Translations under genes and position numbers: made by a program
The notes under the pieces: model-generated
What the model was told of the DNA's origin: nothing
The model's database searches: none
The model's input: only the letters and a program-made list of their open reading frames with translations
Shown: in pieces, positions 1-64,000 of the stretch
Layout: each line of letters starts with the position of its first letter
Numbering within the stretch: the stretch's first letter is position 1
Origin: Methanobrevibacter smithii ATCC 35061
Lineage (GTDB): Archaea; Methanobacteriota; Methanobacteria; Methanobacteriales; Methanobacteriaceae
NCBI RefSeq assembly: GCF_000016525.1
Contig: NC_009515.1
Coordinates: 1,328,501-1,392,500, forward strand
Direction of reading: 5' to 3'
DNA: 64,000 nucleotides

Positions 1-1
1 T

Positions 2-400
2 GGATTTAATGAATCAGATAAAGTAGCTATTGACTATTCACCTTTAAAAAAGAATAATCTTGAATTCAGCCTGGAAAAATTTGATAATATATCTAAGCTG
101 CGTTTTGACCCTTTGGAAGGCAGTTTTGTTAAGTGTAGGATAACTAATAATTTACCGATAAGTGATGCAAATTGTGATAACTCAGTTGATGATGACTGTC
201 AGATATTTACTAATTTGGATCCATATTATGTTTTGGATGCTGATTTTAGTGATATTTCAAGTATTCAAATTAATTTTGATTTGGAAATCTTAACTAATGA
301 TGATATTGCTAATTTATTTAGACAAAAGGACAATATTATAAATGATTTGCAAGTAAAACCTAAAAAAAGGAAATTTAGCTTTTTCAATAAAAAGGAGTAA
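2..400 (+). CDS. C-terminal end of a surface-polysaccharide protein, probably a glycosyltransferase (partial)
   Basis: The reading frame is open from the left edge to the TAA at 398-400, so only the last 132 residues of a longer protein are visible. The stretch LRFDPLEG followed by a VKCRI strand resembles the beta-rich tail found after glycosyltransferase domains in archaeal and bacterial cell-surface clusters. The last 15 or so residues are very basic (KPKKRKFSFF), which could bind the membrane surface. No catalytic motif lies in the visible part. The gene ends 6 bases before the next glycosyltransferase, so it probably belongs to the same operon. The glycosyltransferase call rests mainly on context. 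Confidence 0.55.
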   Translation, partial: GFNESDKVAIDYSPLKKNNLEFSLEKFDNISKLRFDPLEGSFVKCRITNNLPISDANCDNSVDDDCQIFTNLDPYYVLDADFSDISSIQINFDLEILTNDDIANLFRQKDNIINDLQVKPKKRKFSFFNKKE

Positions 401-406
401 TTTTCA

Positions 407-1945
407 ATGTCTGATATTTCATATTCAAAATTTTTAATTAAATCTAAATTCAATCCAAAAAAAGCAAAAAAATACATGGAAAGCTATGATAAGATAATGG
501 AATCAGGATTATTTGATAAAAATTATTATCTTAAAGCGTATCCGCACATTGCTAAATCTGGAATGGATCCTTTGGTTCATTATTTATTTTATGGATATAA
601 GGAAGATAAAAATCCTTCTGCTCAGTTTAATTTAAAAAGATATTTGGAAGAATATCCGGAAATTAAAAAAATGGGATTAAATCCTTTAGTTCACTATATT
701 GACAATGATCATGAAGGTTTTACTTTGGAAGAAAATCCTTTTGTGGCACGCAGAAAGAAAATATTGGATACCAACTCTTTATTTTTAGCTGATTATAGCT
801 TTGATAGCGAACCTTTAGTTTCAATTATAATTTTAAACAGAAACGGTTTAGGACATTTGCAAAGATTATTTGCAGATTTTGATAAGAAAACAAATTATTC
901 AAACTATGAAATTATTGTAGTTGATAATGCGTCCTGTGATAAGTCTGTTGAGTATTTGCACTCTTTGGATTTGCCAATTAGAGTTATTGAAAACAGTGAA
1001 AATGTCAGCTTTTCAAAAGGAAACAATGATGCAGCTAAAATAGCTAATGGGGAGTATTTGATTTTATTGAATAATGATATTGAACCGACATACGGATGGC
1101 TTAATGAAATGGTTGGAACCGTCTTAAATAATGAAAATGTAGGTTCTGTTGGAGCCAAATTAATATTTCCTTACTATGAAGATATGGAAAGCCAGGGAAA
1201 ATCATTTTCAATTCAGCATGCAGGAGTAAAATTTAGAGAAGAAAGAACACCTTATATTTATGGGCCATATCATGAGCATATGTATTTAACAATGCTTTTT
1301 TCAGATGAGTTAAATCATCAAAAAGAAGTGATTTCAAATACTGCCGCATGTTTATTGGTTCCAAAAGAAGTTTATTTTGAATTGGACGGGCTGGATGAAC
1401 AGTATATTTATGGATATGAAGACATTGACTTTGCATTTAAGTTATACAAGGCAGGATATAAAACAATCTACAATCCTGCAGTGTTACTCTTCCATCATGA
1501 ATCAGCAACAAGACATGAAGATGATGACAGGAAAAATCAGCTGAATTATCACAATATAATGCACTTTGCTGATAAGTGGGGAGACTTCATTTTTAAGGAA
1601 ATTTTAAAGGATAAAATTGAGGCAAATAACTTTTTCACAAATAAAAAACTGGATTTCACGATTGTAGGTAAAAATAATGATTTAGTAAAAAAAGCAGTTT
1701 TTAAATTAAACAGTGAGGGTTATAATGTTAAACTTGTTCCCAATATTGGTGATTTGGACATCGGCCAGGACTGTGATATTTTAATATCAACTGAAAAGGA
1801 ATATGATATTAAAAATGTAAGCTCAAGACTTAATTTAATAAAAATTTTAATATCTGATGAAGATAATGATGGTTATGACATGGTTTTAAGTGAAAATGAC
1901 TTTGAATTTAATCTTTTAGATAAAATTAAAGAAAAATATTTGTGA
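407..1945 (+). CDS. GT2-family glycosyltransferase with N-terminal HY/G repeats
   Basis: This 512-residue protein would transfer a sugar from a nucleotide donor to a growing surface glycan. Two repeats of the type FDxxYYLxxYP...DPLVHYLxxG occupy residues 34-69 and 74-105. A GT-A/GT2 domain starts near residue 136 (EPLVSIIILNRNG), with the acidic donor/metal motif LLNNDIEP near 221-228 and a later YGYEDIDFAFK acid motif. Residues 400-512 form an extra alpha/beta domain, also present in the paralogue at 10805. The gene ends 4 bases before the next start. Donor and acceptor sugars cannot be read from the sequence. Confidence 0.85.
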   Translation: MSDISYSKFLIKSKFNPKKAKKYMESYDKIMESGLFDKNYYLKAYPHIAKSGMDPLVHYLFYGYKEDKNPSAQFNLKRYLEEYPEIKKMGLNPLVHYIDNDHEGFTLEENPFVARRKKILDTNSLFLADYSFDSEPLVSIIILNRNGLGHLQRLFADFDKKTNYSNYEIIVVDNASCDKSVEYLHSLDLPIRVIENSENVSFSKGNNDAAKIANGEYLILLNNDIEPTYGWLNEMVGTVLNNENVGSVGAKLIFPYYEDMESQGKSFSIQHAGVKFREERTPYIYGPYHEHMYLTMLFSDELNHQKEVISNTAACLLVPKEVYFELDGLDEQYIYGYEDIDFAFKLYKAGYKTIYNPAVLLFHHESATRHEDDDRKNQLNYHNIMHFADKWGDFIFKEILKDKIEANNFFTNKKLDFTIVGKNNDLVKKAVFKLNSEGYNVKLVPNIGDLDIGQDCDILISTEKEYDIKNVSSRLNLIKILISDEDNDGYDMVLSENDFEFNLLDKIKEKYL

Positions 1946-1949
1946 TACT

Positions 1950-4517
1950 ATGAGTTATGAGGAAATTTATGAAACATATCAGGAAGTTGCAAAGGAGCAT
2001 ATCAACAGGGATTTATTTAATCATTCCTCAGAAGATGCGGCTGAAACAATTGAAGATATTAAAAATAATAAAATAGCTATTTATACAGCTTTCACAGGTG
2101 ATTATGATACTCTAAAAGAACCTGAAGTAATTGATGAAAACTGTGATTACATATGTTTTACAGATAACCCTAATTTGGAGTCTGACACTTGGAAAATTAT
2201 TCAAATGGAAGAAACTACCTTAGACAATAATAGGAAAGCCAAACAATATAAATTACTTCCTCATAAATATTTAAAAGATTACAAATACAGTTTTTGGCTG
2301 GATGGGACATTTAGAATAAAAGGAAGCATCAGGGAATATATCTACAAAAACATCAGGGCTTCCTCTCCAATGCTTTGTGTAGTTCACACAGAAAGGGACT
2401 GTGTTTACGAGGAATACGAAGCTTCTAAAATAATTCCAAGATATCCTCGTGCTGTAATGGAAGAACAGATTAATTATTATAAAAGTCAGGGGTTCCCGGA
2501 AAAATACGGATTGGGAGTAATGGGAGCTATTTTCAGAAAACACAATGATTCCTTAGTTATTAAAGTCATGGAAGATTGGTGGAATGAAAATATCAGGTTT
2601 ACAAATCAGGACCAGCTTAGTTTTGCATATGTATGTTGGAAAAATGATTTCCATCCGTCAGTTAGTTTAATTTATTACTGGGACAATGAATACTGGGCCA
2701 AAGACAAGGGCAATTACCACCATAAGGTAGTGTTTTCAATGCCTATAACCAGTGATAACCTGAGAGCTAAAATAGGAACTCAGGTAGAAAATATGGACAT
2801 TGGGGATACAATCGAGCTTTCAAAAGAAGAAATGTATCTTTTAATTAATGATGTAAAAGGAATGGCAGGTTATAGAATAGATACTGCAGGCAGAGTGGGA
2901 TACCTGCAAAATGAATATAATACCTTTTTAAATTCCAATTCATTAAAGCTTACAAAACCGTTAAGAGTAGCTGGAGATGTAGCTAGAAAAGTTAAGAATA
3001 ACCATTTCTTAAAATTCGCCAAACATAAAAATGCAGAAGAAAACATTAATATTTATGATACTATAAAACATTTTGGCATTTTTGACGAGGCAGAATACAA
3101 AAAATTGCATGGGGAGGTTGGAGATGCTGTTTTACATTTTATAGAAGAAGGTTCAAAAACAGACAGCATTGATGATAAATTAAAATATATCAATTCAATA
3201 TTTGATTTATATTATTATATCAGCTCAAACAATCTTTCAGCTGATGAAGACCCTCTTATTCATTATATAACTAAAGGTTTTGATAAAAAATTAGCTATTA
3301 ATAGAAATTATCCTCATTTTGTCGAGTATTTGCATGGAAATTTACATGAGCAGTTAGATGCTTTTGTCACTAAAAGAATAAAAGAAAAACTGGCTGATGA
3401 GAGTTATATTTCAGATTCAAAAATTTTAATTGATTATATTCATACAAATCATGAATTTAAAACAGATACAATTAAAGTGGGAGTATTTTTAGAGGATAAT
3501 TTTGATAATATGAATGCATGTCCATTTATAAGGATTCATTCATTGTTTAAAGAGTTAAGCAAAAGCGGAGACTATCATTTCTTTGTTTATGGTCAGGAAA
3601 TTCTACCTTTAATTGATGTGAATCAAATAATCAAATCAAAAATCTTTGATGTAATTGTAATTCAAAGAGTAAATCCGTTTTCCACTAAACTAGCTAAAAA
3701 AGCTAAACAGCATGGAATTAAATTGGTTTATGAAACTGATGATGACTTTTTGGATATGAATTCGTCCAATCCCTCATTTAACTATATTCAGGGTAATTTG
3801 GCAAATATTAAAAAGCTGGTTTCTGCAGCTGATGAAATAGTTGTAAGTACTTCAGAGCTTAAAAGACGTTTCGATAACCTGAATTTGTCCAGCAATGTAA
3901 CAATCATTAGAAATTACTACTTGGATAATGTATTGCCATTAAAAGAATTTTCATATAGTGGCAATCAGTATGTAAAAATAGGTTACTTTGGAACAATGAC
4001 TCATAATAATGATTTGGAGCTTATTCATAATGTTATATTAAGATTAAAAGATATTTTCTCTAAAAAAGGTATTCAGGTTGATTTGGAAGTCATTGGAGCA
4101 TCTATTGATGAAAATGTAGACTGGTTCAATGTTAAAAAAATGCCGTATTATCCAATGTCAATGGCTACATTTATGAAGTGGATATCTGTCAGGGCGAACT
4201 GGGATATTGGAATAATTCCATTAGTTAACACAGAATTCAATAAATGCAAAAGTGAGTTAAAATACATTGAATTTACAGCTCTTGGAGTTCCGATAGTAGC
4301 TAGTGATGTTGATGCATATAAAGGTACTGTTGAAGAAGGAGTAACTGGATTTTTAGCCAATAGTGAAGATGAGTGGGTAAATAAATTATCTATGTTGATT
4401 GAAAATCCGAAACTTAGACATGGAATATTAAACAATGCACGTGATGATATTTTGAAAAACTATGATTTAAGATCCCGTGCAAAACAGTGGGATGAAATTT
4501 TTAAGAGGGTGTCCTGA
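1950..4517 (+). CDS. Two-enzyme fusion: DUF616-type transferase plus GT4-type glycosyltransferase
   Basis: The 855-residue protein has three parts. Residues about 40-260 match the DUF616 glycosyltransferase-like family (YTAFTGDYDTLKEPE, CDYICFTDNP, SFWLDGTFRI, NQDQLSFAYV). Residues about 355-460 carry degenerate copies of the HY/G repeat (GIFDEAEY; DPLIHYITKGF). Residues about 507-850 are a GT4/GT1-type glycosyltransferase (GVFLEDNFDN, VYETDDDFLDM, IGYFGTMTH, KCKSELKYIEFTALGVPIVAS). The first part is very similar to the separate gene at 9772 and the last to the separate gene at 6980, so this looks like a fusion of two activities acting on the same glycan. Substrates are unknown. Confidence 0.82.
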   Translation: MSYEEIYETYQEVAKEHINRDLFNHSSEDAAETIEDIKNNKIAIYTAFTGDYDTLKEPEVIDENCDYICFTDNPNLESDTWKIIQMEETTLDNNRKAKQYKLLPHKYLKDYKYSFWLDGTFRIKGSIREYIYKNIRASSPMLCVVHTERDCVYEEYEASKIIPRYPRAVMEEQINYYKSQGFPEKYGLGVMGAIFRKHNDSLVIKVMEDWWNENIRFTNQDQLSFAYVCWKNDFHPSVSLIYYWDNEYWAKDKGNYHHKVVFSMPITSDNLRAKIGTQVENMDIGDTIELSKEEMYLLINDVKGMAGYRIDTAGRVGYLQNEYNTFLNSNSLKLTKPLRVAGDVARKVKNNHFLKFAKHKNAEENINIYDTIKHFGIFDEAEYKKLHGEVGDAVLHFIEEGSKTDSIDDKLKYINSIFDLYYYISSNNLSADEDPLIHYITKGFDKKLAINRNYPHFVEYLHGNLHEQLDAFVTKRIKEKLADESYISDSKILIDYIHTNHEFKTDTIKVGVFLEDNFDNMNACPFIRIHSLFKELSKSGDYHFFVYGQEILPLIDVNQIIKSKIFDVIVIQRVNPFSTKLAKKAKQHGIKLVYETDDDFLDMNSSNPSFNYIQGNLANIKKLVSAADEIVVSTSELKRRFDNLNLSSNVTIIRNYYLDNVLPLKEFSYSGNQYVKIGYFGTMTHNNDLELIHNVILRLKDIFSKKGIQVDLEVIGASIDENVDWFNVKKMPYYPMSMATFMKWISVRANWDIGIIPLVNTEFNKCKSELKYIEFTALGVPIVASDVDAYKGTVEEGVTGFLANSEDEWVNKLSMLIENPKLRHGILNNARDDILKNYDLRSRAKQWDEIFKRVS

Positions 4518-4585
4518 TAAAAAAGTTTTTTATTAATGGAAAATTGATATTATTTCGTAAATTGTTTTAATTTCTTAAATAAAAG

Positions 4586-4614
4586 TTATATACTAATAAA
4601 ATTTATAATGGAGG
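4586..4614 (+). promoter_or_regulatory. TATA-like box and Shine-Dalgarno of a truncated gene
   Basis: TTATATA at 4586-4592 is followed by GGAGG at 4610-4614 and an ATG at 4626. The signals look complete, but the ATG opens a 29-codon frame that is out of register with the regulator-like sequence following it. They appear to be the preserved 5' end of the pseudogene at 4626-5482. The TATA-to-start spacing would put transcription initiation close to the ribosome binding site, so whether it is active is uncertain. Confidence 0.4.
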
Positions 4615-4625
4615 TAATAAATTTA

Positions 4626-5482
4626 ATGTACTTGTTAAAGATAGGGATACATATAAGTTTACTACTGCAGGTGCATTATTTTTTACAGAGAATCCTAATA
4701 AATTTGATGGAATAGATGTAGGGGTTAAGCTTGCTCGTTTTGATGGAACTGATAAAACGATATTCATTGATAAAGCTACTTTGAATGGTTCTTTATTAAA
4801 AATATTAAATGAAATTGAATCTTTTTTTAAAAGAAACACTAGATATGCTACAAAAATTATCGGTTTTGAAAGGTATGATATACCGGAATATCCATACGAT
4901 GCTGTAAGAGAAGCAATTATTAATGCAATTGCTCATAGGGATTATGAAATTAAGGGAACTGATGTAACATTTTTTATTTATGATGATAGAATTGAAATTA
5001 TTAGTCCGGGGAATTTAAAGTTTCCATTAACCTTGAATAATCTAGAGGATGGTAATTCTGTTAGGAGAAATGAAATAATCTGTAATTTGTTTCATCATAC
5101 AAAGTATATGGAGCAATATGGAACTGGAATTGAAAGAATTAAGACAAAAATGATTGAACATGGCCTGCCTGCACCTAAATTTGAATTGAATGGAAATTTT
5201 TTTAAAGTAATATTATATGGGCCTGGAGAAAATATTCTTAAATTACAAGATTCAGTTCATGCTAATAAAATAGATCTTAAAAAATATGATTTAAATGATA
5301 GACAATATAAACTTTTAGAAATACTTTCTCAAAATAATGAAAATATTACAAATAAAGAATATAGAGAATTATTTGAAGTATCAAGATCCACAGCAGCAAG
5401 AGATTTAAGAAGATTGGTTGAATTAAATTTGATTCAAAAATATGAGATCAGTGGCAAAGAAGTTATTTATTCAATTAAATAA
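4626..5482 (+). pseudogene. N-terminally truncated AlbA-2/divergent-ATPase transcriptional regulator
   Basis: From 4625 the frame reads a typical internal segment of the Schlafen/AlbA_2-HATPase_c_4 regulator family: KFTTAGALFF, then YPYDAVREAIINAIAHRDYE, IEIISPGNLKFP, then an EQYGTGIERI glycine motif. It ends in a winged-helix segment (NKEYRELFEVSRSTAARDLRRL). Intact members are usually about 450-500 residues and start with an AlbA_2 DNA-binding domain. Here that domain is absent, and no ATG in this frame lies near the ribosome binding site. The only well-placed ATG (4626) is in another frame and stops after 29 codons. A deletion that fused the start region to the middle of the gene fits best. 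Translation from the internal TTG at 4781 could still give a 233-residue fragment. Confidence 0.65.
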
Positions 5483-5565
5483 TTCTTAGGAATGATATGT
5501 TGATTAAAGTAAAATGTTTGTTTATTATTTTTAAGTTTCTTTAAGTATCTGTAACATGATACACT

Positions 5566-5832
5566 CATGACACACTTAAATATTTTTTTTAAGTTTTATT
5601 ATATTTGAATGGAGCTTTTATTATTGTGTGTTGTGTTGTGTTTTTTATTATTTTTTTGAAGTTTTCTTTCAGTATTTGTGTGTGTCCTATGCATGACACA
5701 CTTAAATATTTTTTTTAAGTTTTATTATATTTGAATGGAGCTTTTATTATTGTGTGTTGTGTTGTGTTTTTTATTATTTTTTTGAAGTTTTCTTTTAGTA
5801 TTTCACTTTGATGAATCATGACACACTAAAAT
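5566..5832. repeat. 126-bp tandem repeat, two full copies plus a partial third
   Basis: A 111-bp block starting CATGACACACTTAAAT is present at 5566-5676 and again at 5692-5802 with a single visible difference (TTTCAG versus TTTTAG), a period of 126 bp. A third start (CATGACACAC) occurs at 5817. The 40 bases before the first copy look like a decayed unit. Each copy contains CTTAAA...TTTAAG followed by T-runs, and a TGTGTGTTGTGTTGTG tract. It lies between the 3' ends of two convergent genes, so it may help terminate both transcripts. The stretch 5483-5832 holds no gene that I can support. Confidence 0.85.
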
Positions 5833-6942
5833 TCAAATCTTTTTTTTCAATCTCTGTTTTATATTTTTAGTTTTATACTTAAACCAGCCTTTTGTAGTTT
5901 GCAGATTAGCTATCTGCTGGGTTTTATGAGCCAATTCAACTTCCAGCTGATGGATTCTATTTCTAAATAGCTGATAATCACCCATGAGACTGTAGGCTTC
6001 ATCCAGATTTCTGGCTCTTATCTGGGTTATTATACTTTTAATTGCATTATTTTCAGGAGTCGGATTAACATCACCCATTTCGTCAAATAATTTAAGTGAC
6101 TTATTTACCAGCTCCTTTTTATCTTCAAAGTCAATTGTTTCACTTAGAGCCACATCACTAATCCAGCAGCTTAAATGCTGGTTAAAAATAGTGTCGTAAT
6201 ATTTGCATGCATTGTTTTTCTTAAGTACATCTACTGTATTATTATATCCTTCAATTAATCCATCTAAATAATGCATTCCTTTAGATAAACTTGTTGAGCT
6301 GTTATCACCAGTTCTTAATCTGAAATTATAAACAATATCATTTATAAAGACTATTTTTGAGGCATTCACAAAAGCATCAATCATAAAAGTTAAATCTTCG
6401 GCAAAAACTCCTTCCGGAAAAGTTATTTCATTTTTATTAAGGAAATCTTTTGGAAATATCATTCTCCATATATTATTTATTGAAAAAAAGCGTAAATCTT
6501 CATCAATTGAATTTAAAACAACATCATGTGTAATCCAGTCTTCAGGAACTATTTTTTGCTCTCCAAATGTTTGGAATTTTCCGATAGCTACATCACATGA
6601 ATTTTCAGTAACTGCATTGTATAACTTTTCAACACTTTCGGGCAGGTAATTGTCGTCATGATCAATAAACATTATATATTCTGCTGTAGAATTGGCTATT
6701 CCTATGTTTCTGGCTCTTCCTGGTGTTCCTGTTTTTTTACCTGATTCGAAGGTTTTTATATTTTCATATTTTTCACAATAGTGGTTTATTAACTCCTGTG
6801 TGTTGTCAGTAGAGTAATCATCAACAATAATCAGTTCTATATTTTCAAATCCGATGCTCTGGTTCATAATTGAAGCTATTGTTGAATCTAAAAATTCTAC
6901 ACTATTGTATGTTGGAATAATAACAGTGACTTTATAAGACAT
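5833..6942 (-). CDS. GT2-family glycosyltransferase
   Basis: This 369-residue protein begins with a GT2 fold (VTVIIPTYNS at 5-14, IELIIVDDYSTDNT near 36-48) and has the metal/donor motif IDHDD at 93-97. It belongs to the same subfamily as the tandem pair at 13901 and 14949: similar length, the same GTPGRARN-type segment, and a similar helical C-terminal half. The last 40 residues are charged and helical (coiled-coil-like, then basic KQRLKKK), suggesting a protein or membrane contact. It is the only glycosyltransferase of the island on the minus strand, divergent from the gene at 6980 with only 37 bases between. The sugar is unknown. Confidence 0.85.
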   Translation of the reverse strand: MSYKVTVIIPTYNSVEFLDSTIASIMNQSIGFENIELIIVDDYSTDNTQELINHYCEKYENIKTFESGKKTGTPGRARNIGIANSTAEYIMFIDHDDNYLPESVEKLYNAVTENSCDVAIGKFQTFGEQKIVPEDWITHDVVLNSIDEDLRFFSINNIWRMIFPKDFLNKNEITFPEGVFAEDLTFMIDAFVNASKIVFINDIVYNFRLRTGDNSSTSLSKGMHYLDGLIEGYNNTVDVLKKNNACKYYDTIFNQHLSCWISDVALSETIDFEDKKELVNKSLKLFDEMGDVNPTPENNAIKSIITQIRARNLDEAYSLMGDYQLFRNRIHQLEVELAHKTQQIANLQTTKGWFKYKTKNIKQRLKKKI

Positions 6943-6979
6943 AAATTTATTTTTATGTTAAGGTATTATATAATATATT

Positions 6980-8518
6980 ATGAATTTGTCTAAATCAATT
7001 AAAAGCAATCCTTTGGCTTACATAGCCATGAAATCAAAAGCCAATCCTAAAAAGATTTCAATGTATAAAAAAATTTATTCAAGGATTAAAAATTTGGAAT
7101 TAATTGATAAAGACAAATATTTGGCTATTCATGATGACTGCAAAACTCAGGATATGGATGTTAACCTTCATTATCTCTATTATGGAGTTAAAGATGATTT
7201 GGCTACTCAGCAGTCATATATCACAGATGTATTTAACCTTGAATTTTATAAAAACAGATATAGTGTTGAAAATCCTGTTTTTGATTATGTTTTAGAAGGA
7301 TTTTTTAAAAACAATCAAATCAATGTTTTTGACAGTAGGTATGTCAATACACTTGAAACTCCTATCTTCAATCAGTATTATGGGGGTCAAAATGATAAAC
7401 TGCTTTCGGAAGTTAAAGATAATTGCTATATAACTGATAAGCGAACTTTAATTCCATATATTCAGCTTGAAAAACCTATATATTCAGATAAAATTAGAAT
7501 TGGTGTTTTTACAAATGATCCTTTTGAAAATTTGGCCCCATGTCCATATATCCGACTTCATGCCCCATTTAATCAGCTAAGCAAATCTGATAAATACACC
7601 TTTTTCATGTATGGTATGGATAGCTATGTTATGATGGATATAGACAATATTTTAAGGTCTAAGCTATTTGATATTGTTGTTGTCCAAAGAATTTTGCCGT
7701 TTTTGGATTTGTTACTGGCCAGATGCAAAAAGCATGGTATTAAAGTTGTTTATGAAACTGATGATGATTTGTTGGGTGTTGAAAAAAACAGTCCTTCTTT
7801 TGAATATGTTGACAGTGTCAGAAGTCAAATAACTAATTTCATTGATAATGCAGATGCAGTAACTGTTACCACTCCTAATTTAGCTTCCAAATTTGATTCA
7901 GATAAGACTATGATAATACATAATTATTATGTAAATACTGTTTTTGATGTTAAAAAAGATATTAAAAGAGGTGGTAAATTAAAGTTAGGGTATTATGGAA
8001 CATTAACTCATTCTAAAGATTTGTTTTTAATTAAAGATGTTATTTTAAAGCTTAAAGAAAAATATGATTTTGATTTTGAGGTAATCGGAGGCTTTAATGC
8101 AGAGGATAATGTATGTGAAGACTGGTATGATGCTGTTGAGCTTCCTTCAAATAATATGTGTTTTGAGGTATTTATGCCATGGCTTTCAAAAGTGGCTAAT
8201 TGGGATGTTGCATTAGTTCCTTTGGAGAATTCAAAATTTAATTTGGGAAAAAGTGAATTAAAATATATTGAATTGGCAGTATTGGGGATTCCAGGCGTTT
8301 ATAGTGATATGCCTGTTTATAATGGTGTGGTTAAAGATGGTATCAATGGTTTATTAGCGAAGGATACTGAAGAATGGGTTTTAAAAATTGAAAAATTGCT
8401 TTTGGATTTGTCTTTAAGAGAAAATATTCGTAAAAACGCTCTGGAGGATGTTTTAAAAAATTATTCTTTAGATGATGTTGTAAGTATGTGGGATGAACTA
8501 TTTTCAAAATTGATTTAA
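6980..8518 (+). CDS. GT4-type glycosyltransferase with N-terminal repeat region
   Basis: The 512-residue protein starts with a basic helix (MKSKANPKKI) and degenerate HY/G repeats to about residue 115 (IDKDKYL...NLHYLYYG). From about 171 it has a GT4-type transferase: IGVFTNDPFENLAPCPYIR, VVYETDDDLLG, KLGYYGTLTH, then GKSELKYIELAVLGIPGVYS. This region closely parallels the C-terminal part of the fusion protein at 1950, including the unusual ETDDD motif. It is transcribed away from the minus-strand GT2 gene and ends before a 540-base gap. Probable role: addition of one sugar in surface glycan synthesis. Confidence 0.82.
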   Translation: MNLSKSIKSNPLAYIAMKSKANPKKISMYKKIYSRIKNLELIDKDKYLAIHDDCKTQDMDVNLHYLYYGVKDDLATQQSYITDVFNLEFYKNRYSVENPVFDYVLEGFFKNNQINVFDSRYVNTLETPIFNQYYGGQNDKLLSEVKDNCYITDKRTLIPYIQLEKPIYSDKIRIGVFTNDPFENLAPCPYIRLHAPFNQLSKSDKYTFFMYGMDSYVMMDIDNILRSKLFDIVVVQRILPFLDLLLARCKKHGIKVVYETDDDLLGVEKNSPSFEYVDSVRSQITNFIDNADAVTVTTPNLASKFDSDKTMIIHNYYVNTVFDVKKDIKRGGKLKLGYYGTLTHSKDLFLIKDVILKLKEKYDFDFEVIGGFNAEDNVCEDWYDAVELPSNNMCFEVFMPWLSKVANWDVALVPLENSKFNLGKSELKYIELAVLGIPGVYSDMPVYNGVVKDGINGLLAKDTEEWVLKIEKLLLDLSLRENIRKNALEDVLKNYSLDDVVSMWDELFSKLI

Positions 8519-9059
8519 GTTTATTTAATATTTTATAAACTTTACTTGATTTTTCTTAAAAATTATTATAATAAATGATTTAGCTACTTATTTTGGACAT
8601 TATTTCCATAGTATAAAGTGTTTTTATATAGTTCTTTGTTTAATATATGTTAAACTGTATATTGTTGTTGTATATTTGCTTGCTAACTGTTTTAAACAAT
8701 AAGGTTAATTTAGTTTTATGTAAAATTTAATTTTATTTAGTTTCTATTTTCCCACAGTTTCGGATGTTTTAGTTGTTGCAGTATTTATTTAAGTATTAAT
8801 AATTGTTATAGCATTTATTATTTCAATAATTTAATTAAAATTCTTAATTAAATTATAATAAAAAGTATAATATTTTATTTCATTTTTAAAGCTTTTTCAG
8901 TTTCATATATTATTTTTAAATATATTAAAAAAATTAATTACTATATTTATACCATAATTTTATATACAATTAATTTTAAAGTTGATTAGTGTGGATTTTT
9001 TTATTATTGAATGTTATTCATAATGAAAAAATTTACATATATGGAATATGGTGATTTGA
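8519..9059. other. Long AT-rich intergenic region with one inverted repeat
   Basis: No coding sequence that I can support lies in these 541 bases. A perfect 13-bp inverted repeat (arms 8826-8838 and 8844-8856, 5-base loop AATTC) could form a hairpin. Its arms are only A and T, so chance is a real alternative. The right end carries the promoter of the gene at 9060. The rest is runs of A and T with frequent stops in all frames. Confidence 0.5.
8959..8966 (+). promoter_or_regulatory. TATA box for the tandem small membrane proteins
   Basis: TTTATATA lies about 100 bases before the ATG at 9060. An archaeal start 25-30 nt downstream would give a leader of about 70 nt, with GGTGA at 9050-9054 as ribosome binding site. 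This is a motif reading only. Confidence 0.4.
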
Positions 9060-9326
9060 ATGTTAGAAGAGTATATACCTTTTATAGGTTTATTAATTTT
9101 CGGTAATATTGAAAACTTAGTATTATCTTCACAAGGTGTGGTTGCCGGAGCAAATATTTTAAAATTAAGTATTTACAGTATTATTTGTGTTCTTATTTGG
9201 CTTATTGTAGGAACTGTAGGGGCTACTGTTGCTGCACAATATGCTAGTTTCATTGATTTTGTTGGCGGTCTTGCTATCTTTATATTAGGTCTTCAAGCAA
9301 TGTATGAATCCATTGCAAATAAATAG
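9060..9326 (+). CDS. Small three-helix membrane protein, first of a tandem pair
   Basis: This 88-residue protein has three predicted membrane segments at about 5-24, 34-58 and 61-84. The first is interrupted by polar residues (FGNIENLVLSSQG), as in substrate-binding helices of small transporters. It is clearly paralogous to the next gene: both share GLLIFGNIENL-L-S-QG, a WL(I/L)(V/I)GT segment and GGLAIFILG. The three-helix size and the glycine-rich last helix resemble half of a six-helix LysE/MntP-like transporter, but I do not recognise the family. The start is fixed by GGTGA at 9050-9054. No signal peptide is seen apart from the first helix. Confidence 0.7.
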   Translation: MLEEYIPFIGLLIFGNIENLVLSSQGVVAGANILKLSIYSIICVLIWLIVGTVGATVAAQYASFIDFVGGLAIFILGLQAMYESIANK

Positions 9327-9344
9327 TTAATAGGGGATTAAAAT

Positions 9345-9623
9345 ATGGCAAATGAATTTAAACAATTTATGGGATTATTAATTTTTGGTAATATTGAAAA
9401 TTTAATATTGTCTGCACAAGGTGCAACAGCACATGTTGACCCATTCATATTAGGTGGGTTAAGTTTAATTTGTGTAGTTTGCTGGCTTTTAATAGGTACT
9501 TTTGGTACTAAATTCGCTATTAAATATGCTAGACACATTAACTTTATTGGCGGCCTTGCTATCTTCATTTTAGGTATTCAATCTATGATTGGAGCAATTC
9601 CAGGTATGTTAAAATTTTTTTAA
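9345..9623 (+). CDS. Small three-helix membrane protein, second of a tandem pair
   Basis: This 92-residue paralogue of the preceding gene follows it after 18 bases with its own GGGG ribosome binding site near 9333. It keeps the polar first helix (GLLIFGNIENLILSAQG), a Cys-containing second helix (LICVVCWLLIGTFG) and the GGLAIFILGIQ third helix. Two different half-size membrane proteins made from one transcript suggest a heterodimer that rebuilds a six-helix pore or transporter; this is inference. A strong terminator-like hairpin follows at 9641. The substrate is unknown, and so is any link to glycan synthesis. Confidence 0.7.
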   Translation: MANEFKQFMGLLIFGNIENLILSAQGATAHVDPFILGGLSLICVVCWLLIGTFGTKFAIKYARHINFIGGLAIFILGIQSMIGAIPGMLKFF

Positions 9624-9640
9624 GCATTTTTAATTTTTAG

Positions 9641-9701
9641 TTTGAAAAAGTTTTTAATCATTAAGTGTCTTAAAAACTTTTTTAAGCTATTATCTTTTTT
9701 T
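9641..9701 (+). terminator. Hairpin plus T-run after the tandem membrane genes
   Basis: Perfect 13-bp arms AAAAAGTTTTTAA (9645-9657) and TTAAAAACTTTTT (9670-9682) enclose a 12-base loop. They can be extended with G-U pairs and are followed by a T-run ending near 9701. This is a good candidate for the end of the two-gene transcript. Confidence 0.6.
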
Positions 9702-9771
9702 AGATATATTTAATTAATATTAAAATGAAAATTATTATCAGTTATTTTAATAAATTGTTTTGCTGATTTTT

Positions 9772-10812
9772 ATGACTGAGAATAATGTTGACCCTTATGA
9801 AGTAGTTAAAAAGAGATATGAATCAACAGTAGACAGCTTTGTTTTAAGTGATTTATTCCAACCTACTTTAGAAAGCAATCAGGAATTAATTGATGATGTT
9901 AAAGATAACAGATTAGTTATTTACACAGCGTTTACAGGAAATTATGATGAATTGAAAGAACCTGAGTTTATTGATGAAAATTGTGATTATGTATGCTTTA
10001 CAGAAAATCCTGATTTGGAATCTGACACATGGGAAATAGTTCAAATGGAAAAGTCAACATTGGATGATAACAGAAAAGCAAAACAATACAGGTTATTTAC
10101 AGATAAATACTTCCCAGAGTATAAATACAGTTTTTGGTTAGATGGAACTTTTAAAATCGTTGGAAGTATCAGGGAGTACATTTACAAGTATGCAAAATCT
10201 AAAATGCTTGTTGTTGTTCATCCGGAAAGAGACTGTATTTATGACGAGGCAGTAATGTCAATGCCGTTTCCAAGATATTCAAATTACACCATGACCAAAC
10301 AGGTTGAAAAGTACCGTTCTGAAGGAATGCCTGAACATTACGGTCTTCCAGCTACTGGTGCATTATTTAGGGCACATAACGATCCTGAAATTATTTCAAT
10401 CATGAGGCAATGGTGGAGGGAAGTTGTAAACTACACTAATCAGGACCAGTTAAGTCTGCCTTATGTCATGTGGAAAAATAATTTTCACCCGTCAGTTTCG
10501 GATGTTTATTATTGGGTTAATGAATACTGGTCTAAAGAAGGAAGTTATCAACATAATTTTGAAATTGAAGATTATATAACTAGCAGAAATTTAATTGAAT
10601 CTTTGGAGGGTAATATTAAAGATAAAAACACTTTAACTAAAGAGGAAATCAATTTGCTATTCAATGATATTGATGCACTTAGGGATGAAGCTAATGCATT
10701 AAACATAGCTCGTGATCATTGGGATAGACAGATTAGGGGAGTTAGAAATTCAACTTCTTGGAAATTAACTAGTAAGTTACGTAATATGCGAAATAGGGGA
10801 AACAATGACTAA
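9772..10812 (+). CDS. DUF616-type glycosyltransferase-like protein
   Basis: The 346-residue protein has the same DUF616 domain as the N-terminal part of the fusion at 1950 (YTAFTGNYDELKEPE, CDYVCFTENP, LDDNRKAKQYR, SFWLDGTFKIVGSIREYI, NQDQLSLPYVMWKN). The family is named for plant and bacterial proteins of GT-A-like fold; the actual sugar is unknown. The tail has the VRNSTSWKLTSKLR motif typical of the ends of surface glycosyltransferases, here followed by a basic RNMRNRG. I chose ATG 9772; an in-frame TTG at 9760 has no ribosome binding site. The end overlaps the next gene by 8 bases, implying translational coupling. Confidence 0.78.
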   Translation: MTENNVDPYEVVKKRYESTVDSFVLSDLFQPTLESNQELIDDVKDNRLVIYTAFTGNYDELKEPEFIDENCDYVCFTENPDLESDTWEIVQMEKSTLDDNRKAKQYRLFTDKYFPEYKYSFWLDGTFKIVGSIREYIYKYAKSKMLVVVHPERDCIYDEAVMSMPFPRYSNYTMTKQVEKYRSEGMPEHYGLPATGALFRAHNDPEIISIMRQWWREVVNYTNQDQLSLPYVMWKNNFHPSVSDVYYWVNEYWSKEGSYQHNFEIEDYITSRNLIESLEGNIKDKNTLTKEEINLLFNDIDALRDEANALNIARDHWDRQIRGVRNSTSWKLTSKLRNMRNRGNND

Positions 10813-12406
10813 ACATTTGATTAATTTCTTGATTAAATCCAATTTTGATTTTAGAAAAGCCATGAAAAATTATAAATATTATGGGGCTATTGAAGAATCC
10901 GGGCTTTTTGATGAAAAGTTTTACTCTAAAACTTATGATGATGTTAAGGGGGACGGTTTAACTCATTATCTGGTTAAAGGATACTTGGAAGGAAGGCTTC
11001 CGAGTCTGGATTTTGACCCCGACTTTTATAATAATAATTATCCTGATGTTCACAGGGCTCAGTTAAATCCTTTACTTCATTATATTGCTCATGGAAAAGA
11101 TGAAGGCAAAATATTTCAATATGCATATTCTGTTAGGAGAAAAGAGGAAATTTGCGAAACAAATTCAGTATTCTTAACTAATTATGAATTTGACACAGAA
11201 CCTCTGGTTTCTATTATCATACTGACAAGAAATGGTTTAGGTCACCTTAAAAGATTATTTAAAGATTTTGATAAGAAAACCAATTATTCAAATTATGAAA
11301 TTATTGTTGTGGATAACGCCTCAGCAGATGAATCTGTCAGCTATTTGAAAAATCTGGATTTGCCAATTAGAATAATTGAAAATGAGGAAAATGTCAGCTT
11401 TTCAAAAGGAAACAATGATGCAGCCAAAATAGCCAACGGGGAATATATATTACTTTTAAACAATGATATTGAACCTACTTACGGATGGCTTAATGAAATG
11501 GTGGGAGCTATTGTTAATGATGAGGATGCAGCGTCTGTAGGTGCGAAATTGGTTTTTCCATTTTATGAAAACAACAGGAAAAAGTCATTTAGAATTCAGC
11601 ATAGTGGTGACATCTTTGCAGAAAGGATGTATCCTTGCTGTTTATATGCAATCAATAAAAGTAATGACCATTTAGACATTTTTGACTCTTCACTTACAAA
11701 GAATGCCCAATGTGTTGCAGTTACAGGAGCTGTTGACCTAATTGATAAAAAAGTCTATGATGAGCTTGGGGGTCTTGACGAAGATTATATTTACGGCCTT
11801 GAAGATGTTGATTTTTCATTAAAATTACATAAAAAGGGTTATAAAACCATTTTAGCTTCCAATGCTTTACTTTTCCATCATGAATCAAGTACAAGGGTTA
11901 AATCCAAAGATTATGAAGATAATGATAAACATAATTACAAAGTATTTTGGTCTAAATGGGGAAATTATCTTTCTAAAAATATGCTTTTAGATAAAATACA
12001 TGATAACAAATTTTTCACTCAAAAGAAACTTAAAATTACAATAGTTGATGAAAATTATCATGATAATTTTGAATTTTTATCTAAAATTTCCAAAGGCTTC
12101 AATGAATTGGGTTTTACAGTTGAGCTGATTTCGGATCTGGAAAACATGTATATTGGAAACTCTTCAGATATTTTGCTTTGTCTATCTGAGGATTATGATT
12201 TGGAAAATATGGTGGCCAGGGATGATATTGTCAGGGTATTTATTTCACAAAACAGTAAAGATAATCCCAAAGGTTATGATATTGTAGTATCTGATGAAAA
12301 TAAGACTTTTGATTCCAAATATAATTTTGCAATTAAAGATAATTTTGTTAAAGAATTTTTGGAGAATTTGGAAGATATTTTAATAAAAAGTGACGGATTT
12401 TTATGA
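10805..12406 (+). CDS. GT2-family glycosyltransferase with N-terminal HY/G repeats
   Basis: This 533-residue paralogue of the gene at 407 starts with a helix (LIKSNFDFRKAM), then two HY/G repeats (GLFDEKFYSKTYDDV...THYLVKGYLEGRLP; DPDFYNNNYPDV...LLHYIAHG). The GT2 domain begins near residue 133 (EPLVSIIILTRNG), with the LLNNDIEPTYGWLNEM donor motif and YGLEDVDFSLK. The GT2 core is almost identical to the copy at 407, whereas the acceptor-side middle (about residues 255-320) has diverged, which suggests different acceptors. The C-terminal alpha/beta domain is shared with 407. It overlaps its neighbours on both sides (8 and 4 bases). Confidence 0.85.
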   Translation: MTKHLINFLIKSNFDFRKAMKNYKYYGAIEESGLFDEKFYSKTYDDVKGDGLTHYLVKGYLEGRLPSLDFDPDFYNNNYPDVHRAQLNPLLHYIAHGKDEGKIFQYAYSVRRKEEICETNSVFLTNYEFDTEPLVSIIILTRNGLGHLKRLFKDFDKKTNYSNYEIIVVDNASADESVSYLKNLDLPIRIIENEENVSFSKGNNDAAKIANGEYILLLNNDIEPTYGWLNEMVGAIVNDEDAASVGAKLVFPFYENNRKKSFRIQHSGDIFAERMYPCCLYAINKSNDHLDIFDSSLTKNAQCVAVTGAVDLIDKKVYDELGGLDEDYIYGLEDVDFSLKLHKKGYKTILASNALLFHHESSTRVKSKDYEDNDKHNYKVFWSKWGNYLSKNMLLDKIHDNKFFTQKKLKITIVDENYHDNFEFLSKISKGFNELGFTVELISDLENMYIGNSSDILLCLSEDYDLENMVARDDIVRVFISQNSKDNPKGYDIVVSDENKTFDSKYNFAIKDNFVKEFLENLEDILIKSDGFL

Positions 12407-13911
12407 GTTTTAAGAATAGGTTAATGAGTAAAATTCCAGCTAGCTATATTTTACATAAATCATCCAATAAAACAGAGGCTAAGTTAATTGTTAAAGGATA
12501 TAATGCGATTCGTAAAAATAACTTGTTTGATGATGAATTTTACTTAAATAAATATCCTAAAGTTAAAGCTTCAGGAATGGATCCTCTCCTTCATTATATT
12601 TTCTTCGGATTCAATGAGGGAAAAAAGCCAAATAAGGATTTTGATGGGGTATTTTATAAATATCACTATGATGATGTGGAGATTAATCCTTTAATTCACT
12701 ATGCATTATATGGAATTGATGAAAACCGCCAGATTAAAGTAGCCAATGAAGATTTGGCCAATTTCAATGATTTAAATAAAACTAATATATTATTTGTTCT
12801 ACATGAAAAAATAGGAACTATTGGAGGCACAGGCTTTACCAATCTGGATATTATAAACAGCTTGGATAAAAGATTTGGGGCATTTATTTTAACTTCTGAT
12901 GGGGAAGATGTTGAGCTGTGGAAATTCACATCTTCTTTAGAAAAAATAGCTAATTTTAACTGTCATCCTAAAAAATATGAATTTTTAGACAATAGGTTAG
13001 CTGGTATTTACGAAGAAATCCTATCAAAATTAGATATTAAAATTATTCATATTAATCATTTAATTAACCATACTTTTGATCTAGCCGAAATAGCAAATAA
13101 AAAAAGAATTCCTTATATTGTAAGTATACATGATTTTTATTATATCTGTCCATCAATTCATTTAATCAATGAAAATTACAGTTATTGCGAGTTCAAATGT
13201 AAAACTTGCAAATTTGAAACTATTTTAAAGGATTGGCAAAAATACGGTTTTAAATTACTTGAAAATGCTTATTTAAATATTGTACCGTCTGATTCAGTAA
13301 TTGAAATCTATAAATCGGTTTATCCGGATTTAAATAATTTTAAATTAATCAAACATGGGCGAGATATTGAAAAATCAAATATTGAACCTGAATTATCTAA
13401 AAATCCAATTAAAATAGCTATTCCTGGCCATATCTCACAGCATAAGGGATCTTTATTGATTAAAAAAATAAAAAATTTAGATAAGGACAATGCACTGGAA
13501 CTGCACTTTATGGGAACTGCAATTCCAAATTTAAATAAATATGGGATAAATCATGGAAGGTATAAAAGGGGAGATTTTAATAAAGTAATAGCTGAAATCA
13601 ATCCTTCATTTATAGCTATTTTATCAACATGTCCTGAAACATTCTCACATACATTAACCGAAAGCTGGAAATCAGGGATTCCAGTAATAGCTACAAACAT
13701 TGGAGCACTAAAGGAAAGAGTTAATAAGACTGGTGGAGGATGGTTAGTGGATTATAAGAATCCGCAAAAAATATATGATAAGATTCTAAGTATTGATGAA
13801 ACAGATTATCTGGAAAAAGTAGAAAATATATCCAAAATCAATTTTAAAAGCCTTAAAGAAATGACTGATGAATACAATAAGATATATGGGGAAATGTCTG
13901 ATGAATTATAA
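12403..13911 (+). CDS. GT4-family glycosyltransferase with N-terminal HY/G repeats
   Basis: The 502-residue protein carries two HY/G repeats at about 33-112 (NLFDDEFYLNKYPKV...DPLLHYIFFGFNEGKKP; NPLIHYALYG). A GT4 transferase follows from about 127 (NILFVLHEK...GGTGFTN). It has the SIHDFYYICPS segment and a Cys cluster (CEFKCKTCKFE) common in cytoplasmic GT4 enzymes, then IPGHISQHKGS and a donor-site region ETFSHTLTESWKSGIPVIAT. It starts with an ATGA overlap on the preceding stop. The sugar is unknown. It probably works in sequence with the other repeat-bearing enzymes of the operon. Confidence 0.85.
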   Translation: MSFKNRLMSKIPASYILHKSSNKTEAKLIVKGYNAIRKNNLFDDEFYLNKYPKVKASGMDPLLHYIFFGFNEGKKPNKDFDGVFYKYHYDDVEINPLIHYALYGIDENRQIKVANEDLANFNDLNKTNILFVLHEKIGTIGGTGFTNLDIINSLDKRFGAFILTSDGEDVELWKFTSSLEKIANFNCHPKKYEFLDNRLAGIYEEILSKLDIKIIHINHLINHTFDLAEIANKKRIPYIVSIHDFYYICPSIHLINENYSYCEFKCKTCKFETILKDWQKYGFKLLENAYLNIVPSDSVIEIYKSVYPDLNNFKLIKHGRDIEKSNIEPELSKNPIKIAIPGHISQHKGSLLIKKIKNLDKDNALELHFMGTAIPNLNKYGINHGRYKRGDFNKVIAEINPSFIAILSTCPETFSHTLTESWKSGIPVIATNIGALKERVNKTGGGWLVDYKNPQKIYDKILSIDETDYLEKVENISKINFKSLKEMTDEYNKIYGEMSDEL

Positions 13912-14947
13912 AATATCTGTAATAGTAGCTACTTACAACTCTGGCGATTTTTTAAATGAGTTTTTAGACTCAATTAAATCTCAGAGTTTGGGCTTTGAGG
14001 ATATTGAGGTTATTTTTGTTGATGATGCTTCAACTGATGATTATACTTTGGATTTATTGAATAATTTCAATGAAAGCTACCCGAATGTTTCAGTTATTTT
14101 TTTAGATGAGAATTCAGGTTTTCCAGGAACTGGTAGGAACAGGGGTTTGGATTTGGCTGGCGGTGAGTATGTTATATTTGCTGATCATGATGACAGCTAT
14201 GTGGAAAACGCTTTTGAAGTAATGTATGATAAAATAAATGAAAATGATATGCTGATATCTAATTTTAACCAGGTATTCGATGATAAAGTAGTTAAATTCA
14301 AATCATTATACAAAGACACTCCGACAGTCTGCGTTAAAAACATTGATGAGGATAGAAATCTTTTAAGAATTCCTGCAGCTATATGGACAAGATTATTCAG
14401 AAAGGATTTCCTGGTTGAAAATAATATCCGATTTTTAGAGAGGATGCTTTGTGAAGATGTTTATGTAGCCACTTTAGGTTGTTTAAAAGCAGAGGGAATA
14501 ATTTATCTCAATGATTTCTATAGCTACAACTACAAAATCAGGGATTCTGAAGGAAACAGATCAACAATTCATATTAGAAACAGAAAATACATTGAAGCAA
14601 TGTTGGACGGATATTATGAAATAGCTAAAATGCTTGAAAAGGAAAATAAAACAGGTTATGGAAAGGAAATATTTAGACAACATTTAACATCATGGTTATA
14701 TACAATTGTATTAAGTAAATTAGATTATAATGATAAAAAAGAATTATTTGAAAAATCATATGACATTTTTAAAATGTATTATACACAAGATTTATACTTT
14801 AAAAAAAGGTATAATAACCTTGTTGACAATATTTTAAGTAAGGACTTTGATAAGGCTGTTGTTGAAGCAAATAAATTAGAAAAAACTCAAGAAAATATGA
14901 ATGACAGAAGTTTTCTTTCAAGGTTAAAACGTAAATTGGGAAGATAA
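13901..14947 (+). CDS. GT2-family glycosyltransferase, tandem copy A
   Basis: The 348-residue protein begins MNYKISVIVATYNSG, the normal start of a GT2 fold. It has VIFVDDASTD and the FADHDD metal/donor motif. I chose ATG 13901, which overlaps the preceding gene by 11 bases; earlier in-frame ATGs (13868, 13886) would add residues foreign to the family. The N-terminal 110 codons are nearly identical in DNA to those of the next gene, while the C-terminal helical half differs more. It ends one base before the next start. Expected to add a sugar at a related but distinct step. Confidence 0.85.
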   Translation: MNYKISVIVATYNSGDFLNEFLDSIKSQSLGFEDIEVIFVDDASTDDYTLDLLNNFNESYPNVSVIFLDENSGFPGTGRNRGLDLAGGEYVIFADHDDSYVENAFEVMYDKINENDMLISNFNQVFDDKVVKFKSLYKDTPTVCVKNIDEDRNLLRIPAAIWTRLFRKDFLVENNIRFLERMLCEDVYVATLGCLKAEGIIYLNDFYSYNYKIRDSEGNRSTIHIRNRKYIEAMLDGYYEIAKMLEKENKTGYGKEIFRQHLTSWLYTIVLSKLDYNDKKELFEKSYDIFKMYYTQDLYFKKRYNNLVDNILSKDFDKAVVEANKLEKTQENMNDRSFLSRLKRKLGR

Positions 14948-14948
14948 A

Positions 14949-15983
14949 ATGTATAAAATTTCAGTTGTAGTGGCTACTTATAATTCCGGTGATTTTTTAA
15001 GTGAGTTTTTAGACTCAATTAAATCTCAGAGTTTGGGTTTTGAGGATATTGAGGTTATTTTTGTTGATGATGCTTCAACTGATAGTTGTACTTTGGATTT
15101 ATTGCATGATTTTAATAAAAAGTATTCTAATGTTTCAGCTGTGTTTTTAGATGAGAATTCAGGGTTTCCTGGAACTGGCAGGAACAGGGGTTTGGATTTG
15201 GCTGGCGGTGAGTATGTTATATTTGCTGATCATGATGACAGCTATGTGGAAAATGCTTTTGAAGTAATGTATAATGAAATAAGCAAGGAAAATGCTGATT
15301 TTTTAATTACTAACTACTATAAAGTTTATGAAAGGGAGACAGTTAAAGAAAAAACTGTTTTTGATGGGGAAAATGTTGTTGTAAATACTTTTAAAGATGA
15401 TTTGAGGTTATTTGACATTGGCCCAAGTATCTGGACAAAATTGTTTAAAAAAGACTTCTTAGCTGAAAACAATATTAGATTTTTGGAAGGGATGCTTGCT
15501 GAAGATTTGTATGTTTATGTTTATGCACTTCTCAAATCTAAAAAAACAGTTTATTTGGATGATTTTTATAGCTATAATTATAGTATACGTGATGTTGATG
15601 GAAACAAATCAACAATACATATCAGAAATAAAAAATACTTGGAAAGCATGGTCAATGGTTATTTTGAGGTAGATAATTTATTGGATAAACTAAATAAAGA
15701 AGAATTCTTTTCAAATATTTTTAAAAGACATTTTGTTTATTGGTTAACGAGTTTGGTAGTTAGTGATATTTCAGATGCAGAAAAAAGAGAGCTAGTGGTA
15801 GCTATTAATCCATTGCTTAAAAAACAGCTGGCTATAAGTTCTGAATTTGATGAAAAAAGTTACTTGCCATTAATTGATCTTATTTTAGCAGAGGATTATG
15901 ATAAAATAGTTGAGGAAATATGTAAAATTAAAAAATCAAGAGCCAGAAAGGATAAAATCAAGTCATTTTTTGGTTTGCGATAA
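14949..15983 (+). CDS. GT2-family glycosyltransferase, tandem copy B
   Basis: This 344-residue paralogue of the preceding gene has the same motifs (SVVVATYNSG, FVDDASTD, FADHDDSYVENAFEVMY), and its shared C-terminal features include FYSYNY and STIHIRN. Blocks at 15002-15083 and 15180-15272 match 13958-14039 and 14135-14227 with only isolated changes, so the pair arose by recent duplication or gene conversion. The tail is basic (KKSRARKDKIKSFFGLR). It is the last gene before the exporter unit, separated by 174 bases that contain a promoter. Confidence 0.85.
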   Translation: MYKISVVVATYNSGDFLSEFLDSIKSQSLGFEDIEVIFVDDASTDSCTLDLLHDFNKKYSNVSAVFLDENSGFPGTGRNRGLDLAGGEYVIFADHDDSYVENAFEVMYNEISKENADFLITNYYKVYERETVKEKTVFDGENVVVNTFKDDLRLFDIGPSIWTKLFKKDFLAENNIRFLEGMLAEDLYVYVYALLKSKKTVYLDDFYSYNYSIRDVDGNKSTIHIRNKKYLESMVNGYFEVDNLLDKLNKEEFFSNIFKRHFVYWLTSLVVSDISDAEKRELVVAINPLLKKQLAISSEFDEKSYLPLIDLILAEDYDKIVEEICKIKKSRARKDKIKSFFGLR

Positions 15984-16092
15984 AAATATTGATTGTTTAA
16001 GCTAATTTGACTCATTATTTTAAACACAATATAAATTTCGTGTTTAATGTGTGGGGATAATAAGTTTAAATAATTTTTGGATAAGCAATCTT

Positions 16093-16100
16093 TTTATAAT
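16093..16100 (+). promoter_or_regulatory. TATA box of the polysaccharide export unit
   Basis: TTTATAAT lies 58-65 bases before the ATG at 16158. A start near 16124 would give a leader of about 34 nt. The next genes to 22615 are closely packed, so this may drive a long transcript. Confidence 0.4.
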
Positions 16101-16157
16101 TCTTTTATTAAAAATAACTAACAGTTTTAAAAAATTTATTTTAGAGAGTTCCTGTTC

Positions 16158-16943
16158 ATGTTTGAAAACAATGTGTATGTGCAAAATTTTAATAAGTATA
16201 CTTTTCTACTTACTGAATTGATTAAAAGGGATATAAGTGGAAAATATAAGGATTCTACTTTAGGTTTATTCTGGAGTTTTTTAAATCCGTTATTATCTAT
16301 GATTGTTTTAACAATGGTTTTCTCTTTAATATTTGCAAATACAATTGAGAATTTCCCGGTTTATTTGCTAAGTGGTAAATTGGTATTTGATTTATTTGCT
16401 AATGCTACTACTGGAGCTATGGATTCTATTAAGGCAAATTCAGAGATTATTAAGAAGATTTATGTTCCCAAATACATGTTTGCTGTTGGAATTGTCTGTT
16501 CAGAGTTTATTAACTTTTTAATCTCTTTGGTGGTATTGGTTGCTGTAATGATATTTACAGGTGCTCCGTTTCATTTTGCGCTGATTTACTCACCGATTCC
16601 ATTGTTTTTCTTATTGGTTTTAACAATGGGGGTAGGTTTAATCCTTGCAACAGCTACAACATTTTTTACGGATATTAAATATTTATATGGGGTTCTTGTA
16701 ATGCTTTTATCATTTATGACTCCGTTGTTCTATCCGATTGACATTATTCCTCAGCAGTTCTTATTTGCATATAAATTAAATCCTTTATATTCTGCTGTTG
16801 AGTGTTTCAGAAACATTATACTTGGCGGAACTTTCCCGGATACCTGGCCGTTTGTGTTTTTAATTGTAACTTCAATAATTTCACTTGTCATTGGTGTTTA
16901 TGTATTCTTCAAGTATCAGGATAAATTTGTACTTAATATATAA
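16158..16943 (+). CDS. ABC-2 type polysaccharide exporter permease (Wzm/TagG-like)
   Basis: This 261-residue membrane protein has the typical N-terminus of polysaccharide exporters (LIKRDISGKYKDSTLGLFWS) followed by six hydrophobic segments spread over residues about 30-255, and the FYPIDIIPQ segment near its centre. Such permeases form a dimer that moves a lipid-linked polysaccharide across the cytoplasmic membrane, powered by a partner ATPase. The partner gene follows after 15 bases. In a pseudomurein-walled methanogen the cargo would be a surface polysaccharide or teichoic-acid-like polymer; which one is not known. Confidence 0.88.
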   Translation: MFENNVYVQNFNKYTFLLTELIKRDISGKYKDSTLGLFWSFLNPLLSMIVLTMVFSLIFANTIENFPVYLLSGKLVFDLFANATTGAMDSIKANSEIIKKIYVPKYMFAVGIVCSEFINFLISLVVLVAVMIFTGAPFHFALIYSPIPLFFLLVLTMGVGLILATATTFFTDIKYLYGVLVMLLSFMTPLFYPIDIIPQQFLFAYKLNPLYSAVECFRNIILGGTFPDTWPFVFLIVTSIISLVIGVYVFFKYQDKFVLNI

Positions 16944-16949
16944 GGAGGT
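16944..16949 (+). promoter_or_regulatory. Strong Shine-Dalgarno that fixes a TTG start
   Basis: GGAGGT directly after the permease stop codon, nine bases before TTG at 16959, shows that the exporter ATPase begins at this TTG. No ATG lies in this frame until well inside the N-terminal domain. The strong site with a weak start codon may set the ATPase-to-permease ratio. Confidence 0.7.
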
Positions 16950-16958
16950 TTTTTTAGT

Positions 16959-18719
16959 TTGACTATTCAAGTAAGATATCCAAAAGTTATTACTCAGGAA
17001 GAAAATTCCAATAAGTCTGAATGGGTTGATTTAAATAATGTTAGAATCGATGATTGGGATGAATTGGCTTCTACAGTAGTTAAATCAAATGAAGCTCCTC
17101 AGGTTATATGTACAAGTCATTTTGATTTTAATATTCCTGGTGATGCCAAAGTATCAGAAATTATTGTAGAACATGATTTTCATAAAGATTCTTCTGAAAA
17201 TCCTATTAAAATGGATCCTCCAATGATTAAGGCAGTCATAGGGGATAATGAATTTGAAAAGGAATCCTTTGTCCATGCAGATGTTTATCCTGCAGACAGA
17301 TCTGTAAAGATAACTGTCGATGACATCAGAGGTGAGGACATCAACAATGATTTTGCCGTTAAAGTAGAATTTCCTAAAAACACAAGTGAAAATGACGGAA
17401 TACTTTATTTTGATTATGTTCGTGTTAAATTAGTTTTTGAAGTTAAAAGATATCTCATAACTTCTGGTGAAACTAACAATTATTTCCCAACAAAAGAAAA
17501 ACCTATAAAAATAGCAGTAGGTGAAGAATTAAGGTACTCTATTTACTTCAGAAATGTGAATGGTATTTCAAAAGAACCTCAGAAGGTTAAAATCAATGTT
17601 CCTGAAGGTTTTGAACTTGTAAAATATTATTTCAAACCTAAAAAGGTTAATAAATTAGCTGAAAAAGATGTTGAAGTAGCTGAAGATATATTTGATGAAA
17701 AGAATTATGTTTGGATTCCTTCAGCACGCGGAAAAGGAATGTCCGGATTGAGATTGATTCTTAAAGCTACCCATGAAGGATCCAGCCATATAAATGCTTA
17801 TACTAAACATTATGGTGCAACTCCTAATTTTTATGTTGAAGTTCATCCTGAAGGCTTTGAAAGCCCGGTTAACATGTTTGATGAAACTTCAGGGGTTTGG
17901 GCTTCTGAATTGGAAGATAATGAAGAATTTCAGAAATTAAATCAGGAAGTAGCTATTGAAGTTGACAATGTATCTATGGAATTTGAAATGCCTCAGGAAA
18001 AAGTGGATAATCTAAAAGAATATTGTATTAAATGGGCCAAAAGAGAACTTAAGCCTAAAACCAACTTCAAAGCACTTAATGATTTGTCATTTACCATTAA
18101 CAAAGGTGAAAGGGTAGGAATTATAGGATTCAATGGTGCAGGTAAAAGTACTCTTTTAAAAGTCTTGTCCGGGGTATTTAAACCAACTAAAGGTAAGGTA
18201 TACACTGCTGGAAAAATAGCTCCGTTACTGGAACTTGGTGCAGGTTTTGACCATAATTACAGTGGAAGGGAAAACGTATTTTTAAACGGAGCAATATTGG
18301 GTTATTCCAAGGAGTTTCTATTAAGCAAATATGATGAAATTGTTGAATTTTCAGAACTTGGAGACTTTATGGAAATTCCAATTAAGAATTATTCTTCCGG
18401 TATGAATGCCAAGCTTGGCTTTTCAGTAGCTACTGTTGTTGAGCCGGATATATTGATTTTGGACGAAATTCTATCTGTTGGAGATGTAAAATTCCAGAAG
18501 AAAAGTGGGGACAAACTTAAATCTATGATGGGTTCAGGAGTTACTGTTCTTTTAGTATCACATTCAACTGCTAAAATAAGGGAATTATGTACCAGAGCTA
18601 TTTGGTTGGATAAAGGTAAGGTTATAATGGATGGTAATGTGGATTATGTCTGCGATGCATATATTGAAGCAGCTAAAAAAGCATCTGCAGATGAAATTAA
18701 AGATTTAGAGCTTGTATAA
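16959..18719 (+). CDS. Wzt/TagH-like exporter ATPase with two N-terminal beta-sandwich domains
   Basis: The 586-residue protein ends in a complete ABC ATPase (about 325-570): Walker A GFNGAGKST near 388-396, signature YSSGMNAKLGFS, Walker B ILILDEILSVGD and H-loop LLVSHS. The YSSGM signature is typical of polysaccharide and teichoic-acid exporters. Before it lie about 300 residues predicted to be all-beta. Residues 1-165 resemble the jelly-roll units of methanogen adhesins (EWVDLNNVRIDD, HFDFNIPGDAKVSEI, LYFDYVRVKL). Residues 166-300 resemble a DUF11/CARDB-like sandwich (YSIYFRNVNG, KINVPEGFEL). Classical Wzt has its glycan-binding sandwich at the C-terminus, which is absent here. The frame is uninterrupted. 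Confidence 0.85.
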   Translation: MTIQVRYPKVITQEENSNKSEWVDLNNVRIDDWDELASTVVKSNEAPQVICTSHFDFNIPGDAKVSEIIVEHDFHKDSSENPIKMDPPMIKAVIGDNEFEKESFVHADVYPADRSVKITVDDIRGEDINNDFAVKVEFPKNTSENDGILYFDYVRVKLVFEVKRYLITSGETNNYFPTKEKPIKIAVGEELRYSIYFRNVNGISKEPQKVKINVPEGFELVKYYFKPKKVNKLAEKDVEVAEDIFDEKNYVWIPSARGKGMSGLRLILKATHEGSSHINAYTKHYGATPNFYVEVHPEGFESPVNMFDETSGVWASELEDNEEFQKLNQEVAIEVDNVSMEFEMPQEKVDNLKEYCIKWAKRELKPKTNFKALNDLSFTINKGERVGIIGFNGAGKSTLLKVLSGVFKPTKGKVYTAGKIAPLLELGAGFDHNYSGRENVFLNGAILGYSKEFLLSKYDEIVEFSELGDFMEIPIKNYSSGMNAKLGFSVATVVEPDILILDEILSVGDVKFQKKSGDKLKSMMGSGVTVLLVSHSTAKIRELCTRAIWLDKGKVIMDGNVDYVCDAYIEAAKKASADEIKDLELV

Positions 18720-18721
18720 GT

Positions 18722-19816
18722 ATGTATCTTAAACATAAAATTTATGGAAAACTCTTTAATTTATTTACAAAGTTTTCAATTAATGATAAGCAAATATCCT
18801 TTATTTTAGATTCCAGCGAATCATTTAAGGGAAATTTGGATTATATTAAAAAGGAATTTGAAAAAAGAGGAGATTTCCAATTTAACTTTTTTTATAAGGA
18901 TAAATTATCTTTTTCCAGTTTTAAAAGATTGGCTACTTCCAGATATGTATTTCTGAATGATAATTTTTTTCCATTGGCTTTCATGAATTTTAAAAAGGAT
19001 ACAAAAGTGATTCAGCTATGGCATGCTCCAGGTGCCTTTAAAAAGTTTGGTGCATCAAGTGATAATAAATCCAGAAATATTTTAGGTAAAATCAGCAGGA
19101 ATATTGATTATCTGATTACCTCTTCAGACAATATTGAAGATTATTACAGTGAAGCATTTCAGATAAATAAATCTAAAATCAAGTCTTTAGGTCTTCCAAG
19201 AGCAGATTATTACTTTAAAAATCATAATTTGGATAAATTAAGGGATAATTTTGATTCCAAATATCCTATAGCTAAAAATAAAAAAATAGTGCTTTATGCA
19301 CCTACATTTAGGGATAATCCTGAGAACAATAATGTTTTTAACTTTTTAGATTTGGAAAAATTCAATAGGGAGTTGGGGGACGAATACATTTTGGTGTTAA
19401 GGCTCCATCCTAAGATTAAAAAGTTTTTTAAAGATAAAATCGAAGTTAATCAGGAATATGTTGATTGCAGTGATTTTAAAAATGAACAGGAGCTTCTGTT
19501 AATTTCTGATGTTTTAATAAGTGATTATTCATCAATAATGATTGAATTTGCTTTGTTGGATAAACCAATAATCTTTTTTACTTATGATTATGATACATAC
19601 ATGTCTGAAGATAGGGGATTTTACTTTGATTTTAAAGAAAATGTTCCGGGACCTGTTGTTTATACAACTGATGAGCTGATAGCTGAAATTAAAAATAATG
19701 ATTTCGATAAAAATAAAATTTCCGAGTTTAGAAAAACACAATTTAATGCAACTGACGGTGAAGCATCTAAAAGAGTAGTTGATTTCTTATTAAATGATGG
19801 TGGAAAAAATGGATAA
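18722..19816 (+). CDS. CDP-glycerol glycerophosphotransferase-like protein (TagB/TagF family)
   Basis: The 364-residue protein matches the glyphos_transf family: QLWHAPGAFKKFG, LGLPRADYYF, VLYAPTFRDNPEN, LRLHPKIKKFF, then LLISDVLISDYSSIMIEFAL and IFFTYDYDTY. In Gram-positive bacteria this family polymerises glycerol- or ribitol-phosphate from CDP-alditols to make teichoic acid, acting at the inner membrane face. The His in WHAPG and the SDYSS segment, both important in the bacterial enzymes, are present. It starts 2 bases after the exporter ATPase, so the exported polymer may contain phosphodiester-linked units. Some relatives use other CDP-activated groups. Confidence 0.85.
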   Translation: MYLKHKIYGKLFNLFTKFSINDKQISFILDSSESFKGNLDYIKKEFEKRGDFQFNFFYKDKLSFSSFKRLATSRYVFLNDNFFPLAFMNFKKDTKVIQLWHAPGAFKKFGASSDNKSRNILGKISRNIDYLITSSDNIEDYYSEAFQINKSKIKSLGLPRADYYFKNHNLDKLRDNFDSKYPIAKNKKIVLYAPTFRDNPENNNVFNFLDLEKFNRELGDEYILVLRLHPKIKKFFKDKIEVNQEYVDCSDFKNEQELLLISDVLISDYSSIMIEFALLDKPIIFFTYDYDTYMSEDRGFYFDFKENVPGPVVYTTDELIAEIKNNDFDKNKISEFRKTQFNATDGEASKRVVDFLLNDGGKNG

Positions 19817-20771
19817 TATTAAAGTAAGTGTAATTGTTCCAGTGTATAATGGTGAGAAATATATACAGACTTCCATATCCTCTATAATAAATCAGGAGTT
19901 TAGTGAGAATTATGAAATAATTGTTGTAGATGATGGATCAGATGACAACAGTTTGGATATTGCACAGGAACTATTAAGTAAATCTGACATTCCATATAAA
20001 TTGGTTCATCAAAGAAATTCCGGTGTAAGTGTAGCCAGGAATAATGGAATTGAAGTTTCAAGGGGGGATTATCTGGTATTTGTTGACAGTGATGATTATG
20101 TATTGACAAATCATCTCTCTGAGTTATACAATGGAAAAACAGATTTTACATTAACTCAAATGGCAAAAGAAGGTTCAAAATCAACAGTCAATTCAATCAG
20201 TTATCCGGAAGTTCCAATATCTGCTCATGACTTAATTAAAATGGAACTTCAGATGATAATTCCTGAATTCAGCTTTTGCCAGCTAATCTATAAAGCAGAT
20301 TTAATTAAGGATAATAATTTAAAGTTTGATTCGAAGGCTGTTTACGGGGAAGACACTGAATTTGCCCTAAAAGCGTTAAGCTATGGTGAAAGTGTAGCTG
20401 TCGGGGAAGAAATAACTTATCTTTATATTCAAAGGAACGACTCAGCAACAAGCAAATCAGGTCTTAAAAGATTTAATTTCATTGAAACTTTGGAAAATCT
20501 CTCAAAATTTTATAAATCAGGGGGACAAAATGAATTAGCGGACTTGGTAATTACAAGCAGAATTCCCAGAGCCATTTTTGGCAACATGAATTATTTTTTT
20601 TACCATGGTTATGATTTTGATGAAGTAATGTCTAAAATGGATGATTTGGATTTATTTTCAAAATTGTCTAAGTTTAAGGGAGATTCTAAATTCAAGTTTA
20701 AAATAAGGCTATTTTTATTAAATCCAAAATTATATTATAAAATGTGGAAAAAATTTAAAAATACTATCTGA
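19809..20771 (+). CDS. GT2-family glycosyltransferase
   Basis: The 320-residue protein has a classical GT2 start (VSVIVPVYNGEKYI), IIVVDDGSDDNS, and a FVDSDDYV donor/metal motif. The ATG at 19809 overlaps the preceding stop and has GGTGG at 19799-19803 as ribosome binding site; earlier in-frame ATGs at 19794 and 19797 lie upstream of that site. The C-terminal part is basic and probably contacts the membrane. It is the first of three consecutive GT2 genes between the TagF-like gene and the initiating transferase. Substrate unknown. Confidence 0.85.
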   Translation: MDNIKVSVIVPVYNGEKYIQTSISSIINQEFSENYEIIVVDDGSDDNSLDIAQELLSKSDIPYKLVHQRNSGVSVARNNGIEVSRGDYLVFVDSDDYVLTNHLSELYNGKTDFTLTQMAKEGSKSTVNSISYPEVPISAHDLIKMELQMIIPEFSFCQLIYKADLIKDNNLKFDSKAVYGEDTEFALKALSYGESVAVGEEITYLYIQRNDSATSKSGLKRFNFIETLENLSKFYKSGGQNELADLVITSRIPRAIFGNMNYFFYHGYDFDEVMSKMDDLDLFSKLSKFKGDSKFKFKIRLFLLNPKLYYKMWKKFKNTI

Positions 20772-20776
20772 TTATT

Positions 20777-21742
20777 ATGAAAGCTTCTGTAGTGACTCCA
20801 AATTATAACGGAAAAGAATTTCTAAAAACATATTTCGATTCTTTAAATAGGAATAAAGAATTTGTTGGTGAAGTTATTTTGGTAGATAATGGATCAACTG
20901 ACGAAAGTATTGAGTTTATAAAAGATTATTCAAGTAATTTAGATTTTCCGGTTATCATAATTAGAAATGCTGAAAATTTAGGATTTGCAAAAGCAGTAAA
21001 TCAGGGTATTTTAAAGTCTTCCTACCCATATATATTTTCTCTAAATAATGACACTCAGGTTGAAGAATCCGGAATCAAACCATTAATAGATTTAATTTCT
21101 TCAGATGATAGTATTTTTTCAGTTGCTTCTAAAATGGTTCAGTTTGATAATAAAAACTTGATAGATGATGCAGGTGATGAATACAATATTCTGGCCTGGA
21201 CTAAAAAGACAGGTGAAAATCAGCCTGCAGAAAATTATGATGAAGTATATGAAATATTTTCAAGTTGTGCGGGGGCAGCTATGTATAATAAGGCCATTTT
21301 AGAGAAAATAGGTCTTTTTGATGAAAATTTCTTTGCATATATGGAAGATGTTGATTTAAGCTACAGGGCGAAAATCAACGGATATAAAAACCTATTCTGT
21401 CCTGATTCTGTAGTTTATCATATTGGAAGTGCAACAAGCGGAAGCAGATATAATAAGTTTAAAGTAAAATTGGCTGCCAGAAACAATGTGTGGACGGTTT
21501 ATAAAAATTTTCCAATTCCTCAAAAGATTTTAAATTTTATATTTCTATTTTTAGGGTTTTTAATTAAATATTTATTCTTTGTTAAAAAAGGGTTTGGCAA
21601 AACATATCTGGAAGGCATTAAAGAAGGTTTAAAAACAAGAAACAAAATCAATAAAGTTAAATTCAGCAAAAAAAATACCAAAAACTACTTTAAAATAGAA
21701 TGGAAATTAATTGTTAATGCTGTTAAATTTTTAAAAAAATAA
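20777..21742 (+). CDS. GT2-family (WbbL/rhamnosyl-type) glycosyltransferase
   Basis: The 321-residue protein has ASVVTPNYNGKEFL, VILVDNGSTDES, ENLGFAKAVNQG and FSLNNDTQV, then a CAGAAMYNKAILEKIGLFDE segment and YMEDVDLSYRA. This pattern is usual for WbbL-like rhamnosyl or related transferases. A hydrophobic segment near 250-272 (ILNFIFLFLGFLIKYLFF) followed by a basic tail should attach it to the membrane. The gap to the previous gene is 5 bases. The rhamnose preference is family knowledge and not proven here. Confidence 0.85.
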   Translation: MKASVVTPNYNGKEFLKTYFDSLNRNKEFVGEVILVDNGSTDESIEFIKDYSSNLDFPVIIIRNAENLGFAKAVNQGILKSSYPYIFSLNNDTQVEESGIKPLIDLISSDDSIFSVASKMVQFDNKNLIDDAGDEYNILAWTKKTGENQPAENYDEVYEIFSSCAGAAMYNKAILEKIGLFDENFFAYMEDVDLSYRAKINGYKNLFCPDSVVYHIGSATSGSRYNKFKVKLAARNNVWTVYKNFPIPQKILNFIFLFLGFLIKYLFFVKKGFGKTYLEGIKEGLKTRNKINKVKFSKKNTKNYFKIEWKLIVNAVKFLKK

Positions 21743-21757
21743 AATTAGTTGAGAATT

Positions 21758-22615
21758 ATGGATCTTTCAGTTGTAATTGTAAATTATCAGACATTTGACC
21801 TGACAAGGAATACTATAAATTCCATATTGAAATATGAGTATCCTTTTAGCTATGAAATAATAGTAGTTGATAATGCATCGGAGGATAATAGTTTAAGTAA
21901 TTTAAAAGATTATTTTAAAGATTCAGTTAAATTTATTTCTTCAAAAGAAAATAATGGGTTTGCAGCAGGTAATAACCAGGGTTTAAGGATAGCTGGTGGG
22001 AAATATCTTCTTTTATTAAATTCCGACACTGTTGTTTGGGAAAATACATTAGAGAAGATTTATAACTTCATGGAAAATAATCCTTTTGTTGGAGCATGTG
22101 GCTGCAGGGTTCTTTTAGCTGACGGAACTTTGGATAAAGCATGTAAAAGGTCTTTTCCTAATGTTAAAAATTCATTTTACAGATTATTTCACATTCCGAC
22201 AAATAGCAAAGAGGATAATTATAATTTGGATAATCTGCCTGATGACGGAATTTATGAAATTGACTGTCTGACCGGAGCATTTATTTTTGCACGTAAAAAA
22301 TGTTTGGATTCAGTTGGATTATTGGATGAGACATTTTTCATGTATGGTGAAGATATTGATTTATGTTATAGGATTAAACAGGACAATTGGAAGATATTTT
22401 ACTTTGGTGAGGCTAAAATAACTCATTTTAAAGGATCAAGCAGTAAAAAACAGAAGTCTAAATTAATATATGAGTTTTATAGGGCAATGTATATTTATTA
22501 TAAAAAACATCATGCAAACAGCACTTCATTTTTTGTCAATTTTATTGTTTATTTGGGAATTGTCTGTTTATGCATTTTAAAATTGATTTTAAATTTCTTT
22601 AAAAAGAAAAATTAA
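21758..22615 (+). CDS. GT2-family (WbbL-type) glycosyltransferase
   Basis: The 285-residue protein starts MDLSVVIVNYQTFDLT and has IIVVDNASEDNS, ENNGFAAGNNQG, LLLLNSDTVV, LTGAFIFARKKCLDSVG and YGEDIDLCYRIKQ. A final hydrophobic helix (VNFIVYLGIVCLCILKLIL) followed by lysines anchors it at the cytoplasmic face. I chose ATG 21758; the in-frame TTG at 21749 lacks a ribosome binding site. It belongs to the same subfamily as the preceding gene and precedes the initiating sugar-phosphate transferase. Confidence 0.85.
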   Translation: MDLSVVIVNYQTFDLTRNTINSILKYEYPFSYEIIVVDNASEDNSLSNLKDYFKDSVKFISSKENNGFAAGNNQGLRIAGGKYLLLLNSDTVVWENTLEKIYNFMENNPFVGACGCRVLLADGTLDKACKRSFPNVKNSFYRLFHIPTNSKEDNYNLDNLPDDGIYEIDCLTGAFIFARKKCLDSVGLLDETFFMYGEDIDLCYRIKQDNWKIFYFGEAKITHFKGSSSKKQKSKLIYEFYRAMYIYYKKHHANSTSFFVNFIVYLGIVCLCILKLILNFFKKKN

Positions 22616-22664
22616 ATATTATAAGAAATTTAAAGATATACTTAAATCTATTTTTGTGATAAAT

Positions 22665-24068
22665 ATGATTAAGCAGAATCAAAGAGTATTAAATGTAGTT
22701 ATGGTTTTATCAGATGCATTAGTTGTAACTATAGCTCTTTTCTGTGCATGGTGGTTACGTTTTAAAACCACTTTATTTGGTCCGATTGGAGGCCATTTAG
22801 GTTTACAAAGCTATGTTCTTTTTTTAACATTTGCTGTAATACCTACATACTTGATATTGTACTTTTCTTTTGGTCTTTACAAACCTTATAGAACTCATAA
22901 AACAATTTTTTCAGAAGCAACTAAGCTTATAAAAGTGAACATTGTTGCATTCTTTGTTTTAGTTGCTATTTTATTTATTGTTAATGAACCTAACTTTTCA
23001 AGAATCATGCTATTCCTTTTAGCTATTATAGCTACTGTTTTTGGAATAACTGAAAGATTTGTCATTAGGAGCTTCTTAAAAGAGATTAGATCTAATAACA
23101 AAAACTTAAAGCATATTCTTATTGTTGGGGATAATGATTTAGCTTATACTTTCGCACGTAAAATTAGAAATAATCCCTATTTGGGGTTTGTTGTCAGCGG
23201 ATTTTTAGGTAAAAGCAATCATGTAGGTCTGGAAATTGAAGGAAGCAAGATTATTGGTGCGTTTAAAGACTTAGATGACGTTCTTGAGAAAAATAATTTT
23301 GATAGGGTTGTACTTGCTATTCCGTTAAAGTATTATTTTAAAATCAATGAGCTTGTGGAAAGCTGTGAAAAGGTGGGAATTAAAGCAGAGATTATTCCGG
23401 ATTATATAAGGTATTTCCCTGCACAGCCATCAGTAGACATGATTGAAGATATTCCGATTATAAATATACGTTATGTTCCATTAGATGATGCATTTAATAA
23501 TTTTTTAAAATCATTATCTGATTACATAATATCTATTATAGCTATTATAATCACATCTCCGATCATGCTGATTACTGCAATAGCTATTAAACTGACTTCT
23601 AAAGGCCCTATTATATTTAAGCAGGAAAGAATAGGATATCATGGAAAACCATTTATGATGTACAAGTTCAGAAGTATGAAAGTTCAAAATCCGAATGAAG
23701 AGAAATCAGAATGGACAACAAAAGATGATCCAAGGAAGACCAGAGTAGGTAATTTTATCAGAAAAACAAGTATTGATGAATTGCCTCAATTTTTCAATGT
23801 TTTAAAAGGAGATATGAGTGTTGTTGGTCCCAGACCTGAAAGACCATATTTTGTTGAAGAATTTAAAGAAAAAATTCCAAAATACATGGTTAAACATCAG
23901 GTTAAGCCGGGATTGACAGGATGGGCTCAAATTCATGGGTGTAGGGGTAATACTTCTATTAAAAAACGTATAGAATTTGACATTGAGTATGTAGAAAACT
24001 GGCATATGGGTTTAGACTTAGCTATAATGATTAAAACAGTTGTAAAAAGAAATCCTAATGCATATTAG
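22665..24068 (+). CDS. Polyprenyl-phosphate sugar phosphotransferase (WbaP/WcaJ family)
   Basis: The 467-residue membrane enzyme should transfer a hexose-1-phosphate from a nucleotide sugar to a polyprenyl phosphate, the first step of glycan assembly. Four N-terminal helices (about 10-135) precede a nucleotide-binding-like domain (ILIVGDNDLAYTFARKI). A membrane helix and the catalytic PF02397-type domain follow (SKGPIIFKQERIGYHGKPF, YKFRSMKV, DELPQFFNVLKGDMSVVGPRP, VKPGLTGWAQI). Length and order match bacterial WcaJ. An alternative GTG start at 22656 adds three residues. Its place at the end of the island with an ABC exporter fits an ABC-dependent surface polysaccharide route. Confidence 0.9.
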   Translation: MIKQNQRVLNVVMVLSDALVVTIALFCAWWLRFKTTLFGPIGGHLGLQSYVLFLTFAVIPTYLILYFSFGLYKPYRTHKTIFSEATKLIKVNIVAFFVLVAILFIVNEPNFSRIMLFLLAIIATVFGITERFVIRSFLKEIRSNNKNLKHILIVGDNDLAYTFARKIRNNPYLGFVVSGFLGKSNHVGLEIEGSKIIGAFKDLDDVLEKNNFDRVVLAIPLKYYFKINELVESCEKVGIKAEIIPDYIRYFPAQPSVDMIEDIPIINIRYVPLDDAFNNFLKSLSDYIISIIAIIITSPIMLITAIAIKLTSKGPIIFKQERIGYHGKPFMMYKFRSMKVQNPNEEKSEWTTKDDPRKTRVGNFIRKTSIDELPQFFNVLKGDMSVVGPRPERPYFVEEFKEKIPKYMVKHQVKPGLTGWAQIHGCRGNTSIKKRIEFDIEYVENWHMGLDLAIMIKTVVKRNPNAY

Positions 24069-24168
24069 AATTTTGCACATTTGAACTTTTGTGTAGTTTA
24101 TTAAAATTTATATTCTATTTTTTTAATAATTATTTTAAAAATTACTTTTCAAATGCTGTCTCTAATAG

Positions 24169-24176
24169 TTTATATA
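24169..24176 (+). promoter_or_regulatory. TATA box upstream of rpa
   Basis: TTTATATA lies about 50 bases before the ATG at 24223, with GAGGGG as ribosome binding site near 24211. A start about 27 nt downstream gives a leader of about 25 nt. It marks the boundary between the polysaccharide island and core genes. Confidence 0.5.
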
Positions 24177-24222
24177 CATTTTAATTTAAAATAATAATTA
24201 ACTTTCTAACGAGGGGTTTGGT

Positions 24223-26604
24223 ATGGATAATGAAATTTTAGAATTATATGAACAGGTCAAAGATAAATTGACTATAGAAGAATTTCAAGCAAAAATAAAT
24301 GATATTTCTAAAGAAAACGAAGATTTAGGTTTTGTTGATGATTATTATGCTGCTGAACAGGTGGTAAACAATATAATTGGAGCTAGTGAAGATGATCAAA
24401 AATCCAATGGTGAAATTTTAAACATAGGTGATTTGGAACAGGGACCCCAAGCAGCTATTGTTGGAAGGATTATGGGTATCTCAAATCCGAAATCTTTTAA
24501 AACACGTAAAGGCAAATCTGGACAAGTCTGCAATATGGAATTGAAGGATAGCACTGGTGATATTAGGGTAGTGTTATGGACAGAAAATATTAAACTTCTT
24601 AAAAATTTTAAAGAAGGAAACATTGTTAAAATTACTGATGTTGATATAAAAGAAGGTTTTAGAGGAGATAATGAAGCTAATTTAAGACCTAGGTCAACTA
24701 TAACTCATTTTAAAGAAGCGGATTTATCAAAATTCCCCGAATATGAGGAAAAGATAACTGATATTGAAGATCTTGTCCCTGAAACTAAAGCAAATATTAT
24801 TGCCAGAATAGTAAGGATTCCAACTCCAAGAACTTATGAAAAAAATGGAAAAGAAGGAAAAGTCACTTCTCTTGAGCTAAAGGATGCAACTGGAGAAATA
24901 TCCTACACATTATGGAATAAAAATGTTGATTTGATTGATGAATTGGGTTTGGATGCAGGAGATTCTGTAAAAATATTAGGTGCACAAGTAAGAGAAAGGA
25001 ACGGTGAATTATCATTAACTCATTGGGATGGCAGAATAATCAAAGGAGATTTTGATGTTCCTGAATTCACTCAGGAATTTATTAAAATTGGAGATATTAC
25101 AGAACAAAATAATATAGCTATTAAAGGAGTAATTTCTAAATTGCAGGATATCAGAACGTTTACAAGAAAATCTGATGGGTCTGAAGGTAAATTAAGAAAC
25201 TTTGATGTTAGTGATGATACAGGTTCTATTAGAACTACAATATGGGGAAATGATACAGATATTTTGTTAACTAAAGGAGATATTGTCAAAATTATTGGTG
25301 CAGATGCTCGTTTTGATGATTATACAGACAGTGGATATTCACTTAACACAAATTTCAACACTCAACTTTCAATAAATCCGGAAAACTTATCTGCTGAAGA
25401 ATTGGACATCTTTGATGAAATCAAACAGAAAGTTTCTCAAATTAAAAGACTTAGTGAAGTTGAAGAATTTGATGAAGACGGAATTGAAGTTGATGTTATA
25501 GGAAGAATGTTTGCTATTGGTGAAATAAATGAATTCCAAAGAGATGACGGTAGTGTGGGATATGCACGTTCAGCCAAATTCTCTGATGGTGAAGGACGTG
25601 TTGGCCTAACATTTTGGGATCAGAAAGCTAAACAGGAATACAAAACCGGCGGAGCATACAAAATCGAAAATGCAAAAGTTAGATTGGGAATGTATGAAGT
25701 TGAATTGAATATTGGAGGTTCTGCACGTATAATGGAATTACCTGAAGACAGTGACCAAGCAAGATTCCTTCCATCCTTTAAAACTATTGAAACAATGCTT
25801 TATAGCCACAAATCAATAGCTGATGTTGAAGAAGATGATGAGGGCATTATTGTTACAGGCAGAATAATTGAATCAAGTGATGTTCGTGAATTTGATAGAA
25901 CTGACGGAAGTAAGGGATATGTCAAATCTTTAGAAATAGCTGATAATTCAGGTTCTATTAATGTTACTTTATGGAATGAAAATGCTAAAAAAGAATGGAA
26001 TGTTGGAGATGCTATTAAATTCCAAGATCCTCAAATCTCATTTAGAAACGATAGCTTGGAAATTAATGTATCAAGGTCCACTTCTATTCTTGAACCTGAT
26101 GAATCAGAAATTGATGATTTACCAACTTATGATGAATTAAAAGAATCCATTTATGTTCCTAAAACCATTGAAGCTCTAGAGGACGATGATAGGAATGTTC
26201 GTATAACAGGTACTCTTAAAGAGGTATTCGGTAATAAGATATTAATTACAAAATGTCCTAGCTGTGGAAATACTGTAGATCAGTCATCAGATGATTTTGT
26301 TTGTAGTTTCTGCGGAGAGCCTATCGATGAACCTAGATATCTTTTAATGGTTCCGGCTAGACTTGAAGATGACACTGGTGAAATTTCAATCACTTTCTTT
26401 GATAATTTGGCTGAAGAACTTCTTGACATGAAAAAAGAAGAAATAATTAATCTTACTGATAATGGTTCTGATTTAGGACCTATGGAAGGTAGAATAGATG
26501 ATTTGAATGGTTTAACTGTTGAAGTTATTACTAATGTTAGTTTTGACGATTATAATGAAGAAATTAGGCTCAATCCTAAGAGAATTTTATCCAAATATTA
26601 TTAA
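24223..26604 (+). CDS. rpa: Replication protein A, multi-OB-fold single-stranded DNA-binding protein
   Basis: The 793-residue protein binds single-stranded DNA in replication, repair and recombination. Five similar OB-fold units can be read, each with the pattern (I/V)xGRIxxI...F.R.DGS.G.....L.D.TG.I...LW, starting near residues 70, 185, 290, 410 and 540. A sixth OB-like unit near 660-760 contains a zinc ribbon (CPSCGN...CSFCGE). This matches the long RPA of Methanobacteriales rather than the short multi-subunit forms of other archaea. It lies 30 bases upstream of radA, its usual partner in strand exchange, so the two are probably co-transcribed. Confidence 0.92.
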   Translation: MDNEILELYEQVKDKLTIEEFQAKINDISKENEDLGFVDDYYAAEQVVNNIIGASEDDQKSNGEILNIGDLEQGPQAAIVGRIMGISNPKSFKTRKGKSGQVCNMELKDSTGDIRVVLWTENIKLLKNFKEGNIVKITDVDIKEGFRGDNEANLRPRSTITHFKEADLSKFPEYEEKITDIEDLVPETKANIIARIVRIPTPRTYEKNGKEGKVTSLELKDATGEISYTLWNKNVDLIDELGLDAGDSVKILGAQVRERNGELSLTHWDGRIIKGDFDVPEFTQEFIKIGDITEQNNIAIKGVISKLQDIRTFTRKSDGSEGKLRNFDVSDDTGSIRTTIWGNDTDILLTKGDIVKIIGADARFDDYTDSGYSLNTNFNTQLSINPENLSAEELDIFDEIKQKVSQIKRLSEVEEFDEDGIEVDVIGRMFAIGEINEFQRDDGSVGYARSAKFSDGEGRVGLTFWDQKAKQEYKTGGAYKIENAKVRLGMYEVELNIGGSARIMELPEDSDQARFLPSFKTIETMLYSHKSIADVEEDDEGIIVTGRIIESSDVREFDRTDGSKGYVKSLEIADNSGSINVTLWNENAKKEWNVGDAIKFQDPQISFRNDSLEINVSRSTSILEPDESEIDDLPTYDELKESIYVPKTIEALEDDDRNVRITGTLKEVFGNKILITKCPSCGNTVDQSSDDFVCSFCGEPIDEPRYLLMVPARLEDDTGEISITFFDNLAEELLDMKKEEIINLTDNGSDLGPMEGRIDDLNGLTVEVITNVSFDDYNEEIRLNPKRILSKYY

Positions 26605-26634
26605 AATAAAACAAATTAATGAGGCATGATTATT

Positions 26635-27570
26635 ATGGTGGAATTAGAAGATTTACCAAGTGTTGGTGAAAAAACAGCGGAAAAATTAAGAGATGCAGGT
26701 TTTGCAGATATGATGAGATTAGCTACTGCAACTCCTAAAGAATTATCTGTTAAAGCAGAAATTGGTGAAGGTGTAGCTGAAAAAGTTATTGAAGCAGCTC
26801 GTAAATCTGAAAAAATAGACTTTGAAACAGCTTACGATGTTCTTGAAAGAAGAAGAGATGTAGGTCACATTTCTGTTGGTAGTGAAGGTTTCAATGATTT
26901 AATTGGTGGCGGAATTGAAACTCAATCAATTACTGAAGTATTCGGGGAGTTTGGTTCAGGTAAAAGTCAAATTTCTCATGAATTGGCTGTAACTGTACAA
27001 TTGCCTCCTGAAAAAGGAGGACTTGATGGTGAATGTGTATTTATTGACACTGAAAACACTTTCCGTCCAGAAAGGATTGAACAAATAGCTAATGGTTTTG
27101 AATTGGATATTGATGAAGTATTGCAAAAAATCCATGTAGCTCGTGCATTTAATTCTTCTCACCAAATCTTAATGGCTGAAAAAATTAATGAACTTATCCA
27201 GCAAGGCAATAATATTAAATTGGTTATTGTTGATTCTTTAATGGCTCATTTCAGAGCAGAATATGTTGGAAGGGAATCTTTAGCTGTAAGACAACAAAAA
27301 TTAAATCAACATTTACATGCACTTCAACAAATAGCCAATACTTATAATGTAGCTGTTTTCATAACAAACCAAGTTCAAGCTAAACCTGATTCATTCTTTG
27401 GAAGTCCTACTAAAGCTATTGGTGGACATGTTTTAGGACATGCATCTACTTATAGAATCTGGCTTAAAAAAGGTTTAGCAGGTAAAAGAATTGCTCGTTT
27501 AGTAGACAGCCCTCATTTGCCTGAAGGTGAATGTGTATTTAAAATTAAAACCGAAGGTATTGTTGATTAA
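26635..27570 (+). CDS. radA: DNA repair and recombination protein RadA
   Basis: This 311-residue archaeal RecA/Rad51 recombinase forms ATP-dependent filaments on single-stranded DNA. The N-terminal helix-hairpin-helix domain ([17 protein letters not shown]) covers residues 1-60. Walker A is GEFGSGKS at 104-111, and Walker B lies in the [15 protein letters not shown] segment. The L2-region [12 protein letters not shown] and the C-terminal core are complete. The start is ATG 26635: GAGG at 26621-26624 is ten bases before it but only one base before the alternative ATG at 26626. The length is normal for the family. It follows rpa after 30 bases. Confidence 0.96.
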
Positions 27571-27881
27571 TTATACCTTTTAACCCTCTTTTTTTACATT
27601 TGAAAATATTTTCTGCTTTTTAGATTTGTCTCTAATTTTTTATTAGTCGTTATAACCAATGTTTTATAATCTTTGCTGAATTATGCAAAGCCAATTTCGG
27701 TTCTACAATAATGATATGGATTTTATTCGTAAGGAACTTATTCTCAGCATTTTTAACATATTCTTAACATTTTTTAATCCTCATTTTATTATTTAATTCA
27801 ATAAAATTAATAATGTTTTGTTTTAGCTATAACAAACATTTATAAATATCTAAATCAATAGTTATATTTCGAGGTATTAAT
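27571..27881. other. Intergenic region between radA and the AEC permease, with promoter
   Basis: A T-run just after radA (27588-27596) probably ends its transcript. At the right end TTTATAAA (27839-27846) and GAGGT (27871-27875) are the promoter and ribosome binding site of the permease. In the middle there is a 37-codon frame (27683-27796, MQSQFRFYNN start) that has a TATA-like sequence about 20 bases upstream but no ribosome binding site. I do not call it a gene. Confidence 0.5.
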
Positions 27882-28787
27882 ATGAATGCAATTGAAATTA
27901 CAATTATATCTATTGTTTTAATGATTGGTTTAGGTTATTTCCTTAAAAGAATAGATTTTTTAAGTGAAAAGGATATTGATCCCTTAAATAAGATTGTAAT
28001 GTATATCCTTATGCCTTGTATGATTTTTTCTGCCCTTTATTCTGCAGATATGAGTCTGTTACCTACTTTGGGAATTTTGCCGTTTGTTATTTTAACAGCA
28101 TCAATTGGTTCAGGTGTTATATCTTATATTGTTCTTAAAAGACTTCATTATGATGATAAAAAAATTTGGAGTGTTTTAGTAACAGTAATGATAGCCAATA
28201 CAGCTTTCATGGGATATCCTGTCAATTTAGGTGTTTATGGCCATCCCGGATTTTTAAGAGCTATATTTTGTGATTTAGCTACAACATGCATGTTCTTGTT
28301 ATTGTCCTTTGTTCTTGTTCTTAAGTTTGGAGGAACTGTTAAAAGAGCATTTAGGGAAATTTTATTGTTCCCACCTTTATGGGCTGTTGTTTTAGGTATT
28401 TTATTTAATTTATTAAATATTCCTATTGGTCCAGTTTTAGATAAAACAGTTAATTATCTTGCTGATGGGGCTATTCCTTTAATTATGATTTCACTTGGTT
28501 TGTCAATTGAACTTGGAGGTCTGGCCAGAAGTAAAGCCATGGTTATTTTCACTTCAATTGTTAAATTAGGAGTATTTCCATTAATTGCTTTGATTGTTGT
28601 ATCACTTTTAGGACTTACTGGTTTACAACATGATGTAGGAATTATTGAGGCAGCTATGCCTTCTGGTATGTTGTCTTTATTACTGGCTATTACTTATAAA
28701 TTAGATTATGAATTAACTTCAGATTGTATTTTAATAAATACGGTTATTTCATTAATAACATTACCAATCATAATGACATTATTATAA
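27882..28787 (+). CDS. AEC-family permease (auxin efflux carrier / malonate-malate transporter type)
   Basis: This 301-residue membrane protein has about ten hydrophobic helices in two related halves of five, the mark of the AEC/membrane transport protein family. Typical segments are LNKIVMYILMPCMIFSAL in the first half, NTAFMGYPVN before the middle, and AIPLIMISLGLSIELGG and EAAMPSGMLSLLLAI in the second half. Family members export or import small organic anions or auxin-like compounds; the substrate here is unknown. It appears to be a single gene with its own promoter. An unassigned frameshifted ORF follows. Confidence 0.82.
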   Translation: MNAIEITIISIVLMIGLGYFLKRIDFLSEKDIDPLNKIVMYILMPCMIFSALYSADMSLLPTLGILPFVILTASIGSGVISYIVLKRLHYDDKKIWSVLVTVMIANTAFMGYPVNLGVYGHPGFLRAIFCDLATTCMFLLLSFVLVLKFGGTVKRAFREILLFPPLWAVVLGILFNLLNIPIGPVLDKTVNYLADGAIPLIMISLGLSIELGGLARSKAMVIFTSIVKLGVFPLIALIVVSLLGLTGLQHDVGIIEAAMPSGMLSLLLAITYKLDYELTSDCILINTVISLITLPIIMTLL

Positions 28788-28832
28788 ATGTTGATTTTTG
28801 AACAGTTTTTTCTGTTCTATTCTTTTTTTTTA

Positions 28833-29055
28833 ATGATTGGTGCTAAATATTTTCTTAAAGGGAGTGATTTTTTAAGTAAATGGGGTATCGGCATTTTAAG
28901 TTTATATTCTTTTGTTAGCTGGTTAACCTGCAGTTGATATTTTAGTAAATGCTATTGATTTCATTAGTTGCCCGGCATGTGCTGATATTGCTGTTATGAC
29001 CCTTAAATTTCAAAATTTAACTTTGCCTAAATTTATTATTTTTCTTAAAGGATAA
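28833..29055 (+). pseudogene. Frameshifted small membrane-protein ORF
   Basis: Frame 28833-28928 encodes MIGAKYFLKGSDFLSKWG and about 15 more residues. A jump of one base near 28924-28927 continues in PAVDILVNAIDFISCPACA and then AVMTLKFQNLTLPKF, ending at TAA 29053-29055. Joined, they give about 74 residues with a hydrophobic N-terminal half. The first 15 residues resemble the start of the AEC permease just upstream (MIGLGYFLKRIDFLS), so a decayed partial duplicate is one explanation. A separate small gene with a frameshift is another. The family is not recognised. Most of the 517-base gap to hdrA is otherwise non-coding. Confidence 0.35.
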
Positions 29056-29138
29056 TTGTTATTATTTTATAGCTTTTAGAAAGCTGTTTTGAATCGGTTT
29101 TTAGCTTAACCAATGATTTTAAACATGTTATTTTTTTA

Positions 29139-29175
29139 TAGTATATAAACTTTACTCACCAATTTCTATAGAAAT
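29139..29175 (+). promoter_or_regulatory. hdrA promoter with a perfect palindrome at the predicted start
   Basis: AGTATATAAAC at about 29140-29150 is a strong TATA box. The perfect 14-bp palindrome ATTTCTATAGAAAT at 29162-29175 covers the expected transcription start about 27 bases downstream. A repressor bound there could block initiation. The leader to ATG 29305 would be about 130 nt. A second, weaker TATA-like stretch near 29252 may give a shorter leader. The operator role is inferred. Confidence 0.45.
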
Positions 29176-29304
29176 CTTTATTAATGTGGGTTTACTACAT
29201 ATTTAATATCTAATTAATTTCTAAAAATTATAATATTTTTTTTGCATTAGATTTTTATTAATATAATTAGATTATTTTCACGACTTGTACAAGGTGAATT
29301 AAAT

Positions 29305-31293
29305 ATGGCAGAAGAAAAAAGAGATAATAATGAAGAATTAAGGATTGGTGTTTACGTCTGTCACTGTGGTGTAAACGTTGGTGGAGTTGTAGACTGTCCG
29401 GATGTCGCAGAATACGCAGGTAATTTACCTGATGTTGTAGTTGCAAAAGACTACAAATACATGTGTTCTGACCCAGGTCAATTAATGATCCAAGAAGATA
29501 TTAAAGAACACAACCTTAACAGGGTTGTTGTAGCTGCATGTTCTCCTCGTCTTCACGAACCTACTTTCCGTAGATGTGTAGAAGAAGCTGGTTTAAACAA
29601 ATTTTTATTTGAATTTGCAAACTTAAGGGAACAAGACTCTTGGGTACACATGTCCGAACCTGAAGCAGCAACCGAAAAAGCTAAAGACTTAACTCGTATG
29701 GCTGTTGCTAAAGCAAGATTACTCGAACCATTAGAAGCTACTAAAGTAGCAGTAGATAACAAAGCATTAGTTATCGGTGGTGGAGTATGTGGTATTCAAA
29801 CCGCTTTAGATTTAGGTGACATGGGCTTTAAAACCTACATGGTCGAAAGACACCCTACCATTGGTGGTAGGATGGGACAATTAGATAAAACTTTCCCAAC
29901 TCTTGACTGTTCAATGTGTATTTTAGCACCTAAAATGGTAGACGTTTCCAAACATGAAAACATCGAATTAATTACCTACGCAGAAGTTAAACAAGTAGAC
30001 GGATACATTGGTAACTTCCATGTAACTGTAGGTAAAAAAGCAAGATATGTAATCGAAGAAGATTGTACTGGATGTGGATCTTGTGTAGAAGCTTGTCCAA
30101 TTGAAATACCTAACTACTACGATGAAGGTGTAGGTATGGTAAAAGCTGCTTACATTCCATTCCCTCAAGCTGTACCATTATGTGCAACAATTGATAAAGA
30201 TTACTGTATTGAATGTATGTTATGTGACCAAGCTTGTGAACGTGGAGCTATTGACCACAATCAACAACCATCTGAAATTAAATTAGATGTTGGTACTATT
30301 ATCGCAGCTACTGGTTACGACCCATTCGACCCATCAGGTATTTACCAATATGGATACGGACGTTACTCCAACGTAATTACCGGTATGGAAATTGAAAGGA
30401 TGATTAACGCATCCGGTCCTACTGGTGGACACGTTGTAAAACCATCTGACGGTAAAGAACCTGAACGTGTTGCATTCATCCACTGTGTTGGTTCTAGGGA
30501 TGAACAAATCGGTAAACCATATTGTTCCAGAGTATGTTGTATGTACTCCATGAAAAACGCTCAATTATGTATTGACCACGAACCAGATACCGAAGTAACC
30601 TGTTACTACATGGATATTCGTGCATTTGGTAAAGGATACGAAGAGTTCTACAAAACCTCTCAAGAAAAATATGGTATTGAATTTATCAGAGGTAAACCTG
30701 CTCAAATCTTCGAAAATGATGATTTAACCTTAACTATCAGAGCAGAAGACACTTTACTCGGTAAAGTAACTGAATACACTTACGACTTAGTTGTTTTAAG
30801 TGTTGGTCTTGAACACCCTGAAGGTTCAGAAGAACTCAGACAAACTTTAGGTGTTTCCAAATCCTCCGACGGATTCTATATGGAAGCTCACCCTAAACTC
30901 AGACCTGTTGACACCTTAACTGATGGTGTTTACATTGCTGGTGTAGCACAAGGTCCTAAAGATATTCCTGACTCCGTAGCACAAGGTTCAGCTGCAGCAT
31001 CTAGGGCAGCTATCCCAATGGCTAAAGGTCAAGTAGAAATCGAACCTATTATTGCATGTACTGACGATGTAATTTGTGGTGCTTGTGAAGTTTGTGTTGA
31101 ATTATGTCCATACGGTGCTATTTCCATTACTGGAGATGACAATGCTGCTCACGCAGAAATCAATGCTGCATTATGTAAAGGATGTGGTACCTGTGTAGGT
31201 GCATGTCCATCTGGAGCTATGGATCAACAACACTTCAAAACCGATCAAATTATGGCACAAATCAGTGCTGCTCTTGAAGACGTAGGTAAATAG
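29305..31293 (+). CDS. hdrA: CoB-CoM heterodisulfide reductase iron-sulfur subunit A
   Basis: The 662-residue flavin iron-sulfur subunit of the HdrABC-MvhADG complex bifurcates electrons from hydrogen to ferredoxin and the CoM-CoB heterodisulfide, the last step of methanogenesis. It has an N-terminal Cys motif ([12 protein letters not shown]), a FAD-binding GGGVCG near 157, and further Cys residues in [12 protein letters not shown]. Four 4Fe-4S motifs start near 254 ([12 protein letters not shown]), 302 ([12 protein letters not shown]), 592 ([12 protein letters not shown]) and 624 ([12 protein letters not shown]). No selenocysteine codon is used. Codon choice is richer in C-ending codons (TAC, TTC, GAC) than its neighbours, as in highly expressed genes. 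A clear terminator follows. Confidence 0.97.
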
Positions 31294-31297
31294 ATGC

Positions 31298-31327
31298 GGA
31301 GATTTTTATCTCCAATTCTTTTTTTTT
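31298..31327 (+). terminator. hdrA terminator hairpin
   Basis: GGAGAT (31298-31303) pairs with ATCTCC (31308-31313) around a TTTT loop, followed by a nine-T run at 31319-31327. It starts 4 bases after the hdrA stop. The stem-plus-T-run form suits efficient ending of a strongly expressed gene. Confidence 0.7.
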
Positions 31328-31386
31328 AAAATTTTAGACTATTTTTAAAACTTAATGACTTATTTTACTTATCTTAGTCGGATGTT

Positions 31387-31464
31387 GATAATCTGATTAT
31401 CTGCATTTGGATTATTTTTTATATTTGCTGCAAAAATCTTATATTATAAGATAAGCATAAATAT
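31387..31464 (+). promoter_or_regulatory. glyA promoter region with inverted repeat
   Basis: CATAAATAT at 31456-31464 is a likely TATA box, putting the start near 31487 with AGGTG as ribosome binding site before ATG 31513. About 60 bases upstream of it GATAATC (31387-31393) and GATTATC (31395-31401) form an inverted repeat with one base between, a possible regulator site. This is based on motif reading only. Confidence 0.35.
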
Positions 31465-31512
31465 CTATGTATCGTTAATTTTTAATACTAATTGGATACT
31501 TAGGTGTAGTAA

Positions 31513-32781
31513 ATGACTGATTATCAAAATGAAGTTTTAGAATTTGAAAGAATCATGAAAGAACACACTAATTATATGAGAAACAGTATAAATCTCATTG
31601 CTAGTGAAAATATTACAAGTTCAGATGTAACTGAGGCTGTAGCTTCTGATTTAGCTCATAGATATGCAGAAGGACAATCTCATGAAAGATTATACGAAGG
31701 ATGTCAATATATTGATGAAATAGAAGACCGTGTTATTGACTTATCTAAAAAATTATTCAATGTTGACTATGCAAATGTCCAACCTATTTCTGGAGTAACT
31801 GCTAATTTAGCAGCATTTTTCGGTTATTCTGATTATGGTGACAAATTAATGGCATTGGATGTTCCTTATGGAGGACACATTAGCCATGCTAAAGTTAGTG
31901 CTGCAGGAATAGCTGGTTTAAAAACCATAAGTCATCCTTTCGACAAAGATATTATGAATATTGACATCGATGCAATGAATAAAAAAATCCTCGAAGAAAA
32001 ACCAAAAATAGTTCTTTTCGGAGGAAGTTTATTCTTGTTCCCTCATCCTGTAAAAGAAGCTCGTGAAGCAGCTGATGAAGTTGGAGCAAAAATTATGTAT
32101 GATGCAGCACATGTTTTAGGACTTATTGCTGGAGGCCAATTCCAACAACCAATAGCTGAAGGAGCAGATTTGATGATGGGAAGTACCCATAAATCATTCC
32201 CAGGTCCACAAGGAGGAATTATTCTTTCCCACAAAGAAAACAAAGAAGTTATTGACAATGCAGTATTCCCAGGTGTTGTAAGTAACCACCACCTTCACCA
32301 CTTAGCTGGTTTAGGAATTGCTTCTGCAGAAATGTTGGAATTTGGACAGGATTATGCTAAACAAATTGTTAAAAATTCTAAAGCATTAGCTCAAAGCTTA
32401 TATGAACGTGGATTTGATGTATTGTGTGAAGAATTAGGATTTACAGAATCTCACCAATTAGCTATTAATGTTTCAAATATCAGAAGTGCTAGTGATATTG
32501 CACATGATTTGGCTAATAATGATGTTATTTTAAACAAAAACCTTCTTCCTGGTGACAATGTAGATGATAGTGACAATCCGTCTGGTTTAAGAATAGGAAC
32601 TCAGGAAATTACCAGAAGAGGATTAAAAGAAAAAGAAATGGATGAAGTGGCTGAATTCATTAAAAGAGTTGCTGTTGATAAAGAAAACATTAAAGATGAA
32701 GTACGTGAATTCATGGACCAATACACTACTGTCCATTATTCATTCTCACAAAATGAAGGTTACAGGTTTCATAAACTTTAG
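31513..32781 (+). CDS. glyA: Serine hydroxymethyltransferase
   Basis: The 422-residue PLP enzyme interconverts serine and glycine; in methanogens the one-carbon carrier is tetrahydromethanopterin rather than folate. It has the [10 protein letters not shown] start and [18 protein letters not shown]. The PLP-binding lysine lies in [14 protein letters not shown], and the conserved [15 protein letters not shown] segment is near the end. The length is normal for archaeal GlyA. It lies 5 bases upstream of a flavoprotein-ferredoxin gene that resembles a dihydromethanopterin reductase, which suggests a shared role in pterin-linked one-carbon metabolism. Confidence 0.95.
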
Positions 32782-32786
32782 ATAAT

Positions 32787-33488
32787 ATGAGAATAGGATT
32801 TGCATTTACCGGAGCTGGTCATTTACTCAATGAGTCTGTTCAGGTAGCTGAAAAACTAGCTAAGGATCATGAATTAACTATATTTTTATCTGGTGCTGGT
32901 GAAGATGTTTTAAAAATGTATGGTCTTTATGATAGGGTAGTTAGTTTAACTGGTGGAAAATATAGGGAATTAGCTACTGACAGGACTCAAAAATTTAGCT
33001 ATCCAATTACTGGAAGACTTTCACTTGGTAAATATGATTTGCTGATTGTGACTCCTGCTACTGCCAATACAGTTGCAAAGATTGTGCATGGTATTTCAGA
33101 TACTTTAGTTACAAATGCCGTTGCTCAGGCTGGTAAGGGGGCTGTTAAAACACTTATAGTTCCGGTAGATATTCATCCGGGCCCTATCGATACAGTTTTA
33201 CCTTCAAAAATGGAAGTTTCTAAATGTGAGGATTGCAAAGAGTGTGTTGCATCTTTAATATGTGAACAGAAAGCTATTGTTCCTCACAAGGAAATTGACT
33301 TGCTAAAATGTATCGGATGTGGTCTTTGTAAAGATGCATGTCCAAATGGAGCAATATCTGAAGGTAAAATCATAACAATGTATATGAGGGATATTGATAT
33401 TGAAAATACTAAAAAATTAACTGGTATTGGAGATATTGAAATATTTGAAAATCCTAATGAGTTATTGGACTTTTTAAAAGATTATTAG
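32787..33488 (+). CDS. Flavoprotein-ferredoxin fusion (DmrX / archaeoflavoprotein-like)
   Basis: The 233-residue protein has an FMN-binding flavoprotein domain at 1-135 (FAFTGAGHLL near the start, TPATANTVAKI near 90-102). A two-cluster ferredoxin domain follows, with CxxCxxCx5C near 147-159 (CEDCKECVASLIC) and CIGCGLCKDACP near 172. Archaeoflavoproteins and the DmrX dihydromethanopterin reductase of Methanosarcina have this architecture. Reduction of dihydromethanopterin or another pterin-linked electron transfer is a plausible role, supported by the adjacent glyA. The specific substrate is inferred. The gene overlaps the 3' end of the minus-strand DUF192 gene by 4 bases. Confidence 0.75.
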   Translation: MRIGFAFTGAGHLLNESVQVAEKLAKDHELTIFLSGAGEDVLKMYGLYDRVVSLTGGKYRELATDRTQKFSYPITGRLSLGKYDLLIVTPATANTVAKIVHGISDTLVTNAVAQAGKGAVKTLIVPVDIHPGPIDTVLPSKMEVSKCEDCKECVASLICEQKAIVPHKEIDLLKCIGCGLCKDACPNGAISEGKIITMYMRDIDIENTKKLTGIGDIEIFENPNELLDFLKDY

Positions 33489-33838
33489 ATGAATTCTATT
33501 TCATCTCCTTTTTTTAATTTATTTTTTATTTTATTTTCTTCAAACTCAATTATGTAATCTGCTTTTTTTAAAGGGGTATATTTTTCCCAGGGTTTTAGGG
33601 TTTGAATATCAAAAATCTTTAAATTTTCATCTAAAAAGTACACATCTATGTTAAATTTCATAAAGGATGTATGAATTCCTGAGCTAAATCTATTTTTAGC
33701 TTTTATAATAAAAACTAAGCCATAATCAATATTTTTTTTAAACATCAATCCTTTAAGGCGTTTGAAATATGTGTCTGCATATTTAAGGTTTATATTAATG
33801 TTTTCTTTAGTGGTTTTATTGTAAATTCCTTTTTTCAT
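33485..33838 (-). CDS. DUF192 family protein
   Basis: This 117-residue protein matches the DUF192/COG1430 family: YFKRLKGLMFKKNIDYGLVF, SSGIHTSFMKFNIDVYFLDE and WEKYTPLKKADYIIEFEENK. Family members are short beta-rich proteins, often secreted or anchored in bacteria. Here there is no signal peptide, so the protein is probably cytoplasmic. The function is unknown. It is convergent with the flavoprotein gene and appears to be transcribed alone. Confidence 0.75.
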   Translation of the reverse strand: MKKGIYNKTTKENININLKYADTYFKRLKGLMFKKNIDYGLVFIIKAKNRFSSGIHTSFMKFNIDVYFLDENLKIFDIQTLKPWEKYTPLKKADYIIEFEENKIKNKLKKGDEIEFI

Positions 33839-33998
33839 TAGCTTAGCTTTTGTTTTTATTGTTTTTAAGTTTTTAGAATCTGATTGGGGAATATTGCTTT
33901 TGTTTTAAGAAATTTAGTTTGAAAGTTAAAATCCCATACATTTATTTATTAATTAAACTAAAAAAATATAATATAAATAACTGATATGTGTTGATAAA

Positions 33999-35204
33999 AT
34001 GAGAAACATAATTGTAAAAGAATTAAATCAAACTTATATTGAAGATATCGATATTGAAATCGTTGAAAGAAAAGGTATAGGTCACCCAGACAGTATTAGT
34101 GATGGTATTGGTGAAACTGTAAGTGAAGCTTTATGTAAAATGTATATGGATGAATTAGGTGGAGTTCTTCACCATAATACTGACGAAGTTCAAATTACTG
34201 CTGGTGAATCCAATCCTGTATTCGGCGGAGGTAAAATCTTAAAACCTATCGATATATTATTAACTGGTAGGGGAGTTTCAGAATATGACGGAATTAAATT
34301 CCCTCTTGACAGAGTAGCTATTGAAGCAGCTAAAAACTTTTTAGATGATACTATCATTAATTTAGATGTTGAATTGGATACTGTTGTTGAATGTAAAATC
34401 GGACACGGATCTGGAGATTTAGTAGATGTATTTAAAAGAGAAGGTGCACCTTCTTCAAATGATACTTCTTTTGGTGTAGGTTATGCTCCATTTTCAGAAA
34501 CTGAAACTTTAGTTAAAGCTACTGAAGAATTATTAAACTCAAAACCTTTCAAAGCTAAACATCCTGCTGTTGGTGAAGATATTAAAGTTATGGGTTTAAG
34601 GGAAGGAGAAAAAATTACCTTAACTATTGGATGTGCAATGGTTTCAAAATTTGTTGCAAACAGAGAAGAATACATTGCTGTTCGTGAAGAATTAAAAGAT
34701 ATTGTATCTGATCTTGCAACCAAATACACCAACAGGGAAGTTGAAGTATTCGTTAACACTGCAGACAATGATGATGCAACTGATGAATCAGGTTATTATT
34801 TAACTGTAACCGGTACTTCTGCTGAAATGGGGGATGACGGTTCTGTAGGTAGAGGAAACAGAGCTAACGGATTAATTACTCCGTGCAGACCAATGTCCAT
34901 GGAAGCTAGTTCCGGTAAAAACCCTATTAACCATGTAGGTAAAATTTACAATATTTTATCTAATGAAATAGCTAAGGATGTTGTTGAAAATGTTGAAGGA
35001 ATCAAACAGATGAATGTTATGATTTTAAGCCAAATTGGTAAACCTATCGATCAGCCAAAAGCAGCTTCTACTCAGGTTATCTTGGAAGACGGTGTCAAAC
35101 TTGAAGATGTTGATAAAAAAGTAGAACAAATTGTTGACAGGTGGCTTGAAGATATATCAATCATTACAGAAAATGTTGTTCAAGGAAAAACAAGAACATT
35201 TTAG
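33999..35204 (+). CDS. mat: S-adenosylmethionine synthetase, archaeal type
   Basis: The 401-residue protein belongs to the archaeal MAT family (PF01941), unrelated in detail to bacterial MetK. It makes S-adenosylmethionine from methionine and ATP. The [17 protein letters not shown] motif near 24-40, [31 protein letters not shown] and [15 protein letters not shown] are all present, and the length is typical. A TATA-like stretch at about 33967-33978 implies a very short leader. A terminator-like hairpin follows at 35276. Confidence 0.95.
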
Positions 35205-35275
35205 ATTGCAGGTGTGTTTAATCAGGGTTTGATAACTGTGTATTAAATTTCCTTTCTCGTTTTTTCAACTAAATT

Positions 35276-35310
35276 AAATCTCTATTTATTAGAGATTTTT
35301 ATTTTTTTTT
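35276..35310 (+). terminator. Hairpin plus T-run after the SAM synthetase gene
   Basis: AAATCTCT (35276-35283) pairs with AGAGATTT (35291-35298) across a 7-base loop, followed by a T-rich run to about 35310. It lies 70 bases after the stop codon and before the ileS promoter region. Confidence 0.55.
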
Positions 35311-35365
35311 AAATTATTCAACACAATATATCAATTAATTTCTTATTAATATAGGGAGAATTAAC

Positions 35366-38300
35366 ATGCCAATAAAAGAGGCAGATAAATCATATGATCA
35401 TAAAAAAATAGAAAAGAAGATTCAAAACTTCTGGATAGAAGGAGATACTTTTTCTAAAGTAAATAAACTTAGAGCTAATGGTCCCCAATATTCATTTTTA
35501 GATGGGCCTCCATATTGTAGTGGTAAAATACACTTGGGAACTGCTTGGAATAAAGTTATTAAAGATTCCTACTTGCGTTATAAAAGCATGAACGGATTTA
35601 GCTTAAGGAGACAGGCTGGATGGGATATGCACGGTCTTCCGATTGAACACAAAGTGGAAGAATTGATGGGCATCAAAAGCAAACAGGAAATTGAAGAAAA
35701 CATTGGAATAGCTAAATTCGTTGATAAATGTAAGGAATTTGCAATAGACAATAAATTAGCTATGGAAAAAGAATTTGATGATTTGGGAGTTTGGATGGAC
35801 TGGGAAGACCCATACATGACTTTGGATCCTAAATACATGGAATCTTCATGGTGGACTTTAAAAAGAGCTAATGAACAAAATTTGCTTGTAAATGATAAAA
35901 GAGTAATTAGCTGGTGTCCTCATTGTGAAACAGCATTGGCTGCAGCAGAAATTGATTATGAAGAAAAGGTGGACCCTTCAATTTTTGTCAAATTCCCGGT
36001 TAAAACTCCAATATTGGAAGACAATGATTTGCCCGAATTTTTCCTTGTATGGACAACAACTCCATGGACACTTCCTGCAAACTTGGCTATCTGTGTAAAT
36101 CCTGAATTTGATTATGCACTTGTTAAGATTGACGGAGAAATTTTACTTCTTGCTCAAAACTTAGTAGAAACCGTTTTAGGTCCTGCTACCATTGTACATA
36201 AAACTAAAATACCTGCTGAGAATGAAGATGAAGAAGACAAAATCATAAAAGAAACTGAAGTTGTCTATGAGATAGTTAAAGTTGTTAAAGGTGAAAGCTT
36301 ACTTCATAAATCCTACATTTATCCGTTGGAAAAAGAAGTTTCAATACATGATGAATTTGATAAAAATGAAAATGTCCACACTATTTTACCTGGAGACCAT
36401 GTAGAGCTTGGTGAAGGTACTGGATTTGTACATACAGCACCTGGCCATGGTCCTGACGATTTTGAAGTAGGTAAAGCTTATGATTTGCCGATTTTCTGTC
36501 CTGTTGATGAAAGCGGTAATTTCACTGATGATGCAGGAAAATATGCAGGTGAATTCTGTAAAGCTGCCAATGACGGAATTATTGCTGATTTGCAAGAAAG
36601 CGGTTTGATGTATAGAAATGAAACAATAGAACACAGATATGGAGTATGCTGGAGATGTAAAACTCCTATTATATATTTAGCTACCAAACAGTGGTTCTTG
36701 AAAGTAACAGACATTAAACAAAAAATGCTTGATGAAATCGACAAAGTAGAATGGGTACCGCAATGGGCAGGTCAGGGAAGATTCAGAGACTGGGTAGACA
36801 ATGCTAAAGACTGGACCATTTCAAGACAAAGATACTGGGGTATTCCAATTCCTATTTGGGAATGTCCTGATTGTGGTGAATTAAAAGTAATAGGTTCTGT
36901 AGAGGAATTAAAAAATGAAGCTTTAAATGATATTTCTGTTGATGATGATGAGCTTGTTCACAGGCCATATGTTGATGAAATCATAATGAAATGTGATAAA
37001 TGCGGTTCTGAAGTAAAAAGAATTCCGGATGTTTTGGATGTTTGGATTGACTCAGGAGTAGCTGGATGGGCTTCATTATATTATCCTCAACAACAGGAGA
37101 AATTCAATCAATGGTTCCCGTATGACTTCATTACAGAAGGCCATGACCAGACTAGAGGATGGTTCTACTCACAATTAGGTACTGGTGTAATTTCAATGGG
37201 ACAAGTGCCATATAAAAAAGTATTGATGCATGGTTTTGTTTTGGATGAACACGGTAAGAAAATGAGTAAATCATTAGGTAATGTAGTTTCTCCTGAAGAG
37301 GTTATTGAAAAATACGGTGCTGATGTATTAAGATTCTATTTATTATGGGCAAGTAAACCATGGGATGATTTAAAATTCGTATGGGATGAATTGCTTAACG
37401 TAAATAAGATGTTTAATATTTTATGGAATGTATATGTATTTTCAACTACTTACATGTCTTTAGATGAATTTAATCCAACTAAAATAACTGAAAAAGATAT
37501 TATTTTAAGGGATGAAGACAATTGGATTATGTCAAGGGCCAATACTTTAGTAAAAGAAGTTGGTGAAGATTTAGAAAAATTATCATTCCATAAGGCTACA
37601 AGAAAAATCAATAACTTCATATTGGAAGATTTAAGCCGCTGGTATGTAAGGCTTATTCGTGGAAGAACATGGGTAGAAAGTGATGATCCGGATAAACTTG
37701 GAGCATATTACAGTTTATACACAGCTATCTACAAGCTGATTTCAGTTTTATGTCCGATAGCTCCTCATGTCTGTGAAGAAATCTATGAAAACTTAGTTAA
37801 AGGAGTAGATGAGAATGCTCCTGAAAGTATTCACATGCTTGACTGGGGATATGATGAATCTAAAATAGATTCTGATTTAGAGCAAAAAATGGATGTAGTA
37901 AGGGAAGTAATTGAAGCGTCTGCAAGAGCAAGAGATATAGCCAGATATAAACTTAGATGGCCTGTATCTGATATTACCATAGTATCTCAAGATGAAGATG
38001 TTCTTAAAGCTATTGAAGAGTTGCAAGATATTATTAAAGACCAATCAAACACTAAAGAAGTATTGACTGCTGCAGAGTTTGAAAACTTGTCATTTAATGC
38101 AAAACCTAATCTTAAGACTTTAGGTCCTAGACTTAAAGGAGATATGGGTATTGTTAAAAAATATCTTGAAGAAGCTGACGGTAATTTAATTAAAAATGAA
38201 TTGGATGATACTGGTAAATTCACTGTTGAATCAGATGGAAAATCATTTGAATTAGATGATGGGGATATATTATTTGATACTGAGCTTCCTGATGACTTTG

Positions 38301-38638
38301 TAAGTTCTGAATTTGAATTCGGTAATGTATTTGTAAATACTAATGTAACTACTGAAATCAAACAAGAAGCTATGGCTCGTGAACTTATTAGAAGAGTTCA
38401 GGACATGAGAAAAGATTTGGATTTAGATGTAGAAGCTAACATTGATGCTGTTGTAAGTACTTCTAGTGAATTTAAAGAATTAATACTCCCACAATCTGAA
38501 TTTATTGTTAATGAAATCAGAGCACGCAGTTTAATTACTTCTGATGGAAAAGAATGTTTAGATTGTGAGGATGTTTATACTAAAGATTGGGATATTGAAG
38601 GCGAAGACGTCTGTATTTCTATAAGATTAGTGCAATAG
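35366..38638 (+). CDS. ileS: Isoleucyl-tRNA synthetase
   Basis: This 1090-residue class I synthetase charges tRNA-Ile. The HIGH-type motif is [13 protein letters not shown] near 47-59, and the KMSKS motif occurs as [10 protein letters not shown]. The CP1 editing domain region ([25 protein letters not shown]) is intact. It has two zinc-binding CxxC groups in the middle (CWRC; CPDC with CDKC) and a long eukaryote/archaeal-type C-terminal extension. A GGAG site precedes the ATG. It is followed closely by purL, 9 bases apart. Confidence 0.97.
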
Positions 38639-38647
38639 GTGTTTAAA

Positions 38648-40798
38648 ATGACTTTGACAGATTCTGAAATGGAATATATTGAAGGAATCCTTGGCAGGAA
38701 AATGAATGAGTTGGAAGAAGGGATGTTAGATGTAATGTTTTCAGAACATTGCTCTTACAAAAGCAGTAGGCCAATTTTAGGCACATTTCCTACTGAGGGT
38801 GAAAATATTATTTTAGGTCCTGGAGATGATGCAGGTTTAGTTTCAGTAACTGATAAATATGCTTTGGCTGTAGGTATGGAAAGTCACAACCATCCTTCAG
38901 CTATTGAGCCTTATGGAGGGGCAGGTACTGGAATCGGGGGAATTTTAAGAGATATTATTTCTATGGGTGCAAGACCAATAGCTCTTTTAGATTCTTTACG
39001 TTTTGGATCTTTAGATGATGAAAAATCAAAATATTTATTTGAACATGTTGTAGAGGGAATTTCCGACTATGGTAACAGGGTAGGAGTTCCAACAGTAGCA
39101 GGTGAAGTTGAATTTGATGATTCATTTAGAACAAATCCCTTAGTTAATGTAATGTGCGTGGGACTTGTTGAAAAAGACAAAATCGTTCGCGGAAAAGCTC
39201 CGTATGTTGGAGATGTCTTTTTATTGATGGGTGGTACAACTGGCCGTGACGGAATTCATGGTGTAACATTTGCATCAGAAGAGTTAACTTCAGATAGTGA
39301 AACAGAAGACAGGCCTGCTGTACAGGTAGCTGATCCATTTACTAAAAAAAGAGTTTTAGAAGCTTCACTTGAAATTTTGGACGAAATTAATGTTAGCGGA
39401 GTTAAAGATTTAGGTGGTGGAGGATTGACCTGCTGTATTTCAGAGCTTGTTGATGAATCAAATAACGGTGCAAGAGTTGATTTACGCAATATTCCTTTAA
39501 GGGAAACTGGAATGACTCCATATGAAATCATGCTTTCAGAATCTCAGGAAAGGATGGTTTTTGTAATTAATCCTAAAGATGTTAAAAAAGCACAGGAAAT
39601 CTGTGATAAACACGAAATTGTTTCAGCAGTTATAGGGGAAGTTATTGACGGAAATAATATGATAATTGATGATGAAGGTTCTTCTTTAGCTGATTTGCCA
39701 ACTATCTTATTGGCGGATCCCCCTTCACTTAATCGTGAATTAAAAGAAATAGCTGAAGATACCTCAAAAGTTGAAGTGGATCATCCTCCAGTTAGGCAAT
39801 CATTACTTGAACTTTTATCTTCACCTAATATTGCTTCTAAACAATGGGTTTACAAACAATATGACCATGAAGTTCAGGTAAGAACTGTTGTAAAACCAGG
39901 TGATGATGCAGCTGTTTTAAGAATTGATGATGATACTGCTATTGCACTCACAACTGATGCAAATACAATCCACACCAAATTATCTCCGTTTGACGGTGGT
40001 GCAGGTTGTGTGGCTGAAGCTATTCGTAATGTAATTTCTATGGGTGCAACTCCTTATGCTGTTGTAGATTGTCTTAATTTCGGAAATCCTGAAACTCCGG
40101 AAATTTTGTGGCAATTTAAAAGAACAATTGAAGGTATGTCTCTTGTAGCTGAGAATTTTAATGCTCCAGTTATCAGTGGAAATGTAAGTTTCTATAATGA
40201 AACCGAAGGTATTAAAATCAATCCTACTCCTGCTGTTGGTGTTATAGGTGTTGAAAACATTGAAAACATCAGAACAATGGACTTTAAAAACTCTGGTGAT
40301 AAAATCCTTTTAATCGGTACTACCTATGATGAGGTAACCGGTTCTGAATATCACAGGACTATCCATAATATTGAAAAAGGTATGGCTCCAAGAATAAGGA
40401 TTGAAGATGAATTGGCTAACGGTAAAACTATTTTAAAATTACTTGATGAAGATTCATCTAAAAATATTACAGCTGTTCATGATGTATCTCATGGTGGATT
40501 GGCTGTTGCATTATCAGAAATGGTTATGAAAGGTAATATTGGTTGTGAAATAGATTTGGATTCAATTATAACTTCTGAGGATTTGGAAGAATCAGATTTA
40601 ATTTATAGTGAATCACATGGTAGATATATTATAACAGTAAATGCTGATGCTGTTGATGAAATATTAAATAAAATAGATGTTCCTGTAGCTATTATAGGGG
40701 AAGTTAAAGGAGCTGTTTTAAAACTTGGAGATAATGAATTTACCATTGATGAATTAAATGATTCTTATCATGGAGTTATTGAAAAATATATGGCTTAA
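38648..40798 (+). CDS. purL: Phosphoribosylformylglycinamidine synthase II
   Basis: The 716-residue small-type PurL is an ATP-dependent amidotransferase subunit of purine synthesis that works with PurQ and PurS. It has [13 protein letters not shown], the catalytic/ATP-site [29 protein letters not shown], and the second-half repeat [16 protein letters not shown] 38648 follows AGGTG (38637-38641); a GTG at 38639 is in frame but has no site of its own. The gene follows ileS by 9 bases and precedes moeA by 12, suggesting one transcript. Confidence 0.96.
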
Positions 40799-40810
40799 GC
40801 TGGTGCGCTG

Positions 40811-42028
40811 ATGTTTTTGTCTAAATTAGATTCTCTAAAAGATGCTTTAAAATTAATAGAAAATAATCAGAAGGTAATGGATTATGAAGAAATACCTTTA
40901 AAAGATGCTCATAAAAGGGTATTGGCTGAGGATATTATTTCTTTTCATGATTCTCCTCCTTTTGACAAATCTGCAATGGATGGTTTTGCTCTTAAGGGAG
41001 TAAATACTTTTGGAGCATCACAAAGTAATCCTAAGCATTTAAAAATTGTTGATTCAATTGGTGCAGGGGATTTTTGTGATAAGACAATAGGTGAAAATGA
41101 AGCTATTGTAATAGCTACAGGATCTCCTGTGCCTGAAGGTGCAGATGCTGTTCTAATGAAGGAATATACTACAACACAGGGGGATGAATTAACTATTTAC
41201 AGTCAGGTCACTCCAGGTGAAAATGTAAGCCCAAAAGCTGAAGATATCAGTAAAGGTGATGTGGTTTTATCTAAAAATACATTTATCAGATATCAGGAAA
41301 TGGGTTTAATAGCTTCTGCAGGTTACAATACAGTTAAAGTTTTTAAAAAGCCTAAAGTAAAAGTAATTATTACTGGTAATGAACTTGTAGAGCCGACTAA
41401 GGAAGAAATATCTAAAGCTAAAATAATCAACTCTAACCAGTACACAATTGGCTCAATGCTTGAAGACTGCGGGGTTATTTTTGATATTTGTCATGTAAAA
41501 GATAGTTTTGAAGAAGTCAAAGAAGCTATTTTGGAATCATTGGAAGAATATGACGTTATAATGACTACTGGTGGAACAGCTATCAGTAAAGGTGATGTTG
41601 TTTTAGATGTTGTTGGTGACATTGGTGAAATACTGTTCCATGGTGTATCCATAAGGCCTGGAAAGCCTATTGGTGCAGGTATTGCTAATGATAAAATGAT
41701 ATTTACATTTTCAGGACAGCCAGTTGCAGCTATGTCTCAATTTGATATCTTTGCAAGGAAATATTTATTTAATATGCAGGGCAGAGACTTTAATTTCCAT
41801 ATCGTCCAAAGAGAATCTTTATTAAAAATTCCTTCTCAGCTTGGAAGAACTGATTTCATCCGTGCATTTTCAGATGATGATTTTGCAAGGCATGTGTTAA
41901 ACAGAGGTTCTGGTATAATCAGGTCTATGGTGGAGGCAAACAGCTACATCATAATAGATGAAAATGATGAAGGATATCAAAAAGGCGATATAGTTGATGT
42001 TGTCTTCTTTGATTCATTAATTTGGTAG
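40811..42028 (+). CDS. moeA: Molybdopterin molybdotransferase MoeA
   Basis: The 405-residue protein inserts molybdate or tungstate into molybdopterin; in this methanogen it would serve formylmethanofuran dehydrogenase and formate dehydrogenase. Conserved segments are PPFDKSAMDGFAL near 53-65, ATGSPVPEGADAVL, MTTGGTAISKGD, the GKPIGAG and SGQPVAAM motifs, and a domain-IV-like tail. The length is normal. It lies 12 bases after purL and 16 bases before an M50 protease. A second molybdopterin gene (moaC) occurs at 56692. Confidence 0.94.
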   Translation: MFLSKLDSLKDALKLIENNQKVMDYEEIPLKDAHKRVLAEDIISFHDSPPFDKSAMDGFALKGVNTFGASQSNPKHLKIVDSIGAGDFCDKTIGENEAIVIATGSPVPEGADAVLMKEYTTTQGDELTIYSQVTPGENVSPKAEDISKGDVVLSKNTFIRYQEMGLIASAGYNTVKVFKKPKVKVIITGNELVEPTKEEISKAKIINSNQYTIGSMLEDCGVIFDICHVKDSFEEVKEAILESLEEYDVIMTTGGTAISKGDVVLDVVGDIGEILFHGVSIRPGKPIGAGIANDKMIFTFSGQPVAAMSQFDIFARKYLFNMQGRDFNFHIVQRESLLKIPSQLGRTDFIRAFSDDDFARHVLNRGSGIIRSMVEANSYIIIDENDEGYQKGDIVDVVFFDSLIW

Positions 42029-42044
42029 GCTAAGAGGTCGTTTA

Positions 42045-43190
42045 ATGAATGGTATTTATTATTATTTAATAGCTTTCATTGTTATCTGGATATTGGCATT
42101 TGGACTGAAAAATAAATTAACTAATCATGGATTTGAAATTCAGTTTCCTCTTATAATGTGGAGAACTGAAAAGTTTAAAAATTTCATAAAAAGAATGGCT
42201 AATCTTTCTCCAAAGTTTTGGAAATGGTTTATGAATATAGGGATTGTAATTTCATATATTGCAATGATATATATTACATGGACTCTGGTTAGTTCATTAT
42301 CATCAATGTTGGAAACTCCTTCAGTTTCTTTAGTTATTCCTGGTGTTGAAATGCCGGGTTCATCAATTTATGTTCCTTTGGGATATGGATTAATTGCTTT
42401 AGCTACTGTATTGATAGTTCATGAATTTTCTCATGGCATATTGGCTATTGTTGAGAAAATAAATGTTAAATCAGTAGGTTTGATGTTATTCGCAATTCTT
42501 CCGGGAGCATTTATGGAACCTGATGAGGAAGAAATGAAAGAAGCTAAGAAATCTTCTAAATTAAGAATATATGCTGCAGGGTCAATGGCAAACATTACTT
42601 TGGCAGTGATGGCTCTTTTAATAGTTTCTGCAGTAGGATCTTATGTTATTCCTTCTACTTTTGAAGAAGATGGGATTGAAGTTGACAGGCTTGTAGGTGA
42701 TTCTCCCGCAAGTAAGGTTCTTAAAGAGGGAATGATTATTGAATCAATTGATAATCATAAGGTTCATGATTCAAACAGCTATGTAAATGCGGTTAATAAT
42801 CTTAAACCTGGTCAAAACATAACTATAGGCACGAATGAAGGTGATTATTCTATAATTTTAGATAAAAATCCAAACAATGAGTCTAAAGGATATATGGGTA
42901 TTCAAGCAGCTAAACATTATGAATTAAATGATGGTGTAGCTAGCATATATGGTGATACACTGCCTTGGATATGGTTTGGGGTACTTGAACTGTTCCAGTG
43001 GATATGTATACTGAATTTAGGTATTGGTTTATTTAATTTACTTCCATTAAAACCATTGGACGGAGGGCACATGTTTGAAACATTGCTTAGCTATAAACTG
43101 CCTAAATACTTCTATAAACCTATTGTAAATTCATTATCTTTGATTTTAGGAATGATTATTATATTTAGCATTGTATATGGATTTTTATAA
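42045..43190 (+). CDS. M50-family site-2 membrane protease with PDZ domain
   Basis: The 381-residue membrane protein has the zinc site HEFSHG near 127-132, preceded by several hydrophobic helices. A PDZ-like domain lies at about 210-275 (GDSPASKVLKEGMIIESI, NLKPGQNITIG), and the second metal-binding motif NLLPLKPLDGGH is near 334-345. Such proteases cut membrane-anchored proteins within the bilayer, often to release regulators. The substrate is unknown. It has a GAGGT ribosome binding site and probably ends the ileS-purL-moeA transcript. The scarred region follows. Confidence 0.88.
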   Translation: MNGIYYYLIAFIVIWILAFGLKNKLTNHGFEIQFPLIMWRTEKFKNFIKRMANLSPKFWKWFMNIGIVISYIAMIYITWTLVSSLSSMLETPSVSLVIPGVEMPGSSIYVPLGYGLIALATVLIVHEFSHGILAIVEKINVKSVGLMLFAILPGAFMEPDEEEMKEAKKSSKLRIYAAGSMANITLAVMALLIVSAVGSYVIPSTFEEDGIEVDRLVGDSPASKVLKEGMIIESIDNHKVHDSNSYVNAVNNLKPGQNITIGTNEGDYSIILDKNPNNESKGYMGIQAAKHYELNDGVASIYGDTLPWIWFGVLELFQWICILNLGIGLFNLLPLKPLDGGHMFETLLSYKLPKYFYKPIVNSLSLILGMIIIFSIVYGFL

Positions 43191-43201
43191 TAAATCCTGT
43201 T

Positions 43202-43470
43202 TTATTTTTTAATAGGGATAATTTCCTTTTTCTTCATATTCTTTTTTAACCATTCTTTAAAAATAGAATCATATATTTTATACTTATTTTCATCTAATTC
43301 TATTAAACTCTTATTTTGCAAGGTTTTTTAGTGAAACACCAATAGTTTCGATGGTTACATCTAAGTTTATTTGCTATTTCAATTCTTTTTCAATAAGAGA
43401 TATAATGATTCTTTTCTTGGTTATTTAGTTTGTACCATTCATTTGTTAAATGCATTTCCTAAGGCAAGCT
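43202..43470 (-). pseudogene. C-terminal relic of an archaeal AAA-type ATPase
   Basis: Read on the minus strand, several short frames join into a typical ATPase tail. They give a YDQLALGNAFNK segment, then IANKL, then DVTIETIGVSLKN, then LQNKSLIELDENKYKIYDS and IFKEWLKK. This is a winged-helix followed by the YxixDxxFxxWL ending common in archaeal PF01637-type ATPases. At least two single-base frameshifts and in-frame stops interrupt it, and the N-terminal ATP-binding part is missing. It ends at a stop at 43202. The truncated end coincides with repeat copy 1 at 43472. It is a dead gene. Confidence 0.5.
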
Positions 43471-43471
43471 G

Positions 43472-43508
43472 GTCATAATTTCACATTTCCGTTAATATGT
43501 TTAAAAAC
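43472..43508. repeat. 37-bp direct repeat, copy 1
   Basis: The 37-base sequence starting GTCATAATTTCACATTTCC and ending GTTTAAAAAC is identical to 43953-43989 and in the same orientation. This copy lies 12 bases beyond the stop codon of the orphan gene and directly next to the ATPase relic. Its flanks differ from those of copy 2. Confidence 0.9.
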
Positions 43509-43520
43509 TCAACTCACCTC

Positions 43521-43919
43521 TTATTTATTATATATTTTATCTTCAAAGTATTTACCTTCTTTGTTGAAAATCTCCAATAAACTCATACTAGTTATTGATT
43601 CATAGTTTATGATATCTTTATTTAGTAATTCTTCTTTGAGAACTCCTTTAAATTGAGGATACTTTTCAACAAACCTCACTAATTCTTCAGCATGAAAGAA
43701 AAAATCAGTTTTATGCATTTTAACATACTCATTACGTTTCACATGTTTTAATACATATACCCTTTTTAAATTATTTTCTTCAATAATTTTTAATCTAGTA
43801 GGATTATCTTTAAATTGTAAAGAAATCCCCCATGGTAAAAAATCAGGTATATTAATTAATTCTTCTTTTTTTTGATTCACAAATGACAAATCAATATATT
43901 TTGACTTCAAATTTTCCAT
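43521..43919 (-). CDS. Orphan 132-residue protein between direct repeats
   Basis: The family is not recognised. The protein is charged and soluble, with no membrane segment or signal peptide. Notable segments are DFLPWGISLQFKDNPTRLKI, VYVLKHVKRNEYVKMHKTDF and FFHAEELVRFVEKYPQFKGV. A GGTG ribosome binding site lies 6 bases before the ATG (about 43926-43929), and a TATA-like TTTATAATAA lies upstream near 43998-44007. The gene therefore looks functional even though its surroundings are decayed. It is bracketed by perfect 37-bp direct repeats, which suggests arrival by insertion or recombination. A helix-rich regulator or small effector is possible but unsupported. Confidence 0.6.
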   Translation of the reverse strand: MENLKSKYIDLSFVNQKKEELINIPDFLPWGISLQFKDNPTRLKIIEENNLKRVYVLKHVKRNEYVKMHKTDFFFHAEELVRFVEKYPQFKGVLKEELLNKDIINYESITSMSLLEIFNKEGKYFEDKIYNK

Positions 43920-43952
43920 TTAATTCACCAACAAGATATCAATTATTCTTAA

Positions 43953-43989
43953 GTCATAATTTCACATTTCCGTTAATATGTTTAAAAAC
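43953..43989. repeat. 37-bp direct repeat, copy 2
   Basis: This is a perfect copy of 43472-43508. It lies in the presumed leader of the orphan gene, between its TATA-like box and its start codon. Recombination between the two copies would remove 481 bases, exactly the orphan gene and one repeat. Confidence 0.9.
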
Positions 43990-44194
43990 ACACATTGCAT
44001 TATTATAAATATGGAAAAAACTTGAAAATAACTTGGTTTTTTATAAAAAAGCATAAATGCTTTTGAGAACTCTTGAAAAATCATTAAAAATAAGTGTTGT
44101 AAAATTAGTTAAATTAAAAATAGATTCGGATACTGAATATAAATCCGGAGTTAAAAAAAAGATTAAGGAAGAATAATTAAATTCTTTCCTAAAT
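43990..44194. other. Intergenic region with a hairpin and a short orphan frame
   Basis: AAAAGCAT (44047-44054) and ATGCTTTT (44057-44064) form a perfect hairpin. A 39-codon plus-strand frame (44057-44176, starting MLLRTLEKSLKISVVKL) is rich in Lys and ends KKKIKEE. It has no ribosome binding site and looks like the tail of a lost gene. The rest is AT-rich with no other feature seen. Confidence 0.35.
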
Positions 44195-44608
44195 CTAGAA
44201 GTATCTTTCTAAAATTCCTTCTAAGATTTTGTAGTGGCGTCCTTCATCTTTGGAACTTTCTTTGAAGAAGTCAGTTGCATCTTCGAGGTTTTCAGCTGCA
44301 GCTTTTTCAGATGCTTCTCTTTTTTCAGCGTTAGCCATTTTTTCTCCTTCTAACATCATTTCAATGTTAGCTTTGAGATCATCTTTAATGATTCCGTTCA
44401 TTTCACAGAATCTTGCTGCGTGTTCTGCTTCTTCCCAAGCTAATCTTTTGAATACTTCAGCTAATTCTCCGTAACCAGACCTTGATGCTTGTCTAGACAT
44501 AGCTAAGTACATACCTACTTCTTGGGTTTCTCCGTTGAAATTGTTTTGTACTTCTTTTTCTACTCCAGTACCTACAGTACTGCCTATTTTATGTTCGTAT
44601 TTAATCAT
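44195..44608 (-). CDS. Rubrerythrin-like ferritin-fold diiron protein
   Basis: The 137-residue protein has a four-helix ferritin-like fold with metal-ligand motifs [29 protein letters not shown] and, near the end, [16 protein letters not shown]. It lacks the C-terminal rubredoxin domain of full rubrerythrins. Such proteins reduce peroxide to water in anaerobes. The start is the ATG at 44608, placed after GGAGGT (44617-44622 on the plus-strand coordinates); an in-frame TTG at 44623 lies upstream of that site. It follows the F420H2 oxidase gene by 48 bases on the same strand, matching the oxidative-stress operon known in Methanothermobacter. Confidence 0.85.
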
Positions 44609-44656
44609 AATAATAACCTCCAATTATTAGTAATTAATAAATTTATATTTCATATT

Positions 44657-45883
44657 TTATAATTCTTTACATGCTTTAGCTAAAGTTTTTCCTAACTCAT
44701 AACTGTCAATATTCTCTTCTTCAGTTGGGATGTAATAAATTTCTTGGGAGTCCACTACGTCAAATCCGTAATTTTCAAGTTTTTCTGCGAGTTTTTTAGC
44801 AGTTCCTCCTTTTCCACCCATTGAACCAAATGTGACTGCTTTTCTGTTGATGTTTGTTTTATCAAATCTAAGACCTTTTAAGTAGTACATGATGTCCCCA
44901 ATACTTGGGTATGGTTCGTCATTAATGGTAGGATCTCCGATAGCTATTCCTTTACTGGTTAAAATACTTTTAACGATTTCACTTCTTTCATCTTCGTGCA
45001 AGTAGAATATTTCAACATCGTAACCTTCAGATATAGCACCTTCAGCTAATTCATGAGCCATTTTTTGGGTAGAGTAGTGCATAGTATCGTAGACAATTGT
45101 AATTTTGTCTTCACATACACCTTGTGCCCAGTCAGTATAAGCTCCGATAATTTTCATTGGGTCAGTCCAGATTTGACCGTGGGACGGTGCAATCATTTTG
45201 ATTTGTTCAAGTAAACCTAATTCCACTACTTCGTTTAATTTTTTAAGAACAAGTTTGGAAAGTGGAGTGATTAAGTTAGCATAGAATTTTTGTGCAGCAT
45301 CCATTAACACATATTCTGGAACTTCGTGGTCGAATCTTTTTGTGAAACATAAATGTTGACCGAATGCGTCATTTGGGAATAAAATTCCATCATCTACAAG
45401 TAAGGTAAACATACTGTCAGGCCAGTGTAATAAGAATGCATCTAAAAATGCAAAGGTTCTGCCGTCCATTTCTAAAGTGTCGCCTGTACCTACAGTAACA
45501 AATTCTGCACCTTCTAATGCGGGATAATGTTTTAAAAGACCTTTTACAGCAATTTCTGAACAGTAAATTGGTGCTTCAGGGAATCTTTTATGTAAATCTA
45601 CAAGAACTCCTGAGTGATCTTTTTCAACGTGATTTTGAATAATGTAATCTACAACTACTTCATCTCTGCCTTCTTGTGCGAAAGCATCTTCAATACGTGC
45701 CATCATTTCTTGAGTTTTACCCGGGTAAGCATTATCAATAACAGCTACGTGGTCTTCACCAAATACAATGTATGCATTATAGGTTGTTCCGTCTAAAGTG
45801 TATCCATGGTAACTTCTTAAGTCCCAATCGAGTACACCAATCCAATATACTCCATCACCGATTTTTTGAGCATTTGCTTTCAT
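44657..45883 (-). CDS. fprA: F420H2 oxidase (A-type flavodiiron protein)
   Basis: The 408-residue cytoplasmic enzyme reduces O2 to water with reduced coenzyme F420. The N-terminal metallo-beta-lactamase domain carries the diiron ligands in NHVEKDHSG (H85, E87, D89, H90), with further His/Asp ligands in [17 protein letters not shown] and APSHG. The C-terminal flavodoxin domain starts near 260 ([16 protein letters not shown]) and contains [13 protein letters not shown]. The length is normal. It is divergent from the MsvR-type regulator and is followed by the rubrerythrin-like gene. Codons resemble those of hdrA, suggesting high expression. Confidence 0.94.
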
Positions 45884-45922
45884 TTTGAATCGCCTTATAT
45901 GTCTTTTTGAATTTTGTTTTAT

Positions 45923-45978
45923 TTCATACGAATAATTTGCATGATTAGAATTGTATTATGTATGAACTAATATATAAA
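45923..45978 (-). promoter_or_regulatory. fprA promoter with inverted repeat around the predicted start
   Basis: On the minus strand TTTATATA (plus positions 45971-45978) is a likely TATA box, putting the start near 45947. The 7-bp inverted repeat TTCATAC (45923-45929) / GTATGAA (45960-45966) brackets that start; the left arm continues as TTCATACGAA. It is a candidate MsvR-controlled operator. The leader would be about 64 nt. Confidence 0.4.
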
Positions 45979-46053
45979 TTTATTGGGTCTTTGATATATC
46001 CTTAAGTTGAACATTTTATAAATGAAGGGTTAATTTTATTAGATACGATATAC

Positions 46054-46088
46054 TTATATAAATTTAGTTTGTTAGTATAGTTACAAAC
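46054..46088 (+). promoter_or_regulatory. msvR promoter and candidate autoregulatory operator
   Basis: TTATATAAAT at 46054-46063 is the TATA box. A 22-bp imperfect palindrome, outer arms GTTTGT (46067-46072) and ACAAAC (46083-46088), follows immediately and covers the predicted start near 46083. Nine of eleven positions pair. Binding here would block transcription, so autorepression is plausible. GGAG at 46090-46093 is the ribosome binding site. Confidence 0.45.
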
Positions 46089-46101
46089 GGAGATATTTTT
46101 A

Positions 46102-46863
46102 ATGATTAAACAAAAACCACTTCAGATATTTTCTAAAGATGCGGATATGGGTATTGATGTTGTTAAAAGCCCAGTCAAACTTACAATTTTGGAAATGCTT
46201 CGTAGCAATGACATGGAATTTGATGAAATTGTTAAAAATACGGGTAAATCAAAATCTACAATTTCTGTACATTTAAAAAGTTTACGGGAAGATGGAATAA
46301 TCTCATACAGATTAGGCGAGTCAGACAGCAGAAGAAAAATTTTTTATTTAAATTCAAAATATCTTGGTTCTGTAGAAGTATCAAAGAAAAATGAAATTGA
46401 AGAAACAAGAGCTGAATATTTAATTGAGAACATTGTTGAAAATGACGGAGATTTCACAGTCTTATTATTCCATACTTTAAGGTCCATGCTTATACAGGAA
46501 GGAATAAATATTGATCCGGTATTGCATTCTACTGGTATACGTATGGGACAATCTTTATATAATAAGTTGTATGATGATGATTTGGAAGTATTTATAGAAA
46601 ATATTGCTGAATTTTGGGAAACAAAAGGCTTAGGTAAATTATCTTTTAAATTAGGTCAAATTATCAAAATCACAGCTTCCGATTGTTTTGAATGTGAATT
46701 GCTTCCAAAAACAGGAAAACCGGCATGTTATTTGGACACAGGTATTTTTCAAGCTTTGTTCAGCGAATTTTTCGGATTGCCTGTTCGTGTAATTGAAATT
46801 CAATGCTGTTCAATGGGCGATGAAAACTGTGTTTTTGAAATTGAGCCTTTTAAACGCAAATAA
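46102..46863 (+). CDS. msvR: MsvR-type redox-sensing transcriptional regulator (ArsR-like HTH + V4R domain)
   Basis: The 253-residue protein has an N-terminal winged helix at about 15-90 (SPVKLTILEMLRSNDMEF, KNTGKSKSTISVHLKSLRED) and a C-terminal V4R domain at about 110-250. The V4R part carries several Cys residues (SDCFECELL, PACYLD, QCCSMGDENCVFE), as expected of the methanogen-specific MsvR family, whose cysteines sense redox state. In Methanothermobacter this regulator sits beside and controls the flavodiiron/rubrerythrin operon; the same divergent layout is seen here. Its promoter contains a palindrome that may be an autoregulatory site. Confidence 0.88.
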   Translation: MIKQKPLQIFSKDADMGIDVVKSPVKLTILEMLRSNDMEFDEIVKNTGKSKSTISVHLKSLREDGIISYRLGESDSRRKIFYLNSKYLGSVEVSKKNEIEETRAEYLIENIVENDGDFTVLLFHTLRSMLIQEGINIDPVLHSTGIRMGQSLYNKLYDDDLEVFIENIAEFWETKGLGKLSFKLGQIIKITASDCFECELLPKTGKPACYLDTGIFQALFSEFFGLPVRVIEIQCCSMGDENCVFEIEPFKRK

Positions 46864-46865
46864 TT

Positions 46866-47570
46866 TTAGTCATCTGTAAATTTAATTATGGTTGTTGTAA
46901 GGTATGGTTTTTCAGTTGAAAAACCTTCCACTATTTTTTCATTTTCTTGGGTACAATTTTGTACTGAAAATACTTCTTTAGGTCTGTTTTTTTCATCAAT
47001 AGCAGATTCCAATTCTTTTGTATTTCTGGAAGCTTTCATTAAAACGATTGAATCACTATGTTCCAGGAAATTGTCCAATCTGCCATCTATTTTTGGAACA
47101 ATAGTTAATATGTCATTTTTTTCAACTAAAGGTTCATTTTTAGCAGCTGCACAGGCAGTAAATGAAGTAATCCCGGGTATTGTTTCTATTTCATATCTAT
47201 TGGCCAGTTTCTTTTGAGTATATGAATATGTACTAAATATTGAAGGATCTCCAAGAGTTATAAAAGCTACATCTCTTCCGCTGTCTAAATAATTAGCTAT
47301 TAATTCTGCAGCACTATTCCAATATTTTTCAAGCTCTTGCTGATCTTCAATCATTGGGAATAAAGGTTCTACAACCATTAATCTTTTATAATCTTTTCTT
47401 TTTTCTAAAATTGGTGTTACAATTGACAATGCTATACTTTTCTTTTCTTTTGCGGATTTTGGTGAAAATATTACCGGAACACTTTCTAAAACTTTAGCTG
47501 CTTTTAAAGTAAGTAATTCTGTATCTCCAGGTCCAACACCAATTCCAATTAACTTTCCTTTTTTCGCCAT
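46866..47570 (-). CDS. cbiL: Precorrin-2/cobalt-factor II C20-methyltransferase
   Basis: The 234-residue SAM-dependent methyltransferase of corrin synthesis has the family start GIGVGPGDTELLTLKAAKVL and a VAFITLGDPSIFSTYSY segment. TIPGITSFTACAAAKNEPLV and the closing region (EKPYLTTTIIKF) complete the fold. It adds the C20 methyl group on the way to cobamides, which methanogens need for the methyl-H4MPT:CoM methyltransferase. The length is normal. It is convergent with msvR, only 2 bases apart, and appears to be transcribed alone. Confidence 0.9.
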   Translation of the reverse strand: MAKKGKLIGIGVGPGDTELLTLKAAKVLESVPVIFSPKSAKEKKSIALSIVTPILEKRKDYKRLMVVEPLFPMIEDQQELEKYWNSAAELIANYLDSGRDVAFITLGDPSIFSTYSYTQKKLANRYEIETIPGITSFTACAAAKNEPLVEKNDILTIVPKIDGRLDNFLEHSDSIVLMKASRNTKELESAIDEKNRPKEVFSVQNCTQENEKIVEGFSTEKPYLTTTIIKFTDD

Positions 47571-47662
47571 ATTATCATCTTTATGATTTAATTTTTGTGA
47601 ATATTAGTTTTCATATGCACTTCTATAATTTATTTATAGTATTGTAACTAATATATTGTTTG

Positions 47663-49501
47663 ATGTCTAATTCTATTTTTTGTCCAAATTGTGGTATGTT
47701 AAAAAGTAATTGTACTTGCGGTCATTCAAATAATGAGGTTTCTTCATCAAATGGGGATTCTGTTGATTTGTTTAGCTTTCAAAAGCCAAGATCTTCTTCT
47801 ATTTTAGATGATGAAATTCCTGAAGTTTATTCTATTGAAGACCACAGGTTAGATGAAGATACAGTTTCTTATCTTCAGGGAAAATACCCGCACATTGAAA
47901 CAGACATAATTGAAAATTTTCCTTTTGAAACACCTAGGGTGGGGCAGCTTGATATTATACAGGATATTAACGATGCAATTCGTCAGGGATATAAATATAT
48001 TATTTTGGAAGCAGGAACAGGAACAGGTAAATCTGCAATAGCTACAACATTAGCTAAAATGTACGGTTCTGCTTATATTTTAACAATGACAAAACAGTTG
48101 CAGGCTCAATATGCTGATGAGTTTGATTTCCCTTTAGTTAAAGGTAGGCAGAATTTTGCCTGTTTAAATGATAATTTAGAGTCTACATGTGATATGGGAA
48201 CTTGTAAGACAACGCCAACTTCAAGTAACTTTTTCTGCCCATATGGTGTAGCTAAAAATCCTACTTTAGATGCAGAATTAGCTTTTGAAGATTCTTATGG
48301 TGGAACTGTATTTTATCAATCAGGTCAGCACTGCCATTATTGGAATCAGAAGGCAAATGCAGTTAACTCTCCAATTACTTTGATGAACTATGACTATGGA
48401 ATTCTGGAGTTAAATTATGTAAAACATTTTGGTACAAGATCTTTATTGATTTTAGATGAAGCTCATAATATTGAAAATAAATTAATGAAGACAATGGAAG
48501 TTAATTTATTTAATTACCGTTTAGAGAAGGATATTAATAAAGTAATATCTAAAGAAACATTGAAAGACGGGGAACTTGAAGACTGGATAATGGAAATTGC
48601 AGCTATTACAGAAAGCTATGAAGATATTGACATTAAAGATATTTCTAAAAATAAGGCGGATAGAGTGAGGTCAACTATCGGAAGGCTTAAGTCACTTAAA
48701 AATAACCTGGAAAAAGAACCTAAAAATTGGGTTATTGATGCGGATGATACAGGTGTTACATTTAAACCATTAAAAGTTCATCACTATGCTACCAATAATT
48801 TATTAAAATACGGGGATGTTGTTATATTTATGAGTGCAACTATCCTTTCCCATAAGATGTTTTCAAAGTGGTTAGGTTTAAATCCTAATGAAGTATATCA
48901 TATTAAAGTTGACAGTCCATTTTCAAAAGAAAAAAGGCCTATTATTTTAGATTTGGCAGGTAAAATGTCTGCAAACAGGATTAAAGATACTGCACCTAAA
49001 ACAATTCCTATTTTGCAAAAAATTCTGGAAAAACATAAGGGCGATAAAGGTTTGATTCATACCAACAGCTATAAATGTCAAAGGTATATTAATCGGAATT
49101 TGCCTAATTCAAGGTTAATTTCACATACTTCAAAAAATAGGGAAGAGGTATTAAATTATTTTGAAAAAGATGAAAATCCTTTGGTTTTGGTATCTCCGTC
49201 AATGAGTGAAGGGGTGGATTTGCCATACGACAAATGCAGATTCCAGGTTATTTATAAAATTCCTTTCCCTTATCTTGGAGATAAGCAGGTTGATATGAGA
49301 CGTAGAAGAGACCAAAAATGGTATGCATATAAAACAGTAATGACTCTTATGCAGGCTTATGGTCGTGGAATGCGTGCAGAAGATGATTCTTGTTATACTT
49401 ATATCTTAGATAGTGATGTTAACATGATTCTTAAAAGTCCATTATATCGCTCTTTAATCCCTGACTTCTTTAAGGAAGCTATTGTCAGGCTTAAGGATTA
49501 A
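47663..49501 (+). CDS. XPD/DinG-family iron-sulfur DNA helicase
   Basis: This 612-residue superfamily 2 helicase begins with a zinc ribbon (CPNCGMLKSNCTCG). Walker A is EAGTGTGKSA near 116-125. Four Cys within about 167-195 (CLNDNLESTCDMGTC, FFCPYG) form the likely 4Fe-4S cluster, and the DEAH box occurs as LILDEAHNIE near 262-270. Late motifs are MSEGVDLPYDKCRFQVI and QAYGRGMRAEDD. It resembles 5'-3' helicases of the Rad3/XPD/DinG group acting in repair. I chose ATG 47663 over the TTG three bases earlier. The gene ends 18 bases from the convergent tRNA gene. Confidence 0.88.
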   Translation: MSNSIFCPNCGMLKSNCTCGHSNNEVSSSNGDSVDLFSFQKPRSSSILDDEIPEVYSIEDHRLDEDTVSYLQGKYPHIETDIIENFPFETPRVGQLDIIQDINDAIRQGYKYIILEAGTGTGKSAIATTLAKMYGSAYILTMTKQLQAQYADEFDFPLVKGRQNFACLNDNLESTCDMGTCKTTPTSSNFFCPYGVAKNPTLDAELAFEDSYGGTVFYQSGQHCHYWNQKANAVNSPITLMNYDYGILELNYVKHFGTRSLLILDEAHNIENKLMKTMEVNLFNYRLEKDINKVISKETLKDGELEDWIMEIAAITESYEDIDIKDISKNKADRVRSTIGRLKSLKNNLEKEPKNWVIDADDTGVTFKPLKVHHYATNNLLKYGDVVIFMSATILSHKMFSKWLGLNPNEVYHIKVDSPFSKEKRPIILDLAGKMSANRIKDTAPKTIPILQKILEKHKGDKGLIHTNSYKCQRYINRNLPNSRLISHTSKNREEVLNYFEKDENPLVLVSPSMSEGVDLPYDKCRFQVIYKIPFPYLGDKQVDMRRRRDQKWYAYKTVMTLMQAYGRGMRAEDDSCYTYILDSDVNMILKSPLYRSLIPDFFKEAIVRLKD

Positions 49502-49519
49502 AATATTTTAAAAAAAGTA

Positions 49520-49593
49520 CGGACCTAGGGGGATTTGAACCCCCGACCTCAGGATCCGAAGTCCTGCGTCATTCCTGGCTAGACTACAGGCCC
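49520..49593 (-). tRNA. tRNA-Arg (anticodon UCG)
   Basis: Read on the minus strand, the sequence folds into a complete cloverleaf. The acceptor GGGCCUG pairs with UAGGUCC, and there is a short D-stem GUC/GAC. The anticodon stem CAGGA/UCCUG encloses loop CUUCGGA (anticodon UCG), and the T-arm is GGGGG-UUCAAAU-CCCCC. The discriminator is G. The CCA end is not encoded and there is no intron. UCG reads CGA and related Arg codons. Confidence 0.95.
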
Positions 49594-49603
49594 AAAATAG
49601 TAT

Positions 49604-50623
49604 TTATTCTTTTTTATTTTTCTTTGAATCAACAGAGACAATAGGAATTTCATCTATTTCTTCAACACTTGAGAAAATATCGTCAATAGATTCATTATCT
49701 AAACTAGCTTTTTCGTATTCTATTTCTTCAATTTCTTCTTGACTAAGTCCTTTTTCTTCTTCAGGTCTTTCTTTAGGTAATGGGACATCGTCCAGTGTTG
49801 CTTGTTTGGTGTGGGTGACTCCTTCTAATTTGGAAACAGGTTTTTTAAGGTTTTCTTTAAATTCACCAATGTCAAATTCTCCAATTTTGTAAGATTCTTT
49901 ATCTAAAGGGATATTACTTTTTGGAATAATTTTTTCTTTTGGTTTTTCTATTTCTTTTTTTTCAGCTTTTTCTTCCCTGTCTATATTTTTAATTGAACTA
50001 GCTAGTTTATCTGCTTGTTTAAAGCCAAATATTTTGTATGCTCCAATTATCACCAACAGCACTCCAATTATTATCATAACTGCAACAATACTGTTGTGTT
50101 CTCCGGAGGTTACATTGTCAATAACTCTATCACTAGCTCCTATAAACATAATAATGGATCCAATAAGTAATAATATTCCTATAGCTAAACTAACTATTCC
50201 ACTTACAGGAGTTCCACCTATTTTTGCATTTAATAGATTATCAAAGCCTTCAGAAATAGTTCCGTCTAAGGAATCAGAGGGTTCTTCGCTGTATTCTTCA
50301 TTATCTTCAGAAAATTCAATATCATCTAATTTAGTTTTTATGATGTAATCTTCATTTATTTCTTTTTTTTCTAAATTTTCCCCGGGTGTTGAATCAGAAT
50401 CAGGGCGATAAATAAATTCATCATCTATTTCGTATTCTTTGTTGTCATCTGTGTCATGAAGGTATGCAAGTAATTCTTCATCTTCTTCATACTCTTCATT
50501 GTCTTTTACATCGAATACATCTTCTGAATTGTCAGCAGATTCGTTTATATCTTCATCTTTGACATTATTTAGCATATCCTTTAAATTAGAAATCCTATGC
50601 TCATTTTCTTTAGATTTTTTCAT
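49604..50623 (-). CDS. Acidic membrane protein of unknown function with two helices
   Basis: The 339-residue protein is not recognised. Its first 130 residues are highly acidic and of low complexity (many E/D/N). Two strong membrane helices follow at about 137-160 (SGIVSLAIGILLLIGSIIMF) and 178-200 (VAVMIIIGVLLVIIGAYKI). A long acidic and lysine-rich tail ends in KKNKKE. Both tails should be on the same side of the membrane. The gene starts 11 bases after the transcription factor S gene and ends next to the tRNA. Membrane tethering or scaffolding is possible, but nothing in the sequence shows an activity. Confidence 0.65.
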   Translation of the reverse strand: MKKSKENEHRISNLKDMLNNVKDEDINESADNSEDVFDVKDNEEYEEDEELLAYLHDTDDNKEYEIDDEFIYRPDSDSTPGENLEKKEINEDYIIKTKLDDIEFSEDNEEYSEEPSDSLDGTISEGFDNLLNAKIGGTPVSGIVSLAIGILLLIGSIIMFIGASDRVIDNVTSGEHNSIVAVMIIIGVLLVIIGAYKIFGFKQADKLASSIKNIDREEKAEKKEIEKPKEKIIPKSNIPLDKESYKIGEFDIGEFKENLKKPVSKLEGVTHTKQATLDDVPLPKERPEEEKGLSQEEIEEIEYEKASLDNESIDDIFSSVEEIDEIPIVSVDSKKNKKE

Positions 50624-50634
50624 AAACTATCCTC

Positions 50635-50949
50635 TTAATCGTATTCTCTCCATGTGTGTCCACATTTAAGACACTTAAAGAAACGTGTTTCAGCTTCATC
50701 AGCACTACGGGTTTGTTGTAACCACCATGAAGCTTCTGTGTGACCACATTCTGGACAAACCGCTTTTGTAGTTGGAAGTGTATTTACATCTTCTCCTTTT
50801 TCAATAACACTATCATTTTCTTTAATTTTTTCATTAACATTATATTCTGATTTATCTTTTGATAATTTTTTAGTATATCCGCAACTACATTTTAATTCAT
50901 TGTCTTCTGTTGGAAGTAACATTGATCCACATTCAGGACAAAATTCCAT
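50635..50949 (-). CDS. tfs: Transcription factor S (TFIIS-like cleavage factor)
   Basis: This 104-residue protein has two zinc ribbons. The N-terminal one (CPECGSMLLP...CSCGY) resembles RPB9. The C-terminal one (CPECGH...CLKCGHTW) carries the acidic tip: the RSADEAETRF segment contains the DE pair that promotes RNA cleavage in the polymerase active site. It rescues stalled RNA polymerase. Length and motifs match archaeal TFS. The gene lies in a run of transcription and RNA genes on the minus strand. Confidence 0.93.
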   Translation of the reverse strand: MEFCPECGSMLLPTEDNELKCSCGYTKKLSKDKSEYNVNEKIKENDSVIEKGEDVNTLPTTKAVCPECGHTEASWWLQQTRSADEAETRFFKCLKCGHTWREYD

Positions 50950-51045
50950 ATTTTTTAACCCCTTATATAATTTTTTCTTATCAAAACTTTTATAACATTT
51001 TAAATTATATTCTCAAGTTATTTATATTTTTACTATTTTTTAACA

Positions 51046-51471
51046 TTAAAATTTACTTGAAACGGCATTTAAACAATCGTTAATAATTTTTGCATGGTCG
51101 AAAGCAAGTTCGATGTTGACCAAATCTTTTTGGGAAAAAATACCTATTTCACAGGCATCACTATCTGCTTTTTTATTATCCATATTTCCTTTGGCTATAT
51201 AAGCTACGGTTATTGTGTGCCCACGAGGGTCTCTATCAGGTTTTGAGTAAACATTAACTAAATCTAACAGTTCTACATCAATGTTTGTTTCTTCTTTAGC
51301 TTCACGAATAGCTGCTGTTTCTACAGTTTCACCATATTCTACAAAGCCTCCTGGAAGAGCCCAATGATTTTTAAATGGATCATTTTTTCGTTTAATAAGA
51401 ATAAAATCAGTGTTTTCATCAAAAATAAAAATGTCTGTGGTTAATGAAGGAATTTTATAATCTCCCATCAT
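51046..51471 (-). CDS. Nudix hydrolase
   Basis: The 141-residue protein has the Nudix box G-x5-E-x7-REAKEET (from GGFVEYGETVETAAIREAKE) near 41-63, preceded by LIKRKNDPFKNHWALPGG. These enzymes cleave nucleoside diphosphates linked to other groups; the general pattern resembles ADP-ribose pyrophosphatases. The exact substrate is unknown. The start at 51471 follows GAGGGG; the second in-frame ATG three bases later is equally possible. It lies between tfs and rpoL. Confidence 0.85.
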   Translation of the reverse strand: MMGDYKIPSLTTDIFIFDENTDFILIKRKNDPFKNHWALPGGFVEYGETVETAAIREAKEETNIDVELLDLVNVYSKPDRDPRGHTITVAYIAKGNMDNKKADSDACEIGIFSQKDLVNIELAFDHAKIINDCLNAVSSKF

Positions 51472-51504
51472 ATCCCCTCAAAATAAAATAAGTTTTTATT
51501 GAAG

Positions 51505-51795
51505 TTATAAAGTTTCTTCAATAAGTTTTTTAAAGTCTGCAGCATCATCTTTAAGTTGGCTAGCTGCTTTTTTCAATACTTTCCTTGGTCTTTTTCCTCT
51601 TTTGGTTTTGATGGTCATATTTGGTTCACCGGTAAGAGGATGGTCAATATTGTAAACAGCATATTCAACATCACTATCTTGCATTAAGATGTGTCTAAGT
51701 GCATTACATACTCCGTGGCTTTCGCCATGTACAATAAATTCAAGTTCTAATGTTTTATCTTCAATAATTTCAATATTGGTATTGTTATCCATCAT
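51505..51795 (-). CDS. rpoL: DNA-directed RNA polymerase subunit L
   Basis: This 96-residue protein is the Rpb11-like subunit that pairs with RpoD in polymerase assembly. The diagnostic LEFIVHGESHGVCNALRHIL helix region lies near 17-36, followed by VEYAVYNIDHPLTGEP. The length is normal. It lies 11 bases downstream of csl4 on the same strand, a pairing common in Methanobacteriales. Confidence 0.93.
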   Translation of the reverse strand: MMDNNTNIEIIEDKTLELEFIVHGESHGVCNALRHILMQDSDVEYAVYNIDHPLTGEPNMTIKTKRGKRPRKVLKKAASQLKDDAADFKKLIEETL

Positions 51796-51806
51796 ATCAA
51801 CCTTAA

Positions 51807-52379
51807 TTAGCTATTAACATAATTTATAGAAACTTCACGTTTTTCTTTTTTCTTACATGTTCTACACTGGACTTCATTTTCTTTTTGTGTGGTATTCATA
51901 TAATCTCTGCAACGGGTACACATTGCTTTTAAAACTCCACAATCTTCATCCACTGTAGCTAAATCAACATTATCTCCAGTAATTTTTACTACTTTTGCTT
52001 TTACAATATCTCCAATTCTAAAAGCATCTGTCAATTTATCTAAATATCCTGATTTTGCTTGGGATATGTGAATTGCACCCATGTATGGAAGTGCTAAAGG
52101 TCTACTACTATCTGTTAAACAATCAATATTTACATTAGCTCTTTGAGTTTTTATATCTGTAATCTGTCCGTAAACAGTATCACCTAATTTTAAAAGAGCA
52201 GGTTGGCTAGATTTGGCTTTTACAGTAATAGTCCTCATTTTTGAATCAATTTGAACATTTCCTAATACTGATGATTTAATCTCGCCGTTATCTTCATAAG
52301 TACCTTTTCCAAGTAAATATTGCTCAATTATTCCTAGTTTATCTCCAGGCATTACAAATGCCCCGTTTTTTATACTCAT
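51807..52379 (-). CDS. csl4: Exosome RNA-binding protein Csl4
   Basis: The 190-residue cap subunit of the archaeal exosome has an N-terminal domain (VMPGDKLGIIEQYLLGKGTY), a central S1 RNA-binding domain (GDTVYGQITDIKTQRANVNI; FRIGDIVKAKVVKI) and a C-terminal zinc ribbon (CTRCRDYMN...CRTCKKKE). ATG 52379 is preceded by GGTGA at good spacing; a TTG two codons earlier is too close to that site. It acts in RNA degradation and quality control. Confidence 0.92.
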   Translation of the reverse strand: MSIKNGAFVMPGDKLGIIEQYLLGKGTYEDNGEIKSSVLGNVQIDSKMRTITVKAKSSQPALLKLGDTVYGQITDIKTQRANVNIDCLTDSSRPLALPYMGAIHISQAKSGYLDKLTDAFRIGDIVKAKVVKITGDNVDLATVDEDCGVLKAMCTRCRDYMNTTQKENEVQCRTCKKKEKREVSINYVNS

Positions 52380-52447
52380 AATCAAATCACCAAAATAAGG
52401 AATTATTAATATTAATATAATAATTTTATTTTTATTAATATTTAAAA

Positions 52448-54023
<1,576 letters not shown>

Positions 54024-54126
54024 TTATCTCACACAAAAATTTAAAAATTAAATCAAATATAATATATATTTAATATAAATATTAATATAAATTTTTCTTA
54101 AAGAATAATTTTAATCGTGTGATATT

Positions 54127-55470
54127 ATGGCGATGCTTGGAAATTTAGGTGAAAATCTTACTAAGACTATGAAAAAATTAGTAGGAATATCAGTTATTGA
54201 TAAAAAAACAATAGAGGAAGTTGTAAAAGAAATACAACGTGCTTTAATTCAATCTGATGTTAATATCGCTTTAGTTTTAGATTTATCCAAAAAAATTAAA
54301 AAAAGGGCTCTTGAAGAGGAACCTCCAAAAGGTATTACTCCAAGAGAGCATGTTATAACAATTATTTACGAAGAAATGGTAAATCTGTTAGGTGGTGAGG
54401 CACCAGGATTGGATATTGATGTTAAACCTTATAAAATCTTGTTCTTAGGTTTGCAGGGTAGTGGTAAAACAACTACTATTGGTAAATTATGCAGATATTT
54501 ACAGAAAAAAGGTTTTAACCCTGCTGTTGTGTGTACAGATACATGGAGGCCTGCTGCTTATGAACAGTTAAGACAATTAACTGAAGAAATGCAGGTGCCG
54601 CTCTATGGAGATCCTGATAATAAAGATGCTCTTGATTTGGCTCAAAAAGGTTTGAAAGAGTTTAAAAACAGGAAAGTCATTATTTTTGATACTGCAGGAA
54701 GACATAAACAGGAAGAAGATTTGATTGCTGAAATGGATACCTTGGATGATATTATTCAGCCAACTGAATCTATTCTTGTAATTGATGGAACAATTGGTCA
54801 GCAAGCAGGTGAACAGGCTAAGGCATTCTCACAGGCAACTGATGTCGGTTCTATAATAATTACCAAACTTGACGGTTCAGCTAAAGGTGGGGGAGCAATG
54901 TCTGCAGTAGCTGAAACTGGAGCTCCAATTAAATTTATCGGTACTGGTGAACGTATTGATGATTTCGAATTGTTCGATCCGGCAAGATTTATTTCAAGAT
55001 TGCTTGGAATGGGAGATATCCAAACCCTTATTGAAAAAGCCGAAGACAGCATTGATGAGGATATGGCTGAAAAAACCATGAAAAACATGATGTCTGGTAA
55101 ATTCACATTGGTTGACATGAAAAATCAGTTTGAAATGATGAACAGTATGGGGCCGATGCAGCAGGTTTTAAGCATGATTCCTGGACTTGGAAATAAGGTA
55201 TCTAAAGAGGCATCTAAAATGACTGAAGACAAAATTGACGGATATAAAGTCATAATGTCTTCAATGACTAAAAAAGAAATGGAAAATCCAAAGTTGATTA
55301 AACAGTCACGTATTAGAAGAATAGCTATGGGTGCAGGTGTTGAGGAATCAGAAGTAAGAGACTTGTTAAAATATTACAACAACACTAAAAAGACCATGAA
55401 AGGCATTGGAAAACGCGGACGTTTTGGTAATAATTCAATGAACCGTATGATGGGTCAATTCATGAAATGA
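54127..55470 (+). CDS. srp54: Signal recognition particle 54 kDa protein
   Basis: This 447-residue GTPase recognises signal sequences as ribosomes make membrane or secreted proteins. The N domain ([14 protein letters not shown]) is at 1-95. The G domain has [10 protein letters not shown] near 107-116, DTAGRH and [13 protein letters not shown]. The methionine-rich M domain runs from about 300 to the end ([44 protein letters not shown]). It overlaps pus10 by 4 bases (ATGA), so the two are translationally coupled. Confidence 0.96.
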
Positions 55471-56681
55471 TTAGCATGTATGATTTAGTCAAAAAAATAT
55501 TGAAAGAAACTAACGGTCAAATTTGCAAACATTGTTTAGGACGCAAACTTTCCCATATTGTGGAAGGCAGAGATAATATAAATCGTGGAGAAAAGATATT
55601 TGAAGATTTGGAAATTCCGAAGCCTGAAAACTGTGTGGTTTGCGGAAATATCTTTGATAAAATCAATGATGAATTATTTAAAAAGATTTATGACAAAATT
55701 GACTTTTTAAATGTGGAATTTGATACATTTCTTGTAGGATCCAGAATTGATAAGCAAATTAAAACCTGGGATGATGAACTAAGTGAAAAATTCGATTTAG
55801 ATGTTGAACCAATTAAAAAAGAATTAAACAGAATAATTGGTCGTGAAATTGAAAACACTTTAGAAAAAGAAGTTGAATTTGAAAAACAGGATATTGTAAT
55901 CAATGTTGATTTAAGAAAAGAACCTAAAGTTAGAATTCAGATTAATCCTCTTTTCATTGAAGGAAAATATAACAAATTAGTCCGTGGAATTCCTCAAACA
56001 AAATGGCCCTGCGGCAAATGTAAAGGAAAAGGATGTGAAGAATGTAATTTTACAGGTAAACAGTATGGGGAATCTGTAGAAGAATTGCTGTCTGAACCTA
56101 TTTTGGAAGCTACAAATGGCTGGCAGGCCAAATTCCATGGTGCAGGTCGTGAAGACATTGATGTATTGATGTTGGGTTCGGGAAGACCTTTTGTTCTTGA
56201 AATCAAAGAGCCTAAAATTAGAAAAATCAATCTGGATGCTTTGGAAGAAAAAATAAATAAAATGACTGAAGGAAAAACATCTTATCACAATTTAAAATTC
56301 TGTGAAAGGAACAGAAAAGCAGAAATTAAGGTATCTTCAAGTGATGCCTATAAAATTTATAAAGCATTGGTAAAATGTGATAAACCTTATGATAGGGATA
56401 AATTAGCCAGTTTAAACAATTTGGATGAAATTCATCAACAAACACCTTTAAGGGTGCTTCACAGACGGGCTGATAAAGTAAGGATTAAACATGTTCATAA
56501 TGTTTCCTGTGAAATAATTGATGATACCACTTTTGAAATGACTGTTAAAACAGAAGGTGGTTTATATATTAAAGAATTGATTTCCGGTGATGAAGATAGG
56601 ACCAAACCTAATGTTGGTGAAGTTTTAGGAGTTAAATCTATTTGTGAACAATTGGATGTTGTAGAAGTAAGTGAAAAATAG
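55467..56681 (+). CDS. pus10: tRNA pseudouridine synthase Pus10
   Basis: This 404-residue enzyme makes pseudouridine 54/55 in the T-loop of archaeal tRNAs. The N-terminal CxxC zinc site ([16 protein letters not shown]) and RNA-binding region lead to a second Cys group ([20 protein letters not shown]). The catalytic domain follows, with the aspartate in [20 protein letters not shown]. The start overlaps the srp54 stop. Length and motif order match archaeal Pus10. Confidence 0.93.
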
Positions 56682-56691
56682 GAGGATTAAT

Positions 56692-57159
56692 ATGGGTAAA
56701 GAGTTTACACACTTAACGGATAGTGGGGTGCACATGGTTGAAGTTGGTCAAAAACCAGATCAAAAAAGATTAGCTATAGCTAGTGGAAAAATACATCTGG
56801 ATAAAAATACTATTGAAATGATTCAGAATGAGGAAATTAAGAAAGGAAATGTATTAACTACTGCTCAGATAGCTGGAATTCAGGCAGTTAAGAATACTTC
56901 TTCAATTATTCCTTTATGTCATCCGTTAAATTTAACTGGAATTGAAATAGATTTTGATGTTAAATCAACTGAAATAACTGCAACATGCAGTGTTAAAACA
57001 TTAGGAAAAACTGGTGTTGAAATGGAAGCTTTAACTGGAGTAAGTGCTTGTTTGCTTGCAATATGGGATATGGTTAAAGCAGTTGAGAAAGATGAGAATG
57101 GACAGTATCCTGATACGAGAATAAGCGACATTTGTGTAATTAAAAAAGAGAAAATCTAA
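56692..57159 (+). CDS. moaC: Cyclic pyranopterin monophosphate synthase MoaC
   Basis: The 155-residue protein acts after MoaA to form cyclic pyranopterin monophosphate in molybdopterin synthesis. It has GVHMVEVGQKPDQKRLAIASG, the catalytic-region PLCHPLNLTG, and GVEMEALTGVSACLLAIWDM. A strong GGAGG at 56681-56685 seven bases upstream fixes ATG 56692; an ATG at 56671 inside pus10 is unsuitable. moeA at 40811 acts later in the same pathway. Confidence 0.94.
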   Translation: MGKEFTHLTDSGVHMVEVGQKPDQKRLAIASGKIHLDKNTIEMIQNEEIKKGNVLTTAQIAGIQAVKNTSSIIPLCHPLNLTGIEIDFDVKSTEITATCSVKTLGKTGVEMEALTGVSACLLAIWDMVKAVEKDENGQYPDTRISDICVIKKEKI

Positions 57160-57228
57160 AGTTTATATACTATGAAAAAAATAAATATAGTCAATTATTT
57201 TTATAAATTAATTTAAAGGGAGTTTATC

Positions 57229-57390
57229 ATGTCAAAAAAGAACGATAAAATTAGCATGCCTCAAACAGGTGCTGGTTTAGTAAGATATTTTGATGAAGAA
57301 AGTGTAGGTCCAAAACTTTCTCCTGAACACGTTATAGTTATTACAGTTATTTTAGCTATTTTCTGTTTTGTTTTAAGATTCTCTGGATAA
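57229..57390 (+). CDS. Preprotein translocase subunit Sec61-beta (SecG-like)
   Basis: This small, easily missed gene encodes 53 residues: a soluble N-terminus with PQTGAGLVRYFDEES, typical of archaeal Sec61-beta, then the GPKLSPEHVIVI segment and one C-terminal membrane helix (about 36-51) ending RFSG. It is the non-essential third subunit of the SecYE channel. It lies downstream of srp54, with which it shares the protein-export pathway. A terminator hairpin overlaps its stop codon. The length is normal for the family. Confidence 0.9.
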   Translation: MSKKNDKISMPQTGAGLVRYFDEESVGPKLSPEHVIVITVILAIFCFVLRFSG

Positions 57391-57428
57391 AATCCAGACT
57401 TTTTTCTTGTTTTTTTTAAAAAAACAAG
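57383..57428 (+). terminator. Double hairpin terminator after the Sec61-beta gene
   Basis: CTGGAT (57383-57388) pairs with ATCCAG (57392-57397) around AAA, followed by a T-run. A second hairpin, CTTG plus a T-run against an A-run plus CAAG, spans 57406-57428 and is followed by more T residues. The first stem includes the last codons of the gene. Confidence 0.6.
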
Positions 57429-57454
57429 CTATTTTTTATATTTAGGTAATTTAA

Positions 57455-58279
57455 ATGTTAACTAAAAGAATTATTCCTTGTTTGGATTGTGATTTGCAAG
57501 TTCCTGAAGGAAGAGTGGTTAAGGGTGTAGAATTTAAAGAAATTAAATATGCAGGAAATCCTGTAGATTTAGCTACACGTTACTATGAAATGGGTGCTGA
57601 TGAAATAGTTATTTTAGATATTACAGCATCTTATGAAAGAAGAGCAACAATGGCAGATGTAATTGATCGTTTGACTGAAAATGTTTTCATACCTATTTGT
57701 GTTGGTGGGGGAATTAGAAAGGTTGAAGATTATACAAAAATGCTGAAAGCAGGTGCGGATAAATGTTCTACAAACACTGCAGCTATTAAAAATCCTGAAT
57801 TGCTTACTGAAGCTTCTAAAGTTGTTGGTTCTCAAGCTGTCGTCGTTGGAATTGATGCAAAAAGAAGATATGTGGATAATCCATCAGATGCTCCAGATAA
57901 AAATGTTGTGGAAACTGATGAAGGATATTGCTGGTTTGATTGCAGTATTTATGGTGGAAGAGAATTTACTGGTATGGATGCTATAGAATGGGCGGTAAAA
58001 TGTCAGGAACTGGGTGCAGGTGAAATTCTTTTAACTAGTATGGACGGAGACGGAACTAAAGAAGGTTATGACATTGCTCTAAATAAAGCTATCAATGATG
58101 CAATTGATATTCCGGTAATAGCTAGTGGTGGCGGAGGAAATCCTGCACATATTTTAGATGTATTTCAAAAAACCGATGTTAGTGCAGCTCTTGCAGCAAG
58201 TATTTTTCATTTTAACCAATATTCAATTAATGATGTTAAGCAATACTTAAAAGAAAATAATGTTCCTGTAAGATTATGA
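57455..58279 (+). CDS. hisF: Imidazole glycerol phosphate synthase subunit HisF
   Basis: This 274-residue (beta/alpha)8 barrel of histidine synthesis has the catalytic aspartates in [10 protein letters not shown] (D11 type) and [11 protein letters not shown] (D130 type). The phosphate-binding motifs are [11 protein letters not shown] and [11 protein letters not shown], with [15 protein letters not shown] between them. An insertion of about 20 residues after the second aspartate is usual in methanogen HisF. It overlaps the next gene by 4 bases (ATGA). Confidence 0.95.
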
Positions 58280-59211
58280 TAATTAAAGCTCCGATTGACC
58301 TGGAATTAACTCAAAATTCAGGTCAAACATCCCAACCTCCCTGGAAATTGGATAATAATATTTACTCTGATGTTGTTGTAGCTGACAATAAAGCGGTTTT
58401 ATTTCAAGTTAAACAAAAAGAAAATAATTTGGATTTTAATTTCATTGGGGATATTTCTAATAAGGAAGCTACCAAGAAAATAAAGACTATTTTTGATTTG
58501 GATTTTAATTTAAATAAATTTTATAAATATTTAAATAATCAGCCGGAATTGGCTGATATGACTAATTTTTGTAGAGATTTAAGATTGTTTTTAGCTAAAG
58601 ATAAATTTGAATGTGTGATTTCTTCAGTATGCTCTGCAAATAATTCAATAGTCAGATGGACAAAATCCATTGATGATATTAAAAAATCATGGGGGAATAA
58701 ATACACTTATTCTGAAAAAGATTATTTTACATTTCCTGATGTTTCTGATTTTAAAAACATATATTGTGATGATGTAGAAGAGTTTGAGTGCTGCAGCAAT
58801 CTGAATAATCCTGGAGAATGTATCAATAATTTAAAAAGCTGCGGTGTTGGATATAGGGCACCATACATGAAAAAAGCCAGTGAAATTTTTACACTTGAAA
58901 TGGACCTTGATGATATTTCAAAAATGTCTTATGATGAGGCATTTGACACAATGCTGAAAGTTCCTGGTGTTGGGCCTAAAGTGGCTGATTGTATTTTGCT
59001 TTATGGTTTTAATTTTAGGCAAGCGTTTCCTACTGATGTTTGGATTAAGCGTATAGTCTCTTATCTTTATTTTGATGGTAAGGATATTAATGTTTCTAAA
59101 ATAAGGGAATTTGGAATGGAAGAGTTTGGAGATTATGCAGGTTATGTTCAGTTATATTTATTCCATTATGCCAGAATGTCCGGTCTGATGAAAAAACTTA
59201 AAGGAATGTGA
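58276..59211 (+). CDS. ogg: OGG1-like 8-oxoguanine DNA glycosylase/AP lyase
   Basis: The 311-residue protein has an OGG1-type N-terminal domain ([15 protein letters not shown]) and an HhH-GPD core with [18 protein letters not shown] and [11 protein letters not shown]. The lysine of PKVADC and the aspartate of PTDVW are the catalytic pair seen in OGG1. It would remove oxidised guanine from DNA, a useful function given the oxygen-defence genes nearby. It is translationally coupled to hisF and followed by a VOC protein after 4 bases. Confidence 0.88.
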
Positions 59212-59215
59212 TATT

Positions 59216-59572
59216 ATGAAAGTAAAGTATGTTACAATTATTGTAGATGATATGGATAAGTCTGCTGAGTTCTATACAAAAGTTTTAGGTTTTGAAGTTG
59301 AGGAAGTATTTGATTTACCCGGCGGAAAAATTGTCCTGCTTGGCAATGGGAATGAAACAGGTTTTGAATTGATACAAAATAGTACTTTTAAAACGGGTTT
59401 TTATTCTGTAGGTCTGGACGTTGAAGATATCCATGAGGAGCTGGAAAATTTCAGGAAAAATAATGTTGAAATAGCTATGGAAGCAACTAGAATATCTGTT
59501 GGCATGATGGCAAGGGTTATTGATCCAAATGGTGTTAATATAGTTTTGATTCAGCATGATGAAAAAGAATAG
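59216..59572 (+). CDS. VOC/glyoxalase superfamily protein
   Basis: This 118-residue protein has a single vicinal-oxygen-chelate fold: a YVTIIVDDMDKSAEFYTKVL start, then a GFELIQNS segment and a MARVIDPNGVNIVLIQ end. Family members use a metal for isomerase, lyase or dioxygenase chemistry, or bind small drugs. The function here is not known. It is co-transcribed with the glycosylase gene. Confidence 0.82.
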   Translation: MKVKYVTIIVDDMDKSAEFYTKVLGFEVEEVFDLPGGKIVLLGNGNETGFELIQNSTFKTGFYSVGLDVEDIHEELENFRKNNVEIAMEATRISVGMMARVIDPNGVNIVLIQHDEKE

Positions 59573-59582
59573 TTAAAAATAA

Positions 59583-60017
59583 CTATCTTTCTTCAACATG
59601 TAAATGGAGCATTTTGTCTCCTTGTTGGATTTTATTTACAACATCCATACCGTCACCAATAACATGACCAAATACAGTGTGTACTCCGTCTAAGTGTGGT
59701 TGTGGGGAATGTGTAATGAAAAATTGGCTTCCTCCAGTATCTTTTCCTGCATGAGCCATTGAAAGAGCACCGGTTCCATGTTTATTTGGGTTTCCTTCGG
59801 TTTCACATTTGATGGTGTAACCAGGTCCTCCTGTACCGTTACCGTTAGGACAGCCTCCTTGAATCACGAAATTTGGTATTACTCTGTGGAAAGTTAATCC
59901 GTCGTAAAATCCTTCTTCTATAAGTTTTTCAAAGTTAGCTACAGTATTTGGAGCATCTTCTTCGAATAATTCCAATTCAATTGTTCCTTTTTCAGTTTCA
60001 ATTATTGCAACTTTCAT
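59583..60017 (-). CDS. Peptidyl-prolyl cis-trans isomerase, cyclophilin type
   Basis: This 144-residue single-domain cyclophilin has the active-site motifs [38 protein letters not shown] and [14 protein letters not shown]. The catalytic arginine lies in FHRV. It has no signal peptide, so it assists folding in the cytoplasm. The gene is convergent with the VOC gene. Confidence 0.94.
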
Positions 60018-60091
60018 TTTATCACTTTTAAATTTTAAATATCATTAATACTATAAATATAGTTAATATAAGTATTTTATGGAAGTATTTT

Positions 60092-61258
60092 ATGAACACA
60101 AATGAACTTATTGAAGCTGAAGATAAATATTTTATTAACACTTTTGCAAGACAACCAATTGTTTTAGACCATGGTAAAGGTGTAAAAGTATGGGATAAAG
60201 ATGGAAATGAGTATATTGATATGTTTGCAGGAATTGCTGTAAATGCTTTAGGACATGCGCATCCTAAATTAGTTAATGCACTTCAAGGCCAAGTTGAAAA
60301 GCTTATTCATGTTTCAAACATTTACTATAATGAACCAGCTATTGAATATGCTAAAAAATTACTTCCTTTAACAGAATTTGACAGATTATTCTATGCAAAC
60401 AGTGGGGCAGAAGCTAATGAGGGAGCTATTAAATTAGCTTTAAAATACACGGGTAAAAGTGAAATTATTACAGCTAAAGACTCTTTTCACGGAAGAACTT
60501 TATTGACATTGGCTGCTACTGGTCATGAAGAATATAGGGAACCTTATTTAAAAAATCTCCCACAAGGATTTATTGAAGTTCCATATAATGATATTGAAGC
60601 TATTAAAGAAGCTATCAGTGATGAAACTGCAGCTATTATGCTTGAACCAATTCAAGGTGAAGGTGGAGTAAATGTTCCTTCCAAAAAGTATTTTGATGAA
60701 ATAGCGGAAATCTGTGCTGAAAAGGATATTCTTTTAATTTTAGATGAAGTTCAAACAGGTTTTGGAAGATGCGGAACATTATTTGCTCATGAACTTTTTG
60801 ATATAAAGGCAGATATCATGACTATAGCTAAAGGTGTTGGGGGAGGAGTTCCTATGGGAGCATTTCTTGCAACTGAAAAAGTAGCTGGCGGTTTTGCACC
60901 TGGAGATCATGGAACTACTTTTGGTGGAGGTCCTTTAGTATGTGCTGCGGCCAATGCTGTTTTAGATACTATTTTGGATGAAGATTTATTGGAAAACTCC
61001 AAAAAAGTCGGTGCTTACTTTAAAGATAAATTAAATGAACTAAAAGAAAAACATGATAAAATAGTTGATGTTAGAGGACACGGATTGATGATTGGTGTTG
61101 AATTGTCTGAAAGTGGTGCTGGATATGTTGATAAATTAAGAGAAATGGGATTCTTAATTAACTGCACTGCAGGCAATGTTTTAAGATTTGTTCCGCCTCT
61201 TATAATTACCAATGAGGAAATTGATAAATTTGTTGAAGCTTTAGACAAAGCTCTTTAA
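60092..61258 (+). CDS. argD: Acetylornithine/LysW-type aminotransferase (ArgD family)
   Basis: The 388-residue class III PLP aminotransferase has LFYANSGAEANEGAIKLAL, SFHGRTLLTLAATG, the LILDEVQTGFGR segment and the PLP lysine in TIAKGVGGGVPMGAFLA. In methanogens it serves arginine synthesis and may also act in lysine synthesis; lysA is found 1.7 kb downstream. The length is typical. The gene overlaps the convergent Nudix gene by 4 bases. Confidence 0.92.
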   Translation: MNTNELIEAEDKYFINTFARQPIVLDHGKGVKVWDKDGNEYIDMFAGIAVNALGHAHPKLVNALQGQVEKLIHVSNIYYNEPAIEYAKKLLPLTEFDRLFYANSGAEANEGAIKLALKYTGKSEIITAKDSFHGRTLLTLAATGHEEYREPYLKNLPQGFIEVPYNDIEAIKEAISDETAAIMLEPIQGEGGVNVPSKKYFDEIAEICAEKDILLILDEVQTGFGRCGTLFAHELFDIKADIMTIAKGVGGGVPMGAFLATEKVAGGFAPGDHGTTFGGGPLVCAAANAVLDTILDEDLLENSKKVGAYFKDKLNELKEKHDKIVDVRGHGLMIGVELSESGAGYVDKLREMGFLINCTAGNVLRFVPPLIITNEEIDKFVEALDKAL

Positions 61259-61689
61259 ATTTTCCAATTTTTCTTTTTTAAAACTTTTTCAAATGCTGTT
61301 GATAATTCCAATGTTTTTATTTTTTCTAAATTGGCCCACATCCACTCATCATGTTCATCACTGATAGCTACATCTCCAGTGATATTTTTTAAATACATAA
61401 CAACTTGAACAGTTCTTTTATGGACATAATCATCTTGTATTGCTTCGTAGAAGTCACCAACTGCTCCATCCAAATTAGTCTCTTCTTTTATTTCACGTAC
61501 TAATGCTTCATCGAAAAATTCTCCGGGGTCTACCTTTCCTCCGGGTAATTCCCATTTGTGGGGGTTTGTTCTGGATTTTGGATGTCTTCTAAGTATTAAT
61601 ATTTCGTCATTGCTGTTTTTGACTATTCCTCTCATTGTAAGTCCATAAGGTTTATCCATTTTAAATTCACCTGTTTTACTCTTTGCCAT
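61255..61689 (-). CDS. Nudix hydrolase
   Basis: The 144-residue protein has LILRRHPKSRTNPHKWELPGG followed by the Nudix box (G-x5-E-x7-REIKEET) near 51-73. It differs in sequence from the Nudix protein at 51046. Probable cleavage of modified nucleotides or coenzymes; the substrate is unknown. It overlaps argD tail to tail by 4 bases. Confidence 0.86.
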   Translation of the reverse strand: MAKSKTGEFKMDKPYGLTMRGIVKNSNDEILILRRHPKSRTNPHKWELPGGKVDPGEFFDEALVREIKEETNLDGAVGDFYEAIQDDYVHKRTVQVVMYLKNITGDVAISDEHDEWMWANLEKIKTLELSTAFEKVLKKKNWKI

Positions 61690-61820
61690 TGGAATATTTA
61701 ATTATTTTGCCTATTTATTTTGTTCATTTTCAGTATTTTTTCAAGAGTAATATTTATAAGATATTAAATTTTATATGTAGTTATTAGTTAATAGTTCAAC
61801 TTTAAAGAGGGTAAAGCTCA

Positions 61821-62897
61821 ATGGAAATTAGTGAAAGAATAAGATATGTTGATCAGTTAAGGGCAGTCAGTATACTTTTCTTAATTGCAATAAATGTAGC
61901 TATGGTTTTTAAGTATAAAAGTGTGGGAAATTTGCAGGAATATGTTGTTTTTACGACTTTTGGGTTTGGTGTTCCGATATTCCTTATGCTTTTAGGTTTA
62001 TTAATGCTTGATAGGGATTACTCAGATATTGAAACATTTATTAAAACAGACTTTGTAAGGATTTTCATTCCTTTTTTAATCTGGAATACATTATTGGCTT
62101 TACTTATGACAGCATCTGCAGGCAAGCTTAGCTTTAGCTTTAGCTGTGTAGTTTATTTCATGTCTAAATTCATGACTCAGCACTGGTATGCATGGATGCT
62201 GCTTGGTCTTTACCTGTCTTTACCTATATTTTCCCCATATGTCAGGTCAACAAAATTAAGAGGTGCAAAATATTTCCTTATCCTTGCAATATCTGCATCA
62301 CTTATCTATCAACTAATCGCATATATCGGGTCTCCGACCTATTTTAATCTAACTTTCTTCATAGGTCCAATCCTTTACATGTTTCTGGGATATTATTTGG
62401 AAAATCACAGGTTCAATATAAAATCCAAATGGCTGATTTTACTCGGTTTTGCCATATTTCTGATAACAACTGCTTACATGATTAATTTTGACATATTTGT
62501 AAATGGAATTCAAAAGACAATATTCCTGCATCATTATAACTTCCTTACAGAAAACTACGTAGATGTAAGTGTAGTGGCTATACTGCAGGCTGCAGGAGTA
62601 TTTGTAATGATTAAATATTTGAATGATCCAAAACTTCAAAATAATAAGATTTTAAAAAGAATCCATAACAGCAGAAAGTTCAATTATTCTGTAATGACAA
62701 TTAGTAGGGCCTGTTACGGGGTTTATTTACTTAACCAGTCATTATTGCTTATATTGACTACATTTGTGGATATTTCATTTTTGGATAATCCTGTTGGAAT
62801 TGTTGTACTGACCTTTGTTTTAGCATTTGTATGCTGTGCAATTATTTTAGGTTTAATTGAAATGGGAGTTCCAGGTAAATATATAGGTTATGATTAA
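61821..62897 (+). CDS. Acyltransferase 3-family integral membrane protein
   Basis: The 358-residue protein has about ten hydrophobic helices and the acyltransferase_3 (PF01757) pattern: ERIRYVDQLRAVSILFLIAI at the start, FVRIFIPFLIWN, QHWYAWMLLGLYLSLPIF and YGVYLLNQSLL. These enzymes transfer acetyl, succinyl or other acyl groups to exported glycans or lipids. A role in modifying the surface polymer of this archaeon is plausible, though the gene is far from the island. It has a GAGGG ribosome binding site and probably its own promoter. Confidence 0.82.
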   Translation: MEISERIRYVDQLRAVSILFLIAINVAMVFKYKSVGNLQEYVVFTTFGFGVPIFLMLLGLLMLDRDYSDIETFIKTDFVRIFIPFLIWNTLLALLMTASAGKLSFSFSCVVYFMSKFMTQHWYAWMLLGLYLSLPIFSPYVRSTKLRGAKYFLILAISASLIYQLIAYIGSPTYFNLTFFIGPILYMFLGYYLENHRFNIKSKWLILLGFAIFLITTAYMINFDIFVNGIQKTIFLHHYNFLTENYVDVSVVAILQAAGVFVMIKYLNDPKLQNNKILKRIHNSRKFNYSVMTISRACYGVYLLNQSLLLILTTFVDISFLDNPVGIVVLTFVLAFVCCAIILGLIEMGVPGKYIGYD

Positions 62898-62985
62898 GCG
62901 GAAAATTTTTTTCCTTCCTTAATTTTAAATACAATATCTAATAAAAATTAATATTAATAATTTAAATTACAGGAGTTTTTACAAA

Positions 62986-64000
62986 ATGGATTTAAATATT
63001 AAAATTAATGATAAAAACCACTTGGATATTGGTGGTGCTGATGCATGTGACATTGCTGAAGAGTTTGGAACTCCTACCTATGTCATAGATGAAAACAGAA
63101 TAAGGGACAATTATAACAGATTCTACAATGCTTTTTCAAAATACTATCCTGATTTTCGAGTATATTATGCATGTAAAGCTAACACTAACTTAGCAGTAAT
63201 GAGGATTCTTGAAAGTGAAGGATGCTGTATTGATGCAGTATCTCCTGGAGAAGTATACACTTCTAAAAAATTAGGATTCCCTGGTGAGAGGATATTATTT
63301 ACAGGTAACAATGTAACTACTGAAGAATTGAAATTTGTAGCTGAACAAGGTGCAGTTCTTAACTTGGATTCAGTTTCAGCATTAAAAAGATTGGCTGAAG
63401 TTGTAGATCCTGAAGGATTTAAAATATCATTCAGAGTAAATCCTATGGTTGGTGCAGGACACCACGATCACTGTATTACCGGAGGGGTAATGAGTAAATT
63501 TGGTATTATGGATAATGAAGCTGTAGAAGTATATCAATTTGCAGAAGACTTAGGTTTCACTCCAGTAGGTATGCACTCCCACATCGGTTCAGGAATCTTG
63601 GATCCGGAACCATTTAAATTAGCTATCGAATCAACAATTGACATTGCAGGAAAAGTTCACACTGAAGCAGGCATTGATTTTGAATTTGTTGATTTTGGAG
63701 GAGGTGTTGGAATTCCATACACTCCTGAAGAAAACATTGTAGACATAGATACATTTGCAAAAGAAAATATTGCATTATTCAAATCTAAATTGGAAGAGCA
63801 TGATTTAGGCAAACCAACAATGTATCTTGAACCTGGAAGATACTTGGTAGGAGATGCAAGTGTGCTTTTAACCCGTGTAAACAGTGTAAAACAAAGTTAC
63901 AGAAAATTCTTAGGTGTAGATTCAGGATTCCATACTTTACTTAGGCCTGCAATGTATGATTCATACCATCATATTGTATTAGCTAATAAAATGGATGCAC
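62986..64000 (+). CDS. lysA: Diaminopimelate decarboxylase (3' end beyond the window)
   Basis: The first 338 residues are visible and the gene runs off the right edge. It is a PLP-dependent decarboxylase making lysine from meso-diaminopimelate. The PLP lysine is in YYACKANTN, and SRPA-type family motifs include [37 protein letters not shown] and [18 protein letters not shown] at 62970-62974 is the ribosome binding site for ATG 62986. Lysine is a component of pseudomurein peptides. Confidence 0.93.

Follow-up and report, generated by a model that had tools for sequence, protein, structure and literature searches.

The first kilobases of the window, the whole 64,000-nucleotide stretch of Methanobrevibacter smithii ATCC 35061 DNA that was analysed, raise the question of why transferases of unrelated families carry the same pair of repeats. 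Five proteins, all encoded on the forward strand, share one two-repeat module of around 90 aa. In a GT2 glycosyltransferase (407..1945; PF00535 at residues 139-252, E = 2e-18), a K-rich helix (407-466) is followed by the module at residues 21-102 (467..712, profile match of 112 bits), and a second GT2 enzyme (10805..12406; PF00535, E = 5e-21) has it also at the N-terminus (10862..11110, 98 bits). The same N-terminal position was found in two GT4 glycosyltransferases, one at 12403..13911 (PF13692, E = 1e-9; module at 12481..12729, 107 bits) and the other at 6980..8518 (PF00534, E = 8e-9; module at 7058..7312, 65 bits, with a degenerate second repeat). The fifth copy is internal and degenerate (3039..3287, 43 bits), within a TOD1_MUCI70-module-GT4 fusion (1950..4517; PF04765, E = 2e-18; PF13692, E = 4e-8). 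These coordinates and module placements agree with those proposed in an earlier note on this DNA. With Pfam only the catalytic domains of the five proteins were recognized, leaving the repeats uncovered. Other glycosyltransferase genes of the cluster, at 5833, 9760, 13868 and 14949, have no module; that at 9760 encodes a stand-alone TOD1_MUCI70 protein (9760..10812, forward strand; PF04765, E = 3e-18), whose C-terminal end consists of a coiled coil and the motif STSWKLTSKLR, as detected by a motif scan. Inside the cluster, two glycosyltransferase genes are separated by an isolated fragment with RecG-C/HATPase_c_4 and winged-helix parts (4781-5482).

A profile built from the repeats was searched against the complete genome (1,853,160 bp), as the earlier note had proposed, and gave exactly five module matches (E from 1.8e-45 to 2.9e-29) with no sixth copy up to E = 10, all of them inside the cluster and spanning about 12 kb. 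With leave-one-out profiles each copy was still detected, at E values of 9e-26 (407), 7e-22 (10805), 3e-19 (12403), 2e-16 (6980) and 2e-8 (1950), and no match was found among 1,017 reversed ORFs used as control. By BLASTP, the module regions of the GT2 enzyme at 407 and the GT4 enzyme at 12403 are 41% identical over 97 aa (E = 3e-17), so that their likeness is not due to chance. Two repeats of the type FD-Y-(Y)P-DPLxHY-G were detectable by profile in all five proteins. The repeat described previously does exist, but not as a single motif, as the unit comprises two repeats and an N-terminal helix (~105 aa); most of the ten repeats depart from the literal pattern FDxxYxxxYP...(D/N)PLxHYxxxG, and those of 6980 and 1950 are degenerate. 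Each repeat is about 38 aa long, and the two consensus repeats are identical at 24 of 33 positions. The cluster fits the published region of M. smithii rich in laterally transferred genes, Msm_1278-Msm_1331, in which 17 glycosyltransferases were described (PMC3445992).

The structure of the module was modelled with AF2 from seven sequences (window positions 407-724), giving a pLDDT of 89.5 and a pTM of 0.81, and the model confidently predicts an all-helical unit with three short helices per repeat. The absence of a common fold in such models had been named beforehand as an outcome that would count against a shared module, and what was found is one compact fold. Full-length 10805, modelled from an alignment of two sequences, reached a pLDDT of 37. 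Among 220 distinct modules one Y (100%), a G (97%), a P (95%) and a H (93%) are near-invariant, followed by a second Y (88%), a F (87%) and a second H (85%). The module had no match in Pfam (E up to 10), NCBIfam, PHROGs or PDB sequences, the Foldseek search of the model against the PDB gave 0 matches, and a literature search with the motif text returned nothing relevant; as far as these sequence and structure sources go, the module is undescribed.

The five carriers are not five otherwise different transferases, as had been put forward. They do belong to unrelated families, but the proteins at 407 and 10805 are full-length paralogues (50% identity) and the C-terminal half of 1950, with its module and GT4 domain, is paralogous to 6980 (38% identity), which leaves three catalytic lineages; the TOD1 half of 1950 is in turn 51% identical to the protein at 9760. 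Homologues of the GT4 domain of 12403 fall in four architectural classes. It is found alone with a single N-terminal module, in clusters of the M. smithii type; at the C-terminus of large proteins of 1.6-2.5 kaa, typically [2-12 modules]-GT2-TOD1-GT4, where it lacks a module of its own; as part of module-GT2-GT4 proteins; and as solitary ORFs of 413-488 aa with zero modules. According to the logic of Rosetta-stone proteins, enzymes that are separate in M. smithii are thus a single polypeptide elsewhere, and whereas M. smithii has one module per separate carrier enzyme, the fused enzymes of other genomes of the family pool their modules as one array. For the same catalytic domain, homologues that lack a module are found at 35-46% identity, and module-less GT2 homologues of 407 were detected in L064, L065 and L138. 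The possibility that the module is a normal component of the catalytic fold, raised beforehand as a potential refutation, does not hold, because such homologues exist; these comparisons support a non-catalytic module, separable from catalytic domains of unrelated families.

The order of the cluster, namely module-GT2, TOD1-module-GT4, opposite-strand GT2, module-GT4, TOD1, module-GT2 and module-GT4, is kept in eight related genomes. Downstream, on the forward strand, are genes for a Wzm-like ABC-2 polysaccharide-export permease (16158..16943; PF01061, E = 2e-16), a Wzt-like ABC exporter ATPase with a long N-terminal extension (16959..18719; PF00005 at residues 373-504) and a CDP-glycerol glycerophosphotransferase-like enzyme (18722..19816; PF04464, E = 2e-78). 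Any ABC permease would be uninformative, being present in 109 of 119 genomes, so a close orthologue of the 16158 permease was used as the test; of the 17 genomes in which 12403 has a close orthologue, 16 also have this permease, against 0 of the remaining 102 (Fisher p = 6e-19). The module cluster and its own ABC polysaccharide exporter are co-inherited. G005 and G008 have minimal loci made up of module-GT2, GT2, permease, ATPase and glycerophosphotransferase, in an order that matches the downstream end of the M. smithii cluster, and the glycerophosphotransferase is beside the exporter in the same order in L129 and L130. The presence of a PF04464 enzyme within an archaeal polysaccharide cluster suggests a teichoic-acid-like polymer, and the product of the cluster would be an ABC-exported surface polymer, possibly containing glycerophosphate. 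About 330 aa ahead of the ABC domain of the ATPase have no Pfam match, and this N-terminus is about 190 aa shorter in the orthologues of the minimal loci (L129, L130).

The module is a real, widespread and unannotated accessory domain. Among 119 Methanobacteriaceae genomes it was detected in 64, each having between 1 and 22 matches, and it occurs also in Proteobacteria, Bacteroides and cyanobacteria, being frequent in alphaproteobacterial plasmids and sparse in gammaproteobacteria, where 12 of a sample of 276 had it at E<=1e-8; a Luteimonas locus (L035) was found through a single-protein scan of bacteria. The idea that similar repeats occur in bacterial surface-polysaccharide proteins was right, and the distribution is far broader than it had stated. 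Partner domains include GT2, GT4, GT8, GT61, WbsX, RgpF, TOD1, CDP-glycerol glycerophosphotransferase, methyltransferase and sulfotransferase, and there are also secreted or presumably secreted carriers, M10 metallopeptidase and RTX/Hint proteins. In 118 ORFs the module was N-terminal (83), internal (22) or C-terminal (13). Free-standing module-only proteins were represented by just one bacterial case, a 154-aa Bradyrhizobium protein (L041:9761-10222) that is almost module only, adjoins a module-bearing WbsX-GT4-GT2 protein and is possibly a free-standing adaptor. Archaeal candidates for such proteins were discarded, those of L138, L139 and L140 being truncated by contig or region ends and that of L137 (5474-6295) being a 274-aa ORF in which the N-terminal module is followed by what by eye is a methyltransferase-like domain.

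What the module does most likely is to help hold the synthesis machinery or the growing polymer together. The earlier note had offered two roles, a docking tag and an acceptor-binding unit, and each has evidence in its favour. Building on the homology of the modules, their separability, the helical fold model, the conserved cluster, the co-inherited exporter and the fusions found elsewhere, the best explanation, which we prefer only tentatively, is that it acts as a docking or assembly element of membrane-associated, ABC-exported polysaccharide synthases. Membrane placement of the enzyme would be due to a cationic leader helix, and its helical repeats would bind a neighbouring subunit, either another module or a common partner. 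One growing chain could in this way be served by glycosyl-, glycerophospho-, methyl- or sulfo-transferases whose folds are unrelated, and the product, presumably a polysaccharide, would exit by the ABC transporter. The presence of the same module on many glycan-acting catalytic families argues for docking, as do the conservation of the cluster, its co-inheritance with the exporter and, by the Rosetta-stone logic, the fusions. The archaeal segment ahead of the module has a net charge of +0.125 per residue, versus -0.025 in the rest. In four bacterial loci (L035, L037, L042 and L047) a protein that ends in a module is encoded immediately upstream of one that begins with a module, and in L035, L037 and L047 the upstream protein has the arrangement coiled coil, cationic S(W)(K/R)xTAPxR segment and module. 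A cationic motif S(T/R)(S/A)W(K/R)L(T/A)xxLR is found at coiled-coil ends of TOD1, sulfotransferase and methyltransferase proteins, often just ahead of the module (10750-10782, L035:4911-4943 and L039:8591-10129).

The closest known systems are the ABC-dependent O-antigen synthases of the WbdD/WbdA type, from E. coli O9a and K. pneumoniae O3/O4/O7. They share with the module loci a multi-enzyme cytoplasmic polymerisation coupled to ABC export, catalytic units on separate or fused proteins, and a coiled-coil protein whose C-terminal recruitment region is close to the membrane (PMC11231755, PMC3482155). The coiled-coil C-terminal region of WbdD contains its amphipathic helix and the site that recruits the polymerase (PMC11231755, PMC3482155), a position occupied in L035, L037 and L047 by the cationic segment and module, and the parts of the K. 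pneumoniae O4/O7 synthases interact regardless of their distribution over polypeptides (PMC11231755). The M. smithii locus has a Wzm/Wzt-type exporter (PF01061 and PF00005 genes, 16158-18719) and several glycosyltransferase units on separate or fused proteins, but a coiled-coil methyltransferase/kinase terminator was absent among the domains found in the first 20 kb of the window (1-20 kb), whereas an enzyme of the coiled-coil terminator type is present in bacterial loci L035 and L037. In contrast to the module loci, no two-repeat module has been described for the WbdD/WbdA system; here a homologous module is present on several enzymes, both archaeal and bacterial, and in many cases a coiled coil is absent. 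The terminator ORF7 (GT137) of K. pneumoniae O4 also combines a polysaccharide-terminating enzyme with a helical bundle, but this is described as TPR-like and ahead of the coiled coil (PMC11231755), whereas our module had no Foldseek match in the TPR-rich PDB. TPR/Sel1 units are, like the module, short helical repeats of 34-40 aa, but the module is predicted to have three short helices per repeat, and no TPR/Sel1 match appeared in Pfam (E up to 10) or among the Foldseek-PDB results (0 matches). The paired C-terminal and N-terminal modules and the likeness to WbdD favour docking.

Other observations stand against docking. Single copies of the module in the near-complete genomes G005, G008 and G010 rule out that modules of different proteins must always pair, secreted M10/RTX carriers cannot enter a cytoplasmic synthase, and fused enzymes retain and multiply their modules, up to 12 copies. 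The single-copy genomes, the secreted carriers and the growth of arrays after fusion fit at least as well a binding of the polymer and would also be in line with a generic role; with evidence on both sides, polymer binding ranks just behind docking and is nearly as likely. According to this second reading, the module would be a helical glycan-binding unit that keeps the growing polymer or its lipid-linked acceptor near the catalytic domains, which would confer choice of acceptor or processivity, and secreted proteins would be anchored by it to surface polysaccharide. All the cytoplasmic carriers examined act on glycans, methyl- and sulfotransferases included, the single-copy genomes function without a partner module, and tandem arrays of 2-12 modules on multi-glycosyltransferase polymerases are the usual pattern for binding modules; module clades specific to enzymes and the near-invariant aromatic and His residues point in the same direction. 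However, the invariant residues may serve structure only, many unrelated host polymers would demand varied binding sites, and the paired C- and N-terminal placement is left without explanation. Helical carbohydrate-binding modules are rare, which also weighs against glycan binding, with precedents in SLH domains and in the N-terminal domain of Caulobacter RsaA. SLH and other helical polysaccharide-binding domains are, as the module, helical, repeated and found on secreted proteins, but the module motif differs from that of SLH, and no known carbohydrate-binding or SLH profile of Pfam matched. Concerted evolution of the modules inside a genome was considered and rejected, as the module tree groups by orthologue or enzyme and not by genome; such a tree shows old, enzyme-specific modules and is neutral between docking and glycan binding.

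Much less probable is that the module constitutes a generic spacer or structural solenoid, a kind of ruler that binds no ligand and that recombination has disseminated between glycosyltransferase genes. Its highly variable copy number (1-12), its shifting N-terminal, internal or C-terminal position, the tolerance of degenerate copies in 1950 and 6980 and the faster evolution of the 1950 module with respect to its catalytic part (51 versus 66% mean identity) would be expected of such an element, but the strong conservation of residues across archaea and bacteria would not, and the 12403 module is better conserved than its catalytic domain (73 versus 61%). That the repeats simply belong to the catalytic fold of glycosyltransferases, as their constant location ahead of the catalytic domain with a short linker in the five window proteins might suggest, is refuted already by the module-less GT4 and GT2 homologues and by the sharing of the module among unrelated folds, and deserves hardly any credence.

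Since the module is common but missing from the profile libraries that were searched, the annotation of many surface-polysaccharide enzymes overlooks it, and a profile of the module would find such synthase components whatever their catalytic family. If docking or polymer holding is true, it would offer a handle on the organisation and exchange of multi-enzyme polysaccharide synthases, including those of M. smithii, the main methanogen of the human gut. A more ambitious proposal, about which we are rather doubtful, is that this undescribed helical repeat domain serves the surface-polysaccharide synthases of archaea and bacteria alike as a common adaptor; whatever catalytic family acquired the module could then join an ABC-exported polymer assembly line, and enzyme repertoires would be exchangeable among species and domains of life.

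A phage or viral origin of the module was also considered and rejected, with one marginal phage record (E = 0.7) and zero matches in viral contigs. Foldseek comparison of the model with BFVD gave weak matches (probability up to 0.97, E of 0.09-0.3) to glycosyltransferases of the giant viruses Harvfovirus and Hyperionvirus and to a DUF5672 protein, suggesting that the module may be also present in giant viruses.
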